A stretch of DNA of 57,553 nucleotides. It comes from Lachnospiraceae bacterium. GTDB lineage: Bacteria > Bacillota > Clostridia > Lachnospirales > Lachnospiraceae. How positions within the stretch are numbered: the first letter of the stretch is position 1; each line of letters opens with the position of its first letter. Positions 1-57,553 of the stretch are shown piece by piece. The translations under genes and the position numbers were made by a program. The stretch covers positions 1,059-58,611 of the forward strand of contig JAUNOI010000006.1 in assembly GCA_030531165.1 (NCBI GenBank), in the 5' to 3' direction. The notes beneath the pieces are model-generated. The model was not told the origin of the DNA. It was given only the letters and a program-made list of their open reading frames with translations, and ran no database searches.

Positions 1-1074
1 GTTAATATCTGATAGGATTTGATAGATTTGACTTGCTTCTTTACATGCATATTCAGGTATTCCAAACCAATCTCCTGTCTCTGCCAAACGATTTGCCGGA
101 CATGAATCACATATTTTGGCATATTTGCAAAATCTACATTCATCAACTATATGACTGTTTGGATATTTCTCTGGAAGTTTTGCCCATGCTTCCTTAAAAC
201 CATCTTTAAATGGCTCTGTGAATCCTTGATCTAACAATTCACAGGCATACATACGACCACTCCAACTAATTGCATATTCATTTATTCCAGCACCACAATT
301 CTCAAATAAATATTTTCCTTCGCAAAATACATTATGATTATGAAAATCAAGCTTTCGTATTTCATTTTGTGGTTTCTCTATTTCTCCATTCTTTATCTTT
401 TGTTGAAAATCAAGTAACCATGGATAAATCAATTTAATATTTTCATCTGGAGTTAATCTGACTTTTTGTGGACAAGAAATTCCATTGCGAATTTTATTTA
501 CAACCATCCGACTTACATGAAGTATTTCTTCCTGACCAAACTTCTGTTTTACAAAATCACGCATAGCGGACAAATCTTCTAAATTATCTTTCACAATTGT
601 TGTTCTTATTTCAAAAAGAGAATCTAATTCTGTTAACCTGCTTACACCATCTACAAATCGATCATATCCATCACAACAGCCACACAATCTTTGATACGTA
701 GCATTAGATGCTCCGTACATAGTTACACCTATTTTATGAGGTGGATATCTCCTTAATAATTCCATGATTTCATCTGTTACCATGGTTGCATTCGTATAAA
801 TAGTTAATAAAAATCCCATCTGGGCAATCGCTTCATATATTTTACAGAAATCTGTTCGAAGCATTATCTCGCCACCAGTTAATAATAATCCAAGAGTTCC
901 TGCATCCTTAGCCTGCTCTGCCATATGAATCCACTCACTGGCTGTACGCTCCCGAAGTTTTAATTCGTGCATCTTCTTTTGGTTTACTCGAATCAAGCAC
1001 ATCTTGCATCCCAAGTTACAACGACCGGTCAATTCAAATGTACCATTTAATGGAATACGCTGTTTTTTATTCAT
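1..1074 (-). CDS. Radical SAM/SPASM peptide maturase, 3' end cut by window edge
   Basis: I translated 358 codons from an ATG at 1074 down to base 1 with no stop, so the C-terminus lies outside the window. The radical SAM cluster motif CNLGCKMC (Cys19, 23, 26) binds the 4Fe-4S cluster that cleaves SAM, and TGGE at residues 66-69 is the usual SAM-binding strand. A SPASM domain follows: Cys260 and Cys278, then Cys313, 316, 322 and 325, then Cys344, which normally bind one or two auxiliary clusters. In SPASM enzymes this architecture typically modifies ribosomal peptides, although anaerobic sulfatase maturases share it. The start overlaps the 3' end of the PqqD-like gene by 8 bp, implying translational coupling. 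The PqqD partner makes peptide maturation the better guess. The substrate is not known. Confidence 0.85.
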   Translation of the reverse strand, partial: MNKKQRIPLNGTFELTGRCNLGCKMCLIRVNQKKMHELKLRERTASEWIHMAEQAKDAGTLGLLLTGGEIMLRTDFCKIYEAIAQMGFLLTIYTNATMVTDEIMELLRRYPPHKIGVTMYGASNATYQRLCGCCDGYDRFVDGVSRLTELDSLFEIRTTIVKDNLEDLSAMRDFVKQKFGQEEILHVSRMVVNKIRNGISCPQKVRLTPDENIKLIYPWLLDFQQKIKNGEIEKPQNEIRKLDFHNHNVFCEGKYLFENCGAGINEYAISWSGRMYACELLDQGFTEPFKDGFKEAWAKLPEKYPNSHIVDECRFCKYAKICDSCPANRLAETGDWFGIPEYACKEASQIYQILSDIN

Positions 1075-1348
1075 ATTCTTCTATCATCCTTCTCGCTGTA
1101 AGAAGTTTTAATGTATCCTCTACATCTTTTTCAGCCTGTTCTTTTGAAATATGAAATTTTTCTTGAAGTGCATCACATAGACTAGCAGCATCTGAACCTT
1201 CCTGTAAACAAACCCATAATGCCTTCGCAGAATCATTTAATATAATCACCCCACTAAAGTCTGCAACGCCGGCACCAACCGCAACTAATACAGACGTGTC
1301 TGCAATCTCCCGCAATACATATTCCTTTTTTGCTCTATATCTTTTCAT
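1067..1348 (-). CDS. PqqD-like RiPP recognition protein
   Basis: The 93-residue protein has the PqqD layout: a short beta region with a Val/Ala-rich strand, a central segment in which an I-I-L-N-D-S-A motif is followed by a W (residues ~35-46), and a C-terminal helical part with L...F...E...V...L...L spacing. PqqD-family proteins (RiPP recognition elements) bind the leader of a precursor peptide and deliver it to the cognate radical SAM enzyme; they have no catalytic activity. The start has a purine-rich ribosome site (AAGGAAGAAG) and the stop overlaps the radical SAM start, so the two genes form one translational unit. Family assignment is by pattern and context, not by alignment. Confidence 0.7.
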   Translation of the reverse strand: MKRYRAKKEYVLREIADTSVLVAVGAGVADFSGVIILNDSAKALWVCLQEGSDAASLCDALQEKFHISKEQAEKDVEDTLKLLTARRMIEEYE

Positions 1349-1418
1349 ATAATCTTCTTCCTTTTAAATCTATAAATAACCTCTACAAAACAGTGTATAA
1401 AACAAAATAAATATCAAA

Positions 1419-1478
1419 TCAAGAACAATTATATAATTCTTTCATTTCATTAAAATCATAAAAGGCTAACTCTATCAT
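1419..1478 (-). CDS. Candidate short precursor peptide (19 residues)
   Basis: A 20-codon frame lies 70 bp upstream of the PqqD-like gene on the same strand. It encodes MIELAFYDFNEMKELYNCS and is preceded by AGAGGG five bases before the ATG, a credible ribosome binding site. An in-frame ATG at 1511 would extend it to 30 residues, adding a Gly-Lys-Arg-Asp stretch, but has no ribosome site. Position and a C-terminal Asn-Cys-Ser tail fit a RiPP precursor; the aromatic/Asp/Asn-rich core could be a crosslinking substrate. This is inference: short frames occur by chance in AT-rich DNA and I know no family with this sequence. Confidence 0.3.
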   Translation of the reverse strand: MIELAFYDFNEMKELYNCS

Positions 1479-1678
1479 CAAGTCCCTCTTACCAATTGTA
1501 TAGTTCAACATAAAAATATCGAAATAATCATTCTGACAAAGTTATTTCTTGAAATTAGTACTATAAATTATCATTTTACAGATTTATTATATTATTAGAG
1601 AAAGATGTAGGAACAGCCAATGAAATCTTAAACTATATCTTGTTTCAATCCATGGTTATTATATAAACATTTTTCCTG

Positions 1679-1712
1679 CCTGCCGTATGGACACCTGTAT
1701 CCATACGACAGG
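1679..1712 (-). repeat. 13-bp inverted repeat after recombinase gene
   Basis: CCTGCCGTATGGA (1679-1691) and TCCATACGACAGG (1700-1712) form a stem with an 8-base loop. In the minus-strand transcript the single mismatch becomes a G-U pair, so the stem is complete only in that RNA. It lies 9 bp past the recombinase stop. No U-run follows, so it is a poor intrinsic terminator; it may stabilise the mRNA 3' end or be a recombination-related site. Confidence 0.5.
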
Positions 1713-1720
1713 ACATATCC

Positions 1721-2707
1721 TCAACCAATATATTTTCTATGAGAATTTTTTACATTATTCTGATTTACCATAGCATAATGCATTGTCGTGTCAATTCGGA
1801 CATGTCCAAGAAGCATCTGCACCTGTTCAATCGGCATCCCCTTGTCAATGGCCATAGTCGCCAGAGTTCTTCGAAACTTATGCGGATAGACATGATCAAC
1901 ATGAGTGAGTGATCCAAGTTTTTTCAGCCTTTTTTCTACGCCACTGATTGACAAACGTTCATACGGCGAACGAATCGAAACGAATAACGCTTCATTATTA
2001 TCCGTTCTAGAATCTAAATATTCTTGCAAATGTAATTTTGTTCTCGCATCAAAATATACTTCCCGTTCTTTACTTCCTTTACCAAAAACAATACAAGATC
2101 TCTCCTGAAAATTAATATTCTGCCGATTTAATTTTACCAGTTCCCCTACACGAACTCCAGTGGAAGAAAGAAACTCAATTAACACTAAGTCACGTAGAGC
2201 GGGACAGGCATTTCGTAATACTTCCAAATTTTCGTCTGAAAATGTATCTTTGATTATTTGTTCTGTTTTCACTTTATGAATTCGTCTTGCCGGACTTTTT
2301 ATAATATAATCCTCATCCTCTAGCCATGAAAAAAATCCTGATAAAATGCGGCGTATATTATCCATTGTCACTTTACTTGCATTGTGCTCTTTTTGATGCA
2401 TAGCTAAATATAAGCGCAAATCTTCTGTTGTAATTTTCTTTATATCTTTATCCATCGACACAAGTAATTTATGAATTGTCGAACGATAATAATGAATAGT
2501 TTTCTCCGAACAACCTTCAATTTCTTTTGCTGCAATATACATTCTCAAATAATCATTATTATTTTTCCGATATTGTTCCTCATCTGTTATTTCAATTATA
2601 ATATTTGAAAAACAATCTAATAGGACTTCATGTAATTTATCCATTTGAGTTTCCGAAAGAAATTGGCTCATCTGCGTTCTTATTTCTCTGATTAGTTGTT
2701 CTTTCAT
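1721..2707 (-). CDS. Tyrosine recombinase (XerC/D-like integrase)
   Basis: The 328-residue protein has an N-terminal helical extension, a SAM-like core-binding domain (about residues 50-135) and a C-terminal catalytic domain. The catalytic set is present: Arg186 in STGVRVGEL, Lys210 in the beta-hairpin, His276 and Arg279 in HKFRR, His302 in LLGH and the nucleophile Tyr311. It should therefore be active in site-specific strand exchange. It is longer than XerC/XerD (about 300 residues) because of the N-terminal extension and sits beside the RiPP-like genes, not in a xer context, so it more likely serves a mobile element or a DNA inversion than chromosome dimer resolution. The ATG is fixed by AGGAGG eight bases upstream. 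Confidence 0.85.
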   Translation of the reverse strand: MKEQLIREIRTQMSQFLSETQMDKLHEVLLDCFSNIIIEITDEEQYRKNNNDYLRMYIAAKEIEGCSEKTIHYYRSTIHKLLVSMDKDIKKITTEDLRLYLAMHQKEHNASKVTMDNIRRILSGFFSWLEDEDYIIKSPARRIHKVKTEQIIKDTFSDENLEVLRNACPALRDLVLIEFLSSTGVRVGELVKLNRQNINFQERSCIVFGKGSKEREVYFDARTKLHLQEYLDSRTDNNEALFVSIRSPYERLSISGVEKRLKKLGSLTHVDHVYPHKFRRTLATMAIDKGMPIEQVQMLLGHVRIDTTMHYAMVNQNNVKNSHRKYIG

Positions 2708-2727
2708 TTATTTTCCTCCTTGTTTAT

Positions 2728-2743
2728 GTACAAATTAATGTAC
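2728..2743. promoter_or_regulatory. GTACA-N6-TGTAC palindrome upstream of recombinase
   Basis: A perfect 5-bp inverted repeat (GTACA, six bases, TGTAC) lies about 20 bp upstream of the recombinase start, between an AT-rich TATTAT-like box near 2752 and the ribosome binding site. Its place just past a plausible transcription start would suit an operator, possibly for autoregulation; no regulator is identified. Confidence 0.25.
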
Positions 2744-2884
2744 TTTAACACTTATAATAATTATGGACACAACTATAGAAATTTTATTCAGTTAAATAAT
2801 GATTTATCAGAAATAGTCAGATTATGAAACAATCATAAAGCGTTGGATAATAAAATCGAAAAATAAATAAAACCAAACAAAGAA

Positions 2885-2913
2885 GCAGATAGCTAAATTT
2901 GTTAGCTATCTGC
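2885..2913 (-). terminator. Intrinsic terminator of aspS
   Basis: GCAGATAGCTAA and TTAGCTATCTGC form a perfect 12-bp stem with a 5-base loop, 25 bp past the aspS stop. On the minus strand a U-rich tail follows (TTCTTTGTTTGG, then TTTTATTT). Confidence 0.85.
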
Positions 2914-2937
2914 CCTTTATACGTTTCCGCAAACAAT

Positions 2938-4689
2938 TTATTTTCTCACCTTAATATGCGCTTCACGAAGCTGTAATTCGGAAACCTCGCCAGGAGCGCC
3001 GCACATCAGATCCTGCGCATTACCATTCATTGGGAATGGAATGACTTCACGGATATTTTCTTCATCGCGTAAAAGCATGATCATACGGTCAACACCAGGT
3101 GCCATACCTGCGTGTGGTGGAGCACCGTACTGGAATGCATTGTATAATGCACCGAATTTTTCTTTTAAGTCATCTTCTGTATATCCGGCAATTTCAAATG
3201 CTTTTACCATAATGTCTAAGTTATGGTTACGAACCGCTCCTGAAGATAATTCAACACCGTTACATACGATATCGTACTGGTAAGCCAGAATCTCTTCTGG
3301 ATCTTTCGTATTCAATGCTTCTAAACCGCCTTGTGGCATAGAGAATGGGTTGTGTGTGAAGATGATCTTCTTTTCTTTCTCATCGTATTCATACATTGGA
3401 AAATCATTGATAAAGCAGAAACGGAATGCGTTCTTCTCTAATAAATCCAAACGATTTGCCAGTTCTGTACGAATCTGACCGGCAAATAAGTTTGCCTGTT
3501 TTTCTTTGTCAGAGATGAAGAAGATCGTATCTCCTGCCTGTAAACCAGCGATATCCGCAATTTCCTGCTTCATATCATCCGGAATAAATTTGTCAATCGG
3601 TCCTTTGTAAGTCATATCATCCTGAACCTGAAGATAACCAAGTCCACCCATGCCGATATGTCTTGCGAATGATTCAAATTTTTTATGGAATTTCTTTGAC
3701 ATCTGCTGATGAACATTGATCGCACGAACCGTTGTGCCGTGGAATGGTTCAAATGTACATCTCTGGAAGAAATCCGTCACATCGACAATTTCAAGAGGAT
3801 TGCGCAAATCCGGTTTATCGGTTCCATATTTTAACATTGCATCTGCATAGCTGATGACTGGATATGGAGCAGGTGTCACTGCTGCACCTTCCGGTGCAAA
3901 TTTTTCAAATGTCGCTGTTAACACTTCTTCTCCGGCACGGAATACATCTTCCTGCGTTGCAAAACTCATCTCAAAGTCTAACTGATAAAATTCTCCCGGT
4001 GAACGATCCGCACGTGCATCCTCATCACGGAAACAAGGTGCGATCTGGAAATATTTATCAATTCCAGACACCATCAAAAGCTGTTTGTACTGCTGCGGTG
4101 CCTGTGGCAACGCGTAAAACTTGCCTTTAAACTTACGGGAAGGCACGATATAATCTCTGGCACCTTCCGGTGAAGAGGCACAGAGGATCGGAGTCTGAAT
4201 TTCTAAAAATCCCATCTCTGTCATCTTCTGTCTTAAAAAACTGATAACCTGAGAACGGAATAAAATGTTGTCTTTTACTTTTGTATTACGGAGATCTAAA
4301 TAGCGATATTTTAAACGCACATCTTCACGGACTTCTTTCGAAGTTACGATCTCAAATGGAAGCTGTTTATACACTTTACCGAGCACTTCGATGGATGCTG
4401 CTTCCAGTTCGATTGTTCCGGTCGGAATCTTCGGATTATAGGTTTCCTCGTCGCGCTTTTCTACGATACCTTCAATCGATACACAGTCTTCTCTTGTGAT
4501 CCCCTTTAATAAATCCGTGTTACGCATAACGATCTGCAATACGCCATACATATCTCTCAAATCGATAAAGGAAACGCCGCCGTGGTCGCGGATATTCTCT
4601 ACCCATCCTGCGACTTTGCAAGTTGTTCCGATATCGCTTTCACTGATTTCGTTTAATAATCTGTTACGATAAATATTTGGTGTGTTCAT
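2938..4689 (-). CDS. aspS: Aspartyl-tRNA synthetase
   Basis: At 583 residues this is a full-length bacterial class IIb aspartyl-tRNA synthetase. It opens with the OB-fold anticodon-binding domain (VAGWVENIRDHGGVSFIDLRD), followed by class II motif 2 (FRDEDARADR) and the LDFEMSF segment, a bacterial GAD insertion in the middle, and motif 3 near the C-terminus (GMAPGVDRMIMLL). It charges tRNA-Asp with aspartate in the cytoplasm. The ATG is preceded by AAAGGAG. The gene is monocistronic, with a T-box leader and its own terminator, so its expression should follow tRNA-Asp charging. Confidence 0.97.
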   Translation of the reverse strand: MNTPNIYRNRLLNEISESDIGTTCKVAGWVENIRDHGGVSFIDLRDMYGVLQIVMRNTDLLKGITREDCVSIEGIVEKRDEETYNPKIPTGTIELEAASIEVLGKVYKQLPFEIVTSKEVREDVRLKYRYLDLRNTKVKDNILFRSQVISFLRQKMTEMGFLEIQTPILCASSPEGARDYIVPSRKFKGKFYALPQAPQQYKQLLMVSGIDKYFQIAPCFRDEDARADRSPGEFYQLDFEMSFATQEDVFRAGEEVLTATFEKFAPEGAAVTPAPYPVISYADAMLKYGTDKPDLRNPLEIVDVTDFFQRCTFEPFHGTTVRAINVHQQMSKKFHKKFESFARHIGMGGLGYLQVQDDMTYKGPIDKFIPDDMKQEIADIAGLQAGDTIFFISDKEKQANLFAGQIRTELANRLDLLEKNAFRFCFINDFPMYEYDEKEKKIIFTHNPFSMPQGGLEALNTKDPEEILAYQYDIVCNGVELSSGAVRNHNLDIMVKAFEIAGYTEDDLKEKFGALYNAFQYGAPPHAGMAPGVDRMIMLLRDEENIREVIPFPMNGNAQDLMCGAPGEVSELQLREAHIKVRK

Positions 4690-5049
4690 GAAGTTTCTCC
4701 TTTTACTGCTGATTTGTATTTTGATGGAATGGCTTTCTTCTTATAATATTCTGTAAGCAAAAGAAAGACCATCCATCCATAACGTTTCACTTCGTCAGGA
4801 CGAACAGCCATGTCCGCGGTACCACCTGATTTACTGCCTAGCAGTCTCTTATCGGCTATAAAACCCTGCCTGCTCACGTGAGGCTTCCGGCGCACCTACT
4901 AAAAGTCTTCTATATAATTATAGGAAAATCTCCGTTCAGATTGCAGCTAGGAAGTGTTATTCACATAGTCTCATTCTTACGGGGTTTCCACTGTCTCCCG
5001 CTCACTGGAAGCGAGCTTCTATGCTACTTCTCTTCGTCATCGCCGTTAG
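4690..5049 (-). promoter_or_regulatory. T-box riboswitch leader of aspS
   Basis: The roughly 350-nt leader contains the T-box signature AGGTGGTACCGCGG (4827 down to 4814), which pairs with the NCCA end of uncharged tRNA. Upstream lies a Stem I-like region with AGAGAAGTAGC near its base. A GAC triplet at 4970-4968 lies in the expected zone and would read tRNA-Asp, but I assign it only tentatively. Between the T-box and aspS there is a small TTCGTC/GACGAA hairpin and a later U-rich run near 4757; I could not resolve one clear terminator stem, so the control could be transcriptional or could hide the ribosome site. Confidence 0.88.
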
Positions 5050-5054
5050 AAATA

Positions 5055-5084
5055 ACTATACCTTATTTCGGGAATACTTGTCAA
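5055..5084 (-). promoter_or_regulatory. Sigma-A promoter of aspS leader
   Basis: TTGACA (5084-5079), an 18-bp spacer and TATAGT (5060-5055) sit directly upstream of the T-box leader, giving a start near 5048. Confidence 0.8.
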
Positions 5085-5153
5085 TTATTTATAGAAGAAA
5101 AATTGCAGTTTTACCGAGCAGAAATCAATCATCGATGATAGAAAATGAATCTT

Positions 5154-5957
5154 CTATGATATAATTCCCCAATGCTTCAATGCATATGCAATTCCTTCTT
5201 CTTCCACATTCTTTGTCACAAAATCCGCCACTTCTTCTACGATCTCGCTGTGCTTTCCCATGATCGTCGCATGCCCTGCTGCTTTTAGCATCGTATAGTC
5301 ATTCTCGCTGTCACCAAATGCGTATACATTCTCTCTCGGATAGCCGGACTTCTGCAGGATTGCCTCCAATGCCGATCCCTTCGTACATCCCTTTGGCATA
5401 ATCTCTGCATAATCTTCGGTCGGATGATGGATCATCTCCAGTTCCTCACAAAACAGGGCTTCTAATTCCGCATAGACTTCCGGATCCTCATACATCACCG
5501 TCATTTTATTAAAACCGATATCGTACTGGTCCTCCCACTGTCCAAACTTCGAACGATCCAGCCCAAAATACTCCATAATCCTCTCATAGATCGCTGAACC
5601 GACTTTGGAACAATAAGAAAAATCCTGTGTCTCATAATCTGCATAGATCAGATCATCTTTTCCTTCGAGAAAGGAATTGAATCGGCGCAATACATCCGTA
5701 TCAACGGTCCGGTTCTCATATTCTGTCCCTTTGATCCGTGCATATGCTCCGTTCGTCGTAATAAATCCATCAAATAAATACTTGACCGGCTCTACCATCG
5801 AAATACTTCTTCCAGATGCCAAAATGGTAAGATACCCTCTCTTACGAGCAGTCTGAAGTGCTTCGATCGTCGTTTCACTGATCTCGTGGATACCGATGCT
5901 TCCATCTACTAATGTGCCATCATAATCAAACAAAAGTAATCCCTTGCTGTCTAACAT
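5154..5957 (-). CDS. Cof-type HAD-IIB phosphatase
   Basis: The protein has HAD motif I (LLLFDYDGTLVDG, nucleophile and acid Asp), motif II in ILASGRS, and motif III/IV in AFGDSENDYTMLKAAG, which together with a roughly 85-residue C2B cap place it in the Cof/YidA branch. These enzymes dephosphorylate sugar phosphates and other small phosphometabolites; the substrate cannot be told from sequence. I place the start at the ATG at 5957 because AAAGGAG lies eight bases upstream, giving 267 residues; an upstream in-frame ATG at 5993 would add 12 residues without a ribosome site. The stop is 70 bp upstream of the aspS promoter. Confidence 0.9.
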   Translation of the reverse strand: MLDSKGLLLFDYDGTLVDGSIGIHEISETTIEALQTARKRGYLTILASGRSISMVEPVKYLFDGFITTNGAYARIKGTEYENRTVDTDVLRRFNSFLEGKDDLIYADYETQDFSYCSKVGSAIYERIMEYFGLDRSKFGQWEDQYDIGFNKMTVMYEDPEVYAELEALFCEELEMIHHPTEDYAEIMPKGCTKGSALEAILQKSGYPRENVYAFGDSENDYTMLKAAGHATIMGKHSEIVEEVADFVTKNVEEEGIAYALKHWGIIS

Positions 5958-6034
5958 AATTTTCTCCTTTTTGTGTGGTTCTACCATTATCATAAGAAAA
6001 TTTTATCATATATGCAAGGGATTTTTTGATTATC

Positions 6035-6063
6035 TTGCACAAAAACATTTGAAATGGTATCAT
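6035..6063 (+). promoter_or_regulatory. Probable promoter of malic enzyme operon
   Basis: TTGCAC, a 17-bp spacer and TATCAT lie 45 bp upstream of the malic enzyme start, on the far side of the divergent phosphatase gene. Confidence 0.6.
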
Positions 6064-6107
6064 AATGAAAGATTGAAATTGATAGAAATGGATAGGAGGA
6101 TTTCCAT

Positions 6108-7256
6108 ATGACGAATAGTGAGAAAGCGTTAAAGCTTCATGAAGAATGGAATGGCAAGATTACAACAACTTCCAAATGCGAAGTAAAGACAAAGGAAGAT
6201 CTGGCACTGGCCTATACACCTGGGGTTGCAGAACCATGTAAAGTAATTGCAAAAGATCCCGAAGCAGCTTATACCTATACGATCAAGTCCAATACGATTG
6301 CTGTTGTTTCCGATGGAAGCGCGGTTCTCGGCCTTGGCAATATCGGTGCCAAAGCAGCAATGCCTGTTATGGAGGGAAAATGCGTATTATTCAAAGAGTT
6401 TGGCGATGTCAACGCTTTTCCGATCTGCTTAGATACACAGGATGTCGATGAGATCGTTGATACGGTCGTACGAATCGCACCTGCATTCGGTGGCATTAAT
6501 CTGGAAGATATTTCTGCTCCAAGATGCATCGAAATCGAGAACAAATTAAAAGAAAAACTGGACATCCCGGTTTTCCATGACGATCAGCACGGTACTGCAA
6601 TCGTTGTATTGGCTGGAGTCATCAACGCAATGAAAGTGACCGGTAAAGAGAAGGAGACGAGCAAGGTCGTGATCAACGGCTGCGGCTCTGCCGGAATGGC
6701 AATCGGTAAACTTCTGCTCCGTTACGGTTTCAAGGATGTGACAATGTGCGATATCAACGGCATCGTCGGTAAAGATACCGAAGGTTTGAACTGGGCTCAG
6801 AAAGAGATGGCCGAAATGACAAATTTAAGAAATGCAAAGGGCACACTCGCTGACGCATTAGTCGGTGCTGATATTTTTGTCGGTGTTTCTGCACCGGGAA
6901 TCGTATCTCAGGAGATGGTCGCTTCCATGGCGGACGATGCGATCCTCTTTGCGATGGCCAATCCAGTTCCGGAGATCATGCCTGATCTCGCACGCGAAGC
7001 CGGAGCAAGAGTTGTCGGAACCGGACGTTCTGACTTCCCAAATCAGGTCAATAATGTCGAAGTATTCCCGGGAATTTTTAAAGGTGCTTTAGAAGGACGC
7101 GCGACTGCGATCACGGAAGATATGAAGTTGGCTGCCGCAATTGCGATCGCTTCTCTGATTCCAGAAGAGGAATTAAGCGATACCAATATTCTTCCGGCAC
7201 CATTTGATCCACGCCTTGCGGACACGGTTGCAAAAGCGGTAAAGGATCATATTTAA
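6108..7256 (+). CDS. NAD(P)-dependent malic enzyme, short form
   Basis: This 382-residue protein is the short prokaryotic malic enzyme type, oxidatively decarboxylating malate to pyruvate. The malic N-domain carries ALAYTPGVAEPC (with the catalytic Tyr) and the catalytic/metal segment FHDDQHGTAIVV; the dinucleotide fold shows GCGSAGMAIGKLL. A strong AGGAGG precedes the ATG. It leads a plus-strand set with the radical SAM gene starting one base past its stop, so the two are translationally linked although no functional link is known. With citrate synthase elsewhere in the window it suggests partial, anabolic C4/C6 acid metabolism. NAD versus NADP preference is not decided here. Confidence 0.93.
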   Translation: MTNSEKALKLHEEWNGKITTTSKCEVKTKEDLALAYTPGVAEPCKVIAKDPEAAYTYTIKSNTIAVVSDGSAVLGLGNIGAKAAMPVMEGKCVLFKEFGDVNAFPICLDTQDVDEIVDTVVRIAPAFGGINLEDISAPRCIEIENKLKEKLDIPVFHDDQHGTAIVVLAGVINAMKVTGKEKETSKVVINGCGSAGMAIGKLLLRYGFKDVTMCDINGIVGKDTEGLNWAQKEMAEMTNLRNAKGTLADALVGADIFVGVSAPGIVSQEMVASMADDAILFAMANPVPEIMPDLAREAGARVVGTGRSDFPNQVNNVEVFPGIFKGALEGRATAITEDMKLAAAIAIASLIPEEELSDTNILPAPFDPRLADTVAKAVKDHI

Positions 7257-7257
7257 G

Positions 7258-8187
7258 ATGGGACATACCGACTGGCACGGAAAACGATTTTATTCTTTTG
7301 ACAGCTATATTAAGAATACATTTGGACAGAAATTATACAAAGTATCTTTGGATGCCGGATGTTCCTGCCCAAACAGAGACGGAACTCTCGGTTTCGGCGG
7401 CTGCACATTCTGCAGCGCCGAAGGTTCCGGAGACTTTGCTTCTTCCCGGAACCAATCCATTGCATCGCAGATTGAAGACGGCATCGCACTGATTGCGGAC
7501 AAATCAGACGCCAAATGCTTTATTGCCTATTTTCAGGCATTTACAAGCACATATGATTCCGTTGACCGTCTAAGGGAAAAGTTTTTTGCCGCAGCAAACC
7601 ATCCAAAGATTGCCGCCATTTCGATTGGAACCCGTCCGGACTGTCTCCCTGGCGAAATTCTGGATCTGTTAGCCGAACTACATGCGACAAAACCAGTTTT
7701 TGTTGAACTCGGGTTACAGACGATACATGAAAACACTGCCCGCAATTTTCATCGCGGATATTCTCTGGATATATTTGAAAAGGCAGTTTCTGATCTGCAT
7801 CAACTGCACATTCCGATCGTCGTTCACCTAATCCTTGGACTTCCGGAAGAATCAAAAGCACAGATGCTCGAATCCGTCCGGTATATGAATACGCTGCCCA
7901 TCCACGGTGTAAAATTATCCATGCTCCATGTTTTAAAAAATACTGCAATGGGAAATGACTATATCAGACATCCCTTTCCGGTATTTGAATTAGAGGAATA
8001 TGTGGATTTTCTGATTCAATGTCTCGAACATCTGCGCACGGACATTGTCATTCACCGCATTACCGGAGATGGACCAAAAGATTTATTAATTGCTCCGCGC
8101 TGGAGTCTGAACAAACGACTGGTACTCAATACCATCGCTCATGAAATGAAAATTCGAAACACCTATCAGGGACTGCAATACCCATAA
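7258..8187 (+). CDS. TIGR01212 family radical SAM protein (YhcC-like)
   Basis: The 309-residue protein starts with the family hallmark FGQKLYKVSLDAGCSCPNRDG and then GGCTFCSAEGSGDF; the radical SAM cysteines are spaced C-X9-C-X2-C, unlike the usual CX3CX2C. This spacing and the N-terminal sequence match the YhcC/YtqA (TIGR01212) group, whose reaction has not been settled as far as I know. Downstream segments IGTRPDCL and VELGLQT are typical of Elp3-like radical SAM folds. The start lies one base after the malic enzyme stop and there is no room for a separate promoter. Confidence 0.9.
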   Translation: MGHTDWHGKRFYSFDSYIKNTFGQKLYKVSLDAGCSCPNRDGTLGFGGCTFCSAEGSGDFASSRNQSIASQIEDGIALIADKSDAKCFIAYFQAFTSTYDSVDRLREKFFAAANHPKIAAISIGTRPDCLPGEILDLLAELHATKPVFVELGLQTIHENTARNFHRGYSLDIFEKAVSDLHQLHIPIVVHLILGLPEESKAQMLESVRYMNTLPIHGVKLSMLHVLKNTAMGNDYIRHPFPVFELEEYVDFLIQCLEHLRTDIVIHRITGDGPKDLLIAPRWSLNKRLVLNTIAHEMKIRNTYQGLQYP

Positions 8188-8204
8188 ATAAGGAGTGATG
8201 ATCC

Positions 8205-8726
8205 ATGCAGCAAGATGCAAATACTCTTTATAAGTTAATTATTTTATTTATGCTTGATAAAGTAGATTTTCCACTGACAAATTCACAAATCTCTGAATTC
8301 ATTCTCGAACAGGGATATACCAATTATTTTACATTACAGACAGCGCTCAATGAGCTGGTAGAATCGGACATGATAGAAATCGAAAGTATCCGTAATTCCT
8401 CCTTATATCATATGAAGCAATCTGGAAAAGAGGCTGTCGATATGTTCGAAGACCGCATTTCTGATGCGATCAAGCAGGATATTCTCGCTTATTTTGAAGA
8501 AAATAAATACAAACTCCGCAATGAGGTGGAAATCACTGCTGATTACTATCCTGCAAGAAAAGATGAATATTATGTCGTCTGTAAGATTAAGGAGAAAGGC
8601 AATGTTCTCCTGGAATTGAAATTAAATGTGATGTCAAAAGAACAGGCAGTTAAGATCTGCGATGATTGGCACAAGGACAGTTCTGATGTCTATGCCTATA
8701 TGGTCGAAAAACTGATGATGAAATAG
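8205..8726 (+). CDS. DUF4364 family protein
   Basis: The 173-residue protein begins with a predicted winged-helix-like region (residues ~5-70: LYKLIILFMLDKV..LTNSQISEFILEQGYTNYFTLQTALNEL) followed by a mixed alpha/beta part. It resembles the DUF4364 family common in Clostridia, whose wHTH-like start suggests DNA binding; its role is unknown. The ATG has AAGGAG upstream, and the gene ends the malic enzyme/radical SAM run, 17 bp behind the preceding stop and directly ahead of a terminator. Confidence 0.8.
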   Translation: MQQDANTLYKLIILFMLDKVDFPLTNSQISEFILEQGYTNYFTLQTALNELVESDMIEIESIRNSSLYHMKQSGKEAVDMFEDRISDAIKQDILAYFEENKYKLRNEVEITADYYPARKDEYYVVCKIKEKGNVLLELKLNVMSKEQAVKICDDWHKDSSDVYAYMVEKLMMK

Positions 8727-8728
8727 CA

Positions 8729-8760
8729 ATGAGAGAGACACAAACCCGTGCCTCTCTCAT
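8729..8760 (+). terminator. Terminator between DUF4364 gene and ysxC
   Basis: ATGAGAGAG and CTCTCTCAT with an inner CAC/GTG form a long stem, followed on the plus strand by ATTTTATTCTTC. It begins 3 bp past the DUF4364 stop and probably ends both convergent transcripts. Confidence 0.75.
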
Positions 8761-8763
8761 ATT

Positions 8764-9363
8764 TTATTCTTCTTCCGCTTCTAACACATATTCATCAATA
8801 AATTCCCAGATCTCTTCTCTTCCCTGTTTGGTCATCGATGAATATGGAAAGATCGGCGTGTTGCCGCGAAGCCCTAATTTATCGCGAATCGCCTTTATAT
8901 GCTTTTGGACCTGGCTTCGTTTTAATTTATCCAGTTTTGTTGCAATAATAACCGGATAATATCCATTGGAAATGATCCACTCATACATCTGACAGTCATT
9001 GGCAGACGGATCATGTCTGATATCGATCAATAAAAAGATGATCGCAAGCTGTTTTGATGTATGCAGATATTTCTCGATCATTTTTCCCCATTTCGCTTTT
9101 TCGGAAGCCGAAACTTTCGCATATCCATATCCCGGCAGATCCACAAAATAAAGCGCATCATTGATATTGTAAAAATTGATCGTCTGCGTCTTTCCCGGCT
9201 GAGAGGATATTCTCGCATAGGACTTTCGATTCATCAGTCCGTTGATCAGAGATGATTTTCCGACATTCGATTTTCCCGCAAATGCAACCTCCGGAAGCTT
9301 ATTCTCCGGCAGCTTACTCGTAAATCCACAGACGGTTTCCAAATTTATACTTTTTATAACCAT
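8764..9363 (-). CDS. ysxC: Ribosome biogenesis GTPase YsxC/EngB
   Basis: The 199-residue protein has the G1 loop GKSNVGKSSLIN, G3 DLPGYGYA, G4 TKLDKLKR and G5-like SSMTKQG, the pattern of the YihA/YsxC/EngB GTPases that act in late assembly of the 50S subunit. Its ATG has AGGAGG upstream and lies 14 bp after the lon stop. The lon-ysxC pairing is conserved in many Firmicutes and indicates an operon. Confidence 0.96.
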   Translation of the reverse strand: MVIKSINLETVCGFTSKLPENKLPEVAFAGKSNVGKSSLINGLMNRKSYARISSQPGKTQTINFYNINDALYFVDLPGYGYAKVSASEKAKWGKMIEKYLHTSKQLAIIFLLIDIRHDPSANDCQMYEWIISNGYYPVIIATKLDKLKRSQVQKHIKAIRDKLGLRGNTPIFPYSSMTKQGREEIWEFIDEYVLEAEEE

Positions 9364-9377
9364 AATGTCGTATCCTC

Positions 9378-11678
9378 CTATACAAAGGCAGCTTCAATGA
9401 TCTCCCCTATGCGCTTCACATAGGTAATCTTTAAGCCATCCGTAATCTCCTGATCGATATCCTTTACATTTTTCTTGTTTTTAATCGGAACAAATACCTC
9501 GGTTACCCCTGCATTCTTTGCAGCGAGCAGCTTTTCTTTTAGGCCGCCGATCGCCAGAACATGTCCCCGAAGTGTAATTTCCCCGGTCATGGCGATATCC
9601 CCACGGACTTTTGTCCCTGTAACAGCGGATAAGACGGCCGTTGTCATCGTAACACCTGCGGATGGTCCATCTTTTGGTACGGCGCCTTCCGGAACATGAA
9701 TATGAATATCGTGCTTTTCAAAATAATCTTCTGCAATATGATATTGTTCTGATACAGAACGAACATAACTGATTGCAATCTGTGCGGATTCTTTCATAAC
9801 ATCCCCAAGATTTCCGGTAAGCTGTAACTTTCCTTTTCCCGGCATCGTATTCACTTCAACCTGAAGCGTATCTCCGCCGACACTCGTCCACGCCAGTCCC
9901 CGGACAATCCCGCATTTTGCCTCCAGATCCTTATCATCATCGGAAAAAGGAGCTGTTCCAAGCATCTCTTTGACGCGTTTTTTTGTAATGGTTACATTTT
10001 CCTTATCTTTCTCCAAAATGATCCTTGCTGATTTTCTGCATATGTCGCCGATCTTATGCTCCAGCGAGCGAACGCCGGCCTCCCTCGTATAATGCCTGAT
10101 AATCTCCAAGATCGCCTCTTTACGGAACCGCACCTGCTTTTTATCCAACCCATTTGCTTCTAACTGCTTTTTCACGAGATATCGGTCCGCGATATGGAAT
10201 TTTTCATTTTCCGTATAACTGGATACCTCGATAATCTCCATACGGTCATACAGAGGCTTCGGAATCATCGATGCATCATTCGCCGTCGCTATGAACAGCA
10301 CTTCGCTCAGATCAAGCGGAACTTCCAGATAATGATCGCGGAAATTCACATTCTGTTCCCCATCCAGCACTTCCAATAATGCGGATGCGGTATCACCGCG
10401 CTGATCTTTTCCCGTTTTGTCAATTTCATCAAGCAGGATCAGCGGGTTCGAAACCTGTGCTTTTTTGATCGCTTCTGCAATTCGCCCTGGCATCGCTCCG
10501 ATATACGTCTTTCGGTGTCCACGGATTTCCGCTTCATCCCGAACTCCTCCTAAAGAAATTCGAACATATTTTTTATTCAACGCCCGCGCGATGGAACGTC
10601 CGATCGATGTCTTTCCTGTTCCCGGAGGTCCGACCAGACAAATGATCGGTGCTTCGCCTTTTTTCGTCAAAGTACGAACCGCCAGAAATTCTAAAATGCG
10701 TTCTTTGATCTTATCCAGTCCATAATGATCTTCTTCTAAAATCTGAGCCGCATTTTTCATATCACGGTTTTCTTCCTGATATTTGTTCCACGGCATCTCC
10801 AGCATCGTCTCTATATAATTGCGCAGCATTCCGCTGTCGCCCGCCATAGCAGGCATGCTCTTAAAACGGTTGATTTCCTTGATCAGCTTATCTTTCACTT
10901 CTTCGGAAGCATCTAATTCTTTTGTCTGTCTTAAAAATACATCAGCATCTTCTTCAATTGAAGTTTCCCCCAATTCTTCACGAATGACCTGCATCTGTTC
11001 ACGGAGCATATAATCGCGCTGGTTTTTATCCACAGCAGCCTTTACCTTCACCTGAATTTCTTTCTGCACGCGAGCGATCTCGCATGCCTCTGATAAGATC
11101 ACAAGCATCCGTTCCGCTCTCCCTTTTAAATTGGATATCTCCAATATGTCCTGCTTCTTTTCTAATTGAAACGGCAAATGCGTTGCAATCTCATCAATGA
11201 ATGTCTCCAGATTTTGAATATTTAAACTTCTTGCCATAAAATCCTGATTTAACTGAGGATTTTGTGCATGATATGCCTGCAGCCCATTTTTTAAATTTTC
11301 TAAATATGCTTCTTCTTCATAGGCTTGGAATTCGCTATGCGTTTCCAGAGTTTCCGTCTCCACCCGAAAAGAAGGATCTGTCTCACATATTTCTTTGAGA
11401 GATGCGCGCTCTATCCCCTCCACAAATACACGGATAATATTATGCGGCATCTTTACGATCTGTTTGATCCTTGCCACCAGCCCTACCGCATATAAATCTT
11501 CCGCCTGAGGTGCTTCTATATTCGGATCGATCTGATTACACAGAAAGATCATCTGATCATTTTGCATTGCTTCCTGAACTGCTGCGGCTGATTTTTCCCT
11601 GGACACGTCAAAATGAACCGTTGTACCTGGGTAAATCATCTTTCCACGCAGTGCAATCATCGGTAATACTCTTATCAT
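9378..11678 (-). CDS. lonA: ATP-dependent protease Lon
   Basis: At 766 residues this is a full-length LonA: an N-terminal substrate-binding LON domain (to about residue 200), a coiled-coil region, an AAA+ module with Walker A GPPGTGKTS and Walker B LILLDEIDK, and a C-terminal serine protease domain. The catalytic dyad is Ser673 in PKDGPSAG and Lys716 in GGLKEKLLAAK. It degrades misfolded and selected regulatory proteins in the cytoplasm. The start is set by AGGAG. It lies downstream of clpX behind a hairpin, so it may have partly independent transcription, and is followed closely by ysxC. Confidence 0.97.
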   Translation of the reverse strand: MIRVLPMIALRGKMIYPGTTVHFDVSREKSAAAVQEAMQNDQMIFLCNQIDPNIEAPQAEDLYAVGLVARIKQIVKMPHNIIRVFVEGIERASLKEICETDPSFRVETETLETHSEFQAYEEEAYLENLKNGLQAYHAQNPQLNQDFMARSLNIQNLETFIDEIATHLPFQLEKKQDILEISNLKGRAERMLVILSEACEIARVQKEIQVKVKAAVDKNQRDYMLREQMQVIREELGETSIEEDADVFLRQTKELDASEEVKDKLIKEINRFKSMPAMAGDSGMLRNYIETMLEMPWNKYQEENRDMKNAAQILEEDHYGLDKIKERILEFLAVRTLTKKGEAPIICLVGPPGTGKTSIGRSIARALNKKYVRISLGGVRDEAEIRGHRKTYIGAMPGRIAEAIKKAQVSNPLILLDEIDKTGKDQRGDTASALLEVLDGEQNVNFRDHYLEVPLDLSEVLFIATANDASMIPKPLYDRMEIIEVSSYTENEKFHIADRYLVKKQLEANGLDKKQVRFRKEAILEIIRHYTREAGVRSLEHKIGDICRKSARIILEKDKENVTITKKRVKEMLGTAPFSDDDKDLEAKCGIVRGLAWTSVGGDTLQVEVNTMPGKGKLQLTGNLGDVMKESAQIAISYVRSVSEQYHIAEDYFEKHDIHIHVPEGAVPKDGPSAGVTMTTAVLSAVTGTKVRGDIAMTGEITLRGHVLAIGGLKEKLLAAKNAGVTEVFVPIKNKKNVKDIDQEITDGLKITYVKRIGEIIEAAFV

Positions 11679-11702
11679 ATGTTTCTCCTAAAAATATATG
11701 AA

Positions 11703-11739
11703 AACTGCTCCCATAAAATAATCTTATGGAAGCAGTTTA
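11703..11739 (-). terminator. Terminator between clpX and lonA
   Basis: A 15-bp stem (AAACTGCTTCCATAA with TTATGGGAGCAGTTT in the minus-strand RNA, one U-G pair) begins 3 bp past the clpX stop and is followed by TTTTCATATATTTTT. It should end much of the clpX transcript or act as a processing site before lonA. Confidence 0.8.
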
Positions 11740-11742
11740 ATC

Positions 11743-13047
11743 TTAGGCAATTTCGCCACTGTTCTTCTTTGTGTTTCTCTTTGCAGTTAATGATTTAACC
11801 GGCTTTTTTTCATCAGAACGAATCATGATCGGTTCTGCTCCATTCTCAACTGCATCCTTGGTAATGATACAGCGTTCGATATAATCATCCGACGGTACCT
11901 GATACATCAGATCCATGATGACCGATTCCATGATCGCACGGAGCCCTCTGGCACCTGTGCTTCGCTCTATCGCTTTATGGGCGATTGCACGTAAAGCGTC
12001 ATCTTCAAACTCCAATGTAACACCGTCTAATTCAAACAGCTTGCAATATTGCTTTACAATCGAATTCTTTGGCTGCGTCAATATGCTGACCAGTGCTTCT
12101 TCATCCAATTTATCTAAGGATACAACAACCGGCACACGACCTACAAATTCAGGAATCAGACCAAACTTCACCAAATCCTGCGGCAATACCTTTTTAAGCA
12201 GCGCATCTAAATCCTTTTTACTTTGCTGTTCAATGACTGCATTAAATCCTAAGGACTTTTTACCGGTTCTGGAATCAATGATCTTTTCCAATCCATCGAA
12301 GGCTCCGCCGCAAATAAAGAGAATATTCGTCGTATCGATCTGAATAAATTCCTGATGCGGATGCTTTCTGCCTCCCTGCGGAGGTACGGATGCAACCGTG
12401 CCCTCAATAATCTTTAACAATGCCTGTTGGACACCTTCACCGGAAACATCTCTCGTGATCGATGTATTTTCTGATTTTCTTGTAATCTTATCAATCTCAT
12501 CAATATAGATAATTCCGCATTCAGCGCGTTCAATATCATAATCTGCCGCCTGAATGATCTTCAATAAAATATTCTCTACATCTTCGCCGACATATCCCGC
12601 TTCTGTCAGTGCTGTTGCATCTGCAATCGCAAATGGCACATTCAGAATCTTCGCGAGCGTCTGCGCGAGCAATGTCTTACCGGACCCGGTCGGACCGAGC
12701 ATTAAGATATTACTTTTTTGTAATTCCACATCCGAATTCTCATTTGCGAGAATTCTCTTATAATGGTTGTAAACAGAAACTGCCAGAACCTTTTTGGCTT
12801 CATCCTGTCCAATTACATACTGATCGAGAAATTCCTTGATCTCTTTTGGTTTTAATAGGTTAATTCCATCCTGATTATCATATGGTACGAATTCATCTGC
12901 AATGATCTCACTGCAGATTTCGATACATTCATCGCAAATATACACATTCTTTGCTTTCGGACCTGCGATCAGCTTACGCACCTGGTCCTGAGTCTTATTG
13001 CAGAAAGAGCATCGAAACTGCTTTCTATCATCCATTCTACCTGCCAT
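11743..13047 (-). CDS. clpX: ClpX, ATPase subunit of ClpXP
   Basis: The 434-residue protein has the N-terminal C4 zinc finger (CSFCNKT...YICDEC), Walker A GPTGSGKT, Walker [10 protein letters not shown], an R-finger region near [13 protein letters not shown] and the C-terminal [10 protein letters not shown] sensor 2 motif. It unfolds tagged proteins and feeds them to ClpP, whose gene ends 7 bp upstream, so the two are co-translated from one message. A C-terminal tail rich in Lys/Arg (about 15 residues) is extra. Confidence 0.97.
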
Positions 13048-13054
13048 ATATTAT

Positions 13055-13636
13055 CTACCTCTTACTAATTACACAATCGATCAATCCATATGCAGCTGCT
13101 TCTTCTGCCGTCATATAATTATCACGCTCTGTATCTGCAGCAATTTTCTCATATGGCTGACCTGTATTTTCACTTAAAATCGTATTCAACTTTTTCTTCG
13201 TCTGAATAATATGGTTTGATACGATCTCAATATCCGTTGCCTGTCCCTGCGCTCCACCGGAAGGCTGATGAATCATAATTTCCGCATTTGGCAGCGCATA
13301 GCGCTTTCCTTTTGCACCACCGGCTAATAGAAATGCTCCCATGCTGGCAGCCATTCCCATGCAGATCGTAGAAACGTCGCATTTGATATACTGCATGGTA
13401 TCATAAATCGCCATGCCGGCTACAACGGAGCCGCCCGGACTGTTAATATACAGATTAATATCTTTATCCGGATCTTCAGACTCTAAAAATAATAACTGAG
13501 ATACGATCAAACCTGCGGATACATCTGTTACCTCTTCACCTAAAAAGATGATTCTGTCTTTTAAAAGTCTTGAATAAATATCATAAGAGCGTTCACCCCT
13601 ACCTGTTTGTTCAATGACATAAGGTACAAAACTCAT
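13055..13636 (-). CDS. clpP: ClpP protease subunit
   Basis: With the start at 13636 the protein has 193 residues, the normal ClpP size, and AGGAGG lies eight bases upstream; an upstream in-frame start at 13669 lacks such a site. The catalytic triad is Ser98 in GMAASMG, His123 in MIHQPSGG and Asp172, numbered exactly as in Bacillus ClpP. It forms the tetradecameric protease chamber used by ClpX. It follows tig, with a long palindrome between them, and precedes clpX by 7 bp. Confidence 0.97.
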
Positions 13637-13694
13637 CAAAATTCCTCCTGTCTTTCTAAAAATCTCCATTAAAATGATATTATCAATAAATAGC

Positions 13695-13726
13695 GTAAAG
13701 AAAGGGAAGATCTTCCCTTTCTTTAC
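13695..13726 (-). terminator. 32-bp perfect palindrome between tig and clpP
   Basis: GTAAAGAAAGGGAAGA is followed immediately by its exact reverse complement, so the two 16-base arms meet without a loop. It lies 32 bp past the tig stop and 58 bp ahead of the clpP start. The 3' arm is pyrimidine-rich (CCCTTTCTTT), so it probably serves as an intrinsic terminator or a tig/clpPX balancing element. Confidence 0.65.
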
Positions 13727-13758
13727 TGGATATATGCAATGCTATCGCACATTTATTA

Positions 13759-15039
13759 CTATTTTGATTCTGCAACAAGGAAATCAACTGCTTTTTGAAC
13801 AGCGATATCATCTTTCATCTGTTCTTTCTGAGCATCTCCAAAGATCTGTTTGATCTTTTCTACTTCCATCTGATACATCTCAGCCATGTTAGCAAGTTCT
13901 TTTTCAATATCTTCTTCCGTAGCCTGAATATCTTCAGCAGCTACGATTGCTTCTAATACTAATCTTGACTGAATGCGCTTTTCAGCCTGTGGCTTCATCT
14001 CTTCTAACATCTGTTCTTTTGTAGAACCGGAGAACTGTAAATACTGATCGATGGAAATTCCCTGATAGCTGATATTCTGAGCAAATTCCTGATACATCTG
14101 TTCAGCCTGATCTTCAATCATCACTTCTGGAATATCCATTGTTGCATTTTCAATGACTAAATCTACTAATTTATTCTCTTTTTCTGTTTTTGCAGCTTTT
14201 TCTTTCTTTTCAACTAATTTGGCACGGATATCCGCTTTATATTCGTCTAATGTATCAAATTCTGATACTTCATCAGCAAATTCATCATCGATTACCGGCA
14301 GTTCTTTTACTTTGATGCCATTAATCTTTACTTCAAATACAGCAGCTTTACCTGCTAAATCCGGCGCATGATACTCTTCTGGGAATGTTACGTGAACTTC
14401 CACTTCATCACCAATATTGGCACCGATCAGCTGTTCTTCGAAATTGTCGATAAAAGAACCGGAACCGATCACTAATGTCTGATTCTCAGCAGTTCCACCG
14501 TCAAATTTTACACCATCTACAGATCCGGAATAATCGATCAATGCGATATCTCCATCCTCAATTGGTCGGTCTTCAACAGTAATTTCTCTTGCATTTTCTT
14601 CCTGCTGTTTTACTAATTCAGCAGAAACTTCTTCATCCGTTACTTCTTCCACTTCTACAGAAGCTTCTAATCCTTTATATTCACCTAAAGTTACTTCCGG
14701 TTTTAAAGCAACTTCAGCTGTAAAGATAAATGCTTTTCCTTTTTCGATCTGTTCAATATCGATTTCAGGACGGGATACGATCTCTAACTCGCAGTCCTGC
14801 ATCTCTTTTGCATAAGCATCCGGAATAATGATGTTCGCTGCTTCTTCGTAAAAAACCTCTGGTCCGTATAATTTTTCAATATAAGCCTGTGGCACTTTGC
14901 CTTTACGGAATCCAGGAACGTTAAAGCTTTTTTTCTGTTTATTATAAGCCTTTGTCATAGCTTTTTTAAATTCAGCTGCATCTACTTCGATGGTCAGCTT
15001 AGCCATATTATGTTCCAATTTTTCAACTTGTAAACTCAT
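13759..15039 (-). CDS. tig: Trigger factor
   Basis: At 426 residues this is a full-length trigger factor: a ribosome-binding N domain with the signature PGFRKGKVP (residues ~41-49), an FKBP-type prolyl isomerase domain (about 150-245) and a long helical chaperone domain. It binds nascent chains at the ribosome exit tunnel. The ATG is preceded by AGGAGG. It heads the tig-clpP-clpX-lon-ysxC block and has its own promoter. Compare the membrane-anchored relative encoded at 53093-54061, which lacks the ribosome-binding signature. Confidence 0.97.
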   Translation of the reverse strand: MSLQVEKLEHNMAKLTIEVDAAEFKKAMTKAYNKQKKSFNVPGFRKGKVPQAYIEKLYGPEVFYEEAANIIIPDAYAKEMQDCELEIVSRPEIDIEQIEKGKAFIFTAEVALKPEVTLGEYKGLEASVEVEEVTDEEVSAELVKQQEENAREITVEDRPIEDGDIALIDYSGSVDGVKFDGGTAENQTLVIGSGSFIDNFEEQLIGANIGDEVEVHVTFPEEYHAPDLAGKAAVFEVKINGIKVKELPVIDDEFADEVSEFDTLDEYKADIRAKLVEKKEKAAKTEKENKLVDLVIENATMDIPEVMIEDQAEQMYQEFAQNISYQGISIDQYLQFSGSTKEQMLEEMKPQAEKRIQSRLVLEAIVAAEDIQATEEDIEKELANMAEMYQMEVEKIKQIFGDAQKEQMKDDIAVQKAVDFLVAESK

Positions 15040-15105
15040 TTTATGAATCCTCCTAAAATTTATCTTGTAATATTATGCATATCTTTCCACATTAGACATT
15101 TCCAT

Positions 15106-15134
15106 ATTATAACATAACAAAAAATCTATGTCTA
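15106..15134 (-). promoter_or_regulatory. Sigma-A promoter of tig
   Basis: TAGACA, a 17-bp spacer and a perfect TATAAT lie about 70 bp upstream of tig, just past the LtaS-like gene. Confidence 0.75.
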
Positions 15135-15138
15135 CTAT

Positions 15139-17232
15139 TTATTCCTGATTTTCACTTGCCCCGCTTTGCCTGAATACGTACTCCGGCGACCTGCTGAGTG
15201 TCCTTGGAGCTTTGCTGATGATATCCACTTCAAAGGTATCCCCATCCTTAATATCTTCCTTCGATATCTCAATCAGATGCTTGTTATGAAACGTTGTCGA
15301 AATCTTATTTCCTTCTACGACTACATTTGTATAGCTGGTAAAATTATTTCCTACCATAAAGATACCATTATCTGATTCATAAATCTTCTTCACACTCAGA
15401 TTCTTAACACCAAATTCAATGTCCGTTGCCTCATATGGATTCTCCTGATTATACATATAATTCTTTCCATAGAAGATATCATACTGTAAATTTCTCAGAT
15501 CATTTTGAAATGTCTTGGAATCCGACTGTGTCTGATGGAACTTCGTCAAAATTCCATTATGAAGGCCAATTCTATCCATAATATTCGCTGCAAGCTGATA
15601 CGTCTCGATATTGCCATCCTGTTTCTTCAAACCGATATTATCCCAGATAAAATAACTGGTCCAGTACTTATTACCATAGGTCAGATCTTCGTCTTCTACA
15701 TCCAAACTTGGCAGATGATCTCCATACATAACAAGAATCGTATCCTCGCCGCGTTCTTCAAGCGATTTTACCAGTTCGCCGACAAACTGATCCATCTGAT
15801 AAATCTGATTCGAATAGTAGATATACTTATTGCGGAGCGCTTCATCCTCTATGCCCTCTACATCAATAACCGGATTCTCGATCACCTCATTCGTCGGATA
15901 ATCTCCGTGTCCCTGAACAGAGATCGTATAAATAAAGTCCTGATTCTCCGTAGAATCTAAAACATCTTTGATCTGATCTGTTAAAATATAATCTTTGGAC
16001 CATCCATTCTCTGTCCATTTCTGAATATCCATACATTCTTTCGTCGTAAATGTATCGTATCCCAAATTAGCAAATACAAGGTCCCTGTCATAAAATGCTG
16101 CACTGTTATTATGGATCGCATGGGCAGAATAACCTTCCTGCTTCAAATCCGTCATAACACTTTCGCATGTGTGGTCCTGCAATACCGTCTTATATGGATA
16201 CTCCGCTGCACCAAACAGGTCCAGATCCATCTGCGTCATGATCTCGAATTCGGTATTGGCTGTACCCGCACCATAAGAAGGTGTCATCGTATGTCCGGAT
16301 GAATAATTCCTCATCAGTCTGTGGAAGTTCGGAATTGGATCTTTGTTAAACTTTAATCCTTTTACCTGGGTCGGATCAAAGAAGGACTCCAACTGTACAA
16401 AAATAATATTCGGCGTCTGCTTTTTCACTTTACTCTTTTTCGCAGTTGTCTTACTTGCTTTTTCCGTCTTCTCGACGATCTTCTCAATCTTTTCCTCGGA
16501 ATAGTTGGACGGTCTGTCAATTCCAGTCTTCAAAGCAGTTACCGTAAAACAATACGGAGTACCGTAATCGGAATATGCAAGCCGGATATTGTGAATCTCC
16601 GTTGAAATAAACCCGGTAGAAAGGTTGTATTTTGTCGTTCCTAAAAACGCAATTGCGATTACTGCAAATGCAATTACATTTTTTAATGTTCGTGGTTTTG
16701 TAAACTTTTCTTCCTGAGGCAAATAAAGGAAACCGCTGACTAATAAAACCAATCCGATCAACAGTCCCGATCCCATAGCAATAATCGCCGGCATCGAGTA
16801 ATAATTAGTAATAACAGGTAAAACGGACTTCATCAACGTAATATCTACATATGTAAATGGAGTATTACGGCTATCAAGCATTAAAAAATTAACGAGTCCA
16901 ACACCGCCCCATAGTACCGAAATTACAATATACGCAAATATCCTTTTCCGTACGATCAGGACAATAGAATAGGAAAAGAAAAGAATAAACACGCTGTACA
17001 AGAACATCGATGTCTTTTGTGTAATAAATCCCCATGTGCTGAGCGGAAATGACTGTCTGCCCGCTTCTTCGAGTACAACTGCAAAAATAACCGCAATCAG
17101 GGCATTTAATAAAAGTGGTTTATTATAGAGAAATTTCATAATAACCGTAACCGCTTTCCATACCGGACGCAATACAAACTTGATTTTTTCCTTTATAAAA
17201 TTCTTCGTATTTCTTAATCGTTCTTTCATCAT
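15139..17232 (-). CDS. LtaS-like phosphoglycerol transferase, membrane protein
   Basis: The 697-residue protein has about five N-terminal membrane segments (residues ~40-215) and an extracytoplasmic sulfatase-fold domain. Key pieces are FVQLESFFDP (metal-binding Glu), YGAGTANTEFE (nucleophile Thr) and VMYGDHLPSL (metal-binding His). This matches LtaS-type enzymes that move glycerol phosphate from phosphatidylglycerol to a growing polymer or glycolipid. A C-terminal region of about 100 residues past the sulfatase core has a beta-rich appearance and is not part of the standard catalytic domain. The two tandem ATG codons at the start are both usable with AGGTG upstream. Substrate (true lipoteichoic acid or another polymer) is not decided. 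Confidence 0.87.
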   Translation of the reverse strand: MMKERLRNTKNFIKEKIKFVLRPVWKAVTVIMKFLYNKPLLLNALIAVIFAVVLEEAGRQSFPLSTWGFITQKTSMFLYSVFILFFSYSIVLIVRKRIFAYIVISVLWGGVGLVNFLMLDSRNTPFTYVDITLMKSVLPVITNYYSMPAIIAMGSGLLIGLVLLVSGFLYLPQEEKFTKPRTLKNVIAFAVIAIAFLGTTKYNLSTGFISTEIHNIRLAYSDYGTPYCFTVTALKTGIDRPSNYSEEKIEKIVEKTEKASKTTAKKSKVKKQTPNIIFVQLESFFDPTQVKGLKFNKDPIPNFHRLMRNYSSGHTMTPSYGAGTANTEFEIMTQMDLDLFGAAEYPYKTVLQDHTCESVMTDLKQEGYSAHAIHNNSAAFYDRDLVFANLGYDTFTTKECMDIQKWTENGWSKDYILTDQIKDVLDSTENQDFIYTISVQGHGDYPTNEVIENPVIDVEGIEDEALRNKYIYYSNQIYQMDQFVGELVKSLEERGEDTILVMYGDHLPSLDVEDEDLTYGNKYWTSYFIWDNIGLKKQDGNIETYQLAANIMDRIGLHNGILTKFHQTQSDSKTFQNDLRNLQYDIFYGKNYMYNQENPYEATDIEFGVKNLSVKKIYESDNGIFMVGNNFTSYTNVVVEGNKISTTFHNKHLIEISKEDIKDGDTFEVDIISKAPRTLSRSPEYVFRQSGASENQE

Positions 17233-17271
17233 ACTTCACCTAATTTTATCATTGTTAACATTAATATCGCT

Positions 17272-17300
17272 ATTATAACACTTAAATTTTAATCTATCCA
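17272..17300 (-). promoter_or_regulatory. Probable promoter of LtaS-like gene
   Basis: TATAAT (17277-17272) with TGGATA 17 bp upstream lies about 40 bp ahead of the gene. The -35 box is weak (four of six). Confidence 0.55.
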
Positions 17301-17362
17301 TAAAAATTCTCTTATCTTTTTCTTAAATCCGCATCTATCCGCTGAATTCCTGATTTTTTTTA

Positions 17363-17391
17363 TTGACTTTTTGACAATGTAATGATAAAGT
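17363..17391 (+). promoter_or_regulatory. Probable promoter of glmS
   Basis: TTGACT, a 17-bp spacer and TAAAGT lie about 75 bp upstream of the ribozyme cleavage site. A second TTGACA eight bases further in has no good -10 partner. Confidence 0.5.
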
Positions 17392-17471
17392 TAGTGGGAT
17401 TTATAGGCATTTGAGGTTTTGCACCTATACTTCGAATATAGTAAGAAAGGAGAATATTTTACAAATAGCAA

Positions 17472-17626
17472 GCGCCAGATCCTGATGTGATGGATTCAGG
17501 ATGACGAGGAGAAAAGTGATCGAAGATTCGGCGGATGCTTTTCCGTACCGCTTTGGGTACGTATTTTCTGACAAACCCCGGAAGTAATTGCGGGAACAGA
17601 GACAGAATTACCAAAGCAGCAAAACC
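17472..17626 (+). ncRNA. glmS ribozyme
   Basis: The RNA begins with the hallmark AGCGCCAGA; self-cleavage is expected between A17471 and G17472. The conserved core follows in order: the closing helix CCTG..CAGG, TGACGAGGA, then GATCGAAGATTCGGCGGATGC, a P3 hairpin (GTACC..GGGTAC), and a 3' pseudoknot/P4 region ending around CCAAAGCAGC. Glucosamine-6-phosphate acts as the cleavage cofactor, lowering glmS mRNA when its product is abundant. The 3' limit is approximate. Confidence 0.93.
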
Positions 17627-17645
17627 GCATATAATATGATAGACT

Positions 17646-17695
17646 GTTCAGCCTTTTTGTAATATACCATCCTTTAACCGGTATTCTGGCTGAAC
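17646..17695 (+). promoter_or_regulatory. Long hairpin between glmS ribozyme and start codon
   Basis: GTTCAGCC (17646-17653) pairs with GGCTGAAC (17688-17695), and AATATACC inside pairs with GGTATT. The stem ends about 15 bases before the AAGGAG ribosome site. It lacks a U-run, so it is not a terminator; it may protect the cleaved mRNA or separate ribozyme from translation start. Confidence 0.55.
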
Positions 17696-17728
17696 GATAA
17701 CAATTTAATTCAAAAGGAGATTTTCATT

Positions 17729-19549
17729 ATGTGTGGAATTGTAGGTTTTACAGGAATTAACAGAGCTTCTGATATTTTAATCAATGGACTGCAGAGCTTG
17801 GAATACCGTGGCTATGACAGTGCCGGTATCGCTTTAGTACAGGATGATAAGACACAGATTATCAAAACAACCGGTAAAGTAGAAGATTTGCGCAATAAAG
17901 TTGCTGCTTCTTCTGATACTTATGGTACTTGCGGAATCGGTCACACACGCTGGGCAACTCACGGAGGAGTAACAGAAGTCAATGCACATCCTCATCAGAC
18001 ACCAAAAGTCACTTTAGTTCACAATGGTATCATTGAAAATTATAAAGAAATTGCAGCTGATCTTGCAAAAAAAGGATATACACCTGTTTCCGAGACAGAC
18101 ACGGAGATTGCAGCACTGCTGATCGACTCTTTATATGAAGGAGATCCATTCGAAGCATTAAAAAAAGCGGACGAGATTTTAGAAGGGGCTTACGGATTTT
18201 GCGTGATGTTCCAGGACAGACCGGGAGTTATTTACTGTATGCGTAATGCCAGCCCGTTAGTTGTCGCACACACACCATCGGGCTCTTATATTGGTTCCGA
18301 TGTCATCGCATTAATTCCTTATTCTAAGGATTATTTCGTAGTTCCGGAACAGCATATTGTAGTTCTTGAGAAGGGTTCTGTTTCTTTATATACGATGAAT
18401 CATGAGAAGGCAGTACCTAAGATGCTGCATGTTGACTGGGATACAACAGCAGCGAAAAAGGGCGGATATGATTATTTTATGCAGAAGGAGATCTACGATC
18501 AGCCTGAAGCAGTAAAGAATACCCTTGCACCACGTATTCATAACGGTAAAGTTGATTTTTCTGCTGATAAGATCAGCGACGACCTGTTTAAGGGAATCAA
18601 CCGCGTTATCATTACCGCATGCGGAACTGCGATGCATTCGGGATTAGTAGGAAGATCGATCATCGAATCTTTAATCCGCATTCCGGTAACCGTAGAAATT
18701 GCATCGGAATTCCGTTATATGAATCCGATCATGGACGAACATACATTAGTCATCGTTATTACACAGTCCGGTGAGACGGCAGATTCATTAGCCGCACTCC
18801 GACTTGCAAACGAACGCGGTGCCAAAACTATTTCTATTGTAAATGTAAAAGGTTCCAGCATCGCCCGTGAAAGTGATTACGTATTATATACACATGCAGG
18901 TCCTGAAATCGCCGTTGCAAGTACAAAAGCATTTACAGTGCAATGCTGTGGCATGTACCTGATCACATTAAAATTAGCAGAAATCATGGGCATCTTATCG
19001 GATGAACAGATTGCCGAATACCTGGATAAATTTATCGAAGCAACTGAAACAATTCCGGCAGTATTAGAGATGGATGATTACATTCGTACAGTTGCTGAAA
19101 AGATTAAAGATACCTATTCCGCATTCTATATCGGACGTGGATTGGATTATGCATTTGCCTGTGAAGGTTCTTTAAAATTAAAAGAAATTTCTTATGTTAA
19201 TTCGGAAGCATTTAATGCAGGTGAATTAAAACACGGTACTATTTCTTTGGTTACAGAAGGCGTACCGATTATCGCTGTTGCAACACAGGATCATATCTTC
19301 ACAAAGACAATTGCGAATGTAGAAGAGGTAAAAGCCCGCGGAGCACATGTCATCTTAATTACTGATGAAGATGCAACAGGTTATGAAGGTTTATACGATG
19401 ACCTGATCAAGGTACCTAAGACAGATGATTTCTTTGGTGGATTCGGTACTACAGTTGCTATGCAGCTTCTCGCATATCATACAACTGTTTACAGAGGCTA
19501 TAATGTTGACCAGCCTCGTAACCTTGCAAAATCTGTTACCGTTGAATAA
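17729..19549 (+). CDS. glmS: Glutamine:fructose-6-phosphate aminotransferase
   Basis: At 606 residues this is full-length GlmS. The N-terminal glutaminase has the nucleophile Cys2 (MCGIVGF) and GHTRWATHGG; two SIS isomerase domains follow, with TACGTAMHSG and TQSGETADSLAALR, and the C-terminus ends in KSVTVE as usual. It makes glucosamine-6-phosphate for peptidoglycan and other amino-sugar polymers. The ATG has AAGGAG upstream and the mRNA carries the glmS ribozyme, giving product feedback. Confidence 0.98.
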   Translation: MCGIVGFTGINRASDILINGLQSLEYRGYDSAGIALVQDDKTQIIKTTGKVEDLRNKVAASSDTYGTCGIGHTRWATHGGVTEVNAHPHQTPKVTLVHNGIIENYKEIAADLAKKGYTPVSETDTEIAALLIDSLYEGDPFEALKKADEILEGAYGFCVMFQDRPGVIYCMRNASPLVVAHTPSGSYIGSDVIALIPYSKDYFVVPEQHIVVLEKGSVSLYTMNHEKAVPKMLHVDWDTTAAKKGGYDYFMQKEIYDQPEAVKNTLAPRIHNGKVDFSADKISDDLFKGINRVIITACGTAMHSGLVGRSIIESLIRIPVTVEIASEFRYMNPIMDEHTLVIVITQSGETADSLAALRLANERGAKTISIVNVKGSSIARESDYVLYTHAGPEIAVASTKAFTVQCCGMYLITLKLAEIMGILSDEQIAEYLDKFIEATETIPAVLEMDDYIRTVAEKIKDTYSAFYIGRGLDYAFACEGSLKLKEISYVNSEAFNAGELKHGTISLVTEGVPIIAVATQDHIFTKTIANVEEVKARGAHVILITDEDATGYEGLYDDLIKVPKTDDFFGGFGTTVAMQLLAYHTTVYRGYNVDQPRNLAKSVTVE

Positions 19550-19571
19550 ATAAATAATCAAAGTAATTTCC

Positions 19572-19638
19572 AAGGGGTTGCGCATAGAAAATCTTGTTTG
19601 ATACAAAACATCTTTTTCTTTTGCTGCATCCCCTTTTT
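19572..19638 (+). terminator. Probable terminator of glmS
   Basis: AAGGGGTTGC pairs with GCATCCCCTT (nine of ten), enclosing an inner AT-rich hairpin, and runs into TTTTTC. It lies between glmS and the next plus-strand gene. Confidence 0.6.
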
Positions 19639-19652
19639 CAGGAGGATTTGTT

Positions 19653-20312
19653 ATGTTAAAAGCTGTTATATTTGATATGGACGGTGTCATCGCCGACACT
19701 GAACCGGGATATAAAATCACAACGGATGAACTGTTAAGAGAATACGGTATCGTGACTGCTGACGATTATCAGGATCAGTTTATCGGCGTCACGAGTGAAT
19801 TTATGTGGACAACGATCGTAGAGGAATTCCATCTGCCGTTAACTCCTGATGATTGCATCCGTATCATCGATGAAAAACGTGCCATACTGGAAGAAAAGGA
19901 CGGTCTTCAGCCGCTTCCGAATGTTATCAATCTGATCAAACGGCTCTATGATAATGACTTTCCACTTGCAGTGGCATCCTCTTCCTCAATCCCTGAGATT
20001 AATCGTGTTACAGAGCTTTTTCAGATCAAAAAATATTTTCAGGTGTTTTTTTCAGGAGAAGACTGCAGGAATTCAAAACCGGATCCAGAAGTGTTCCTAA
20101 AGACCGCAAAAGCGCTTCAGGTCTGTCCGGAAGAATGTCTTGTCATTGAAGATTCGAAAAATGGATTACTGGCCGCAAAACGAGCGGGCATGAAATCCAT
20201 CGGATTCGCCAATCCGATGTTTGGAAATCAGGATTTATCCGAAGCTACCACAACGGTATCCTCTTTCGATGAAGTGACAATTCCATTGTGCCGGAAGCTT
20301 TTCGAGCCATAA
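19653..20312 (+). CDS. HAD-superfamily hydrolase, beta-phosphoglucomutase-like
   Basis: The 219-residue protein has motif I FDMDGVIADTEPG, motif II VASSSS, the Lys/motif III segment NSKPDPEVFLKTAKAL and motif IV VIEDSKNGLLAAKRAG. The small helical cap after motif I places it with beta-phosphoglucomutase and small sugar-phosphate phosphatases. Substrate is unknown; the glmS neighbour is only suggestive of sugar phosphate work. AGGAGG precedes the ATG. Confidence 0.9.
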   Translation: MLKAVIFDMDGVIADTEPGYKITTDELLREYGIVTADDYQDQFIGVTSEFMWTTIVEEFHLPLTPDDCIRIIDEKRAILEEKDGLQPLPNVINLIKRLYDNDFPLAVASSSSIPEINRVTELFQIKKYFQVFFSGEDCRNSKPDPEVFLKTAKALQVCPEECLVIEDSKNGLLAAKRAGMKSIGFANPMFGNQDLSEATTTVSSFDEVTIPLCRKLFEP

Positions 20313-20330
20313 ATAACAACTTTTTTGAAT

Positions 20331-20355
20331 GGGACTGTTACGGCAAAACAGTCCC
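20331..20355. terminator. Terminator between convergent genes
   Basis: GGGACTGTT and AACAGTCCC form a 9-bp stem with a 7-base loop. On the minus side it is preceded by the lipid kinase stop and followed by ATTCAAAAAAGTTG (no U-run); on the plus side ATATTCTCTTATCTCC follows. It probably ends the HAD gene transcript and may block read-through from the other side. Confidence 0.65.
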
Positions 20356-20370
20356 ATATTCTCTTATCTC

Positions 20371-21288
20371 CTAATTCATGAACCGGATCTTTTTATCTGA
20401 GATCCGAATGCGTATCCTCCGTTCCTTCTTCTTCGTCTCCCCATCGGTATGTACGAATTGTCCGCTCCCACTCCGCATCACCGCCTCTTTGCAGCGGAAT
20501 TGGTAAACCCCTTTGCAATGGATATGCTTCCCAAATGCCGCAAGCGGAATTATAAATGGGATCTTCCACTTTTTCATTCCCTTCGCAACGCATAGATCCA
20601 GCTGTCCATCGCTGCTGTCCGCATCAGGACAAAATTGAAATCCACCGCCTTCATACGGCATATTATGAAAGGATACAAATAAAAAACCACTTCCAACTAG
20701 GACTTCTTTTCCATCAACCATTAAAGAACCGCAAAAAGTCTCTGCCTGAATCAGATCACGGACTCCAATGATCAAATAAACTAATTTTCCCAGTTTCAGC
20801 TGATTTAGTATCCGTTTCATCTTTGTGTGATTGGCTTCATAGCATACTTTTGCATCATAGCCCATACCGCTGCTGACAAAAAACCGCTTTCTTCTTCCAT
20901 CCGGATAATCAACGATTCCATAATCCAGTTCCCGGCAGGATGTTCCTTCTAACATCTTTTTCAATTCCTTTTTATAATCCCTGCTGATCTCCATACCACG
21001 GGCAAAATCATTTCCCGAGCCCAACGGAAGATATCCAAGCTGTATCCCTTCTGTTCGACACATTCCATTTAAAAATTCATTTAGCGTTCCGTCACCGCCT
21101 AAGATCACGATCTTGCGTCCTTTTTTGCCGCTTGTCAATTTTCGCGCTATACGAGTAGCATCTTTGGGCCTTTTTGTCTTATAGCAGCAATATTTCCTGC
21201 TATGAGCGGCAAGTTCTCTCTGTATTTCATCCCAGACTGCTTCTATATAACCTGATTTTGCATGGGGATTTATAATAAAATAGATCAT
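20371..21288 (-). CDS. Diacylglycerol/lipid kinase family protein
   Basis: The protein carries the diacylglycerol-kinase catalytic motifs: IINPHAKSG at the N-terminus, VILGGDGTLNEFLNGM (nucleotide-binding GGDG), and LGSGNDFARGM. This family includes DgkB (recycling diacylglycerol left by LtaS) and YegS-like lipid kinases. A DgkB role would fit the LtaS-like gene 3 kb away, but this is inference. The start is placed at 21288 (305 residues), where AAGGAGAAGGAG precedes an ATG encoding MIYFIINPH; an upstream in-frame start at 21306 has no ribosome site. Confidence 0.88.
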   Translation of the reverse strand: MIYFIINPHAKSGYIEAVWDEIQRELAAHSRKYCCYKTKRPKDATRIARKLTSGKKGRKIVILGGDGTLNEFLNGMCRTEGIQLGYLPLGSGNDFARGMEISRDYKKELKKMLEGTSCRELDYGIVDYPDGRRKRFFVSSGMGYDAKVCYEANHTKMKRILNQLKLGKLVYLIIGVRDLIQAETFCGSLMVDGKEVLVGSGFLFVSFHNMPYEGGGFQFCPDADSSDGQLDLCVAKGMKKWKIPFIIPLAAFGKHIHCKGVYQFRCKEAVMRSGSGQFVHTDGETKKKERRIRIRISDKKIRFMN

Positions 21289-21363
21289 ACTCCTTCTCCT
21301 TTGCATTTTTATAGAATCTATTGTACCATAAAGAAGAAAAAAGAATAACTATGGAGGGAGATT

Positions 21364-22245
21364 ATGAATATTGAACATCTAAAATACTTTTTAGTTCTAT
21401 CAGAATGTGAACATTATCGCCAAGCAGCTGAACAGCTGTGTATCTCACAGCCGGGTTTGAGCCACGCTATGGCCTCCTTGGAAGCGGAGCTTGGTGTCCC
21501 GCTTTTTCGGAAGAAAGGACGAAATATCACGTTAAATCAATATGGTAGAATGCTTCAAAATGATGCAAAGAAAATTCTTGCGATGATCGATAAGTCTCAG
21601 GATTCTTTTTCGAATATTTTAAACGGCGGCGGAACACTCCATTTGACTGGTATTCCAAGACTTGCTTCTTTTCTTCTGCCGCACCTCGTTAAAAATTACA
21701 AAGAAAGTACTGATTCAAACGGCAATTTCAAGCTATACACCTGCTATACACAAAATGTGATTCAAGGTGTGCGGGATGGGAGATATGATATCGGATTTTG
21801 TTTTTATGGCGACTGGCACAATGAACTGGAAGCAATTCCATTTATCCGTCAGCAGATGTCCGTTATTACGAAACCGGATCATCCGCTTGCAAAGCGTAAA
21901 TCCGTTTCATTAGAGGATACATTGCCATATCCCCAGATTATTTTCAGTCATGCCAGCGTTCTGCGCAATTCACTCGATGAGTTCTGGGCACAGATCAACC
22001 GTTATCCAAAAGTAACCTACGAGATTGAACAGGATGAGATGATTGCTGAGATGGTAGCATGTAACTTTGGCATTGCAGTTATGCCGAAGTTCCCAAATAT
22101 CGAACGGCATGGTGTTGTAGCCGTACCGATTGATTCTCCTTACTGGGAAAATACCTTCTATATGGTTCGAAGGAAACATGACTATCATTCTCCATTTGAA
22201 ATTGATTTCTGGGAGTACTGTCAGACTCAAAATTTACTAAAATGA
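21364..22245 (+). CDS. LysR-family transcriptional regulator
   Basis: The 293-residue protein begins with a typical LysR winged helix (HLKYFLVLSECEHYRQAAEQLCISQPGLSHAMASLEAELGVPLFRKKGR) and continues with a periplasmic-binding-like effector domain, PHLVKNY...YDIGFCF...ACNFGIAVMPKF. The ligand is unknown. It is divergent from the lipid kinase gene, with only 75 bp between starts, so that gene and its own promoter are the first candidate targets, as is common for LysR regulators. A GAGGGAG site precedes the ATG. Confidence 0.93.
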   Translation: MNIEHLKYFLVLSECEHYRQAAEQLCISQPGLSHAMASLEAELGVPLFRKKGRNITLNQYGRMLQNDAKKILAMIDKSQDSFSNILNGGGTLHLTGIPRLASFLLPHLVKNYKESTDSNGNFKLYTCYTQNVIQGVRDGRYDIGFCFYGDWHNELEAIPFIRQQMSVITKPDHPLAKRKSVSLEDTLPYPQIIFSHASVLRNSLDEFWAQINRYPKVTYEIEQDEMIAEMVACNFGIAVMPKFPNIERHGVVAVPIDSPYWENTFYMVRRKHDYHSPFEIDFWEYCQTQNLLK

Positions 22246-22278
22246 AAAAGCCTTACCAAATTACTTAGTAAGACTTTT
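22246..22278 (+). terminator. Terminator of LysR gene
   Basis: AAAAGCCTTAC and GTAAGACTTTT form an 11-bp stem with one mismatch, starting at the stop codon region, with CTTTT at its 3' end. Confidence 0.7.
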
Positions 22279-22451
22279 GATCATCCGCTAAAGACCTATG
22301 ACAGAAAGTGTATAGATTTGTGTGTGTGTTAAATTATCTCTGTAAGGAGCGGATTATTCATTGCTTATAATATAATACATTAATCAATAAATTTCCAATG
22401 ATTAATTTGAATAATTTGATTCTTTTTTCGCATCATTTTGAATAGAAAAGG
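22279..22451. other. Gene-free AT-rich stretch
   Basis: No plausible reading frame with a ribosome site is seen on either strand. It contains ATCCGCT (22283-22289) and its inverted copy AGCGGAT (22348-22354), 58 bp apart, an AAGGAG not followed by a usable start, and an AT-rich run. It holds nothing else I can support. Confidence 0.5.
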
Positions 22452-22453
22452 AC

Positions 22454-22481
22454 GAACAGCAGTTACAATGAACTACTGTTC
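22454..22481 (-). terminator. Terminator of purF-purB
   Basis: In the minus-strand RNA GAACAGTAGTT pairs with AACTGCTGTTC (one U-G), followed by GTCCTTTTCTATT. It lies 70 bp past the purB stop. Confidence 0.7.
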
Positions 22482-22551
22482 GCCCTTTTTCATTTACGCA
22501 AAGACACAAAGCAAGCGAACCGTTGAAGCCTGCAAAGCGTATTTCATTCGG

Positions 22552-23985
22552 TTATACGTTGATCTCCGCTTTCATTCCAAGAATATCTTGATTCATTTCC
22601 AAAATCGGATTTACAACTTCTGCAACAAATTCTTCCGTCTGTTCCGGTGCACGTCCGACAAAATTCTTTGGTTCCATAATCGCTTCTAACTGCTCCATCG
22701 TCATTCCGAATGCCGGATCTGCTGCAATTCTTTCTAATAGGTCATTTTCTTTGCCCTCAACCTTGACAACGCGTCCTGCTGCCATGGAATGCTGACGGAT
22801 CTTTTCATGGAGTTCCTGTCTGTCTCCGCCGGCTTTTACCGCATCCATCATAATATTCTCCGTTGCCATAAACGGAAGTTCTTTCATCAGACGGGATTCG
22901 ATAACCTTCGGATATACAACAAGTCCATCTACAACATTCAGATATAAATCCAAAATACCATCAATTGCAAGGAATCCTTCCGGTACGGAAAGACGTTTAT
23001 TCGCCGAGTCATCCAGCGTTCTTTCAAACCACTGTGTCGATGCAACAAAAGCCGCATTCGTCACATCGCTCATAACGTAGTTGGCAAGCGATGCTATACG
23101 TTCACTTCTCATCGGATTGCGTTTGTATGCCATTGCAGATGATCCGATCTGGCTCTTTTCAAACGGCTCTTCGATCTCTTTCAAATGCTGAAGCAGACGG
23201 ATATCGTTTGAGAATTTATGCGCTGACTGCGCGATGCCGCTCAACACGCTGAGTACACGGGAATCCACTTTACGGGAATATGTCTGACCGGAAACTGGCT
23301 GGCATGCCTTGAAGCCCATCTTCTCCGCAATCATTCCATCGATTTTCTTAATCGTCTCATGATCCCCTTCGAACAGTTCGAGAAAGCTTGCCTGCGTTCC
23401 TGTCGTTCCTTTTGAGCCTAATAACTTCATATTATCAATGACATGATCTAAATCTTCAAGATCTAATAATAAATCCATGATCCAAAGCGTCGCACGCTTT
23501 CCAACTGTCGTCGGCTGAGCCGGCTGGAAATGCGTAAATGCTAATGTCGGCATATCTTTGTATTCCATTGCAAATTTTGCCAATTCGTCGATAACATTGA
23601 TCAGTTTCTTCTTCACAAGACGAAGCGCTTCGGTCATAATGATAATGTCTGTATTGTCGCCTACATAACAGGAAGTAGCACCCAAATGGATGATGCCTTT
23701 TGCTTTCGGACACTGCTGTCCATATGCATACACATGCGACATAACATCGTGACGAACTTCTTTTTCGCGTGCTCTTGCTACTTCATAATTAATATCATCC
23801 GCATGTTCTTTTAATTCATCAATCTGTTCCTGTGTGATATTTAACCCTAATTCACGCTCCACTTCTGCCAATGCGATCCATAACTTTCTCCAGGTCTTAA
23901 ACTTCTTATCCTGGGAAAAGATATACTGCATCTCTTTGCTGGCATAGCGTTCGGATAATGGACTTGAATAACGATCTGTACTCAT
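22552..23985 (-). CDS. purB: Adenylosuccinate lyase
   Basis: The 477-residue protein belongs to the fumarase/aspartase superfamily, shown by the signature SSAMAYKRNPMRSE (residues ~288-301), HLGATSCYVGDN and TFQPAQPTTVGKR-like TH motif (FTHFQPAQPTTVGKR). PurB splits SAICAR to AICAR and adenylosuccinate to AMP. It follows purF by 44 bp on the same strand, so the two purine genes are likely one operon. AAAGGAG precedes the ATG. It is the longer purB type also found in other Clostridia. Confidence 0.96.
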   Translation of the reverse strand: MSTDRYSSPLSERYASKEMQYIFSQDKKFKTWRKLWIALAEVERELGLNITQEQIDELKEHADDINYEVARAREKEVRHDVMSHVYAYGQQCPKAKGIIHLGATSCYVGDNTDIIIMTEALRLVKKKLINVIDELAKFAMEYKDMPTLAFTHFQPAQPTTVGKRATLWIMDLLLDLEDLDHVIDNMKLLGSKGTTGTQASFLELFEGDHETIKKIDGMIAEKMGFKACQPVSGQTYSRKVDSRVLSVLSGIAQSAHKFSNDIRLLQHLKEIEEPFEKSQIGSSAMAYKRNPMRSERIASLANYVMSDVTNAAFVASTQWFERTLDDSANKRLSVPEGFLAIDGILDLYLNVVDGLVVYPKVIESRLMKELPFMATENIMMDAVKAGGDRQELHEKIRQHSMAAGRVVKVEGKENDLLERIAADPAFGMTMEQLEAIMEPKNFVGRAPEQTEEFVAEVVNPILEMNQDILGMKAEINV

Positions 23986-24029
23986 CTTTGATCTCCTTTA
24001 TTATTTCATTTTCTCTGAACAGTTACTGT

Positions 24030-25478
24030 TTATTTATCATAATTACCGCGAATATCTTCTGTAGGCGGTTCCATTGGATAAACGCCGGTAAAGCATCCCT
24101 TGCAGATCGTCAGACCTCCAACCATCTGCTCCAACCGGTTGATATTTAAATAACCAAGAGAATTCGCCCCGATGATCTCACGGATTTCTTCAACGGTACG
24201 GTTATATGCAATCAGCTGTTCCCGTGCCGGCACATCGGTGCCAAAATAACACGGCCATAAAAATGGCGGTGAACTGATCCTTACATGAACTTCCGTCGCC
24301 CCCGCATCGCGCAGCATTCTGACAATTCGGTCACTGGTCGTTCCACGTACAATCGAATCATCGATCATAATAATTCTTTTACCCGCTACAGCTTCTTTTA
24401 ACGCATTTAACTTAATTGATACACTTGATTCACGGTTGCTCTGTTTTGGTTTGATAAAAGTGCGCCCAACATACGTATTCTTGACAAATGCGGTTCCATA
24501 CGGAATTCCGGATTCCATCGCATATCCCATAGCCGCTGCATTCCCCGATTCCGGAACACCTACTACCAGATCTGCGTCGACCGGAGAATCCTGTGCAAGA
24601 TATCTTCCAGCCGCAATTCTCGCACTGTAGACACTCATCTCATCGATATAGCTGTCGGTTCTTGCAAAATAAATCCATTCAAAAATGCATCTGCCACGCT
24701 TCTCTTCCGGAATACACAGGCTTTTATCCGATACGATACCACCGTCCGGAGTAATCATAACCAGTTCTCCCGGCTCTACATCACGAATAAATTCTGCACC
24801 AATCGTATCCAATGCACATGTCTCCGATGCGAGAATATACGCATTATCGCGCTTTCCGATACATAATGGCTTAAATCCAAACGGATCCCGAAGCCCTATT
24901 AACTTTCTCGGTGACATAACTACCAGCGCATAAGCCCCTCTCAGCTTTTTGGCTGCATTTTTTACTGCATCTTCTACCGTCTTCGTCTTCACACGCTGCC
25001 GTGCAATATGATAAGCGATCACTTCGGTATCGATCGTCGTCTGAAAGATTGCTCCGTCATACTCTAACTCATGCCGTAATTCATGGGCATTGATCAAGTT
25101 CCCGTTATGCACGAGCCCCAGAGTTCCTTTTACATAATTCAGAACCAACGGCTGTGCATTTTCAATGCAGCTTTCACCTGCTGTAGAATATCGAACATGA
25201 CCGACTCCAATATCACCTTTTAAACCGGATAGATCCTCCGGCGTAAAAACTTCGTTGCAAAGTCCCATGCCCTTTTTTGATTCAATATTACCTTTTGCAC
25301 CCTGCGTGTCACTCACTGCGATACCGCAACTCTCCTGTCCACGGTGCTGTAGTGCAAATAATCCATAATAAATAGAAGAAGCCACATCGCCGCCATCAAA
25401 ATCATACATTCCGAATACGCCGCATTCTTCCCTCAATTGGTCAAAATTCTCTGTCGTTCTTTTCATGCTATGTCCCAT
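24030..25478 (-). CDS. purF: Amidophosphoribosyltransferase
   Basis: The 482-residue enzyme makes phosphoribosylamine from PRPP and glutamine, the first step of purine synthesis. The class II glutaminase nucleophile is Cys19 in REECGVFG, preceded by a short propeptide that must be removed as in Bacillus PurF; the PRPP motif is IIMIDDSIVRGTTSDRIV, and cysteines near the C-terminus (ICKGCFTGVYP) fit the oxygen-sensitive 4Fe-4S type. Start at 25478 has AAGGA five bases upstream; a second ATG four codons later is also possible. I looked for a purine riboswitch in the 200 bp upstream and did not find one. Confidence 0.97.
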   Translation of the reverse strand: MGHSMKRTTENFDQLREECGVFGMYDFDGGDVASSIYYGLFALQHRGQESCGIAVSDTQGAKGNIESKKGMGLCNEVFTPEDLSGLKGDIGVGHVRYSTAGESCIENAQPLVLNYVKGTLGLVHNGNLINAHELRHELEYDGAIFQTTIDTEVIAYHIARQRVKTKTVEDAVKNAAKKLRGAYALVVMSPRKLIGLRDPFGFKPLCIGKRDNAYILASETCALDTIGAEFIRDVEPGELVMITPDGGIVSDKSLCIPEEKRGRCIFEWIYFARTDSYIDEMSVYSARIAAGRYLAQDSPVDADLVVGVPESGNAAAMGYAMESGIPYGTAFVKNTYVGRTFIKPKQSNRESSVSIKLNALKEAVAGKRIIMIDDSIVRGTTSDRIVRMLRDAGATEVHVRISSPPFLWPCYFGTDVPAREQLIAYNRTVEEIREIIGANSLGYLNINRLEQMVGGLTICKGCFTGVYPMEPPTEDIRGNYDK

Positions 25479-25526
25479 CCATATCCTTATAATCTAATAT
25501 CATGCACTTAACCCTATAATAGTTGA

Positions 25527-25555
25527 ATGGTAACATAATTCATTTTCAAAATCAA
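25527..25555 (-). promoter_or_regulatory. Possible promoter of purF-purB
   Basis: TTGATT, a 17-bp spacer and TACCAT lie about 50 bp upstream of purF. Both boxes are imperfect. Confidence 0.4.
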
Positions 25556-25631
25556 ATCGCAAAACTCACAAATAATCAGCAAAAAATATTTTATTTTCTA
25601 CATTTTAATACATAAACGAAAATAATACAAG

Positions 25632-25677
25632 AAATAGCTGCCATCAACTTAATATTATTAATCAATAGCAGCTATTT
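25632..25677 (-). terminator. Terminator of two-component operon
   Basis: AAATAGCTGC and GCAGCTATTT form a perfect 10-bp stem with a long AT-rich loop, 4 bp past the histidine kinase stop, followed on the minus strand by CTTGTATTATTTTC. Confidence 0.75.
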
Positions 25678-25681
25678 TCTT

Positions 25682-27793
25682 CTAATATTTAACAAATGTA
25701 ATTTCTACAGTGAATTGATCTCCGTCAATCTTTATATGGAAATCGCCTCCGCAAAGTCTTGTAAAACTATCAGCAATCGACAGACCGAGTCCGCTTCCTT
25801 CCGTCGTCCTCGACTGATCCCCGCGTGTAAACCGTTCCAAAATCTCTTCTTCTGTAAACTGCATATGATACGAAGCCGTATTTTTCACGGATAATTTCCA
25901 CTTTTCTCCATCATCGAGAACACTCAGATAAATTCTGGAACCTGACAGCGAATACTGTAATGCATTGTCGAGTACATTCTGTACAACCCGGTACATACGG
26001 TTGACATCCCCCTGAAACTGGGCCGTTTCCGTATCATAATGCGTAATAACTTCAAATCCACTGGAAGAAATCTTGTCATCCATCTCCACAAGCGTCTGTT
26101 CCACAAGCTTCCTCATATCCAAAATCGAGAAATCCGCTGTTACATTTCCGCTCGTCGTCTTTGCGAGGTCAAATAAATCAGTTACGATATTTTTCAGACG
26201 TTGAGACTTTTTCTCCAAAATCATAACATAATCTTTCGCTTCATCCGATAAGGACTCATCTTTAGACAGTAAGTCAATATAACTGATGATCGAAGTCAGC
26301 GGAGTTTTCAGATCGTGTGATACGTTTTGAATTAGATCCACCTTCATCTTTTGACTTTTTACCTGCTCCTCCACGCTTTTTTCCATACCGGATCCGATTT
26401 CACACAGACTCGTCGTCGCCTTGTAATAAAGCGAATTCTCACCAATATCAGTTGTCGCCTTCAAATCCCCGTTTGATATCTCATAAATCTGCTGCAGGAC
26501 TTTTTCGAGATCAAGCAAATCCTGAACATCCTGTTTATAATCGTCAAATAATCGTTTGAATAATACTGCAAGTAACGCTGCAGCTAAAATTCCAAGAGGC
26601 AGAAAACCAAAGATCGCAATGATCAAGAAAAGAAAGATAACTTCTGCCGCTAAAATCATGAGCAGACTGAACCGTTTTCTTTTCAGTGCCTTTTCTTTGA
26701 CCGTTAACGTACTCGATTTTTTACTGCTCCAGATTGTCCATTCGTTCTTCTGGTCTTTTAAAACGATCCAGCTTTTATGCAATACCTTATAGCAGATGGA
26801 ACTTTTTATAAAATATCCGGCTTTGATCTTGCGGACAATGGAAACAAAGCAATAAATTGTTAAAAATTCAAAAATCAGTCCTCCTGCCATCGCAAGATTG
26901 CCGATACTCTGAGCGAGCCTCTGTTCCCAAACTGAATAGTAACCGGCTACACACAAGCCAGCGAGTGTCAACAGACACGGAATAACAATCAGTAATAAAA
27001 TTTCCAGCCACATCCGGTCAAATTTATCTTCCCATCTGCGGTTAAATTTTGGTGAAGCCGTAACGATGATCATGATGATCGACACCAGTACCACACCAAT
27101 ACATATCATCATTTGGTTGACAAAACTTTTTAATAGATCCATCCAGTCGAGCCATGCATTCTCTAACCGCTCATAGTTTTTCTGCGGAATTTCCATATAG
27201 AAATCAAAACTCTCAATGTTATTATAAAAGTCTTTGTGTTGTTTTACCTCACCATCATCATAATATTCTTCCGTGCAACTGCTATACAAATCTCCGCCTT
27301 TTTCCGAATAAAACATCATCCGAATCTGCCCATATTCGCTATCAATTTTATCAGGATAAACTCTGACATAGATCAGATTGTCTCTACTCTTCTTTTCAGT
27401 ATCTATTTTGGAGCCAAGTTTCATCGTTTTATTATCATACCCTTTCTTGCAGATAATCTCACCAAAGAAATTGACATCCAGTTCCTCTAACTCTGCTTTC
27501 GTGTATCCGTCCTCTTCACGCAATTTCCACGTTCCGGTTTCCTTATATTGATTAATCAGACGTTGGACGATATCTCTTAAGTAGTTCTCATAAGTATAAC
27601 TTTCTTCAAATGTCTGATCTGTAAAATAATCCGCAGGAGACACGCTGAAAAAAGCATTTGATTCTTCCTGACACCTGGCAACATTCAGAAGATTGGCGAT
27701 CGAAAAAAAACCAAAATAAGTACTGATTAAAATCGCAGCAATGGCAATCCATAGTAACACCTGTCTGCTAATACTTTTCCATCTTATATCCAA
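25682..27793 (-). CDS. Sensor histidine kinase, multi-pass
   Basis: At 703 residues this is a large membrane kinase. A first membrane segment (~12-32) precedes an extracytoplasmic region of about 190 residues; three more segments lie at ~230-322 and a hydrophobic pair at ~375-412, followed by a HAMP-like linker. The DHp phospho-acceptor is His493 in QNVSHDLKTPL. The HATPase domain shows an N box (QNVLDNALQYS) and G box GEGLGLSIA-like (TEGSGLGLSIADS). It overlaps its response regulator gene by 26 bp. The signal is unknown; the large outer domain suggests an external ligand or envelope state. Confidence 0.92.
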   Translation of the reverse strand: MDIRWKSISRQVLLWIAIAAILISTYFGFFSIANLLNVARCQEESNAFFSVSPADYFTDQTFEESYTYENYLRDIVQRLINQYKETGTWKLREEDGYTKAELEELDVNFFGEIICKKGYDNKTMKLGSKIDTEKKSRDNLIYVRVYPDKIDSEYGQIRMMFYSEKGGDLYSSCTEEYYDDGEVKQHKDFYNNIESFDFYMEIPQKNYERLENAWLDWMDLLKSFVNQMMICIGVVLVSIIMIIVTASPKFNRRWEDKFDRMWLEILLLIVIPCLLTLAGLCVAGYYSVWEQRLAQSIGNLAMAGGLIFEFLTIYCFVSIVRKIKAGYFIKSSICYKVLHKSWIVLKDQKNEWTIWSSKKSSTLTVKEKALKRKRFSLLMILAAEVIFLFLIIAIFGFLPLGILAAALLAVLFKRLFDDYKQDVQDLLDLEKVLQQIYEISNGDLKATTDIGENSLYYKATTSLCEIGSGMEKSVEEQVKSQKMKVDLIQNVSHDLKTPLTSIISYIDLLSKDESLSDEAKDYVMILEKKSQRLKNIVTDLFDLAKTTSGNVTADFSILDMRKLVEQTLVEMDDKISSSGFEVITHYDTETAQFQGDVNRMYRVVQNVLDNALQYSLSGSRIYLSVLDDGEKWKLSVKNTASYHMQFTEEEILERFTRGDQSRTTEGSGLGLSIADSFTRLCGGDFHIKIDGDQFTVEITFVKY

Positions 27794-28475
27794 TTCCCCA
27801 CACCACCTTTAAATATTTCGGAACTTTAGGATTGATCTCTATCTTTTCCCGGATTCGACGAATATGAACCATAACTGTATTTTCTGTTGCAAATGCCTGC
27901 TCCTTCCACACTCGTTCGTATATCTCTTCTGCAGAAAATACCCGGCCGCGGTTTTTCATCAGAAGTTCGATAATCCGATATTCCGTTGCGGTCAGTTTCA
28001 CAGGTTCCCCATCTACGTAAATCTGCTTTTCATCCAGATTCAACAGCAGACTGCCGTTTTCAATCACATTGTCCGGCTGTTCCTGTGCAGTTGCCAGATT
28101 GCCAAGATACAGATATCTTCGAAGAGCGGATTTTACGCGTGCGACTAATTCTGCCGGCTGATAAGGCTTCGATATATAATCATCCGCTCCCATCGATAGC
28201 CCAAGCACTTTGTCGCTCTCTTCCGTCTTTGCCGATAGCAGTAAGATCGGTATATTTTTGTTTTGCCTGATCTTCATCAGGGCAGAAAGACCATCGAGCT
28301 TCGGCATCATAATATCTAAAATAATCAAATGCACTTCATTTTCCACTAATGCCTCCAACGCTTCTAATCCATTATAGGCACTTAGTACACGATAGCCCTC
28401 CATCTCCAATAACTTCCTAATTGCTCTTACAATCTCCCTGTCATCATCTGCAACTAAAATCGTCTCCTGATTCAT
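27768..28475 (-). CDS. OmpR-family response regulator
   Basis: The 235-residue protein has a receiver domain with acidic DDD (residues 10-12), phospho-acceptor Asp54 in LIILDIMMPKLDG, and the conserved Lys in YISKPYQPAELVARV, then a winged-helix output domain (LTATEYRIIELLMKNRGRVFSAEEIYERVW). It is the partner of the overlapping histidine kinase. AAGGAGG precedes the ATG. Targets cannot be told from the sequence; no transporter gene is adjacent. Confidence 0.95.
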   Translation of the reverse strand: MNQETILVADDDREIVRAIRKLLEMEGYRVLSAYNGLEALEALVENEVHLIILDIMMPKLDGLSALMKIRQNKNIPILLLSAKTEESDKVLGLSMGADDYISKPYQPAELVARVKSALRRYLYLGNLATAQEQPDNVIENGSLLLNLDEKQIYVDGEPVKLTATEYRIIELLMKNRGRVFSAEEIYERVWKEQAFATENTVMVHIRRIREKIEINPKVPKYLKVVWGIGYKMEKY

Positions 28476-28571
28476 AATTCTTCTCCTCCTTGTTCCTGAT
28501 TCTATAGTAGCAAAGGATTCTTACTGAAAAGTTTATCTAATTCTGACGTTTTTCTTAAGAAATAAAACGGA

Positions 28572-28608
28572 TAGGGCTGCCCAGAATCATGCATTCCAAA
28601 CAGCCCTA
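28572..28608 (-). terminator. Terminator of cobU
   Basis: TAGGGCTG and CAGCCCTA form an 8-bp stem, 25 bp past the cobU stop, followed on the minus strand by TCCGTTTTATTTC. Confidence 0.65.
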
Positions 28609-28633
28609 AATCTTCCTATCTTCTCTTTTCCCT

Positions 28634-29188
28634 CTACTTAATCTGCAGTGGGATTCCTGAAACACTTAAATGTACTTCATCACTGACCTTGGCAATCATC
28701 TGATTCACCTTACCGGTAATATCCGAGAAGATCCGCCCCATGCGATACGCCGAAACAACAGACATCCCGACTTCGTTCGTTACAACGATCAGATTTTTTC
28801 CGGTCTCCTGAACTGCTTTGATCAGAGATTCGATCTCTTTTACGATATCCTCTTCAATATAGGTAACCTCAGCGTTTGTCAGTTCATCAAAATCCCTTTC
28901 ATCCTGAAGCATATAATTCGTGATCAAAACTGTGATACAATCCAACAGGATCGTCTTATGCGAAGTCTCCCGAACAACATCCGCAAGGTCGTGATAGCCC
29001 TCAAATGTCCCCCAGTTCGGATTTCTCCGAAGCTGATGAAGGAGAATTCTCTCTTTCATATCATCATCTGTAGCAATCCCCGTTGCCATATAAAGGACAT
29101 CATCGCCGCCCAGAATCGTCGCCTTTTGCTCTGCAAGCAGGCTTTTTCCGCTCCTGCTTCCACCAGTGATCAAAATAATCCTTCCCAT
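28634..29188 (-). CDS. cobU: Adenosylcobinamide kinase/guanylyltransferase
   Basis: The 184-residue protein has the P-loop GGSRSGKS at residues 9-16 near the N-terminus and the CobU-typical ITGGSRSGKSLLAEQKA start, followed by VLYMATGIATDDDM and HQLRRNPNWGTFE (the RP-W region that holds the guanylylated His). CobU phosphorylates adenosylcobinamide and transfers GMP to it in late cobalamin assembly and corrinoid salvage. No other cobalamin gene is present in the window. It follows a DUF1189 membrane-protein gene by 26 bp and ends in a terminator. Confidence 0.92.
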   Translation of the reverse strand: MGRIILITGGSRSGKSLLAEQKATILGGDDVLYMATGIATDDDMKERILLHQLRRNPNWGTFEGYHDLADVVRETSHKTILLDCITVLITNYMLQDERDFDELTNAEVTYIEEDIVKEIESLIKAVQETGKNLIVVTNEVGMSVVSAYRMGRIFSDITGKVNQMIAKVSDEVHLSVSGIPLQIK

Positions 29189-29214
29189 GTCATCATCTCC
29201 CTTTCAGCATTTAT

Positions 29215-30018
29215 TTAAAATTCAGGACTTGCCTTATTCAATCCTATCTCTTTAATGCCAAAATACAAATACGCCATAATGATTCCAAAGCTGATGAATG
29301 CCCAGACCATTGAATTCATAAATGTAATATCAGCTGCCATTCCCATACAGTTCACAATCTCAATGGATGTTTTTGCCATAAGCGACAGGACGTAGCATTT
29401 TCCAAAAGAAAGATCTTTTCTCATTGCACGCGCAACGCTTCTTCCACAAACTGCAAAAATAAGTGCGCTGATCAGATATCGATATATCGTTGCCAGAAAT
29501 ACAACTACGGCCCCAAGTACAAGTCCAAGAAAAAGCAATGGTATATATTCCAGAAGATCTTTATTCGTAAAAGTCCCTTTTCCAACATCTTTAAAATCAA
29601 AGTTCATATTCTGCTGACTTGCAATGGAATTCTTCATCCGCATATTATTTTTGCTGATCAAAATCTCCACTATCGTATCGTCTTCCACATCATCTTCCTT
29701 GAACTCCTCTACATCACTGTCGGCAATAATGCGGATACCATTATCCACAATCTCGACTCTCTCATCGATATGAAATATACCGTCTTTATACTCAAATGCC
29801 GGCAGCGTTTCCGTAATAAAATGCTTTGGACCACCAATACTGAAGGAAAACGACACGATCGGCACAATCGTTCCTAATAATACGGCAAGCAAAGCGACAA
29901 GTATCACAAAACCTATGATCGTCCGCTTTTTCACATTCAATGCCTTTTTATATTCTTTTGGTTTTGCAACTGCGATCTGAAACATCTGCAAAAACCCAAT
30001 CTTATCTGTCTGCTGCAT
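29215..30018 (-). CDS. DUF1189 family membrane protein
   Basis: The 267-residue protein has an N-terminal amphipathic stretch, one membrane segment at about residues 35-60, an outside loop rich in Asp/Glu (about 65-145) and three or more segments in the C-terminal half. The layout and sequence resemble DUF1189, a Firmicutes membrane family of unknown function. I start it at the ATG at 30018 (MQQTDKIGF); AGGAG is 11 bases upstream. An in-frame TTG at 30045 would add nine residues. It may be co-transcribed with cobU. Confidence 0.75.
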   Translation of the reverse strand: MQQTDKIGFLQMFQIAVAKPKEYKKALNVKKRTIIGFVILVALLAVLLGTIVPIVSFSFSIGGPKHFITETLPAFEYKDGIFHIDERVEIVDNGIRIIADSDVEEFKEDDVEDDTIVEILISKNNMRMKNSIASQQNMNFDFKDVGKGTFTNKDLLEYIPLLFLGLVLGAVVVFLATIYRYLISALIFAVCGRSVARAMRKDLSFGKCYVLSLMAKTSIEIVNCMGMAADITFMNSMVWAFISFGIIMAYLYFGIKEIGLNKASPEF

Positions 30019-30091
30019 ATAACATACATCTCCTAATAAATTCAAGACCGTTCTGCGTCAAATCATAAATTGCCACCTGAACGAATCTATG

Positions 30092-30640
30092 TTAGTATAC
30101 GATACTTTCCAGTATATCATCCGCCGTTTTCTTATCCTTTAAAAGTTCGATGATCTTACCTGCAAATGCAATTGCGGTTCCCATACCACGGCTTGTGATG
30201 ATCTTGCCATCAACAGCTACCTGGCTGTATACATAATTACTTCCATGTTCCTTTAATACCTCTTCAAAGCTCGGATAACTTGTCGATATTTTCCCATCTA
30301 ATAATCCGAGTTCAGCAAATACACTTGGTGCCGCACAAATCGCAGCAATATAGCGTCCTGCTTCATAGTTTTTCAGAATCATCGCCTCTACGCCTTTGTG
30401 TGCTTTCAGATTCAATGTGCCCGGCATTCCTCCCGGCAAAACGACCATATCCGGTTCTGAATCCATCACTTTATCCATCGTCACATCAGCGGTAACCGGA
30501 ATATTGTGTGCTCCCATAACTGCACAAGTATCCTGAATCGATACCGTTGTCACATCAATATCCGCACGGCGCAATAAATCTACAACTGTTAAACCTTCGA
30601 TCTCTTCAAATCCATCCGCTAAAAAAACTAATACTTTCAT
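30092..30640 (-). CDS. DJ-1/PfpI-family protein
   Basis: The 182-residue protein is a DJ-1/ThiJ fold: VFLADGFEEIEGLTVVDLLRRA at the start (conserved Glu), VVLPGGMPGT in the middle and the nucleophile elbow Cys in IAAICAAPSVFAELGLL, with SRGMGTAIAFAGKIIELL at the end. Related proteins act as glyoxalases, deglycases or chaperones under stress; the activity is disputed in the family. AGGAGG precedes the ATG. Confidence 0.9.
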   Translation of the reverse strand: MKVLVFLADGFEEIEGLTVVDLLRRADIDVTTVSIQDTCAVMGAHNIPVTADVTMDKVMDSEPDMVVLPGGMPGTLNLKAHKGVEAMILKNYEAGRYIAAICAAPSVFAELGLLDGKISTSYPSFEEVLKEHGSNYVYSQVAVDGKIITSRGMGTAIAFAGKIIELLKDKKTADDILESIVY

Positions 30641-30748
30641 TCTGATCTTCCTCCTGCCAATCTTATCATTGTTATTATTACATAAATTCTTCTTGCTTTA
30701 AAGCAATCCATCATCACTTCTGATCCATAGTCTAAATTTGAAAATTTC

Positions 30749-30778
30749 TTGACATTTTTTCAAACTACGTTATATTAT
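30749..30778 (+). promoter_or_regulatory. Promoter of CYTH gene
   Basis: A perfect TTGACA, an 18-bp spacer and TATTAT lie about 60 bp upstream of the CYTH start. Confidence 0.65.
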
Positions 30779-30838
30779 ACTTCATATGGTTTACTTTTGG
30801 CAAGCTGTAACATAAGCATGTCGGAAAGGAGAATACTT

Positions 30839-31327
30839 ATGGAAATCGAACGCAAATTTTTATTAAAACGAGCACCCCGCCAAATATCTGACTACGAGCA
30901 TTCCCGTATTCAGCAGGCATATCTTTGTACCGAACCCGTTATGCGCATTCGAAAAAAAGATGACCAGTATATTTTTACATATAAATCAGCGGGGCTAATG
31001 AAACGCGAAGAAGTCGAAGTACCATTAGATGCAAAAAGCTATGAACATCTATTAAAAAAATGCGACGGAAATATTGTCTCTAAAACCCGCTATTATGTGC
31101 CTTTAGATTCCGGACTCACTGCAGAAATCGATATCTTTCATGACGGTTTTGATGGATTGGTAATCGCAGAAGTTGAATTCCCTGATCTTGAAACTGCCCG
31201 CGACTTTGTTCCTCCGGTATGGATGAACCATGACGTAACCAGCGATGCCAGATTCCAAAACAGCAATCTATGTCAAATGAAAGAAAACGAAAGGATCACT
31301 TTACTAAAAGAAATTCTATTCAGTTAA
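30839..31327 (+). CDS. CYTH domain protein
   Basis: With the start at 30839 (after GAAAGGAG) the protein has 162 residues and opens with MEIERKFLL, in which Glu2, Glu4 and Lys6 are the ExExK motif of the CYTH/triphosphate tunnel metalloenzymes. Charged strands (MRIRKKDDQYIFTYKSAG, EVPLDAKSYEHL, TAEIDIFHDGFDGLVIAEVEFPDLE) fit the beta tunnel. Such enzymes hydrolyse inorganic tripolyphosphate or similar substrates; the exact one is unknown. Single gene with its own promoter and terminator. Confidence 0.88.
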   Translation: MEIERKFLLKRAPRQISDYEHSRIQQAYLCTEPVMRIRKKDDQYIFTYKSAGLMKREEVEVPLDAKSYEHLLKKCDGNIVSKTRYYVPLDSGLTAEIDIFHDGFDGLVIAEVEFPDLETARDFVPPVWMNHDVTSDARFQNSNLCQMKENERITLLKEILFS

Positions 31328-31370
31328 TAATCCGATTATAACAAAAATAAAAAACTAAATGTAAACCACG

Positions 31371-31400
31371 AAAGCGGAGCAACCACTGCTCCGCTTTTTT
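31371..31400. terminator. Bidirectional terminator
   Basis: AAAGCGGAGCA and TGCTCCGCTTTTTT form an 11-bp GC-rich stem with a 5-base loop and a run of six T on the plus strand; it sits between the convergent CYTH and cyclo-ligase genes. On the minus strand GTGGTTTACATTTAG follows, a weaker tail. Confidence 0.85.
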
Positions 31401-31402
31401 AT

Positions 31403-31972
31403 CTAAACTACTTTTATCGCTCCGTTCTGGCTGATTACATAATCCATCCTGACATCATAAAGATCCGTCGGAATCTCCTGCACCATGATCTCTTCAAAAC
31501 AAAGAATCGTTTTTATAAAATCCGCATCCGAAAGATAGCGGTCATAATAACCCGCTCCATGTCCCATACGGTTCCCCAACTTATCACAGGTAACACATGG
31601 AATTACAGCATACTGAATCTCGTGCTTATCAACTTTTCTAGTTCCTTTTTTGGGTTCCAAAATGCCATATGCTCCCGGCTGCAGTTCATCCATGCTCCGG
31701 ATTTCCCGGACTTCCATCATTCCTTTTCCAATACAGAGCGGCACTCCAACTCTTTTCCCCGTTCGCAGAGCGTCTTCAATAATCGGTATCACATTGACTT
31801 CTTTTGCAAAACTAACGTAACAAAAAATCGTATCAGCCCGCCTGTATCCTTCACTTTCGAGTACGTGGTCCTGTATTTTCCGACTTTCTTTCTGAATCCA
31901 TTCATCAGAATACTGATTTAATTTCTGCGCAGCTTTTTTGCGGACCCACCGCTTTTGTTCCTGAAGATTCAC
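31403..31972 (-). CDS. 5-formyltetrahydrofolate cyclo-ligase
   Basis: The 189-residue protein has the family motif GHGAGYYDRYL near the C-terminus and IFCYVSFAKEVNVIPII in the middle. It converts 5-formyl-THF to 5,10-methenyl-THF using ATP, keeping the folate pool active. The start is a GTG whose last two bases overlap the TGA stop of the upstream Spx-like gene (GTGA), a clear case of coupled translation. Confidence 0.92.
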   Translation of the reverse strand: MNLQEQKRWVRKKAAQKLNQYSDEWIQKESRKIQDHVLESEGYRRADTIFCYVSFAKEVNVIPIIEDALRTGKRVGVPLCIGKGMMEVREIRSMDELQPGAYGILEPKKGTRKVDKHEIQYAVIPCVTCDKLGNRMGHGAGYYDRYLSDADFIKTILCFEEIMVQEIPTDLYDVRMDYVISQNGAIKVV

Positions 31973-32325
31973 GATAATTTCTCATTCCATTCAGCTTCTT
32001 TGAAGCCAACCAGGACAAAATCATCCCCGATGATCAACGGTCGCTTGACCAGCATACCATTCGTCGCAAGCAGATCATACTGTTCGGCTTCTGTCATATT
32101 GGGGATTTTATCTTTTAATCCTTCCTGCCGGTAGATCATACCACTTGTATTGAAAAAACGCTTTAATGGCAATCCGCTCTTTTCGTGCCATTCTTTTAAC
32201 TCTTCAGCTGTCGGATTTGCCTCAACGATATGTCTGTCCTCATAAGAAACACCCTGCTCATCCAACCATTTTTTCGCTCTTTTACAGGTACTGCATTTTG
32301 GATATTCTAAAAATAATACGCTCAT
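31969..32325 (-). CDS. Spx/MgsR/ArsC-like thioredoxin-fold protein
   Basis: The 118-residue protein has the CxxC redox motif CSTCKRAKKWL at residues 11-21, the following DRHIVEANPTAEELKEWH segment and a RPLIIGDD strand, as in the Spx/YffB/ArsC group. It lacks the fuller features of Spx that bind RNA polymerase, so an arsenate-reductase-like or Spx-like redox sensor is equally possible. AAAAGGAG precedes the ATG. It overlaps the cyclo-ligase gene by 4 bp and follows ung by 14 bp. Confidence 0.85.
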   Translation of the reverse strand: MSVLFLEYPKCSTCKRAKKWLDEQGVSYEDRHIVEANPTAEELKEWHEKSGLPLKRFFNTSGMIYRQEGLKDKIPNMTEAEQYDLLATNGMLVKRPLIIGDDFVLVGFKEAEWNEKLS

Positions 32326-32339
32326 ATTTGCTCCTTTTC

Positions 32340-33014
32340 CTACATATTTTCAATCTGCCAGTCAATCGGATCCACACCATGTGCTTTTAAAAATTCATTT
32401 GTCTGGCTAAACGGTCTGCTTCCAAAGAAACCGCGATACGCCGACAATGGACTCGGATGCGGTGCCTTTAAGATCAGATGATTCGGATTATTCAGCATCT
32501 TCTCTTTCATCTGTGCCGGTCTGCCCCACAAAATAAATACGATCGGTCTGTTCTGCTCATTCAAAATACGAATCGCAGCATCGGTAAATTCTTCCCATCC
32601 GATCCCTCTGTGCGAATTCGCCTGATGCGCTCTAACCGTCAAAACCGTATTCAGCATCAGCACACCCTGCTCTGCCCATTTGTTCAGATAACCATGATTC
32701 GGTATATAACATCCCAGATCATCATGTAATTCCTGATAAATATTGACCAACGACGGCGGCGGTGCAACCGGTGGCTTTACGGAAAAGCAGAGTCCATGGG
32801 CCTGCCCGTCATTATGATACGGATCCTGTCCTAAGATGACCGCTTTTACACTCGCAAGCGGCGTCAGATGAAATGCATTAAAAATATCATCTGCAGGCGG
32901 AAAAATCTGTCTGGTTCTGTATTCTTCGTTAATTTTTAAATATAATTCTTTATAATAAGGCTTTTTATACTCGGGCCGCAAATGCTCTGCCCAGTCATTG
33001 CTGATCGGCGGCAT
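32340..33014 (-). CDS. ung: Uracil-DNA glycosylase
   Basis: The protein has the water-activating loop VILGQDPYHNDGQAHGLCFSV, the Phe stacking and Leu-insertion loop APHPSPLSAYRG and the C-terminal NEFLKAHG, all family 1 UNG features. It removes uracil from DNA to start base-excision repair. The start at 33014 has AAGGAG eight bases upstream (224 residues); an in-frame TTG at 33032 lacks it. It heads a three-gene unit with the Spx-like and cyclo-ligase genes. A TATAAT at 33093-33088 may belong to its promoter. Confidence 0.96.
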   Translation of the reverse strand: MPPISNDWAEHLRPEYKKPYYKELYLKINEEYRTRQIFPPADDIFNAFHLTPLASVKAVILGQDPYHNDGQAHGLCFSVKPPVAPPPSLVNIYQELHDDLGCYIPNHGYLNKWAEQGVLMLNTVLTVRAHQANSHRGIGWEEFTDAAIRILNEQNRPIVFILWGRPAQMKEKMLNNPNHLILKAPHPSPLSAYRGFFGSRPFSQTNEFLKAHGVDPIDWQIENM

Positions 33015-33135
33015 CAAATCACTCCTTTTCAATTGATGCCAACATTATAACACAATAAGATGCCATTTACGACAAGATTTTATTCCTATTATATCATGAT
33101 CAGCAGAAACCATTCATACCAGGTCCGGACTCCAT

Positions 33136-35718
33136 TTATTTGCATTTCGCCGTCAGCATGTCATTCTCAACATCGATCAAAATTGTATCTTCTGCTCTGA
33201 CTCCATCACCTAAAATCAGTCGGGCAGCCAATGTCTCCACATTTTTCTGCAAGTAACGTTTGAGCGGACGCGCTCCGTAAATTGGTTCATATCCGTGTTC
33301 CGCAACATATTCTTTTGCCAGCTGCGTTAGTTCGACCGATAACTCCTTATCCTCCAAACGGCGGTTCAAGTCTTTTACAAGCAGATCTACGATACTTGTA
33401 ATATTATCCTTTGTCAATGGTTTAAACATGATCGTCTCATCCAGACGGTTCAAAAATTCCGGCCGGAAATGATTTCTAAGATCATTCATAACCATATTTT
33501 TCGCATCTTCGCTGATCTCTCCATCGGCATTGATGCCGTCTAACAGATACGTCGAACCGATATTCGAAGTCATAATAATGATCGTATTTTTAAAATCCAC
33601 GGTTCTGCCCTGTGAATCCGTCACACGTCCATCATCGAGTACCTGAAGTAAAACATTAAATACATCCGGATGAGCCTTTTCGATCTCATCGAATAATACA
33701 ACTGAATACGGTTTTCTTCTGACCGCTTCGGTCAGCTGACCGCCTTCTTCGTAACCAACATATCCCGGAGGAGCTCCGATCAAGCGGGATACGGAGTATT
33801 TCTCCATGTATTCACTCATATCAATCCGAACGATGTTGTTCTCATTGTCGAACAGACTTTCTGCAAGCGCCTTCGCAAGTTCCGTCTTGCCGACACCGGT
33901 CGGTCCTAAGAATAAGAACGAACCGATCGGTTTGTTCGGATCTTTGATCCCGGCTTTTGAGCGGATGATCGCCTCCGTTACAAGATTCACGCCCTCGTCC
34001 TGTCCGATGACTCTCTGATGAAGTACCTGATCGAGATTTAAGACTTTATTTCTCTCGCTCTCCGTTAACTTCGCAATCGGGATTCCGGTCCATCGTGAAA
34101 TGATCTTCGCGATCTCTTCTTCCGTCACACGCTCTCGAACCATCGAATGTTCTTCTTTTTTCACTTTTTCTTCTTCGATTTCAAGCTGCTTCTTCAATTC
34201 CGGCAGTTTGCCATACTGCAATTCTGCTGCACGGTTTAAATCGTAATTCCTCTGTGCGATCTGTATCTCGCTATTGATCGATTCTATCTCCTCACGCAGT
34301 TTCTGAACTTTCTCAACCGATGCCTTTTCATTATTCCATGTTGCCATACGGGAATTAAAATCATCTTTGAGTTCGGCGAGTTCTTTCTGTATATTCGCAA
34401 GACGATCCTGACTCAATTTATCATCCTCTTTTTTCAAAGCCGCTTCTTCAATCTCCATTTGCATGATCTTGCGTCTGATTTCGTCTAATTCCGTCGGAAG
34501 TGAATTCATCTCCGTCTTGATCATCGCGCATGCCTCATCGACAAGGTCGATTGCTTTATCCGGCAGAAAACGGTCGGAAATATAACGGTTCGACAGCGTC
34601 GCCGCGGATACGAGTGATGCATCCGTAATTTTAACTCCGTGATAAACTTCATATCGTTCTTTGATACCCCGGAGAATCGAAATCGTATCTTCGACTGTCG
34701 GCTCGTCTACCGTAACCGGCTGAAAACGACGCTCCAAAGCCTGATCTTTCTCGATATACATGCGATACTCATCCAAAGTCGTTGCCCCAATACAGTGCAG
34801 TTCTCCTCGTGCAAGCATCGGCTTTAACATATTGCCCGCATCCATCGATCCTTCGGTCTTACCGGCTCCGACGATCGTATGCAGTTCATCAATAAACAGG
34901 ATAATCTGTCCTTCGCTTGACTTCACTTCCTCCAATACAGCTTTTAACCGTTCTTCAAATTCACCACGGTACTTTGCCCCTGCCACTAAAGAACCCATAT
35001 CGAGTGCAAAAATCTTCTTATCCTTTAACTGTTCCGGCACATCGCCGCGAACGATCCGCTGCGCCAGTCCCTCTACAACGGCTGTTTTGCCGACACCGGG
35101 TTCCCCGATTAAAACCGGATTGTTCTTTGATTTACGGGAAAGAATCCGGATGACATTTCTGATCTCGTGATCACGTCCGATCACCGGATCTAGCTTCTGC
35201 TCTCTCGCACGTTCCACAAGATCATATCCATACTTTTCCAACGTCTCATACGTCGCTTCCGGATTGTCACTCGTCACCTTTTGATTGCCGCGAACTTCTG
35301 CGAGCGCTGTAAGAAAACGCTCTCTCGTCATACCATAGCCTCTCAAAAGCTCTTTGACCGTCTTCGACGGATGTTTCAACAAACTTAAGAATAAATGCTC
35401 TACCGACACATATTCATCGCCCATCGACTTCATCTCATCTTCAGCGCTGATCAGCACCTTATTCAGATCATTACTGATATAGACCTGCCCGCCCGAAACT
35501 TTCGGCAGCTTTCCGAGCATTTCCTGCACCTGCGATAAAAATGCTTCCTTATTAATACCCATCTTATCGACCAGCTTCAAGATCAGGCTGTCTTCGATCG
35601 TCAGAATACTGTATAGAAAATGTTCCTGCGTAATCTCCTGATTTCCATAGTCATACGCCAACTTCTCACAATTTTGTATTGTCTCCATAGACTTTGTCGT
35701 AAATTTATTAATATTCAT
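33136..35718 (-). CDS. clpB: ClpB disaggregase
   Basis: The start at 35718 ([17 protein letters not shown] upstream) gives 860 residues, the normal ClpB size; a longer frame exists but runs through the promoter. Order of domains: N-terminal substrate domain (1-145), AAA1 with [13 protein letters not shown], a coiled-coil middle domain (~400-520), AAA2 with [14 protein letters not shown] and Walker [12 protein letters not shown]. It rescues aggregated proteins with DnaK. Its promoter carries a CIRCE element, so HrcA repression is expected. Confidence 0.97.
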
Positions 35719-35797
35719 ATGCCGCACCTCCCTGACTGCGATTTGGCTATAATTAATCCTGCCAAAATGATTGATTGCTTTCATTTGTTCTATTCGT

Positions 35798-35826
35798 AAT
35801 ATAACACTTATTTTAGCACTCGTCAA
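35798..35826 (-). promoter_or_regulatory. Promoter of clpB
   Basis: TTGACG (35826-35821), 17-bp spacer, TATATT (35803-35798). The -35 box lies inside the CIRCE operator, so repressor and sigma-A binding should exclude each other. Confidence 0.8.
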
Positions 35827-35839
35827 GCATGAGTGCTGA
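35813..35839. promoter_or_regulatory. CIRCE operator (HrcA)
   Basis: TTAGCACTC, nine bases, GAGTGCTGA matches the CIRCE consensus TTAGCACTC-N9-GAGTGCTAA at 17 of 18 positions. CIRCE is bound by HrcA, the heat-shock repressor, and usually sits ahead of groESL and dnaK; here it controls clpB. Confidence 0.93.
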
Positions 35840-35862
35840 TTATTTTAAGAAATTTTTACGAA

Positions 35863-37008
35863 TTATGTGCAGCTGGAGATGCAGATCTCCCTCACTGCCG
35901 CAGCCGCCTGATCGATTTCCTCCTCCGTATTGAAATACGAAAAGCTAAATCGAACCGCCCCCTGCGACACTGTTCCAAGCGCCCGATGCAGACGAGGCGC
36001 ACAATGCGCTCCCGGTCTTGCGGAAATCCCATATTCATACGATAAAATATCCGAAATCTTCCCAGAATCACAGCCTCGGATATTAAATGCAATGATTGCT
36101 GTCTTTTCTTTATCCGGATCACCGTAGATTTTTACCTGCGGTAGCCTCCTGATTTCCTCGTAAAACCGGTTCATCAACGCCTGTTCTTTCGCATGGATCA
36201 CATCAAGTCCCGTCTGTTCGATAAAATCAATCGCCGCCGAAAGTCCGGCGATTCCATGTCCGTTTAATGTTCCTGCCTCGAGTTTTGTCGGAAGTTCTTC
36301 CGGCTGCGTTTCCAGATAACTCTGCACGCCCGTACCCCCGACTTTCCATGGTTCTATATCCACGCAATCGGACAAAAGCAGTCCGCCGGTCCCCTGCGGT
36401 CCCATTAATCCTTTGTGTCCGGTGAAGCACAGAAGATCGATCTTCATTTTCTTCATATCGATCGGAACTGCACCCGCTGTCTGCGAAGCATCAACAATAA
36501 ACGCCAAATCATACTTCTTTGCAATCCTTCCAACCCTTTCCACATCTAAGATCAATCCGGTCAGATTCGACGCATGAGTACAGACGATTGCCCTCGTCTG
36601 CGGTCGGATCAGCTTTTCAAAATCATCATAATGAAGATTGCCATCCGCATCGGCCCTCACAAAATCAATCTGTACACCTGCGTGATCCCGCATATAATAC
36701 AGCGGGCGAAGCACAGAATTATGTTCCAGATCTGTCGAAATCACATGTGCATGTCCGGGAATTGCCCCTCGAATCGCAATGTTCAACGCCTCAGTAGAAT
36801 TCGCGGTAAAAACGACCCGTTCCGCACCATATCCGTGAAAAAAACGATCGATTTTCATACGCGCCTCAAAAATCGTTCGCGAAGCACATAAAGCTCCCTC
36901 GTGGCTTCCTCTGGAGCTGTTGCCAAACGTCTGCATCGCATTTACAACCGCCTGAATCACACAATCCGGTTTTTTTATCGTTGTAGCAGCATTGTCAAAA
37001 TATATCAT
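35863..37008 (-). CDS. Cysteine desulfurase-like aminotransferase class V
   Basis: The 381-residue protein has IYFDNAATT at the N-terminus, the PLP-binding Lys in CFTGHKGLMGPQGTGGL, and a C-terminal SARPGAHCAPRLHRALGT loop holding a Cys. It is the TIGR01977-like class V enzyme of Firmicutes, related to SufS/CsdA, which releases sulfur or selenium from cysteine or selenocysteine. No iscU, sufU or selD lies next to it, so the acceptor is unknown. The start at 37008 has AAAGGAG eight bases upstream; an in-frame start at 37026 has not. It is convergent with nothing and follows the alpha/beta hydrolase only after 80 bp. Confidence 0.87.
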   Translation of the reverse strand: MIYFDNAATTIKKPDCVIQAVVNAMQTFGNSSRGSHEGALCASRTIFEARMKIDRFFHGYGAERVVFTANSTEALNIAIRGAIPGHAHVISTDLEHNSVLRPLYYMRDHAGVQIDFVRADADGNLHYDDFEKLIRPQTRAIVCTHASNLTGLILDVERVGRIAKKYDLAFIVDASQTAGAVPIDMKKMKIDLLCFTGHKGLMGPQGTGGLLLSDCVDIEPWKVGGTGVQSYLETQPEELPTKLEAGTLNGHGIAGLSAAIDFIEQTGLDVIHAKEQALMNRFYEEIRRLPQVKIYGDPDKEKTAIIAFNIRGCDSGKISDILSYEYGISARPGAHCAPRLHRALGTVSQGAVRFSFSYFNTEEEIDQAAAAVREICISSCT

Positions 37009-37089
37009 CGAAAGATCTCCTTTCAAATTTTAAACCTGAAGAACAGACAAAATGCCCCATTATCTGAAATTTACAGTATCCTTCTTCTA

Positions 37090-38010
37090 CTATGCCCATC
37101 GTTTTAACAGCGTCAATACATCTTCGTACACGCATTCTCTTTCCTCTTCATTTAAGATCTCATGCCGCATTTTCGGATACACCTTTGCTTTTGCATTCGC
37201 ATATCCAACTTCCCGCATAAACCGGATGGCCTCTTCGAACGCTCCCTTACTTTCCATGCATGGATCATCTTCTCCGGAAATAAAAAATACCGGAAGATCA
37301 GGATTCTTCACCTGCCATCCTTCCCTGCTGTATGTCTCCTGAACGAGTAAAAATAAATTCAAAAATCCATTAAGCGTAAATGAATTCCCACACAGCGGAT
37401 CCTCATCATAATTTTTTACATTTGCCCTGTTATAAGACAACCAGTCATTTGGTGACTGTATATCTTCAATGCCGGAAAGATACGAGCGAAATGCAATTTT
37501 CTCAAGCATCTTCCCGGATGCATGATCTCCTTTTAATTTTATCAATGTTTTACATAAAAATATCGCCGTTCCAACTGCCTTTCGATTGCTTGGACTTCCA
37601 CAGACGATCAGCCCTTGAATCTGATCGTCATATTTCTTCGTATAGCACCGTACAATTAAAGATCCCATACTGTGTCCAAATAAAAATACCGGAAGATTTG
37701 GATATTTCTCCTTGACCCAGCATGTGATCTGATGTACATCCTCTATCATCGCTTCTTTTCCATTCTCATAAAAATACCCATAATCTTTATTCGAATATAC
37801 GCTGCCTCCATGGCCCCTATGGTCATGGATCACACATAGATAGCCGTGATCGCACAGGTATTTCATAAACGGCAAATACCGTTCTTTATGTTCTTCCATT
37901 CCGTGTACAAGCTGAACAATCCCAACAACATCCGATTCCGGCATTGCCAACAATACCGATAAACCGAGTTCATCCATTTTTGATACTATTTTATATGTTT
38001 GTGTCTGCAT
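37090..38010 (-). CDS. Alpha/beta hydrolase, monoacylglycerol lipase-like
   Basis: The 306-residue protein has an alpha/beta hydrolase fold with nucleophile elbow LFGHSMGSLI, oxyanion region IVQLVHGMEEHKERY, lid region after residue ~140, and Asp/His partners near PVFFISGEDDPC and YPKMRHEIL. This is the lysophospholipase/MGL type (Hydrolase_4), cleaving acyl esters of glycerol lipids. No signal peptide is seen, so it should be cytoplasmic. The promoter is not clear. Confidence 0.9.
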   Translation of the reverse strand: MQTQTYKIVSKMDELGLSVLLAMPESDVVGIVQLVHGMEEHKERYLPFMKYLCDHGYLCVIHDHRGHGGSVYSNKDYGYFYENGKEAMIEDVHQITCWVKEKYPNLPVFLFGHSMGSLIVRCYTKKYDDQIQGLIVCGSPSNRKAVGTAIFLCKTLIKLKGDHASGKMLEKIAFRSYLSGIEDIQSPNDWLSYNRANVKNYDEDPLCGNSFTLNGFLNLFLLVQETYSREGWQVKNPDLPVFFISGEDDPCMESKGAFEEAIRFMREVGYANAKAKVYPKMRHEILNEEERECVYEDVLTLLKRWA

Positions 38011-38055
38011 CCACTATACCTTCTTTTCCGAAATTCTTACTTCTATCATAGCATG

Positions 38056-38106
38056 GAAAAAGCCCTGATTCCAGTGTTATTCACTCCTTAGAATCCGGGC
38101 TTTTTT
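38056..38106 (-). terminator. Terminator of citrate synthase
   Basis: AAAAAGCCCGGATTC and GAATCAGGGCTTTTT form a 15-bp stem with one mismatch on the minus strand, with the T-run forming the end of the stem; it starts 12 bp past the citrate synthase stop. Confidence 0.8.
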
Positions 38107-38118
38107 CATAATTATATG

Positions 38119-39522
38119 TTATTTATCCTCTTTTTCTTCCTTTTTTGCACTTTTTACACGCTGTTTAATCGGAATGTATTCTTTTGGTTTTGCAACATTG
38201 GCATATGCAGGACGGATAATCTTTCCTCCACTGACTAACTCTTCTAAACGATGGGCACTCCATCCGGAAATTCTCGCAATCGCAAAAATCGGCGTATAGA
38301 GTTCAAGTGGAAGTCCAAGCATACGATAAACAAATCCGCTGTAAAAATCCACATTCGCGCTGACCTCACGCGCAGATTTTCTCTTCGCTTTGATTTCTTC
38401 CGGTGCAATCTTTTCAACCATCGAATAAAGGGCATATTCCTCCTGCAGACCTTTTTCTTCTGCAAGCTTTTGAACAAATCCTTCCAATGCCTTTGCACGA
38501 GGATCAGAGATCGAATAAATCGCATGCCCCATACCATAAATCAGGCCTGCGCCATCAAATGCTTCTTTATTTAAAATCTTTTTCAGATATTCGCGAATTT
38601 CATCTTCATCTGTCCAATCTTTGATATTCGCTTTAATATCATCAAACATCTCCATAACTTTGATATTGGCTCCGCCATGTTTTGGTCCGCGTAAAGATGC
38701 GAGAGCAGCTGCAACTGCAGAATATGTATCTGTTCCGGAAGAAGTTACAACATGAGTGGTAAATGTGGAGTTATTACCACCACCGTGTTCCGCATGGAGA
38801 ACAAGACAAAGATCCAAAATCCGTGCTTCCAATTCCGTATACTTATTATCCGGTCTTAAAAGATAAAGAATATTCTCTGCGGTTGACAGATCAGCCTGTG
38901 GTTTATGAATAAATAAACTGTCTCCATTATGATAGTGCGAATATGCCTGATATCCATAAATAGCAAGAACCGGGAATAATGCGATCAGCTGTAAGCTCTG
39001 GCGCAATACATTCGGAACAGAAATATCGCTTGCATAATCATCATAAGAAAATAATGTCAGCACACTTCTTGCAAGTGTATTCATCATATCACGGCTTGGT
39101 GCTTTCATAATGATATCCCGCACAAAATTTGTAGGAAGCTGTCGATACTCCGCAAGCAAATCGATTAATTGCTGCAGTTCTTCTTCGGTAGGAAGTTCTC
39201 CGAATAACAGCAAATAAGTTACTTCTTCAAATCCAAATCGCTTCTCTTTTATAAATCCATCAACCAGGTCCTCAATATTAATTCCGCGAAAATACAAACG
39301 ACCCGGACACGGAATCATCGCACGGTCTTCAATGACATAAGATACAACTTTTGAAATCTCAGTCAAACCGACCAAGACACCTTCTCCTGTGTCCTCACGA
39401 AGTCCTCTTTTTACTGCATAACGCTCATATAACGAAGGATCAATGCTGACCGAACATTTTTCGGCAAGCTTTTCTATCTCCGGTGTTACTTCTGAAAATT
39501 TATTCGGCATTTCTTTAAGCAT
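38119..39522 (-). CDS. Citrate synthase
   Basis: The 467-residue protein contains the citrate synthase core, with HAEHGGGNNSTFTTHV (first active-site His), LRGPKHGGANIKV and GMGHAIYSISDPRA (second His), and Asp in YSGFVYRMLGLP. It condenses oxaloacetate and acetyl-CoA to citrate. It has a long charged N-terminal extension before the core and a Lys/Glu-rich tail. It is monocistronic with its own strong promoter, a leader terminator and a 3' terminator; no aconitase or isocitrate dehydrogenase gene is next to it. Citrate versus 2-methylcitrate specificity is not resolved from sequence. The ATG has AAAGGA upstream. Confidence 0.92.
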   Translation of the reverse strand: MLKEMPNKFSEVTPEIEKLAEKCSVSIDPSLYERYAVKRGLREDTGEGVLVGLTEISKVVSYVIEDRAMIPCPGRLYFRGINIEDLVDGFIKEKRFGFEEVTYLLLFGELPTEEELQQLIDLLAEYRQLPTNFVRDIIMKAPSRDMMNTLARSVLTLFSYDDYASDISVPNVLRQSLQLIALFPVLAIYGYQAYSHYHNGDSLFIHKPQADLSTAENILYLLRPDNKYTELEARILDLCLVLHAEHGGGNNSTFTTHVVTSSGTDTYSAVAAALASLRGPKHGGANIKVMEMFDDIKANIKDWTDEDEIREYLKKILNKEAFDGAGLIYGMGHAIYSISDPRAKALEGFVQKLAEEKGLQEEYALYSMVEKIAPEEIKAKRKSAREVSANVDFYSGFVYRMLGLPLELYTPIFAIARISGWSAHRLEELVSGGKIIRPAYANVAKPKEYIPIKQRVKSAKKEEKEDK

Positions 39523-39565
39523 AAATATTCATCCTTTCTGGTTTTAAACGGTTAATCTCTGCTTA

Positions 39566-39622
39566 TTATGAAGGATTATTAGTTGTATCCTTCACCTTAT
39601 AATAAAAAACAAAGGTCAGCAT
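39566..39622 (-). CDS. Possible leader peptide of citrate synthase
   Basis: A small frame in the leader starts at the ATG inside the loop of the leader terminator, with AAGG shortly upstream, and reads MLTFVFYYKVKDTTNNPS before TAA. It crosses the terminator's 3' arm, its U-run and the following hairpin, so ribosomes on it would alter the leader folding. It has no obvious codon run for one amino acid. Chance occurrence is possible. Confidence 0.25.
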   Translation of the reverse strand: MLTFVFYYKVKDTTNNPS

Positions 39623-39628
39623 GACCTT
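39601..39628 (-). terminator. Leader terminator of citrate synthase (attenuator)
   Basis: In the minus-strand RNA AAGGTCA-TGC-TGACCTT forms a 7-bp hairpin followed by TGTTTTTTATT. It lies about 35-60 nt after the promoter start and 80 nt before the gene, so it is inside the leader, as expected for an attenuator. A second hairpin, GAAGGAT..ATCCTTC (39570-39592), follows. Confidence 0.6.
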
Positions 39629-39669
39629 ACCTTAAATAACTCCCTTGATTTTCATTTCAAATATTCCCT

Positions 39670-39698
39670 ATTATAACAAAGGATATTTCCTTTGTCAA
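39670..39698 (-). promoter_or_regulatory. Consensus promoter with palindrome in spacer
   Basis: TTGACA (39698-39693), 17-bp spacer, TATAAT (39675-39670): a perfect sigma-A match. The spacer contains ACAAAGGA-N4-TCCTTTGT (39676-39695), a perfect 8-bp inverted repeat that overlaps the -35 box. A protein bound there would occlude the promoter. No gene for its regulator is evident next to it. Confidence 0.85.
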
Positions 39699-39724
39699 AT
39701 AAGGAATGTCTGCTGCAAAGAACA

Positions 39725-39751
39725 GAAGCCCCACTTTTTTCATGGAGCCCC
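39725..39751 (-). terminator. Terminator of ABC permease gene
   Basis: In the minus-strand RNA GGGGCUCCA pairs with UGGGGCUUC (9 bp including G-U pairs) across an A-rich loop, followed by UGUUCUUUGC. It lies 7 bp past the permease stop. Confidence 0.6.
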
Positions 39752-39758
39752 TCATATT

Positions 39759-40556
39759 CTACATATTTTTTAAGGAATATTTTTCCAAAAAAGAAAGCAT
39801 TTTATAAAGCAGCATAGCAATCGCACATAAAATAATAATTGACAGCATCACCCAATCCAGTTTAAAGACCTGGCTTCCATAGATGATCAGATAACCAAGC
39901 CCTGCTTTTGCTGCCAAAAATTCTCCAATGATCACACCGACCAGCGATAAACCGATATTGACTTTCATCGTACTGATGATCAACGGAATACTGCCTGGAA
40001 TAATGATATACCGCATACAATGAAATTTATTGCCGCCCAATATTTGTATGAGTTTCAGCTGATCTTCATTCGTCTCTATAAAACCCGTATGCAGATTAAT
40101 AATACTTCCAAATACTGCTATAGAAATCGCTGTAATTATGATCGTTTTCATATTATTTCCCATCCATACGATCAGAATCGGAGCAAGCGCGGATTTGGGA
40201 AGACTATTGAGAAGAACAAAAAACGGTTCCAATATTTTGGCCAGAGTCGGAATCCACCACAACAGCATAGCGGTCAATATACTGAGTATCGTAATCAGCA
40301 AAAAACTTCCTAAAGTCTCAAATAACGTAATACCGATATGTTGAAATAGAGAACCGTCGCGTATCATGCTGCAGGCCGTTTTTATGATCCTGCTTGGACT
40401 GCTGAAGATAAACCCGTTTAGCAAACCGCTTCTGGTTCCCGCTTCCCACAGAAATAACAAAGAAAAAAGCAATAACATCCGGCATCCGGTAATCTTATAT
40501 TTTTGTCGCCTATATTGCCTCATAAACAGTTCATGGCTGTCCGGTGCTGTCTTCAT
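39759..40556 (-). CDS. ABC transporter permease (SsuC/TauC-like)
   Basis: The 265-residue protein has about six membrane segments and the cytoplasmic EAA-type loop in the segment NEDQLKLIQILGGNKFHCMRYIIIPGSIP. This is the nitrate/sulfonate/taurine permease family. It overlaps the ATPase gene by 26 bp and its ATG has GGAGGG upstream, so the two are co-translated. There is no substrate-binding protein gene beside it; the partner must be elsewhere. Substrate candidates in this family include thiamine precursors, sulfonates and riboflavin precursors, and none can be chosen here. Confidence 0.88.
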   Translation of the reverse strand: MKTAPDSHELFMRQYRRQKYKITGCRMLLLFSLLFLWEAGTRSGLLNGFIFSSPSRIIKTACSMIRDGSLFQHIGITLFETLGSFLLITILSILTAMLLWWIPTLAKILEPFFVLLNSLPKSALAPILIVWMGNNMKTIIITAISIAVFGSIINLHTGFIETNEDQLKLIQILGGNKFHCMRYIIIPGSIPLIISTMKVNIGLSLVGVIIGEFLAAKAGLGYLIIYGSQVFKLDWVMLSIIILCAIAMLLYKMLSFLEKYSLKNM

Positions 40557-41286
40557 GAATTTCCCTCCAAATTTCCTGAAAATAATCTTTAAATTCCGGT
40601 TGATTGCGCCTTGCCTCCGGAGTCAGTCCGGTATTTTGAAAAGATACATGGATCTGTCGTATTACATGCCCCGGTCTATGGCTCAATACGATCACTTTAT
40701 CAGCCATGCTGATCGCTTCAGCAAGATCGTGTGTTACCATAACTGTCGTCATGCGTTCTTCCTTGATAATTGATCCGATATCATTGGACACCCGGATCCT
40801 CGTCTGTGCATCCAGAGCAGAAAACGGCTCATCTAACAACAACAATTTCGGCGAAAGTGCCAACGTGCGCACCAATGCCGCTCTTTGACGCATACCGCCG
40901 GAAAGCTGTCTTGGATACGAATTTTTAAACTCATCCAGACCATATCGCTTTAGCATTCTATTCACTTTGCTTATATTTTCCTGATTCATTTGTTGTTTTA
41001 TTTCAAGCCCTAAAATAACATTTTTATAAATCGATCTCCACTCCAACAGCTGATCTTTCTGAAACATATATCCAATCGGCTTCGGCACATTGACCGTTCC
41101 CTCATAATCCTGTAAGAGACCTGCAATAATATTCAACAACGTCGTCTTTCCGCATCCGCTCGGACCGACGATCGCTGCAAATTCTCCGGGAGCCACCGTA
41201 AATGAAAGATGTTCTAAGGACTTTGTCTCACCTTGTAATGTCTGATATGTGTACGAAATGTCCTTCAGGGACAATGCTGTTTCCAT
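40531..41286 (-). CDS. ABC transporter ATP-binding protein (SsuB/TauB-like)
   Basis: The 251-residue protein has Walker A GPSGCGKTTLLNIIAG, Q-loop FQKDQLLEW, ABC signature LSGGMRQRAALVRTLA, Walker B LLLLDEPFSALDA and the switch His in VTHDLAEAIS. The WRSIYKN region after the Q-loop is typical of the SsuB/TauB branch. It energises import through the overlapping permease gene. GGAGGG precedes the ATG. The divergent neighbour on the other side is the sirtuin gene. Confidence 0.93.
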   Translation of the reverse strand: METALSLKDISYTYQTLQGETKSLEHLSFTVAPGEFAAIVGPSGCGKTTLLNIIAGLLQDYEGTVNVPKPIGYMFQKDQLLEWRSIYKNVILGLEIKQQMNQENISKVNRMLKRYGLDEFKNSYPRQLSGGMRQRAALVRTLALSPKLLLLDEPFSALDAQTRIRVSNDIGSIIKEERMTTVMVTHDLAEAISMADKVIVLSHRPGHVIRQIHVSFQNTGLTPEARRNQPEFKDYFQEIWREIHEDSTGQP

Positions 41287-41336
41287 AAAGCCCTCCGTTT
41301 TCTTTAATACTATAGATTATGCATTGCGCAAGATTT

Positions 41337-41365
41337 TTGACATCAGAAAATCTCTCTGATACAAT
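41337..41365 (+). promoter_or_regulatory. Promoter of sirtuin operon
   Basis: TTGACA, a 17-bp spacer and TACAAT lie about 60 bp upstream of the sirtuin start. Confidence 0.75.
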
Positions 41366-41426
41366 ATATTTATCAGCATATATTTGTGATATCAAACAGT
41401 CATCATTTTCATAAGGAGGAATGATT

Positions 41427-42155
41427 ATGGATCAAAATAAAATCAATCGTTTACAGGAAATCATTGATGAAAGCAGCCGTATTGTCTTTTTTGGCGGTGC
41501 CGGTGTCTCTACGGAAAGTAATATTCCTGATTTCCGCAGCACCGATGGACTATATAATCAAACTTACAAATATCCGCCGGAAACGATCATCAGCGCAACA
41601 TTTTTCTGGCAGAGAACGGATGAATTTTATGAATTTTACAAAGACCGCATGTTATATTTGGATGCAAAACCTAACAAAGCTCACCTGAAATTAGCCGAAC
41701 TCGAAAATGCCGGAAAGTTGTCCGCAGTTGTCACACAGAACATCGACGGACTCCATCAGGTCGCAGGGAGTAAAAAAGTATATGAGCTTCATGGAAGTGT
41801 ATTGAGAAATTATTGCACGAAATGCCGCAAATTCCACTCAGTTAACGAAGTCAAAAATGCAAAGGGTGTTCCGTACTGTGAATGTGGCGGTTTGATCAAG
41901 CCGGATGTCGTCTTATATGAAGAAGGATTGGATAATGATGTACTTTCCGGAGCTGTTCAGGCAATTGCCAGTGCCGATACCCTCATTATCGGCGGCACTT
42001 CCCTCGTTGTATACCCAGCTGCCGGTTTAATTGACTATTTCCATGGAAAACATTTAGTACTGATCAACCGAGATGCTACATCCAGGGACAAACAGGCAGA
42101 ACTCTGCATTTATGACAGTATCGGCGAAGTTTTTGATCAAATTGAGGTTCGATAA
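41427..42155 (+). CDS. cobB: NAD-dependent protein deacylase, sirtuin
   Basis: The 242-residue protein has the sirtuin motifs GAGVSTESNIPDFRS, TQNIDGLHQVAGS (catalytic His in ELHGSVLRNYC), and a zinc site with Cys pairs CTKC and CEC. It removes acyl groups from lysines with NAD. I place the start at 41427 because AGGAGG is seven bases upstream; the ATG two codons earlier is too close. The stop codon abuts the next ATG (TAAATG), so the NusG-II protein is co-translated. Confidence 0.95.
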   Translation: MDQNKINRLQEIIDESSRIVFFGGAGVSTESNIPDFRSTDGLYNQTYKYPPETIISATFFWQRTDEFYEFYKDRMLYLDAKPNKAHLKLAELENAGKLSAVVTQNIDGLHQVAGSKKVYELHGSVLRNYCTKCRKFHSVNEVKNAKGVPYCECGGLIKPDVVLYEEGLDNDVLSGAVQAIASADTLIIGGTSLVVYPAAGLIDYFHGKHLVLINRDATSRDKQAELCIYDSIGEVFDQIEVR

Positions 42156-42518
42156 ATGAAAAAAAGAGATTTGATTTTGATCGCAGTTTTCCTGATCATT
42201 GCAGGTGCCAGTTACGGTATCGTTCAGCTGACTTCCCATTCCGGCAATCAGGTTGTCGTCACCGTTGACAAGCAGAAAGTCATTCAGGAACCTTTGGCAA
42301 AGGATCAGGAACTGGAAGTCCCTTTGACCAATGGAGAAAACATCATTATAATAAAAAATGGAAAAGTCGCAATGAAAAAGGCGGATTGCCCCGATCAGAT
42401 CTGTGTCAGACACAAAGCAATTTCCAAATCAGGAGAAACGATCGTCTGCCTTCCCCACAAGGTTGTCGTAGAGATACAAAGCACCGGAGATTCCGATGTG
42501 GATATTATGACGCAATAA
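42156..42518 (+). CDS. NusG domain II-containing membrane protein
   Basis: The 120-residue protein has an N-terminal membrane segment (residues ~6-27) and a beta-rich extracytoplasmic part with the conserved CPDQIC and IVCLPHKVVVEI motifs of the NusG_II family. These are common in Firmicutes and often sit near electron-transport or isoprenoid genes; the function is unknown. The three cysteines are outside the membrane, so a redox or metal role is possible. It is linked to the sirtuin gene by TAAATG. Confidence 0.9.
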   Translation: MKKRDLILIAVFLIIAGASYGIVQLTSHSGNQVVVTVDKQKVIQEPLAKDQELEVPLTNGENIIIIKNGKVAMKKADCPDQICVRHKAISKSGETIVCLPHKVVVEIQSTGDSDVDIMTQ

Positions 42519-42597
42519 CGTTTTGATCATATTGCAAGATACCACCATACCGTCTATTTTATGTTGTGACCCAAAACTGTACGAAAAAGGAGTACTT

Positions 42598-43425
42598 ATG
42601 AAAGCTGATTTACACACACATACAAATTTGTCCGACGGATATTATTCTGTAAAAGATCTGATCGACTATGGCAAACGGATTGGTCTGGATTATATGGCGA
42701 TCACCGATCATGATACAGTTTCAGGTCTGATCACTGCCATGAGTTACGGAAAACACGTTGGAATGAAGATCATTCCCGGTGTGGAGTTTTCCACAAGAGA
42801 TTATGAAACAGGACGAGCTGTCCACATCTTATGCTATTATCCGGGGGATTTATTTGCATTTCAGGAATTTTTAGATTACACATTAGAAACTCGTTATCAG
42901 ATCAAATACAAAATGTGCCAATCGATATCCAAAGATTTTGGAATTAATATCGATGAATTTGAAAAGGCCGCTCGTGAAAGTGCTTCCATCTATAATCCCC
43001 ATATGATGTTTCCGCTCTGGGAACGGGGATACACAAAAGATTTGATTGGTGACTTTTTTAAAAAGGAAGCCGGAAGCAAAAGTCCCCGTTATATCAAGAT
43101 TTCTTATCCAAGCGTATACGATGCACTCGATCTGATTGACCGTGCAGGGGGAATTCCGGTCATTGCCCACCCGGGCGAATATGACTCTCTCGCTCTAACC
43201 GAAAAACTTGCAAAAGAAGGCCGTATCAGGGGAATTGAATACCATCACCCACGAAATACGGATGAAGATAAGAAAGAAATTCTTCGCATTGCACAAAAAT
43301 ATGATCTGTTCTTAACAGGAGGAACCGATTATCATGGTCCGGGTACTTCAACCGTCAATCCACTTGGAAGCTTTCTATGTCCGGAAGATGGTCTAGAAAC
43401 TTTGTTACAAATAAAAAACGCTTAA
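42598..43425 (+). CDS. PHP domain phosphoesterase
   Basis: The start at 42598 follows AAAAAGGAG; an in-frame start 25 codons upstream has no ribosome site. The 275-residue protein shows PHP motifs: ADLHTHTNLSDG (metal His6 and His8), ITDHDTV, PGVEFS, VIAHPGEY and GGTDYHGPG. Such metal-dependent phosphoesterases include nucleoside 3',5'-bisphosphate and histidinol-phosphate phosphatases and RNA exonucleases such as RNase AM. The substrate cannot be chosen from the sequence. Confidence 0.9.
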   Translation: MKADLHTHTNLSDGYYSVKDLIDYGKRIGLDYMAITDHDTVSGLITAMSYGKHVGMKIIPGVEFSTRDYETGRAVHILCYYPGDLFAFQEFLDYTLETRYQIKYKMCQSISKDFGINIDEFEKAARESASIYNPHMMFPLWERGYTKDLIGDFFKKEAGSKSPRYIKISYPSVYDALDLIDRAGGIPVIAHPGEYDSLALTEKLAKEGRIRGIEYHHPRNTDEDKKEILRIAQKYDLFLTGGTDYHGPGTSTVNPLGSFLCPEDGLETLLQIKNA

Positions 43426-43450
43426 AAACAAAACCTTTCTTTGCCTGTTT

Positions 43451-43485
43451 TGCTTGTGTTGTCTGCATATTCCGACACACAAGCA
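43451..43485. terminator. Possible terminator between PHP gene and HAD gene
   Basis: TGCTTGTGTTGTC and GACACACAAGCA form a 12-bp stem with one bulge between convergent genes. T-runs lie nearby but not directly after the stem, so the assignment is weak. Confidence 0.45.
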
Positions 43486-43511
43486 CATGCGGAGAAGTTT
43501 TTCCAGCTATT

Positions 43512-44165
43512 TTAGATCAGAATTTTTTTCAGATCATCTATCCCTTCTACTATATAATCTGCGCCTGCAGTTTCCAGTTCGTTTCTGTCTCCATATCCAT
43601 AAAGAACGCCAATGGAATCAATACCCGCTTTTTTGGCTCCCAAAACATCATGTTCCCGATCACCAATCATAACAACTTCTGATAAATCTGTAATCCCACA
43701 GGATTCCAGATCATACATAATCACGTCTGCCTTGCCTGGACGCACTGTCTCTGCCATGTCGGAACCTCCGATAAATGTAAAATATTGTGACAATTGAAAA
43801 TGTTCTAAAATGATCTTTGCATAATATTCCGGTTTAGACGTTGCCAGCACAATCCTTTTTCCTGCTTTTTTCAATTCGATCAGCAATTCCTCGATGCCTG
43901 GATATAATTCATTTTCATGAACACCTTTTTCGCTGTAATATTCCCGATAAACAGCCAGCGCCTCTACCGATTTTTCTTTACTGAATCCATAATAATTCTG
44001 ATAAGATTCCATCAGTGGCGGTCCGATAAATTTATATAACTCTTCCCTGGGCGGAAGTGGAATTCCATAATATGTTAGCGAATACATCACCCCATTTGTA
44101 ATGCCAATTCCAGGATCTGTGATTGTTCCATCCAGATCAAAAAATATATATTTATAATCCTTCAT
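43512..44165 (-). CDS. HAD phosphatase, phosphoglycolate phosphatase-like
   Basis: The 217-residue protein has motif I FFDLDGTITDPG, motif II LATSKP, motif III Lys in VRPGKADVIMYDL and motif IV MIGDREHDVLGAKKAGID, with a helical C1 cap. It matches the PGP/Gph group (5'-nucleotidase or phosphoglycolate phosphatase in different organisms). GAGG precedes the ATG. It has no partner gene; the mannitol operon terminator lies upstream. Confidence 0.9.
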   Translation of the reverse strand: MKDYKYIFFDLDGTITDPGIGITNGVMYSLTYYGIPLPPREELYKFIGPPLMESYQNYYGFSKEKSVEALAVYREYYSEKGVHENELYPGIEELLIELKKAGKRIVLATSKPEYYAKIILEHFQLSQYFTFIGGSDMAETVRPGKADVIMYDLESCGITDLSEVVMIGDREHDVLGAKKAGIDSIGVLYGYGDRNELETAGADYIVEGIDDLKKILI

Positions 44166-44219
44166 ATCGTTACCTCAAATTTATATCCTTCTTTTATCAC
44201 AATCAAAGAACGTAAAAAA

Positions 44220-44253
44220 CCTGCCCTACCGGGTATACACCCAGCAAGACAGG
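44220..44253 (-). terminator. Terminator of mannitol operon
   Basis: A 15-bp stem with several G-U pairs (CCTGTCTTGCTGGGT with ACCCGGTAGGGCAGG) and a 4-base loop, followed on the minus strand by TTTTTTACG, lies 41 bp past mtlD. Confidence 0.9.
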
Positions 44254-44293
44254 CTTTCGTTCGCTGGCATAATGGCAAGGAGAATAATTATAA

Positions 44294-45421
44294 TTATGCC
44301 AGTTTCGCGTAGTTAGCTTCGATCTTGTCTAATAGAGTTTCATCCTTAATACCGGAAAATTCTGTTAAGAATCCTCTAACACCAAGTTCGTTGATCTTTT
44401 CCGTAAGATCTTTATCGTCTTTATAATGGAGCGCAGCTGCGATACCTACTAATAAATTATCAACTGGAAGACCAAATCCTGCTGCTGTAAGCGTAGGATT
44501 TGCAAGGCGGTCTGTTGGAGATAATTTACGTAAAGGATCTCTACCTACTCGTAATACGTCGTCTTTCAGGTATGGATTGTTGAAACGACCAATAATTTTA
44601 TCGATGTATTTTAAGTGTGCTTCTTTATCCAGACCATGTTTCTGTACAAGGCCCATTCCGCTCTCTGTCATCGCACTCTTAACAATCTTGAAGATTTCTT
44701 CATCTGCGATTGCTTCATCGATTGTAGCATAACCTTTTAAACATCCAAGGTATGCTGTAATACAGTGACCTGTATTCAATGTAAATAATTTTCTTTCAAT
44801 ATAAGCTTCTAAGTTTCCAGCTAAGTTCATTCCCTTAATTTCAGGAATCGGTCCTTTTAATGCAGCTTCTTCTACATTCCATTCATAATATGCTTCTACT
44901 ACAACATCGATTGGATTATCGCATTTTACAGGAGGAACGATTCTATCTACAGAACAGTCAGCAAATCCAACATATTTGTCAGCATATGCTTTTCCTTCTT
45001 CAGAAAGCTTTTCATAAACTGCTGCTTTTAACTGAGAAGTACCTCTGATCGCATTTTCACATGCAACGATGTTCAGGTATTCATTAACACCCTGTGCTGC
45101 TCTTTTTTCAATACCCTGAGCAATAGAAGGAGCAATGATTGGAAGGATTCTAAGACCAACTGCTGTTGTGATAAATTCTGCTTCAACAACTGCATCAATC
45201 ATTTCCGGACCAGCGGAGCTGATACCACTGATATTGGTAATTATCTGTTCACTGCTTTCAACATCCATTACATGAATCGTATACTGTCCATCTTCATTAA
45301 TTTTGTCAATAACTGCTGCATTAACGTCAGCGAATACTACATGATATCCGGCGTCAGATAATAATCCACCGATGAAACCACGTCCAATATTGCCGGCACC
45401 GATCTGAATAGCTTTTTTCAT
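44294..45421 (-). CDS. mtlD: Mannitol-1-phosphate 5-dehydrogenase
   Basis: The start at 45421 has AAAGGAG upstream and gives 375 residues. The N-terminus has the NAD-binding motif IGAGNIGRGFIGG; the middle shows DCSVDRIVPP (active-site region) and the C-terminal domain has the catalytic Lys region KLFTLNTGHCITAYLG, as in polyol dehydrogenases of the mannitol group. It oxidises mannitol-1-phosphate to fructose-6-phosphate. It is the last gene of mtlR-mtlA-mtlD, with a GC-rich stem-loop in the gap before it. Confidence 0.96.
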   Translation of the reverse strand: MKKAIQIGAGNIGRGFIGGLLSDAGYHVVFADVNAAVIDKINEDGQYTIHVMDVESSEQIITNISGISSAGPEMIDAVVEAEFITTAVGLRILPIIAPSIAQGIEKRAAQGVNEYLNIVACENAIRGTSQLKAAVYEKLSEEGKAYADKYVGFADCSVDRIVPPVKCDNPIDVVVEAYYEWNVEEAALKGPIPEIKGMNLAGNLEAYIERKLFTLNTGHCITAYLGCLKGYATIDEAIADEEIFKIVKSAMTESGMGLVQKHGLDKEAHLKYIDKIIGRFNNPYLKDDVLRVGRDPLRKLSPTDRLANPTLTAAGFGLPVDNLLVGIAAALHYKDDKDLTEKINELGVRGFLTEFSGIKDETLLDKIEANYAKLA

Positions 45422-45447
45422 ACTTATTACTCCTTTTGTTTGTAGCC

Positions 45448-45473
45448 TATCCCGGCCGGCTCGGGCCGGGATA
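45448..45473 (-). promoter_or_regulatory. GC-rich stem-loop in mtlA-mtlD gap
   Basis: TATCCCGGCC and GGCCGGGATA form a perfect 10-bp stem with a 6-base loop. No U-run follows, so it is probably an mRNA stabiliser or processing point which sets the mtlA:mtlD ratio. Confidence 0.65.
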
Positions 45474-45487
45474 ATCAACTATCATTT

Positions 45488-47389
45488 TTATTTAAATGTT
45501 TTGAGGATCACATTTACATCATTTGTTGTCTTTAATGTTTCTAATAATTCAGCATCATCTAATGCTTCTGTAATCTTACCTAAGATTGCAAGATGTTCAT
45601 CGCCGACACCTGCGATACCGATGACTAACTGAGCTTTTTCTCCATCAAAGTCAACACCATCTGGGTACTGAAGAACGACAATACCGCTCTTCTTTACTCT
45701 GTTTTTCGCATCTGTTGTTCCATGAGGAATTGCAATACCAAGTCCCATATATACAGAAGCTACTTTATCACGTTCTATCATTGCAGGAATATATTCTTCA
45801 TCAACATATCCTAATTCATTTAATAATTTACCAGCTGCTTGAATTGCATCTTCTTTTGCTACTGATTTTAATCCGGTTTTGATACCTTCTTCTACTAAAA
45901 TTTTATCATTTGCAGGTGCTGCTTCTTCTACTGCAGGTGCTGCTTCTGCTGCTGGAGCTGTTGCACCAACAGATGTTACCTGTTTATAAAGTGCATCCAA
46001 TGCAGGGTCTGCAAGGAAGTTACCGATTGTAACCATCTGAGCCTGTGGAGCAGATTTAACTGCACGATCAACTAAGATTGTCTGTACTACTGCAACATCA
46101 CAATCAGCAGGAATGTTATCTACTGATGTATTGATAACGGTAACGTCAGGACGTTCTGCTTTAATTCTGTTACGGAATTTTGTAGCTCCCATTGCGGAAG
46201 ATCCCATACCAGCGTCACATGCGAAGACGATCTTTTTGATTTCATCAGCTTTTTTAGGTTCGCCGTTTGATACTGCTGCTGCCTGACCTTTGGATGCAGC
46301 TTTTGCTGCTGCATTTGCAGCCTGAGCTTCTTCTAAGCTTCCTTTTGCTCCAGACATCTTAACGATTGGTGAAGCAACTACAAAGGATACTGCTGCTGCA
46401 ATGGCAACATCAATTAATACTAACAATGTCTGTCCTTTTGGTGCCATTGATAAGAAAGCAATAATGGAACCTGGAGAAGCAGGAGCAACTAAACCAAGAT
46501 TGAAAACACTTGAGAATAAGATTGCACAAACATTACCTGCGATCGGTCCAATAATAACTGCTGGGTTCATCAGGATATATGGGAAATAAATCTCATGAAT
46601 ACCACCTAAGAACTGTACGATAATTGCACCTGGTGCAGAATCTTTTGTTGTTTTGTCCGGGCAGAAGAACATATAAGCAAGTAATAATCCAAGACCTGGA
46701 CCTGGGTTCGGCTCTAACATGTACATAACAGACTTACCAAGTTCTGTTACCTGTTCCAAACCAATCGGTGTGAAGATACCGTGGTTAATTGCGTTATTTA
46801 AGAATAATACTTTTGCAGGTTCAATAAAGATTGCTGCCAATGGAAGTAAGCTGTGCTGTACTAAAACATTAACACCTGCAGATAATACTGCTAAGATTGC
46901 TGTCATAAATGGGCTAATAAAGTAATATCCCACAATTGCAAGAATCATACCAAAGATACCAACAGAGAAGTTATTAATTAACATCTCAAATCCTGCAGGC
47001 ATATGTCCTTCCATTGCGTTATCAAACTTCTTAATTAACCATCCTGCTAAAGGACCCATGATCATGGCTGCCATTAACATTGGCTGTCCAACAATAATTC
47101 CGCCGTTTGCATCATATGTAGCAACACCGGCAACACAACCCATAACACTGATTGCGCCCATAACAGCACCACGGTCGCCGCCCATCATCTTACCACCTGT
47201 ATAAGCAATCAATACAGGAATTAAGAAATGCAACATAAATGGCTGAATACTTACGATTTTTTCATTTGGAAACCATCCGCCGGGACTTAAGAAAATAGCT
47301 GTTAAGAATCCCCATGCAATGAAAGCGCCGATATTCGGCATTACCATACCGGATAATACTTTACCCATTTTTTGAATTGCGTTTTTCAT
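45488..47389 (-). CDS. mtlA: Mannitol PTS permease EIICBA, fused
   Basis: The 633-residue protein joins three PTS parts. EIIC spans roughly 1-340 with about eight membrane segments; EIIB begins near residue 385 with phospho-Cys in FACDAGMGSSAMGATKFR; after an Ala-rich linker (about 470-495) EIIA carries phospho-His in GLGIAIPHGTTDAKNRV. It imports and phosphorylates mannitol. The start at 47389 follows GGAGAG, which is inside the 3' end of mtlR (mtlR stop at 47391), giving coupled translation; an in-frame ATG at 47404 would overlap mtlR. E. coli has the same fusion; many Firmicutes have a separate EIIA. Confidence 0.95.
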   Translation of the reverse strand: MKNAIQKMGKVLSGMVMPNIGAFIAWGFLTAIFLSPGGWFPNEKIVSIQPFMLHFLIPVLIAYTGGKMMGGDRGAVMGAISVMGCVAGVATYDANGGIIVGQPMLMAAMIMGPLAGWLIKKFDNAMEGHMPAGFEMLINNFSVGIFGMILAIVGYYFISPFMTAILAVLSAGVNVLVQHSLLPLAAIFIEPAKVLFLNNAINHGIFTPIGLEQVTELGKSVMYMLEPNPGPGLGLLLAYMFFCPDKTTKDSAPGAIIVQFLGGIHEIYFPYILMNPAVIIGPIAGNVCAILFSSVFNLGLVAPASPGSIIAFLSMAPKGQTLLVLIDVAIAAAVSFVVASPIVKMSGAKGSLEEAQAANAAAKAASKGQAAAVSNGEPKKADEIKKIVFACDAGMGSSAMGATKFRNRIKAERPDVTVINTSVDNIPADCDVAVVQTILVDRAVKSAPQAQMVTIGNFLADPALDALYKQVTSVGATAPAAEAAPAVEEAAPANDKILVEEGIKTGLKSVAKEDAIQAAGKLLNELGYVDEEYIPAMIERDKVASVYMGLGIAIPHGTTDAKNRVKKSGIVVLQYPDGVDFDGEKAQLVIGIAGVGDEHLAILGKITEALDDAELLETLKTTNDVNVILKTFK

Positions 47390-47390
47390 T

Positions 47391-49502
47391 TTAAATCTCT
47401 CCATATTCCTTCATAATACATTGATAATAGTTACCTAAGCTCTTTTCGAGCTCAAACGAAACTTCATTTCGTTTTTTATTGATCAGATTGTTGATGATTT
47501 GATCATTCTCCGCCATAGAACCACTGACTTCGCTCATAATTTCCTGATAAATTTTCTCTTCGTCCGAATCATCCGGTACAAGCATAACAATCGCTCCTAA
47601 TATAGTGCCTTCCTTAGAGAGTAAAGGATTTTTCAGTGAAATGTAACCAAACCGGCAATGTATCACAGCTTTTGTTTTGCAATGCAGGAACAACATCTGA
47701 AATGTTGAAATGTAGGTTCCTGCGAGTTTCTCTCTTTCCCGTATGTCATGTTCGATCACTTCTGCACAATGATCATTTCTTGCAAACAGATTACTTGCCT
47801 CAGCAACTAATTCATCTTTGCCGTTTACAGAATCAACAGAAGCTATTTTAATATTTTCGATAACCTGTAATATCTCTCCCCCTAAAGTTACGAAATAATT
47901 AATTTCATTTCTTCGAACACGTTTTTTTCGAATCATTGTCCCCTTTGGTTCCACCTTATTTTTTTTCAGGTCCTTAATCGCATTCTTAATAACCATCTGG
48001 TCATTCTGCAATAAAACCGGGTTGACACAAACATGTGGGAAATCAAGATTCATTTGTACCGTTGACACAACTAATTCGATTCCTTTATCGATCAGATATT
48101 GTTTATCAATCTCCGATGCTGAAATCACTTTGCGTACCATAATCTCCGGAAACGCCTTTTGAATATGTACAGCAAGCATATGCGAAGTTCCGATTCCATT
48201 CGGACAGGCAACGATCACTGAGACTTTACTGCTTTCTGATTTCTGCTTCTCTGCTGCCGCACAAAAATGCAGTGCAATAAATCCCAACTCTTCATCATCA
48301 ATCGTATCAACATTGATTTCTTCTTTTAAAATATTCGAAGCTGTTTTCACTGCCTCAAATATATAACTATACTTTTCTTTTAACATGCCCACATTGTTAT
48401 TCTCAATATGAACATGCATCTTTATCCGGCTGATCGCCGGACCAATGTGATTGCATAATCCATCAATCAACATTCTGTCATCCAGAAATTCCATATCCAG
48501 CAGCTGCTCTACTTTTAAAATCATATGTATGACGAGCTGCCTGTTTTTGATATTCTCTGTTTCACACTTATCTTCCATCTGCGGCTTCCAGACTTTTGCG
48601 CTCAGAAGCTGCATTGCAATAAATGCAATCTCTTCCGGAGATATCGTCACATTCAATTTTACTTCTATCGTGCTGGCGACCCATGTCGCAGCCTGATATT
48701 CCGGATATCGCATCAATATCTCAATATCCGTTGCAAAATCTTCGATTAAAAAGCCCATCTGCATTCTCTTCATAGTCACTAACACAGAAAGACTCATACG
48801 CTGAAAAGAATTATCCGTATATCTCGTCTTTAGATTCTGTTCCACAGATCTTATCAGATCTCTTGCGGATGACATCATTTCCTCAGAATATAAGGAAAAT
48901 AAGGGTAAGGCAGCATGTTTCTCCTTTTTGCTGATAGAGGGATCTGTTGCTTCCTGCGACAGCTCCATATTAATCAGCGCAACAACCGCCTGTCTGTAAT
49001 CCTGCTCGCTTCCTGTCCAATAAATGCCAAGACCTTTTCTTCTTATCAAAGAAAGTCCATAATTATTCATCCACTTTTCCACTTCCTCCAGATCACTGGA
49101 GAGTGTTCCTTCTGAAATTCCAAACTTTGACGTAAAATAAAAGAACTTTAATGGTTCCTGTGCTGCAAGGATCTCATGCTCAATGTAACAAAGCCTTTCC
49201 TCTTTATCCATAGCAGAATTCTTTGTACGGTCAGCTTTCACCAATTCTAGAATCAGTGCCCGGTTTGCCGCATCTTCATCGATATAGATGCCGACTCTCG
49301 GCTTTCTGACCATATGGAAATCATTCTCTTCCATCCAGTTTTCAATTTTCGGAAGTTCACGAAGTATGGTTCTTGAACTCAATTTTAATTTTTCAGAAAT
49401 AACCTGAACAGTTACAGGATTACTGAAAGTGAATTGTGCAAGCATTTGAATGATGGTTTTTTGTCTTTTTGTTAATCCGGATTCTTTTGACACCTTAATC
49501 AT
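47391..49502 (-). CDS. mtlR: MtlR-type PRD/PTS transcriptional activator
   Basis: The 703-residue protein has an N-terminal helix-turn-helix (TKRQKTIIQMLAQF...ISEKLKLSSRTILREL), two PRD domains (roughly 190-305 and 305-415), an EIIB-like domain with Cys in VACPNGIGTSHML and a C-terminal EIIA-like domain with a His in CRFGYISLKNPLL region. PRD and EII phosphorylation couple activation to mannitol and PTS flux. It precedes mtlA directly and four direct repeats lie in its promoter, so positive autoregulation is likely. Domain limits are approximate. Confidence 0.93.
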   Translation of the reverse strand: MIKVSKESGLTKRQKTIIQMLAQFTFSNPVTVQVISEKLKLSSRTILRELPKIENWMEENDFHMVRKPRVGIYIDEDAANRALILELVKADRTKNSAMDKEERLCYIEHEILAAQEPLKFFYFTSKFGISEGTLSSDLEEVEKWMNNYGLSLIRRKGLGIYWTGSEQDYRQAVVALINMELSQEATDPSISKKEKHAALPLFSLYSEEMMSSARDLIRSVEQNLKTRYTDNSFQRMSLSVLVTMKRMQMGFLIEDFATDIEILMRYPEYQAATWVASTIEVKLNVTISPEEIAFIAMQLLSAKVWKPQMEDKCETENIKNRQLVIHMILKVEQLLDMEFLDDRMLIDGLCNHIGPAISRIKMHVHIENNNVGMLKEKYSYIFEAVKTASNILKEEINVDTIDDEELGFIALHFCAAAEKQKSESSKVSVIVACPNGIGTSHMLAVHIQKAFPEIMVRKVISASEIDKQYLIDKGIELVVSTVQMNLDFPHVCVNPVLLQNDQMVIKNAIKDLKKNKVEPKGTMIRKKRVRRNEINYFVTLGGEILQVIENIKIASVDSVNGKDELVAEASNLFARNDHCAEVIEHDIREREKLAGTYISTFQMLFLHCKTKAVIHCRFGYISLKNPLLSKEGTILGAIVMLVPDDSDEEKIYQEIMSEVSGSMAENDQIINNLINKKRNEVSFELEKSLGNYYQCIMKEYGEI

Positions 49503-49518
49503 CTTCCCCTTTGTTTAC

Positions 49519-49547
49519 ATTATATGATCATACGGCCGATAAAACAA
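49519..49547 (-). promoter_or_regulatory. Promoter of mannitol operon
   Basis: TATAAT (49524-49519), 17-bp spacer, TTGTTT (49547-49542), with transcription expected from about 49512. The poor -35 box fits an activator-dependent promoter. Confidence 0.75.
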
Positions 49548-49558
49548 CTAAATGAAGT

Positions 49559-49665
49559 GTCAGTTTTGTCACCTTTTTATTAAGACACGGTCACTTTTGT
49601 CATTATTTTTGACCTATATGTCATTTTTGTCATCTTTATTTTATGACATTTGTACAATTTTGTCT
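49559..49665. repeat. Four direct repeats upstream of mtlR promoter (likely MtlR sites)
   Basis: Three near-identical units, GTCAGTTTTGTCA (49559), GTCACTTTTGTCA (49590) and GTCATTTTTGTCA (49620), and a weaker TACAATTTTGTCT (49653), are spaced 31, 30 and 33 bp, close to three helical turns. Each contains two TGTCA-like halves about 9 bp apart. They begin about 12 bp upstream of the -35 box. They fit binding of an activator on one face of the DNA. Confidence 0.75.
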
Positions 49666-49709
49666 ATATTTTGTTGAAAATAATAGTATTTTTTATACAA
49701 AATCACAAA

Positions 49710-49751
49710 AAGCCCCTTTCTATCTATAAATATATAGATAAAAAGGGACTT
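49710..49751 (-). terminator. Terminator of cotJ operon
   Basis: An 18-bp stem (AAGTCCCTTTTTATCTAT with ATAGATAGAAAGGGGCTT) with a 6-base loop begins 5 bp past the cotJC stop; the minus strand continues TTTGTGATTTTG. Confidence 0.85.
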
Positions 49752-49755
49752 ATCA

Positions 49756-50406
49756 TCAGGATTTACATCCGCAGCCGCCTCTATCATTCTGCTTTCCACA
49801 TTCGCTTTCCTTCTTATCAAAAGCAGGATTGAATGCGTAGAAGTTTCTGGAATCCAGATGATCCTGAACAATTCTCAAAGATTCTCCAAATCTTTGGAAA
49901 TGCACTAGTTCTCTTTGACGAAGGAATTTAATCGGCTCTCTGACGTCCGGATCTTCAATTAGTCGCAGCAGATTATCATAAGTCGTTCTCGCTTTTTGCT
50001 CCGCAGCCAAATCCTCTGTCAAATCCGTAATCGGATCGCCGGTTGACTGGAAGAACTTTGCAGTAAATGCTTCTCCACCCGCCGACTGTGGCCAAATTCC
50101 TGTTGTATGATCCACATAATACTTATCAAAACCGGATTGTTTAATTTCTTCCATTGATAAATTTCTGGTAAGCTGATGGACAATTGCCGAAACAATTTCC
50201 ATATGAGCGAGTTCTTCCGTTCCAACATCCGTCAAAACCCCACATACATTATTATACGGCATCGCATATCTTTGAGATAAATACCGCATTGATGCACCGA
50301 GCTCTCCATCGGGGCCACCGAGCTGCGTAATAATCGTCTGCGCCAGATTTGCATCGGGCTTTTTGATTTTTACCGGAAATTCCAGTCGTTTTTCATAATA
50401 CCACAT
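49756..50406 (-). CDS. cotJC: Spore coat protein CotJC, manganese catalase-like
   Basis: The 216-residue protein is a manganese-catalase family ferritin-like fold with metal-binding Glu/His in VGTEELAHMEIV, EDLAAEQKARTTYDN and RQRELVHFQRFGE. It starts MWYYEKRLEFPV as in CotJC and ends in a Cys-rich Gly tail (GGCGC). It is a coat protein of the mother cell. It is the last gene of cotJABC, 3 bp after cotJB. The ligands look intact, so catalase activity is possible. Confidence 0.94.
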   Translation of the reverse strand: MWYYEKRLEFPVKIKKPDANLAQTIITQLGGPDGELGASMRYLSQRYAMPYNNVCGVLTDVGTEELAHMEIVSAIVHQLTRNLSMEEIKQSGFDKYYVDHTTGIWPQSAGGEAFTAKFFQSTGDPITDLTEDLAAEQKARTTYDNLLRLIEDPDVREPIKFLRQRELVHFQRFGESLRIVQDHLDSRNFYAFNPAFDKKESECGKQNDRGGCGCKS

Positions 50407-50409
50407 ATG

Positions 50410-50664
50410 CTACCCCTCCAACTGCCATGGCCAGCTTTGATTTGCCCAGATAAATTCCCGATTTATCACAGCTGTATCCAGATTTAATGGTCCAAAGGCA
50501 TTTGCATATTCCCTCAATGCCTGATTTCTTGCTCGCTGATAATTATTAAAATACTCAATGGCAGCCTCATCATTCGGATGCGTATCCAAATACAAATTTG
50601 CCTCAACTACCGCGAAACTGACAACATCAATATAATTTAGCAATTCCTTTTTATTATATCTCAT
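50410..50664 (-). CDS. cotJB: Spore coat protein CotJB
   Basis: The 84-residue protein has the CotJB pattern MRYNKKELLNYIDVVSFAVVEANLYLDTHPND..AIEYFNNYQRARNQALREYANAFGPL. I start it at 50664, whose ATG overlaps the cotJA TGA (ATGA) and has AGGAGG nine bases upstream; an in-frame ATG three codons earlier abuts that site and is less likely. CotJB, with CotJA and CotJC, builds an inner coat component. Confidence 0.92.
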   Translation of the reverse strand: MRYNKKELLNYIDVVSFAVVEANLYLDTHPNDEAAIEYFNNYQRARNQALREYANAFGPLNLDTAVINREFIWANQSWPWQLEG

Positions 50665-50849
50665 CGACGGCATCCTCCTTTTCCATGAAATGGAAAGTCA
50701 AGATCCCTGAATATGGTTGCCCTTTGAAATCCTTCTTCCGGGCTATATAGATTTCCCCATTTTTGCATCGGCACATATGCCATTGCAAGAGGAAGTTCAT
50801 CTAACAAAACAGATTGTTTGTTCCTGGAATATCGTTGATAAGTTTCCAA
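50661..50849 (-). CDS. cotJA: Spore coat protein CotJA
   Basis: This 62-residue protein has LAMAYVPMQKWGNLYSPEEGFQRATIFRDLDFPFHGKG, the CotJA hallmark. Translation starts at a TTG with AAAGGAG nine bases upstream. It heads cotJABC. A possible sigma-E-like box (CATAAACT, upstream on the minus strand) with poor -35 is present near 50890, compatible with sporulation-specific mother-cell expression, but the match is weak. Confidence 0.85.
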   Translation of the reverse strand: METYQRYSRNKQSVLLDELPLAMAYVPMQKWGNLYSPEEGFQRATIFRDLDFPFHGKGGCRR

Positions 50850-50940
50850 AATATACTCTCCTTTACTTTTATCTAATTACAGTTTATGCCTGCAAAATTA
50901 GAATGTGCGAATTGCCGGTTCCTATTCAGAAAACCGAAAA

Positions 50941-50968
50941 GGGAGATTCTGCTATTGCAAAATCTCCC
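50941..50968 (-). terminator. Terminator of topB operon
   Basis: GGGAGATT and AATCTCCC form a perfect 8-bp stem with a 12-base loop 16 bp past the topB stop, followed on the minus strand by TTTTCGGTTTTC. Confidence 0.8.
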
Positions 50969-50984
50969 AGATATTCCAGATTTT

Positions 50985-53081
50985 TTATAATTTAATATTT
51001 TTTAAAGCATCCGCAAACGCCGTATTGATCGGCTCCTTTGCCTCTTTTGCCTGCTTTTTCATATAACGGGCAACTTCTTTTTTCGATACCCCGGCACCTT
51101 CTCTGCTTCTTCTTTCTTTAAATTTTGACATTTTTTCTTTATGACCGCAGCTACAGATAAACGATGCATCATCTCCCTTGCCCCACAGTTCCATCTTTTT
51201 GTGGCAGACCGGACACCGTGCATTGGATAATACACAGACCGTCTCCCGATAACCACATTCACGGTCCTGACATACGAGCATACGGCTTTTTTTGCCATTG
51301 ACTTTCAACAGCCTCTTTCCACAATTCGGGCATTTTTTATTCGTCATGTTATCGTGATGAAATTTCCCGTCTGATCCTCTGATCTCTTCTACGATTTCAA
51401 CTGTATACTCCCGAATCTCATTCATAAATCTGCCACGCTTCAGCTTGCCATCGGAAATCGCATTCAGCTTTCTTTCCCAGTCCGCGGTCAGTTCCGGCTG
51501 CTTTAATTCTTCCGGTACGAGTTTTAATAACTGTTTTGCTTTCGAAGTAGTATGAATCCCTTCTCCCTTCTTCTCCAACAAAAATGTACGGAACAGCTTG
51601 TCAATAATATCCGCCCTTGTCGCAACTGTGCCAAGTCCCCGTTTTTCCATCGCTGTTAGCAGTCCGGCTTCTGTATAATGTACAGGCGGGTTCGTCTTCC
51701 CCTCGGTGTGCTTGACGGAAACCGAAAGTTTCTGTCCTTTTTTCAGCTCCGGAATCTGTCTTTCAACCGTCTCGCCTTCCTCATAAGCTGCCTTCCAACC
51801 GGGTTTTAACGTGCGATTTGCACGGCACACAAAACGCTCACCCTTCATACTTCCGACAACCGTCATCTCTTCATATTCATATACCGGCATCAGGACTGCA
51901 AAAAAGCGTCTTACCACCAGATCATAAATCTTTCGTTCATCTGGTGTCAAATCTGCCAAATTGACAAACTGCTCTGTAGGAATAATCGCATGATGATCGC
52001 TGACCTTTTGATCATTGACATAGTTTTTATTTGCTTTGATATTTGTTTTTAAGATTGCTGCCGCTACTTTTCGATACGGACCGATGCCGCAGGATTTTAA
52101 ACGTTCCGGAATCGTCGGCACAATATCTGCTGTTAAATACCTCGAATCCGTTCTCGGATATGTCACCACTTTATGATGCTCATACAATCTCTGCATAATA
52201 TTCAGTGTCTCTTTTGGAGAAAAATGGTATCTTTTACTTGCATCCCTCTGCAGTTCATTCAGATCATACAGTGCCGGCGAAGGTGTCTTCTTATTCTTTG
52301 TAGCTACATTGTCGATCATTAGCATTTCGCCTTTTAAATCCTGCTCCAGCTTGAGAATCCTTTCTTTATGAAAGGACCTCGTATTCTTCTTCGCATCCTG
52401 CCAGGTAAAAGTGATACTGGAACCTCTCGCCTCTAATCCATAATAGCTCTGCGGTTTAAATGCCCGAATTTCCTCTTCTCTCTGCTCGATCAGCGCAAGC
52501 GTAGGAGTCTGCACCCGTCCGCAGGATAACTGAGCATTATGTTTGCAGGTCAATGCCCTTGTCGCATTCATACCAACCAACCAGTCCGCCTCTGCCCTTG
52601 ACATGGCCGCTTCATATAAATGCTGATATTCTTTTCCATCCTTTAGATGCTCAAATCCCTGTTTGATCGCCTTGTCCGTCACCGAGGAAATCCATAGGCG
52701 TTTAATCGGTTTTTTGTTATGGCTTTTTAGCAAAATATAACGTGCAACCAGTTCTCCTTCTCTGCCGGCGTCCGTCGCAATAATAATACCGTCAACATCC
52801 TTCCGGTTCATCAACGCCGTGACCGCTTTATATTGCTTCGCCGTCTTTCCAATCACCTGAACCTGCATTTTTTCCGGTATCATCGGAAGATCTTCCATCT
52901 TCCATGATTTGTATTTGTTATCATATCCTTCCGGATCTTTTAGTTCTACCAGATGCCCAAGCGCCCAGGTTACAATATATCGATCGCCTTCTAATCCTCC
53001 ATTGACCGCCTTTTTGCATTGTAATACACGGGCAATATCACGTCCTACAGAAGGTTTTTCCGCTAAAACTAACTGTTTCAT
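50985..53081 (-). CDS. topB: DNA topoisomerase III
   Basis: At 698 residues this is a type IA topoisomerase of the TopB class. It opens with the Toprim domain (VLAEKPSVGRDIA, IIATDAGREGELVARY), the active-site Tyr in VVTYPRTDSRYL (~305), and a C-terminal zinc-ribbon set (CPNCGKRLL, CQDRECGY, CPVCHKKM, CSCGHKEKMSKFK). It decatenates DNA. The gene lies 11 bp after the trigger-factor-like gene and ends in a terminator, so it is probably the last gene of that unit. Confidence 0.95.
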   Translation of the reverse strand: MKQLVLAEKPSVGRDIARVLQCKKAVNGGLEGDRYIVTWALGHLVELKDPEGYDNKYKSWKMEDLPMIPEKMQVQVIGKTAKQYKAVTALMNRKDVDGIIIATDAGREGELVARYILLKSHNKKPIKRLWISSVTDKAIKQGFEHLKDGKEYQHLYEAAMSRAEADWLVGMNATRALTCKHNAQLSCGRVQTPTLALIEQREEEIRAFKPQSYYGLEARGSSITFTWQDAKKNTRSFHKERILKLEQDLKGEMLMIDNVATKNKKTPSPALYDLNELQRDASKRYHFSPKETLNIMQRLYEHHKVVTYPRTDSRYLTADIVPTIPERLKSCGIGPYRKVAAAILKTNIKANKNYVNDQKVSDHHAIIPTEQFVNLADLTPDERKIYDLVVRRFFAVLMPVYEYEEMTVVGSMKGERFVCRANRTLKPGWKAAYEEGETVERQIPELKKGQKLSVSVKHTEGKTNPPVHYTEAGLLTAMEKRGLGTVATRADIIDKLFRTFLLEKKGEGIHTTSKAKQLLKLVPEELKQPELTADWERKLNAISDGKLKRGRFMNEIREYTVEIVEEIRGSDGKFHHDNMTNKKCPNCGKRLLKVNGKKSRMLVCQDRECGYRETVCVLSNARCPVCHKKMELWGKGDDASFICSCGHKEKMSKFKERRSREGAGVSKKEVARYMKKQAKEAKEPINTAFADALKNIKL

Positions 53082-53092
53082 AAATTATGCTC

Positions 53093-54061
53093 CTATTCAT
53101 ATATATGCTTTGTTTCATTCAACAGCATCTTTTCTACCTTTTTTAGAAGTTCATCATAGGAATCGGCTTCTATATGTTCCTTTTTTGCGATTGCCTCCGC
53201 AATCATCCGCTTTTCCGTAAACTGTTTACTTTCTTTTTCCCTAAGCTTCGAATATTCTTTCAACGAATAGCCACAATAATCAGAAATAAATTCATATGAC
53301 GTAACACCCAGTTCCTTTGCATGATCGTCATAAGTTGCATCGAATTTCTGTCCTTCTTCTTCCAGGTATTCTTTGTTATATTTTTTTACTTTTGTTTTCT
53401 TAAGAAGCTGTTTCCAGATTCTTTCTACACACTTTTTCCGATATTCCTCTTCCTGCGTTTCTTTCAGTTCCAACTTCACCGACTGATACAGATCCTCTAC
53501 GCTTTTATAAGAAGTATTTTTCTTTACGATCTTGTCCGACAAAGTATCTTTGGTATATCTCTTTTTTATGTAATTTAATTTCACCCGAAAGATAACTTCT
53601 TGTCCCGCATAAACCTCATTCTTATATGTATCTGGAAACTTCAGTTTCATCTTTATGTTTGTTCCGGGCTTTTTTCCGATCAGTCCGTCTTCAAACCCAT
53701 CAATGAACGTATCGGATCCTATTTCAAGGTCATAATTTTCCTGCTCCATGCTCGCCCTGTCTGCCTCAGCATCCAGATAGCCCTGAAATGAAAGATTAAG
53801 GATATCACCTTTTTTTACTTTGGAAGTTTTATCAATCATATATACATTATCTGCTGTCAGTTGATCCATAACTGCATTTTCGATTTCCTGTTTTGATATC
53901 GTTTTTTTCTTTTCTATTTTTATGGATAAGTGCTTATATCCGGACAATCGGATATAGGCATCATCAATCCTGTCCCTGTAATAAACACGCATTGTAAGGG
54001 CACCGGCAATTCCTGCCAGAAACAGCAGCAGAATAAATCCCATCACGTATCTCTTCTTCAT
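53093..54061 (-). CDS. Membrane-anchored trigger-factor-like PPIase
   Basis: The 322-residue protein has an N-terminal membrane segment (about 7-27) with positive charge before it, so the rest faces outward. After a short linker an FKBP-type domain follows (about 85-175: VKKGDILNLSFQGYLD, SDTFIDGFEDGLIGKKPGTN, AGQEVIFRVKLNYI), then a helical trigger-factor-like C-terminal region. This order is that of trigger factor, but the ribosome-binding GFRKGKVP signature is missing, so it is not a ribosome chaperone. It is likely an extracytoplasmic foldase. It is 12 bp after the C39-like gene and 11 bp before topB. Confidence in the fold is good and in the role is low. Confidence 0.8.
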   Translation of the reverse strand: MKKRYVMGFILLLFLAGIAGALTMRVYYRDRIDDAYIRLSGYKHLSIKIEKKKTISKQEIENAVMDQLTADNVYMIDKTSKVKKGDILNLSFQGYLDAEADRASMEQENYDLEIGSDTFIDGFEDGLIGKKPGTNIKMKLKFPDTYKNEVYAGQEVIFRVKLNYIKKRYTKDTLSDKIVKKNTSYKSVEDLYQSVKLELKETQEEEYRKKCVERIWKQLLKKTKVKKYNKEYLEEEGQKFDATYDDHAKELGVTSYEFISDYCGYSLKEYSKLREKESKQFTEKRMIAEAIAKKEHIEADSYDELLKKVEKMLLNETKHIYE

Positions 54062-54073
54062 GATAATCCCTCA

Positions 54074-55378
54074 TTATTTATCCTGGGCAAACGGCATCAT
54101 CAATTTTTCATTTCCGCTGACTTTCCAGAAAGAAAGTCCCGTCAGATCGGAAGTTTTATGTAACAGCAGTTCCATGAGCGGACATTTCTGCTCATTCTTA
54201 AAATTTTTGTCTGTAACAGTTGCTAAATGGTTACTGTCAACAGCCGTAATATAGATAAATTCCTCATCCCTGATCACCTGTTTATCTGTCATCATCATAA
54301 CGGACATACCTGACATCACAGTCTCTTCAATCTCAGACTGATCTGCGCTCTTCATAATGCTGTATTTCACCTCCGTCTTTTCTCGCTTTTGTCGAGCTTT
54401 GGAATTAACAGCTTTATCTTTCGATACGTTTGGATTACTGATAACCCAGAATGGTCCTCCTGCAGAAGCTGATTTTGACTGGGAAATAATATCCTTTAAC
54501 TTGTATTTGTATTGGCTTCTCTGTCTGCTTCCAACATCGGCAACTGTGACATGATCACCATCATCAATGCCGACCAGTACCATAAAATGTCCGCCTTTTG
54601 TAAAATATCCAGGTCCCATCAGACATACAACAGGATTCCCATCCTTCAGTGCTTTTCGTATTTGAGATATATCCCGTCCAACCCCTTTACAGTCCAGATG
54701 ATACTTTTTGGAAAGTGCCGGAATCAACGAATGTTCAGACCCCGCATTAGAATAGAAGCCATGATCATACGCCCATACGGTCGTATCTACAGGCGTTACC
54801 CATTGATCGGTCAGAGAAGAGATCACAACAGCCATGCTCGTTGGTCCGCAGCCTGCCTGTTTGATATGATATCCATTATCATTCCAAGCAGAATCGCCCT
54901 GATTAAAGTAAACAAATCCACCTAACATCTCCTTTTTATTCTTCATCTCAATCCCATGATCATTATAGACTTTTGGAATAATTTTGGAAGAAGTAGAACC
55001 GGTCGGCTTCTCTTCTGTATCCTCTTTTTCCAGTTCACTTAAATCAACAACTTTCGAAGCCTCAATCTGCCTCTCCGTAGTTGCTTTTGCCGCTTTCTTT
55101 TTATTTTTCTTCTTCACCGCAGCCGTTGTCTTTTCAACCGGTGTTTTCTCTGTCGTTTTATTTGTTTTTTCAACGGATGTTGTCTTTTCTGTTGTTTTTT
55201 CAACTTCCGTTGTCACCGGAGCTTCTGTCTGTTCTTCTGTGGTTGTCTCTTCACTGCTTTCATCAGCCGCTGTATACAGATCAGCATCTGCTTTTGGAAT
55301 CACACTCCCCATATCCATCAGCAATAAGAACAGCATACAGCAAATAACAACTTTTTTCGTAAATCTGTTTAAATGCAT
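54074..55378 (-). CDS. Secreted C39-like cysteine peptidase fold protein
   Basis: The start at 55378 follows AGGGG by seven bases; an ATG two codons upstream is too close. The 434-residue product begins with a signal peptide (about 30 residues, KKVVICCMLFLLLMDMGSV), followed by a Thr/Glu/Lys low-complexity spacer (about 38-105). A peptidase C39-like domain runs from ~145 to 325, with Cys in AGCGPTSMAVV, His in GGHFMVLVGID and the Asp in VADVG; a C-terminal domain of about 110 residues is unassigned. C39-like proteins include secreted hydrolases. It precedes the tethered foldase gene. Confidence 0.8.
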   Translation of the reverse strand: MHLNRFTKKVVICCMLFLLLMDMGSVIPKADADLYTAADESSEETTTEEQTEAPVTTEVEKTTEKTTSVEKTNKTTEKTPVEKTTAAVKKKNKKKAAKATTERQIEASKVVDLSELEKEDTEEKPTGSTSSKIIPKVYNDHGIEMKNKKEMLGGFVYFNQGDSAWNDNGYHIKQAGCGPTSMAVVISSLTDQWVTPVDTTVWAYDHGFYSNAGSEHSLIPALSKKYHLDCKGVGRDISQIRKALKDGNPVVCLMGPGYFTKGGHFMVLVGIDDGDHVTVADVGSRQRSQYKYKLKDIISQSKSASAGGPFWVISNPNVSKDKAVNSKARQKREKTEVKYSIMKSADQSEIEETVMSGMSVMMMTDKQVIRDEEFIYITAVDSNHLATVTDKNFKNEQKCPLMELLLHKTSDLTGLSFWKVSGNEKLMMPFAQDK

Positions 55379-55484
55379 TTTCATTCCCCTTCATCAATCT
55401 TTTTTCCCAATTATTTCCTGTGTGTTTTCTAGCACATTTAATAATAGACCTGTCAATCGCATTTGTCAAAACAATTTCCTCTAT

Positions 55485-55646
55485 TCATCTGCATGTATCA
55501 TCTTGATTCTCTGAATATCCGTCCCGAATACCCAATCTCTTATCAGCGTCTGCTCCTACACGTATACAACAGTACAATACAATTACGATCACTATCATCA
55601 ATATCATGCAGCCAATTCCTATCACTTCCCATATGCTCATTGCCAT
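55485..55646 (-). CDS. Small membrane protein (53 residues)
   Basis: The frame starts at an ATG with AAGGAGG four bases upstream, a strong ribosome site. It reads MAMSIWEVIG, a hydrophobic membrane segment (about residues 9-28, rich in Ile/Val/Met), then Cys-Cys and a charged tail (RVGADADKRLGIRDGYSEN...). It sits 106 bp upstream of the C39-like gene on the same strand. It resembles no family I can name. The combination of ribosome site, clear membrane segment and charged tail supports a real gene. Confidence 0.7.
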   Translation of the reverse strand: MAMSIWEVIGIGCMILMIVIVIVLYCCIRVGADADKRLGIRDGYSENQDDTCR

Positions 55647-55701
55647 CGTACCTCCTTATTCATTATTTATATTCTTGCCAAATAAGGGAAATACGATTCA
55701 A

Positions 55702-55750
55702 TGCAGATAACAGGAATCAAACCTGCACGTCAAAGACGCTAGATCCTAAG
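55702..55750 (-). pseudogene. tRNA-Leu 3' fragment (anticodon loop to acceptor)
   Basis: On the minus strand the run from CTTAGGA onward matches tRNA-Leu (UAG anticodon): anticodon 3' stem TCTAG, a variable arm CGTC-TTT-GACG, T arm GCAGG-TTTGATT-CCTGT and an acceptor strand TATCTGC. The 5' half is absent, there is no CCA, and the T loop has T where C56 is invariant. It is therefore a fragment, not a working gene. tRNA 3' ends of this type are common attachment-site remnants. Confidence 0.7.
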
Positions 55751-55807
55751 CCTTTAAAAGCTTTTTTTATACTTATGATACTATTTATCCCGCTTTTTTA
55801 CATGAAT

Positions 55808-55980
55808 TCATCCATCATTTCCATATAAATTTTTTATGTCATTGGCGATGATATCAGATATCCACTTGATGATTGCAGACGCAGATGAATCTAGTAGCCA
55901 TATATATCATCGATCTTTGTCCTATTTAATTTCTCATCCGTATCAAAGATATGCTGTCTGATTGATACCCTAATCTTATA
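55808..55980 (-). pseudogene. Decayed coding remnant, two frames
   Basis: One frame reads about 29 codons from 55980 to a stop at 55891 (ending NRTKIDDIYGY) and the overlapping next frame continues with LLDSSASAIIKWISD..KNLYGNDG to a stop at 55808. Joined by a single-base shift they would give one continuous protein tail of about 57 residues. No start or ribosome site is present. The composition is protein-like, but I cannot name the source. A neutral explanation is chance open frames. Confidence 0.3.
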
Positions 55981-55992
55981 CCACAACAAATT

Positions 55993-56025
55993 ACCGGGAG
56001 CTATTCATAAAAATAGACTCCCGGT
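55993..56025 (-). terminator. Terminator of galE
   Basis: ACCGGGAG/CTCCCGGT with an inner CTATT/AATAG form a long stem, followed on the minus strand by AATTTGTTGTGG; it lies 30 bp past the galE stop. An A-run on the other side would give a T-rich tail only in the opposite direction, so the 3' T-run is weak. Confidence 0.6.
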
Positions 56026-56055
56026 ATAAAAAAATATGTTACCTGCTATATTCAG

Positions 56056-57030
56056 TTACCTACGATTAATATAGAAATTCCATGCTGTAGAAATGATCTC
56101 ATTGATATCCGTATATTGAGGCGTCCAATTTAAAATACTCAAGGCTTTTTTATTGTTTGCAATCAATTTCGCCGGATCTCCTGCTCTTCTTTCACACATA
56201 TTCACCGTAATATCATCTTTTGTTACTTCTCTGACTGCACGAATAATATCCAGTACGGAATACCCCTCTCCATTTCCTAAATTAATAATCTGGGATGACT
56301 GTCCACTTTGCAGATAATCCATTGCCTTAATATGAGCATCCGCTAGATCACATACATGGATATAATCACGAATACAAGTGCCATCTTTTGTATCATAATC
56401 ATTTCCAAATACATTAATCGCTTCTCTTTCCCCTAGAGCAACTTTCAGGATCAATGGAATCAGGTGTGTTTCCGGATTATGTAACTCACCGATCTTACCA
56501 TTCGGATGTGCACCACAGGCGTTAAAATATCTCAATGCAACAAATGACATTCCATAAGCAGAAACACACCATTTCATCATATGTTCCATCGTCAGTTTTG
56601 TTTCTCCATATGGATTAGTCGGGAATGTATCATCCTCTTCTTCAATCGGAACTCTTTTCGGTTCGCCGTAAGTTGCCGCAGTAGAAGAAAATACAATGTG
56701 TTTTACACCATGCTTTTTCATAACCTTTAATAAAACAATCATTCCATATACATTATTGTCATAATAATCCAATGGTTCTTTCATACTTACTCCAACTAAA
56801 GAGTTCGCTGCAAAATGAATGACTCCTTCAATCTTTTCTTTCTCAAAAACCTGATCTAAAAAAGCCTCATCTCTTAAGTCTCCCTGATAAAATTTTGCTT
56901 TTGGATGAATTAATTCTTTGAAACCAGTTTGAAGATTATCTACAATGATCACCTCTCTTCCTCGTTCAATCAATTCATAAACGGTATGGCTGCCAATATA
57001 TCCGGCACCACCCAAAACTAAAATGCCCAT
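56056..57030 (-). CDS. galE: UDP-glucose 4-epimerase
   Basis: The 324-residue short-chain dehydrogenase has the NAD motif GGAGYIGSH, catalytic Ser-Ser and Tyr-x3-Lys in SSTAATYGEPKR and NPYGETKLTMEHM, and the UDP-sugar part ALRYFNACGAHPNGKIGE. It interconverts UDP-glucose and UDP-galactose for galactose use and glycan synthesis. AGGAGG precedes the ATG. It follows an MFS sugar transporter gene by 58 bp, so a sugar-uptake link is plausible. Confidence 0.95.
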   Translation of the reverse strand: MGILVLGGAGYIGSHTVYELIERGREVIIVDNLQTGFKELIHPKAKFYQGDLRDEAFLDQVFEKEKIEGVIHFAANSLVGVSMKEPLDYYDNNVYGMIVLLKVMKKHGVKHIVFSSTAATYGEPKRVPIEEEDDTFPTNPYGETKLTMEHMMKWCVSAYGMSFVALRYFNACGAHPNGKIGELHNPETHLIPLILKVALGEREAINVFGNDYDTKDGTCIRDYIHVCDLADAHIKAMDYLQSGQSSQIINLGNGEGYSVLDIIRAVREVTKDDITVNMCERRAGDPAKLIANNKKALSILNWTPQYTDINEIISTAWNFYINRR

Positions 57031-57088
57031 ACTCTTATTCCTCCTCGTTTAAAAATAATATAACCAGAAACAAATCTCTCTCTGCCTG

Positions 57089-57553
57089 TCAAACTTTTTC
57101 CACTGCCAAACATACGATAATCATTCCCACAAAAGATACCACTGCTCCAACTAATAATGCATAATGAATTCCGATCATATCAATCAACACTCCCCCGATC
57201 AAGCTGGCAAATACACCCGCAATTGTCATAGCCATCGTTACCATAGACTGTCCTTTTACCTGGTCAGAAGCTGCTATTTTCTGATTAACATAATAAACAG
57301 ATGCTGGAATAAATAATGCATATGCAAACATTTGCATAGCCTGTGAAAGGTAAATCATAATCATATTCATCGCAAAATAAGCCAGAACATGTTTCACAAA
57401 AAACATAATCACGGAAAATTTAATCAACGTTCCACAGTTCACTTTCTGACTGACTTTTGTAAAAAACAGCATAGTTGGCAATTCAAATATTGCTGCTAAA
57501 AAAACTGCATTTCCCATATCACTGCTTGTTCCACCAATATAAGTAACCATTTG
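57089..57553 (-). CDS. MFS transporter, C-terminal part, cut by window edge
   Basis: The frame runs off the right end of the window (the last codon there is Gln) and about 154 residues are visible. They contain about five membrane segments, with an MFS-like loop FTKVSQKVNCG and a glycine-rich segment FASLIGGVLID. The likely class is the 12-segment sugar permease group (LacY-like MFS_1). With galE downstream, a galactoside or related sugar is a possible substrate, but this is inference. Confidence 0.75.
   Translation of the reverse strand, partial: QMVTYIGGTSSDMGNAVFLAAIFELPTMLFFTKVSQKVNCGTLIKFSVIMFFVKHVLAYFAMNMIMIYLSQAMQMFAYALFIPASVYYVNQKIAASDQVKGQSMVTMAMTIAGVFASLIGGVLIDMIGIHYALLVGAVVSFVGMIIVCLAVEKV

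Follow-up and report, generated by a model that had tools for sequence, protein, structure and literature searches.

At its left edge, the window (the whole stretch of Lachnospiraceae DNA analyzed here, 57,553 nucleotides long and corresponding to G000:C34:1059-58611) appears to hold the first two genes of a five-gene cassette, whose predicted members are a RiPP recognition element (RRE), a radical SAM/SPASM maturase, a precursor peptide, a kinase, and a SipW-like peptidase. Judging by gene content and by analogy with characterized pathways, we interpret this cassette as a radical SAM variant of the phosphorylated RiPPs, in which one small peptide would be modified twice, by the radical SAM enzyme and by a kinase acting on its last residue, a serine, and we assign this reading a probability of about 0.65. 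The features on which the argument depends are as follows.

Window 1..1074, minus strand: radical SAM/SPASM peptide maturase, 358 aa, open at the left edge.
Window 1067..1348, minus strand: discrete PqqD-type RRE, 93 aa, overlapping the maturase gene by 8 bp.
Window 1419..1511, minus strand: short frame of 30 codons, or 19 codons from an inner ATG at 1478, judged not to be the precursor and probably not a gene.
Window 1..1, minus strand: left edge of the window, beyond which the cassette runs on, on the same contig.
G000:C34:1049-1058: run of 10 N directly at the window edge, most likely an assembly join.
L004:715-999, minus strand: precursor candidate, 94 aa, with a YxxP leader and AAGGAGG in front.
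L004:1-711, minus strand: HprK-like kinase, 237 aa, cut by the contig end and lying 3 bp past the precursor.

Both cassette genes inside the window match known families far beyond chance, unlike the short frame upstream of them, and the original prediction of a RiPP locus built on a SPASM maturase and an overlapping PqqD-type recognition element is borne out. The maturase frame matches the Pfam family Radical_SAM (PF04055) at an E value of 3e-17, and its CX3CX2C motif lies at C19-C23-C26. When the window protein is aligned with three relatives of 51 to 62% identity, this motif and the auxiliary cysteines 260, 278, 313, 316, 322, 325, and 344 are invariant (4/4), in agreement with the full SPASM cysteine set that had been read from the sequence; the last codons and the stop of the maturase are lost in the run of N to the left of the window. 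The PqqD-type protein scores 50.7 bits against PF05402 (cut-off, 23.4). Among nine RRE sequences, D75 is kept in all and N38 in eight, and the spacing of 37 residues between them would, in a register that is our own reading, equal that of N33 and D70 in LppB, the residues that hold the tyrosine and the kink at the proline of YxxP leaders (PMC13381572, available text).

The contig extends 1,058 bp further to the left of the window, and the additional genes that had been suspected behind the truncated edge are indeed found by leftward extension, in the form of the precursor candidate and the kinase. The precursor was originally sought on the other side of the maturase; in the candidate past the window edge, the position, the leader, and the final residue are all conserved. 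The join across the 10 N is believable because L037, L038, L039, and L042 show the identical gene order, PqqD-radical SAM-precursor-HprK, with the maturase and precursor separated by 58, 57, 91, and 12 bp, respectively. No known precursor family was recognized: NCBIfam models gave no match for the precursor of the window's own locus, L004 (E values up to 1), or for those of L037, L039, and L042 (up to 0.1), and no Pfam model exceeded its cut-off for any of these four. Within the core of the L004 precursor, residues 35 to 46 read DVDGDGQVDSGE, a loop of the EF-hand type (E = 0.015 for Pfam EF-hand_1, under its cut-off); looser loops of this type occur in L037, L038, L042, and L039, and the same pattern finds none in L121, L226, and L228.

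The frame first proposed as the precursor, between pqqD and the gene upstream, is present as described, with AGAGGG ahead of its inner ATG, an Asn-Cys-Ser C terminus, and a stop 70 bp before pqqD, features that would suit a precursor or a second precursor. Its conservation across relatives, the test set for it at the outset, went against it: 500 bp upstream of pqqD (249 bp in L042) contained no counterpart in 6/6 relatives, where the best tblastn match had an E value of 3.8. Nor is the frame far beyond chance, in that 141 of 2,000 dinucleotide shuffles of the 372-bp gap contained an ATG frame of at least 19 codons preceded by an SD sequence on that strand. It lacks YxxP, even though the Asn and Asp used to bind this motif are retained in the RRE, and, unlike this frame, the precursor at the other cassette position is conserved. 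We have therefore dropped the short frame as a candidate and hold it to be extremely improbable that it encodes a precursor of any kind. Promoter-like sites show no excess (13, against a shuffle mean of 14.6), and Rfam gave 0 matches at gathering score on window positions 1 to 5200.

A XerA-like tyrosine recombinase (window 1721-2707, minus strand) ends 372 bp upstream of pqqD. Its homologues (59% and 51%) lie at L080:2070-3065 (plus strand) and L186:12836-13501 (plus strand), on the contigs of two other radical SAM-HprK clusters. Inversion of the promoter by this neighboring recombinase was considered and rejected, as the surroundings of the pqqD promoter showed no inverted arms that were convincing.

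The cassette recurs in relatives. A scan of GTDB species genomes with the maturase gave three loci, L037 (62%), L038 (60%), and L039 (51%). Among 397 genomes searched in the window's family, 35 match at an E value of 1e-50 or better; this search added L042 and, following it in closeness, L121, L073, and L074, each with a peptidase (the L121 contig starts inside the maturase). Of 391 genomes of the class, 9, the window's own among them, match at 1e-70 or better, and three of the other eight loci (L226, L227, and L228, from two other families) have the full order and a precursor of the window type. A peptidase follows the kinase in L037 (163 aa) and L039 (152 aa), and the contigs of L038 and L042 end inside and after the kinase, respectively. 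Ten neighbor frames of L037, L038, and L039 scanned with Pfam belong to unrelated families, e.g., nitrogenase-like and galactose-phosphate genes, and therefore support the borders of the cassette. Directly upstream of the cassette in L037 (1901-5396, plus strand) are NifH-like and nitrogenase-component-like genes; L038 and L039 have other surroundings.

A PqqD protein beside a SPASM enzyme is also the layout of PQQ loci, and models for PqqE and the mycofactocin maturase appear among the NCBIfam matches of the window maturase, although among the matches listed (25 of 53) all equivalogs, these two included, fall far below their cut-offs. The maturase could accordingly make a redox cofactor of the PQQ or mycofactocin kind, or modify a protein, with the 94-aa frame as a substrate protein rather than a natural-product precursor; another point in favor is the roughly 66 residues, among them the EF-hand-like loop, that follow the CWG motif in the L004 precursor. 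This reading seems to us very unlikely. Against it speak the unrelated families of the 10 scanned neighbor frames and the combination of a conserved leader with strongly differing cores, which is a mark of RiPPs. A sulfatase beside the maturase had been named in advance as evidence against a RiPP locus; none was found among the cassette genes or the same 10 frames, and no anSME model is among the 25 of 53 NCBIfam matches listed. Returning to a peptide maturase, the nearest solved structures are SkfB, a chain named only "Radical SAM" that we take to be SuiB, and PqqE. SkfB, SuiB, and PqqE form differing bonds. The window maturase has the radical SAM core and auxiliary cysteines of SPASM peptide maturases in common with them and differs in its partner genes.

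Ten aligned precursors have in common Met1, a Tyr, a Pro, a Phe, an Ala, a Cys, and a second Cys. Nine are of the window type (L004, L037, L038, L039, L042, L121, L226, L227, and L228, with the nearly identical L226 and L227 both counted), and all nine carry YxxP, the motif [IV]A[DA].C[WF][GA], and Ser as the C-terminal residue, while six have NT[KN] close to the C terminus. The leader consensus is YEKPxFxFQExxLxExVADxCWG.

To follow the terminal Ser beyond this type, we picked candidate precursors by a rule that took no account of how they end: an ATG with a ribosome site, 35 to 200 aa, [YW]xxP within 22 residues, on the kinase's strand, no more than 2.5 kb from the kinase, and with little overlap with other genes. 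The kinase matches in 89 of the 397 family genomes; the loci examined comprise most kinase matches and part of the maturase matches, and 29 kinase places (hand count, E values of 3e-25 to 8e-9) stand outside all counts made with the rule. Of 106 kinase genes, 58 are accompanied within 4 kb by a radical SAM gene on the same strand; 56 of these kinases come from family genomes, and the others are L038 and L039. A hand tally finds radical SAM-linked kinases in at least 40 of the 397 family genomes. The rule yielded candidates near 35 of the 58 linked kinases, 34 of them distinct, and 30 of the 34 end in Ser, the exceptions being L073 (with an N run inside the gene), L075, L128, and L148. Among the 48 kinases without radical SAM, seven gave candidates, of which 1 of 10 distinct ones ends in Ser; this sole case, L124, is on a 6.4-kb contig, and its kinase is the tree neighbor of the radical SAM-linked L086. 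For background, a terminal Ser occurs in 15 of 391 labeled genes of the loci and in 13 of 119 other small frames (taken with a stricter ribosome-site pattern from a slightly larger locus set).

Sequence similarity ties together 25 of the 34 candidates, which therefore do not count as independent. TCN and AGY codons are not exchangeable by one silent step. As the terminal Ser is encoded by both (TCA, 12; TCC, 7; TCT, 5; AGC, 6; AGT, 1; n = 31, with one candidate counted from two kinases) and is preceded by 13 different kinds of residues, the Ser itself seems to be kept. No rule candidate was found at 23 of the 58 linked kinases. Eight of these loci were inspected for the reason. In three from one kinase group, the maturase and the kinase flank a small protein rich in Gly and Ser that lacks YxxP and whose last residue is Ala (L135:7131-7526, minus strand), Leu (L146:5530-5934, plus strand), or Gly (L122:5612-5977, plus strand); we take these proteins to be a different precursor type. 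In L088, a YxxP frame ends in Ser-Ser-Thr. At the eight loci from other families, the candidates of L226, L227, and L228 end in Ser, unlike those of L229, L231 (two), and L233, and no YxxP candidate was seen in L230 or L232. Loci without a kinase gave only three candidates (L083, L164, and L205), two of them ending in Ser, both at contig ends, such that the kinase may be off the contig. The terminal-Ser rule is thus firm for the window type and extends to a large share of radical SAM-kinase loci, not to all. Three short precursors (YxxP, then TSG) that resemble those of the linear polyphosphorylated peptides (LPP) are encoded in L187 (5614-5748, 6785-6931, and 7116-7247, plus strand); since the trio surrounds one kinase without radical SAM, LPP-type loci may occur in the window's family too.

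The similarity of the kinases to HPr kinases is weak. That of L004 matches HprK_rel_A (E = 1.3e-4) and Pfam Hpr_kinase_C (E = 0.027), and that of L037 matches Hpr_kinase_C (E = 0.0014), all under cut-off, and in a comparison with solved structures HPr kinases take the four top places (E values of 0.016 to 0.069). Kinases of the window type keep a His, the P-loop with its Lys, and NGD, L038 being cut before the P-loop. In place of this NGD, which most other kinases share, NDD is found in 14 of the 48 kinases without radical SAM, as read from the alignment rows. The motif of the paeninodin kinases is His-Lys-Asp-Asp; the His, the P-loop Lys, and one Asp are kept here, and, with NGD instead of NDD, one Asp of the reported set may be missing.

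These details bear on the possibility that the terminal Ser is not what the kinase homologue phosphorylates and is conserved for another reason: phosphorylation could be internal, as in LPP, while the maturase or the peptidase requires the terminal Ser, or a nucleotide or sugar could be transferred to the C terminus. The phosphosite of LPP is Ser3 of the core and not the terminal residue (PMC13381572, available text), the kinase carries NGD, some radical SAM-kinase loci have candidates without a terminal Ser, and genes matching the nucleotidyltransferase profile, one of whose seeds is PF14907, lie within 6 kb of 19 of the 58 linked kinases. We nevertheless judge this rather unlikely, since the C-terminal Ser is the target of PadeK, ThcoK, SyanK, and PsmK (as summarized in the available text of a review, PMC9266682) and the terminal Ser tracks radical SAM-linked kinases (30/34 versus 1/10).

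A quick tree of 104 of the 106 kinases (L038 and L136, under 180 aa, were left out) places those of the window type together with L121, L073, and L074 in a group of 7 (SH-aLRT, 99). It collects 56 of 57 radical SAM-linked kinases, along with 7 others, in one part of 63 rows with moderate support (85), and it contains a separate part of 22 rows without radical SAM (96). Long kinases of more than 360 aa with no radical SAM gene nearby form a group of 16 (98), represented by L126, L142-L144, L151, L153, L158, L160, L162, L171, L183, L185, L191, L196, and L197; several of these frames also match PqqD and thus look like PqqD-HprK fusions. Such fusions contaminated the iterated PqqD profile, so only frames under 230 aa were labeled PqqD. 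With that definition, and with contig ends lowering all counts, the genes within 6 kb of the 58 linked kinases are PqqD (42), ABC transporter (27), signal peptidase (23), and nucleotidyltransferase (19), and those within 6 kb of the 48 other kinases are PqqD (23), ABC transporter (35), signal peptidase (30), and nucleotidyltransferase (23).

The peptidase scores as a signal peptidase of the archaeal type (TIGR02228; E = 3.5e-12 in L037 and 1.1e-11 in L039, under the curated cut-off) and keeps Ser, His, and Asp, the residue kinds that LppS needs. This SipW-like enzyme is present in L037, L039, L226, L227, and L228. No cassette peptidase was found in the window's genome, where the contig ends in the kinase; the sole match there is a homologue at 31% identity on another contig. 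A second signal-peptidase copy, adjacent to the first, is without the catalytic Ser in L226 (3250-3660, minus strand; Asp instead) and L227 (4041-4451, plus strand; Gly, by eye), and is perhaps a noncatalytic partner.

The window's genome contains a second radical SAM-HprK cluster (G000:C136, L079), whose precursor ends in FSS and adjoins a secreted-looking protein of 1,003 aa. Another contig, G000:C27 (L216), carries an ABC transporter and a signal peptidase that may be the missing half of this cluster.

Two known systems approach the cassette most closely. In LPP (Popov et al. 2026, Nat Commun, PMC13381572), the RRE binds YxxP, (poly)phosphorylation depends on the kinase, and cleavage by the SipW-like peptidase depends on the RRE, the unphosphorylated precursor being poorly cleaved; the available text describes RRE, YxxP, HprK, and SipW-like peptidase as proven to cooperate. 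The cassette resembles LPP in its discrete RRE, YxxP leader, HprK-like kinase (with the low scores given above), and archaeal-type, SipW-like peptidase and, in part of the wider loci, in the nucleotidyltransferase and ABC transporter. It departs from the LPP consensus YxxPxVLxHQxIxFETxxS, with a phospho-Ser at the start of the core, in that its conserved Ser is the last residue, and whereas LPP is, according to the same text, linear, with phosphorylation as the primary modification and no other core maturase, here a radical SAM/SPASM gene lies inside the cassette.

In lasso peptides of the paeninodin type, PadeK, ThcoK, SyanK, and PsmK phosphorylate the C-terminal Ser (PMC9266682, available text), and the available text of PMC7533575 reports HPr kinases in lasso clusters of rumen Lachnospiraceae. 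An HprK-like kinase, an RRE (B1), and a conserved C-terminal Ser (9/9 for the window type) are points of likeness to that system, as its available description gives it. The difference is that neither a macrolactam synthetase (C) nor a B2 peptidase was recognized in L037 and L039, by inspection of the frames and by Pfam on nine larger neighbor frames, and that radical SAM stands in their place. Defining features of both systems were thus tested and are absent, which is why we file the cassette under neither LPP nor lasso peptides. The kinase also weakly matches ScmC of SynChlorMet (E values of 0.0006 to 0.0011), though at 18 to 19 bits against a cut-off of 125 it is no member of that family.

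The sequences show the cassette with its gene order and conservation, the active-site residues, and the C-terminal Ser. Extrapolating from the work on LPP and paeninodin, we propose the following roles for the enzymes of a radical SAM phospho-RiPP. The RRE would grip the YxxP of the precursor leader and pass the peptide to the enzymes; the maturase would modify the core beside [IV]A[DA].C[WF][GA], probably forming a thioether or C-C crosslink that involves Cys or aromatic residues. Our guess is that the maturase targets the conserved Cys and nearby aromatic residues. The kinase would add one or more phosphates to the C-terminal Ser, and the signal-peptidase homologue, helped by the RRE, would cut off the leader. 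Any statement on the precise radical chemistry or on the role in the organism is a guess.

In the literature searched, we found no report in which an HprK-like kinase and a radical SAM maturase occur together. In the sole paper there that has both an HPr kinase and radical SAM, the kinase belongs, in the available text, to lasso clusters, and the combination is likewise absent from the available text of PMC13289728 and PMC10352776. The main text of the LPP paper (PMC13381572) contains none of the terms radical SAM, rSAM, SPASM, Lachnospir, and Clostridi, with S-adenosyl only in the title of a reference. That the loci collected here represent a widespread, undescribed class of doubly modified Clostridia RiPPs, in which a radical SAM/SPASM enzyme crosslinks the core and an HprK-like kinase (poly)phosphorylates the C-terminal Ser, is a generalization to which we give even odds.

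Phospho-RiPPs have so far comprised lasso peptides and, since 2026, the linear LPPs; here, the phosphorylation module meets a radical SAM maturase. If this reading is right, it would predict the phosphorylated residue for dozens of uncharacterized clusters, give a simple rule for many precursors (YxxP at the start and Ser at the end), and make the order of the radical, kinase, and peptidase steps testable in a single host. Under the generalization to a widespread class, the phosphate tail would be a handle for a nucleotidyltransferase or for attachment to the cell surface, and a single RRE-guided system would use radical SAM chemistry and the phosphorylation module of lasso peptides and LPP as parts that can be exchanged for each other.
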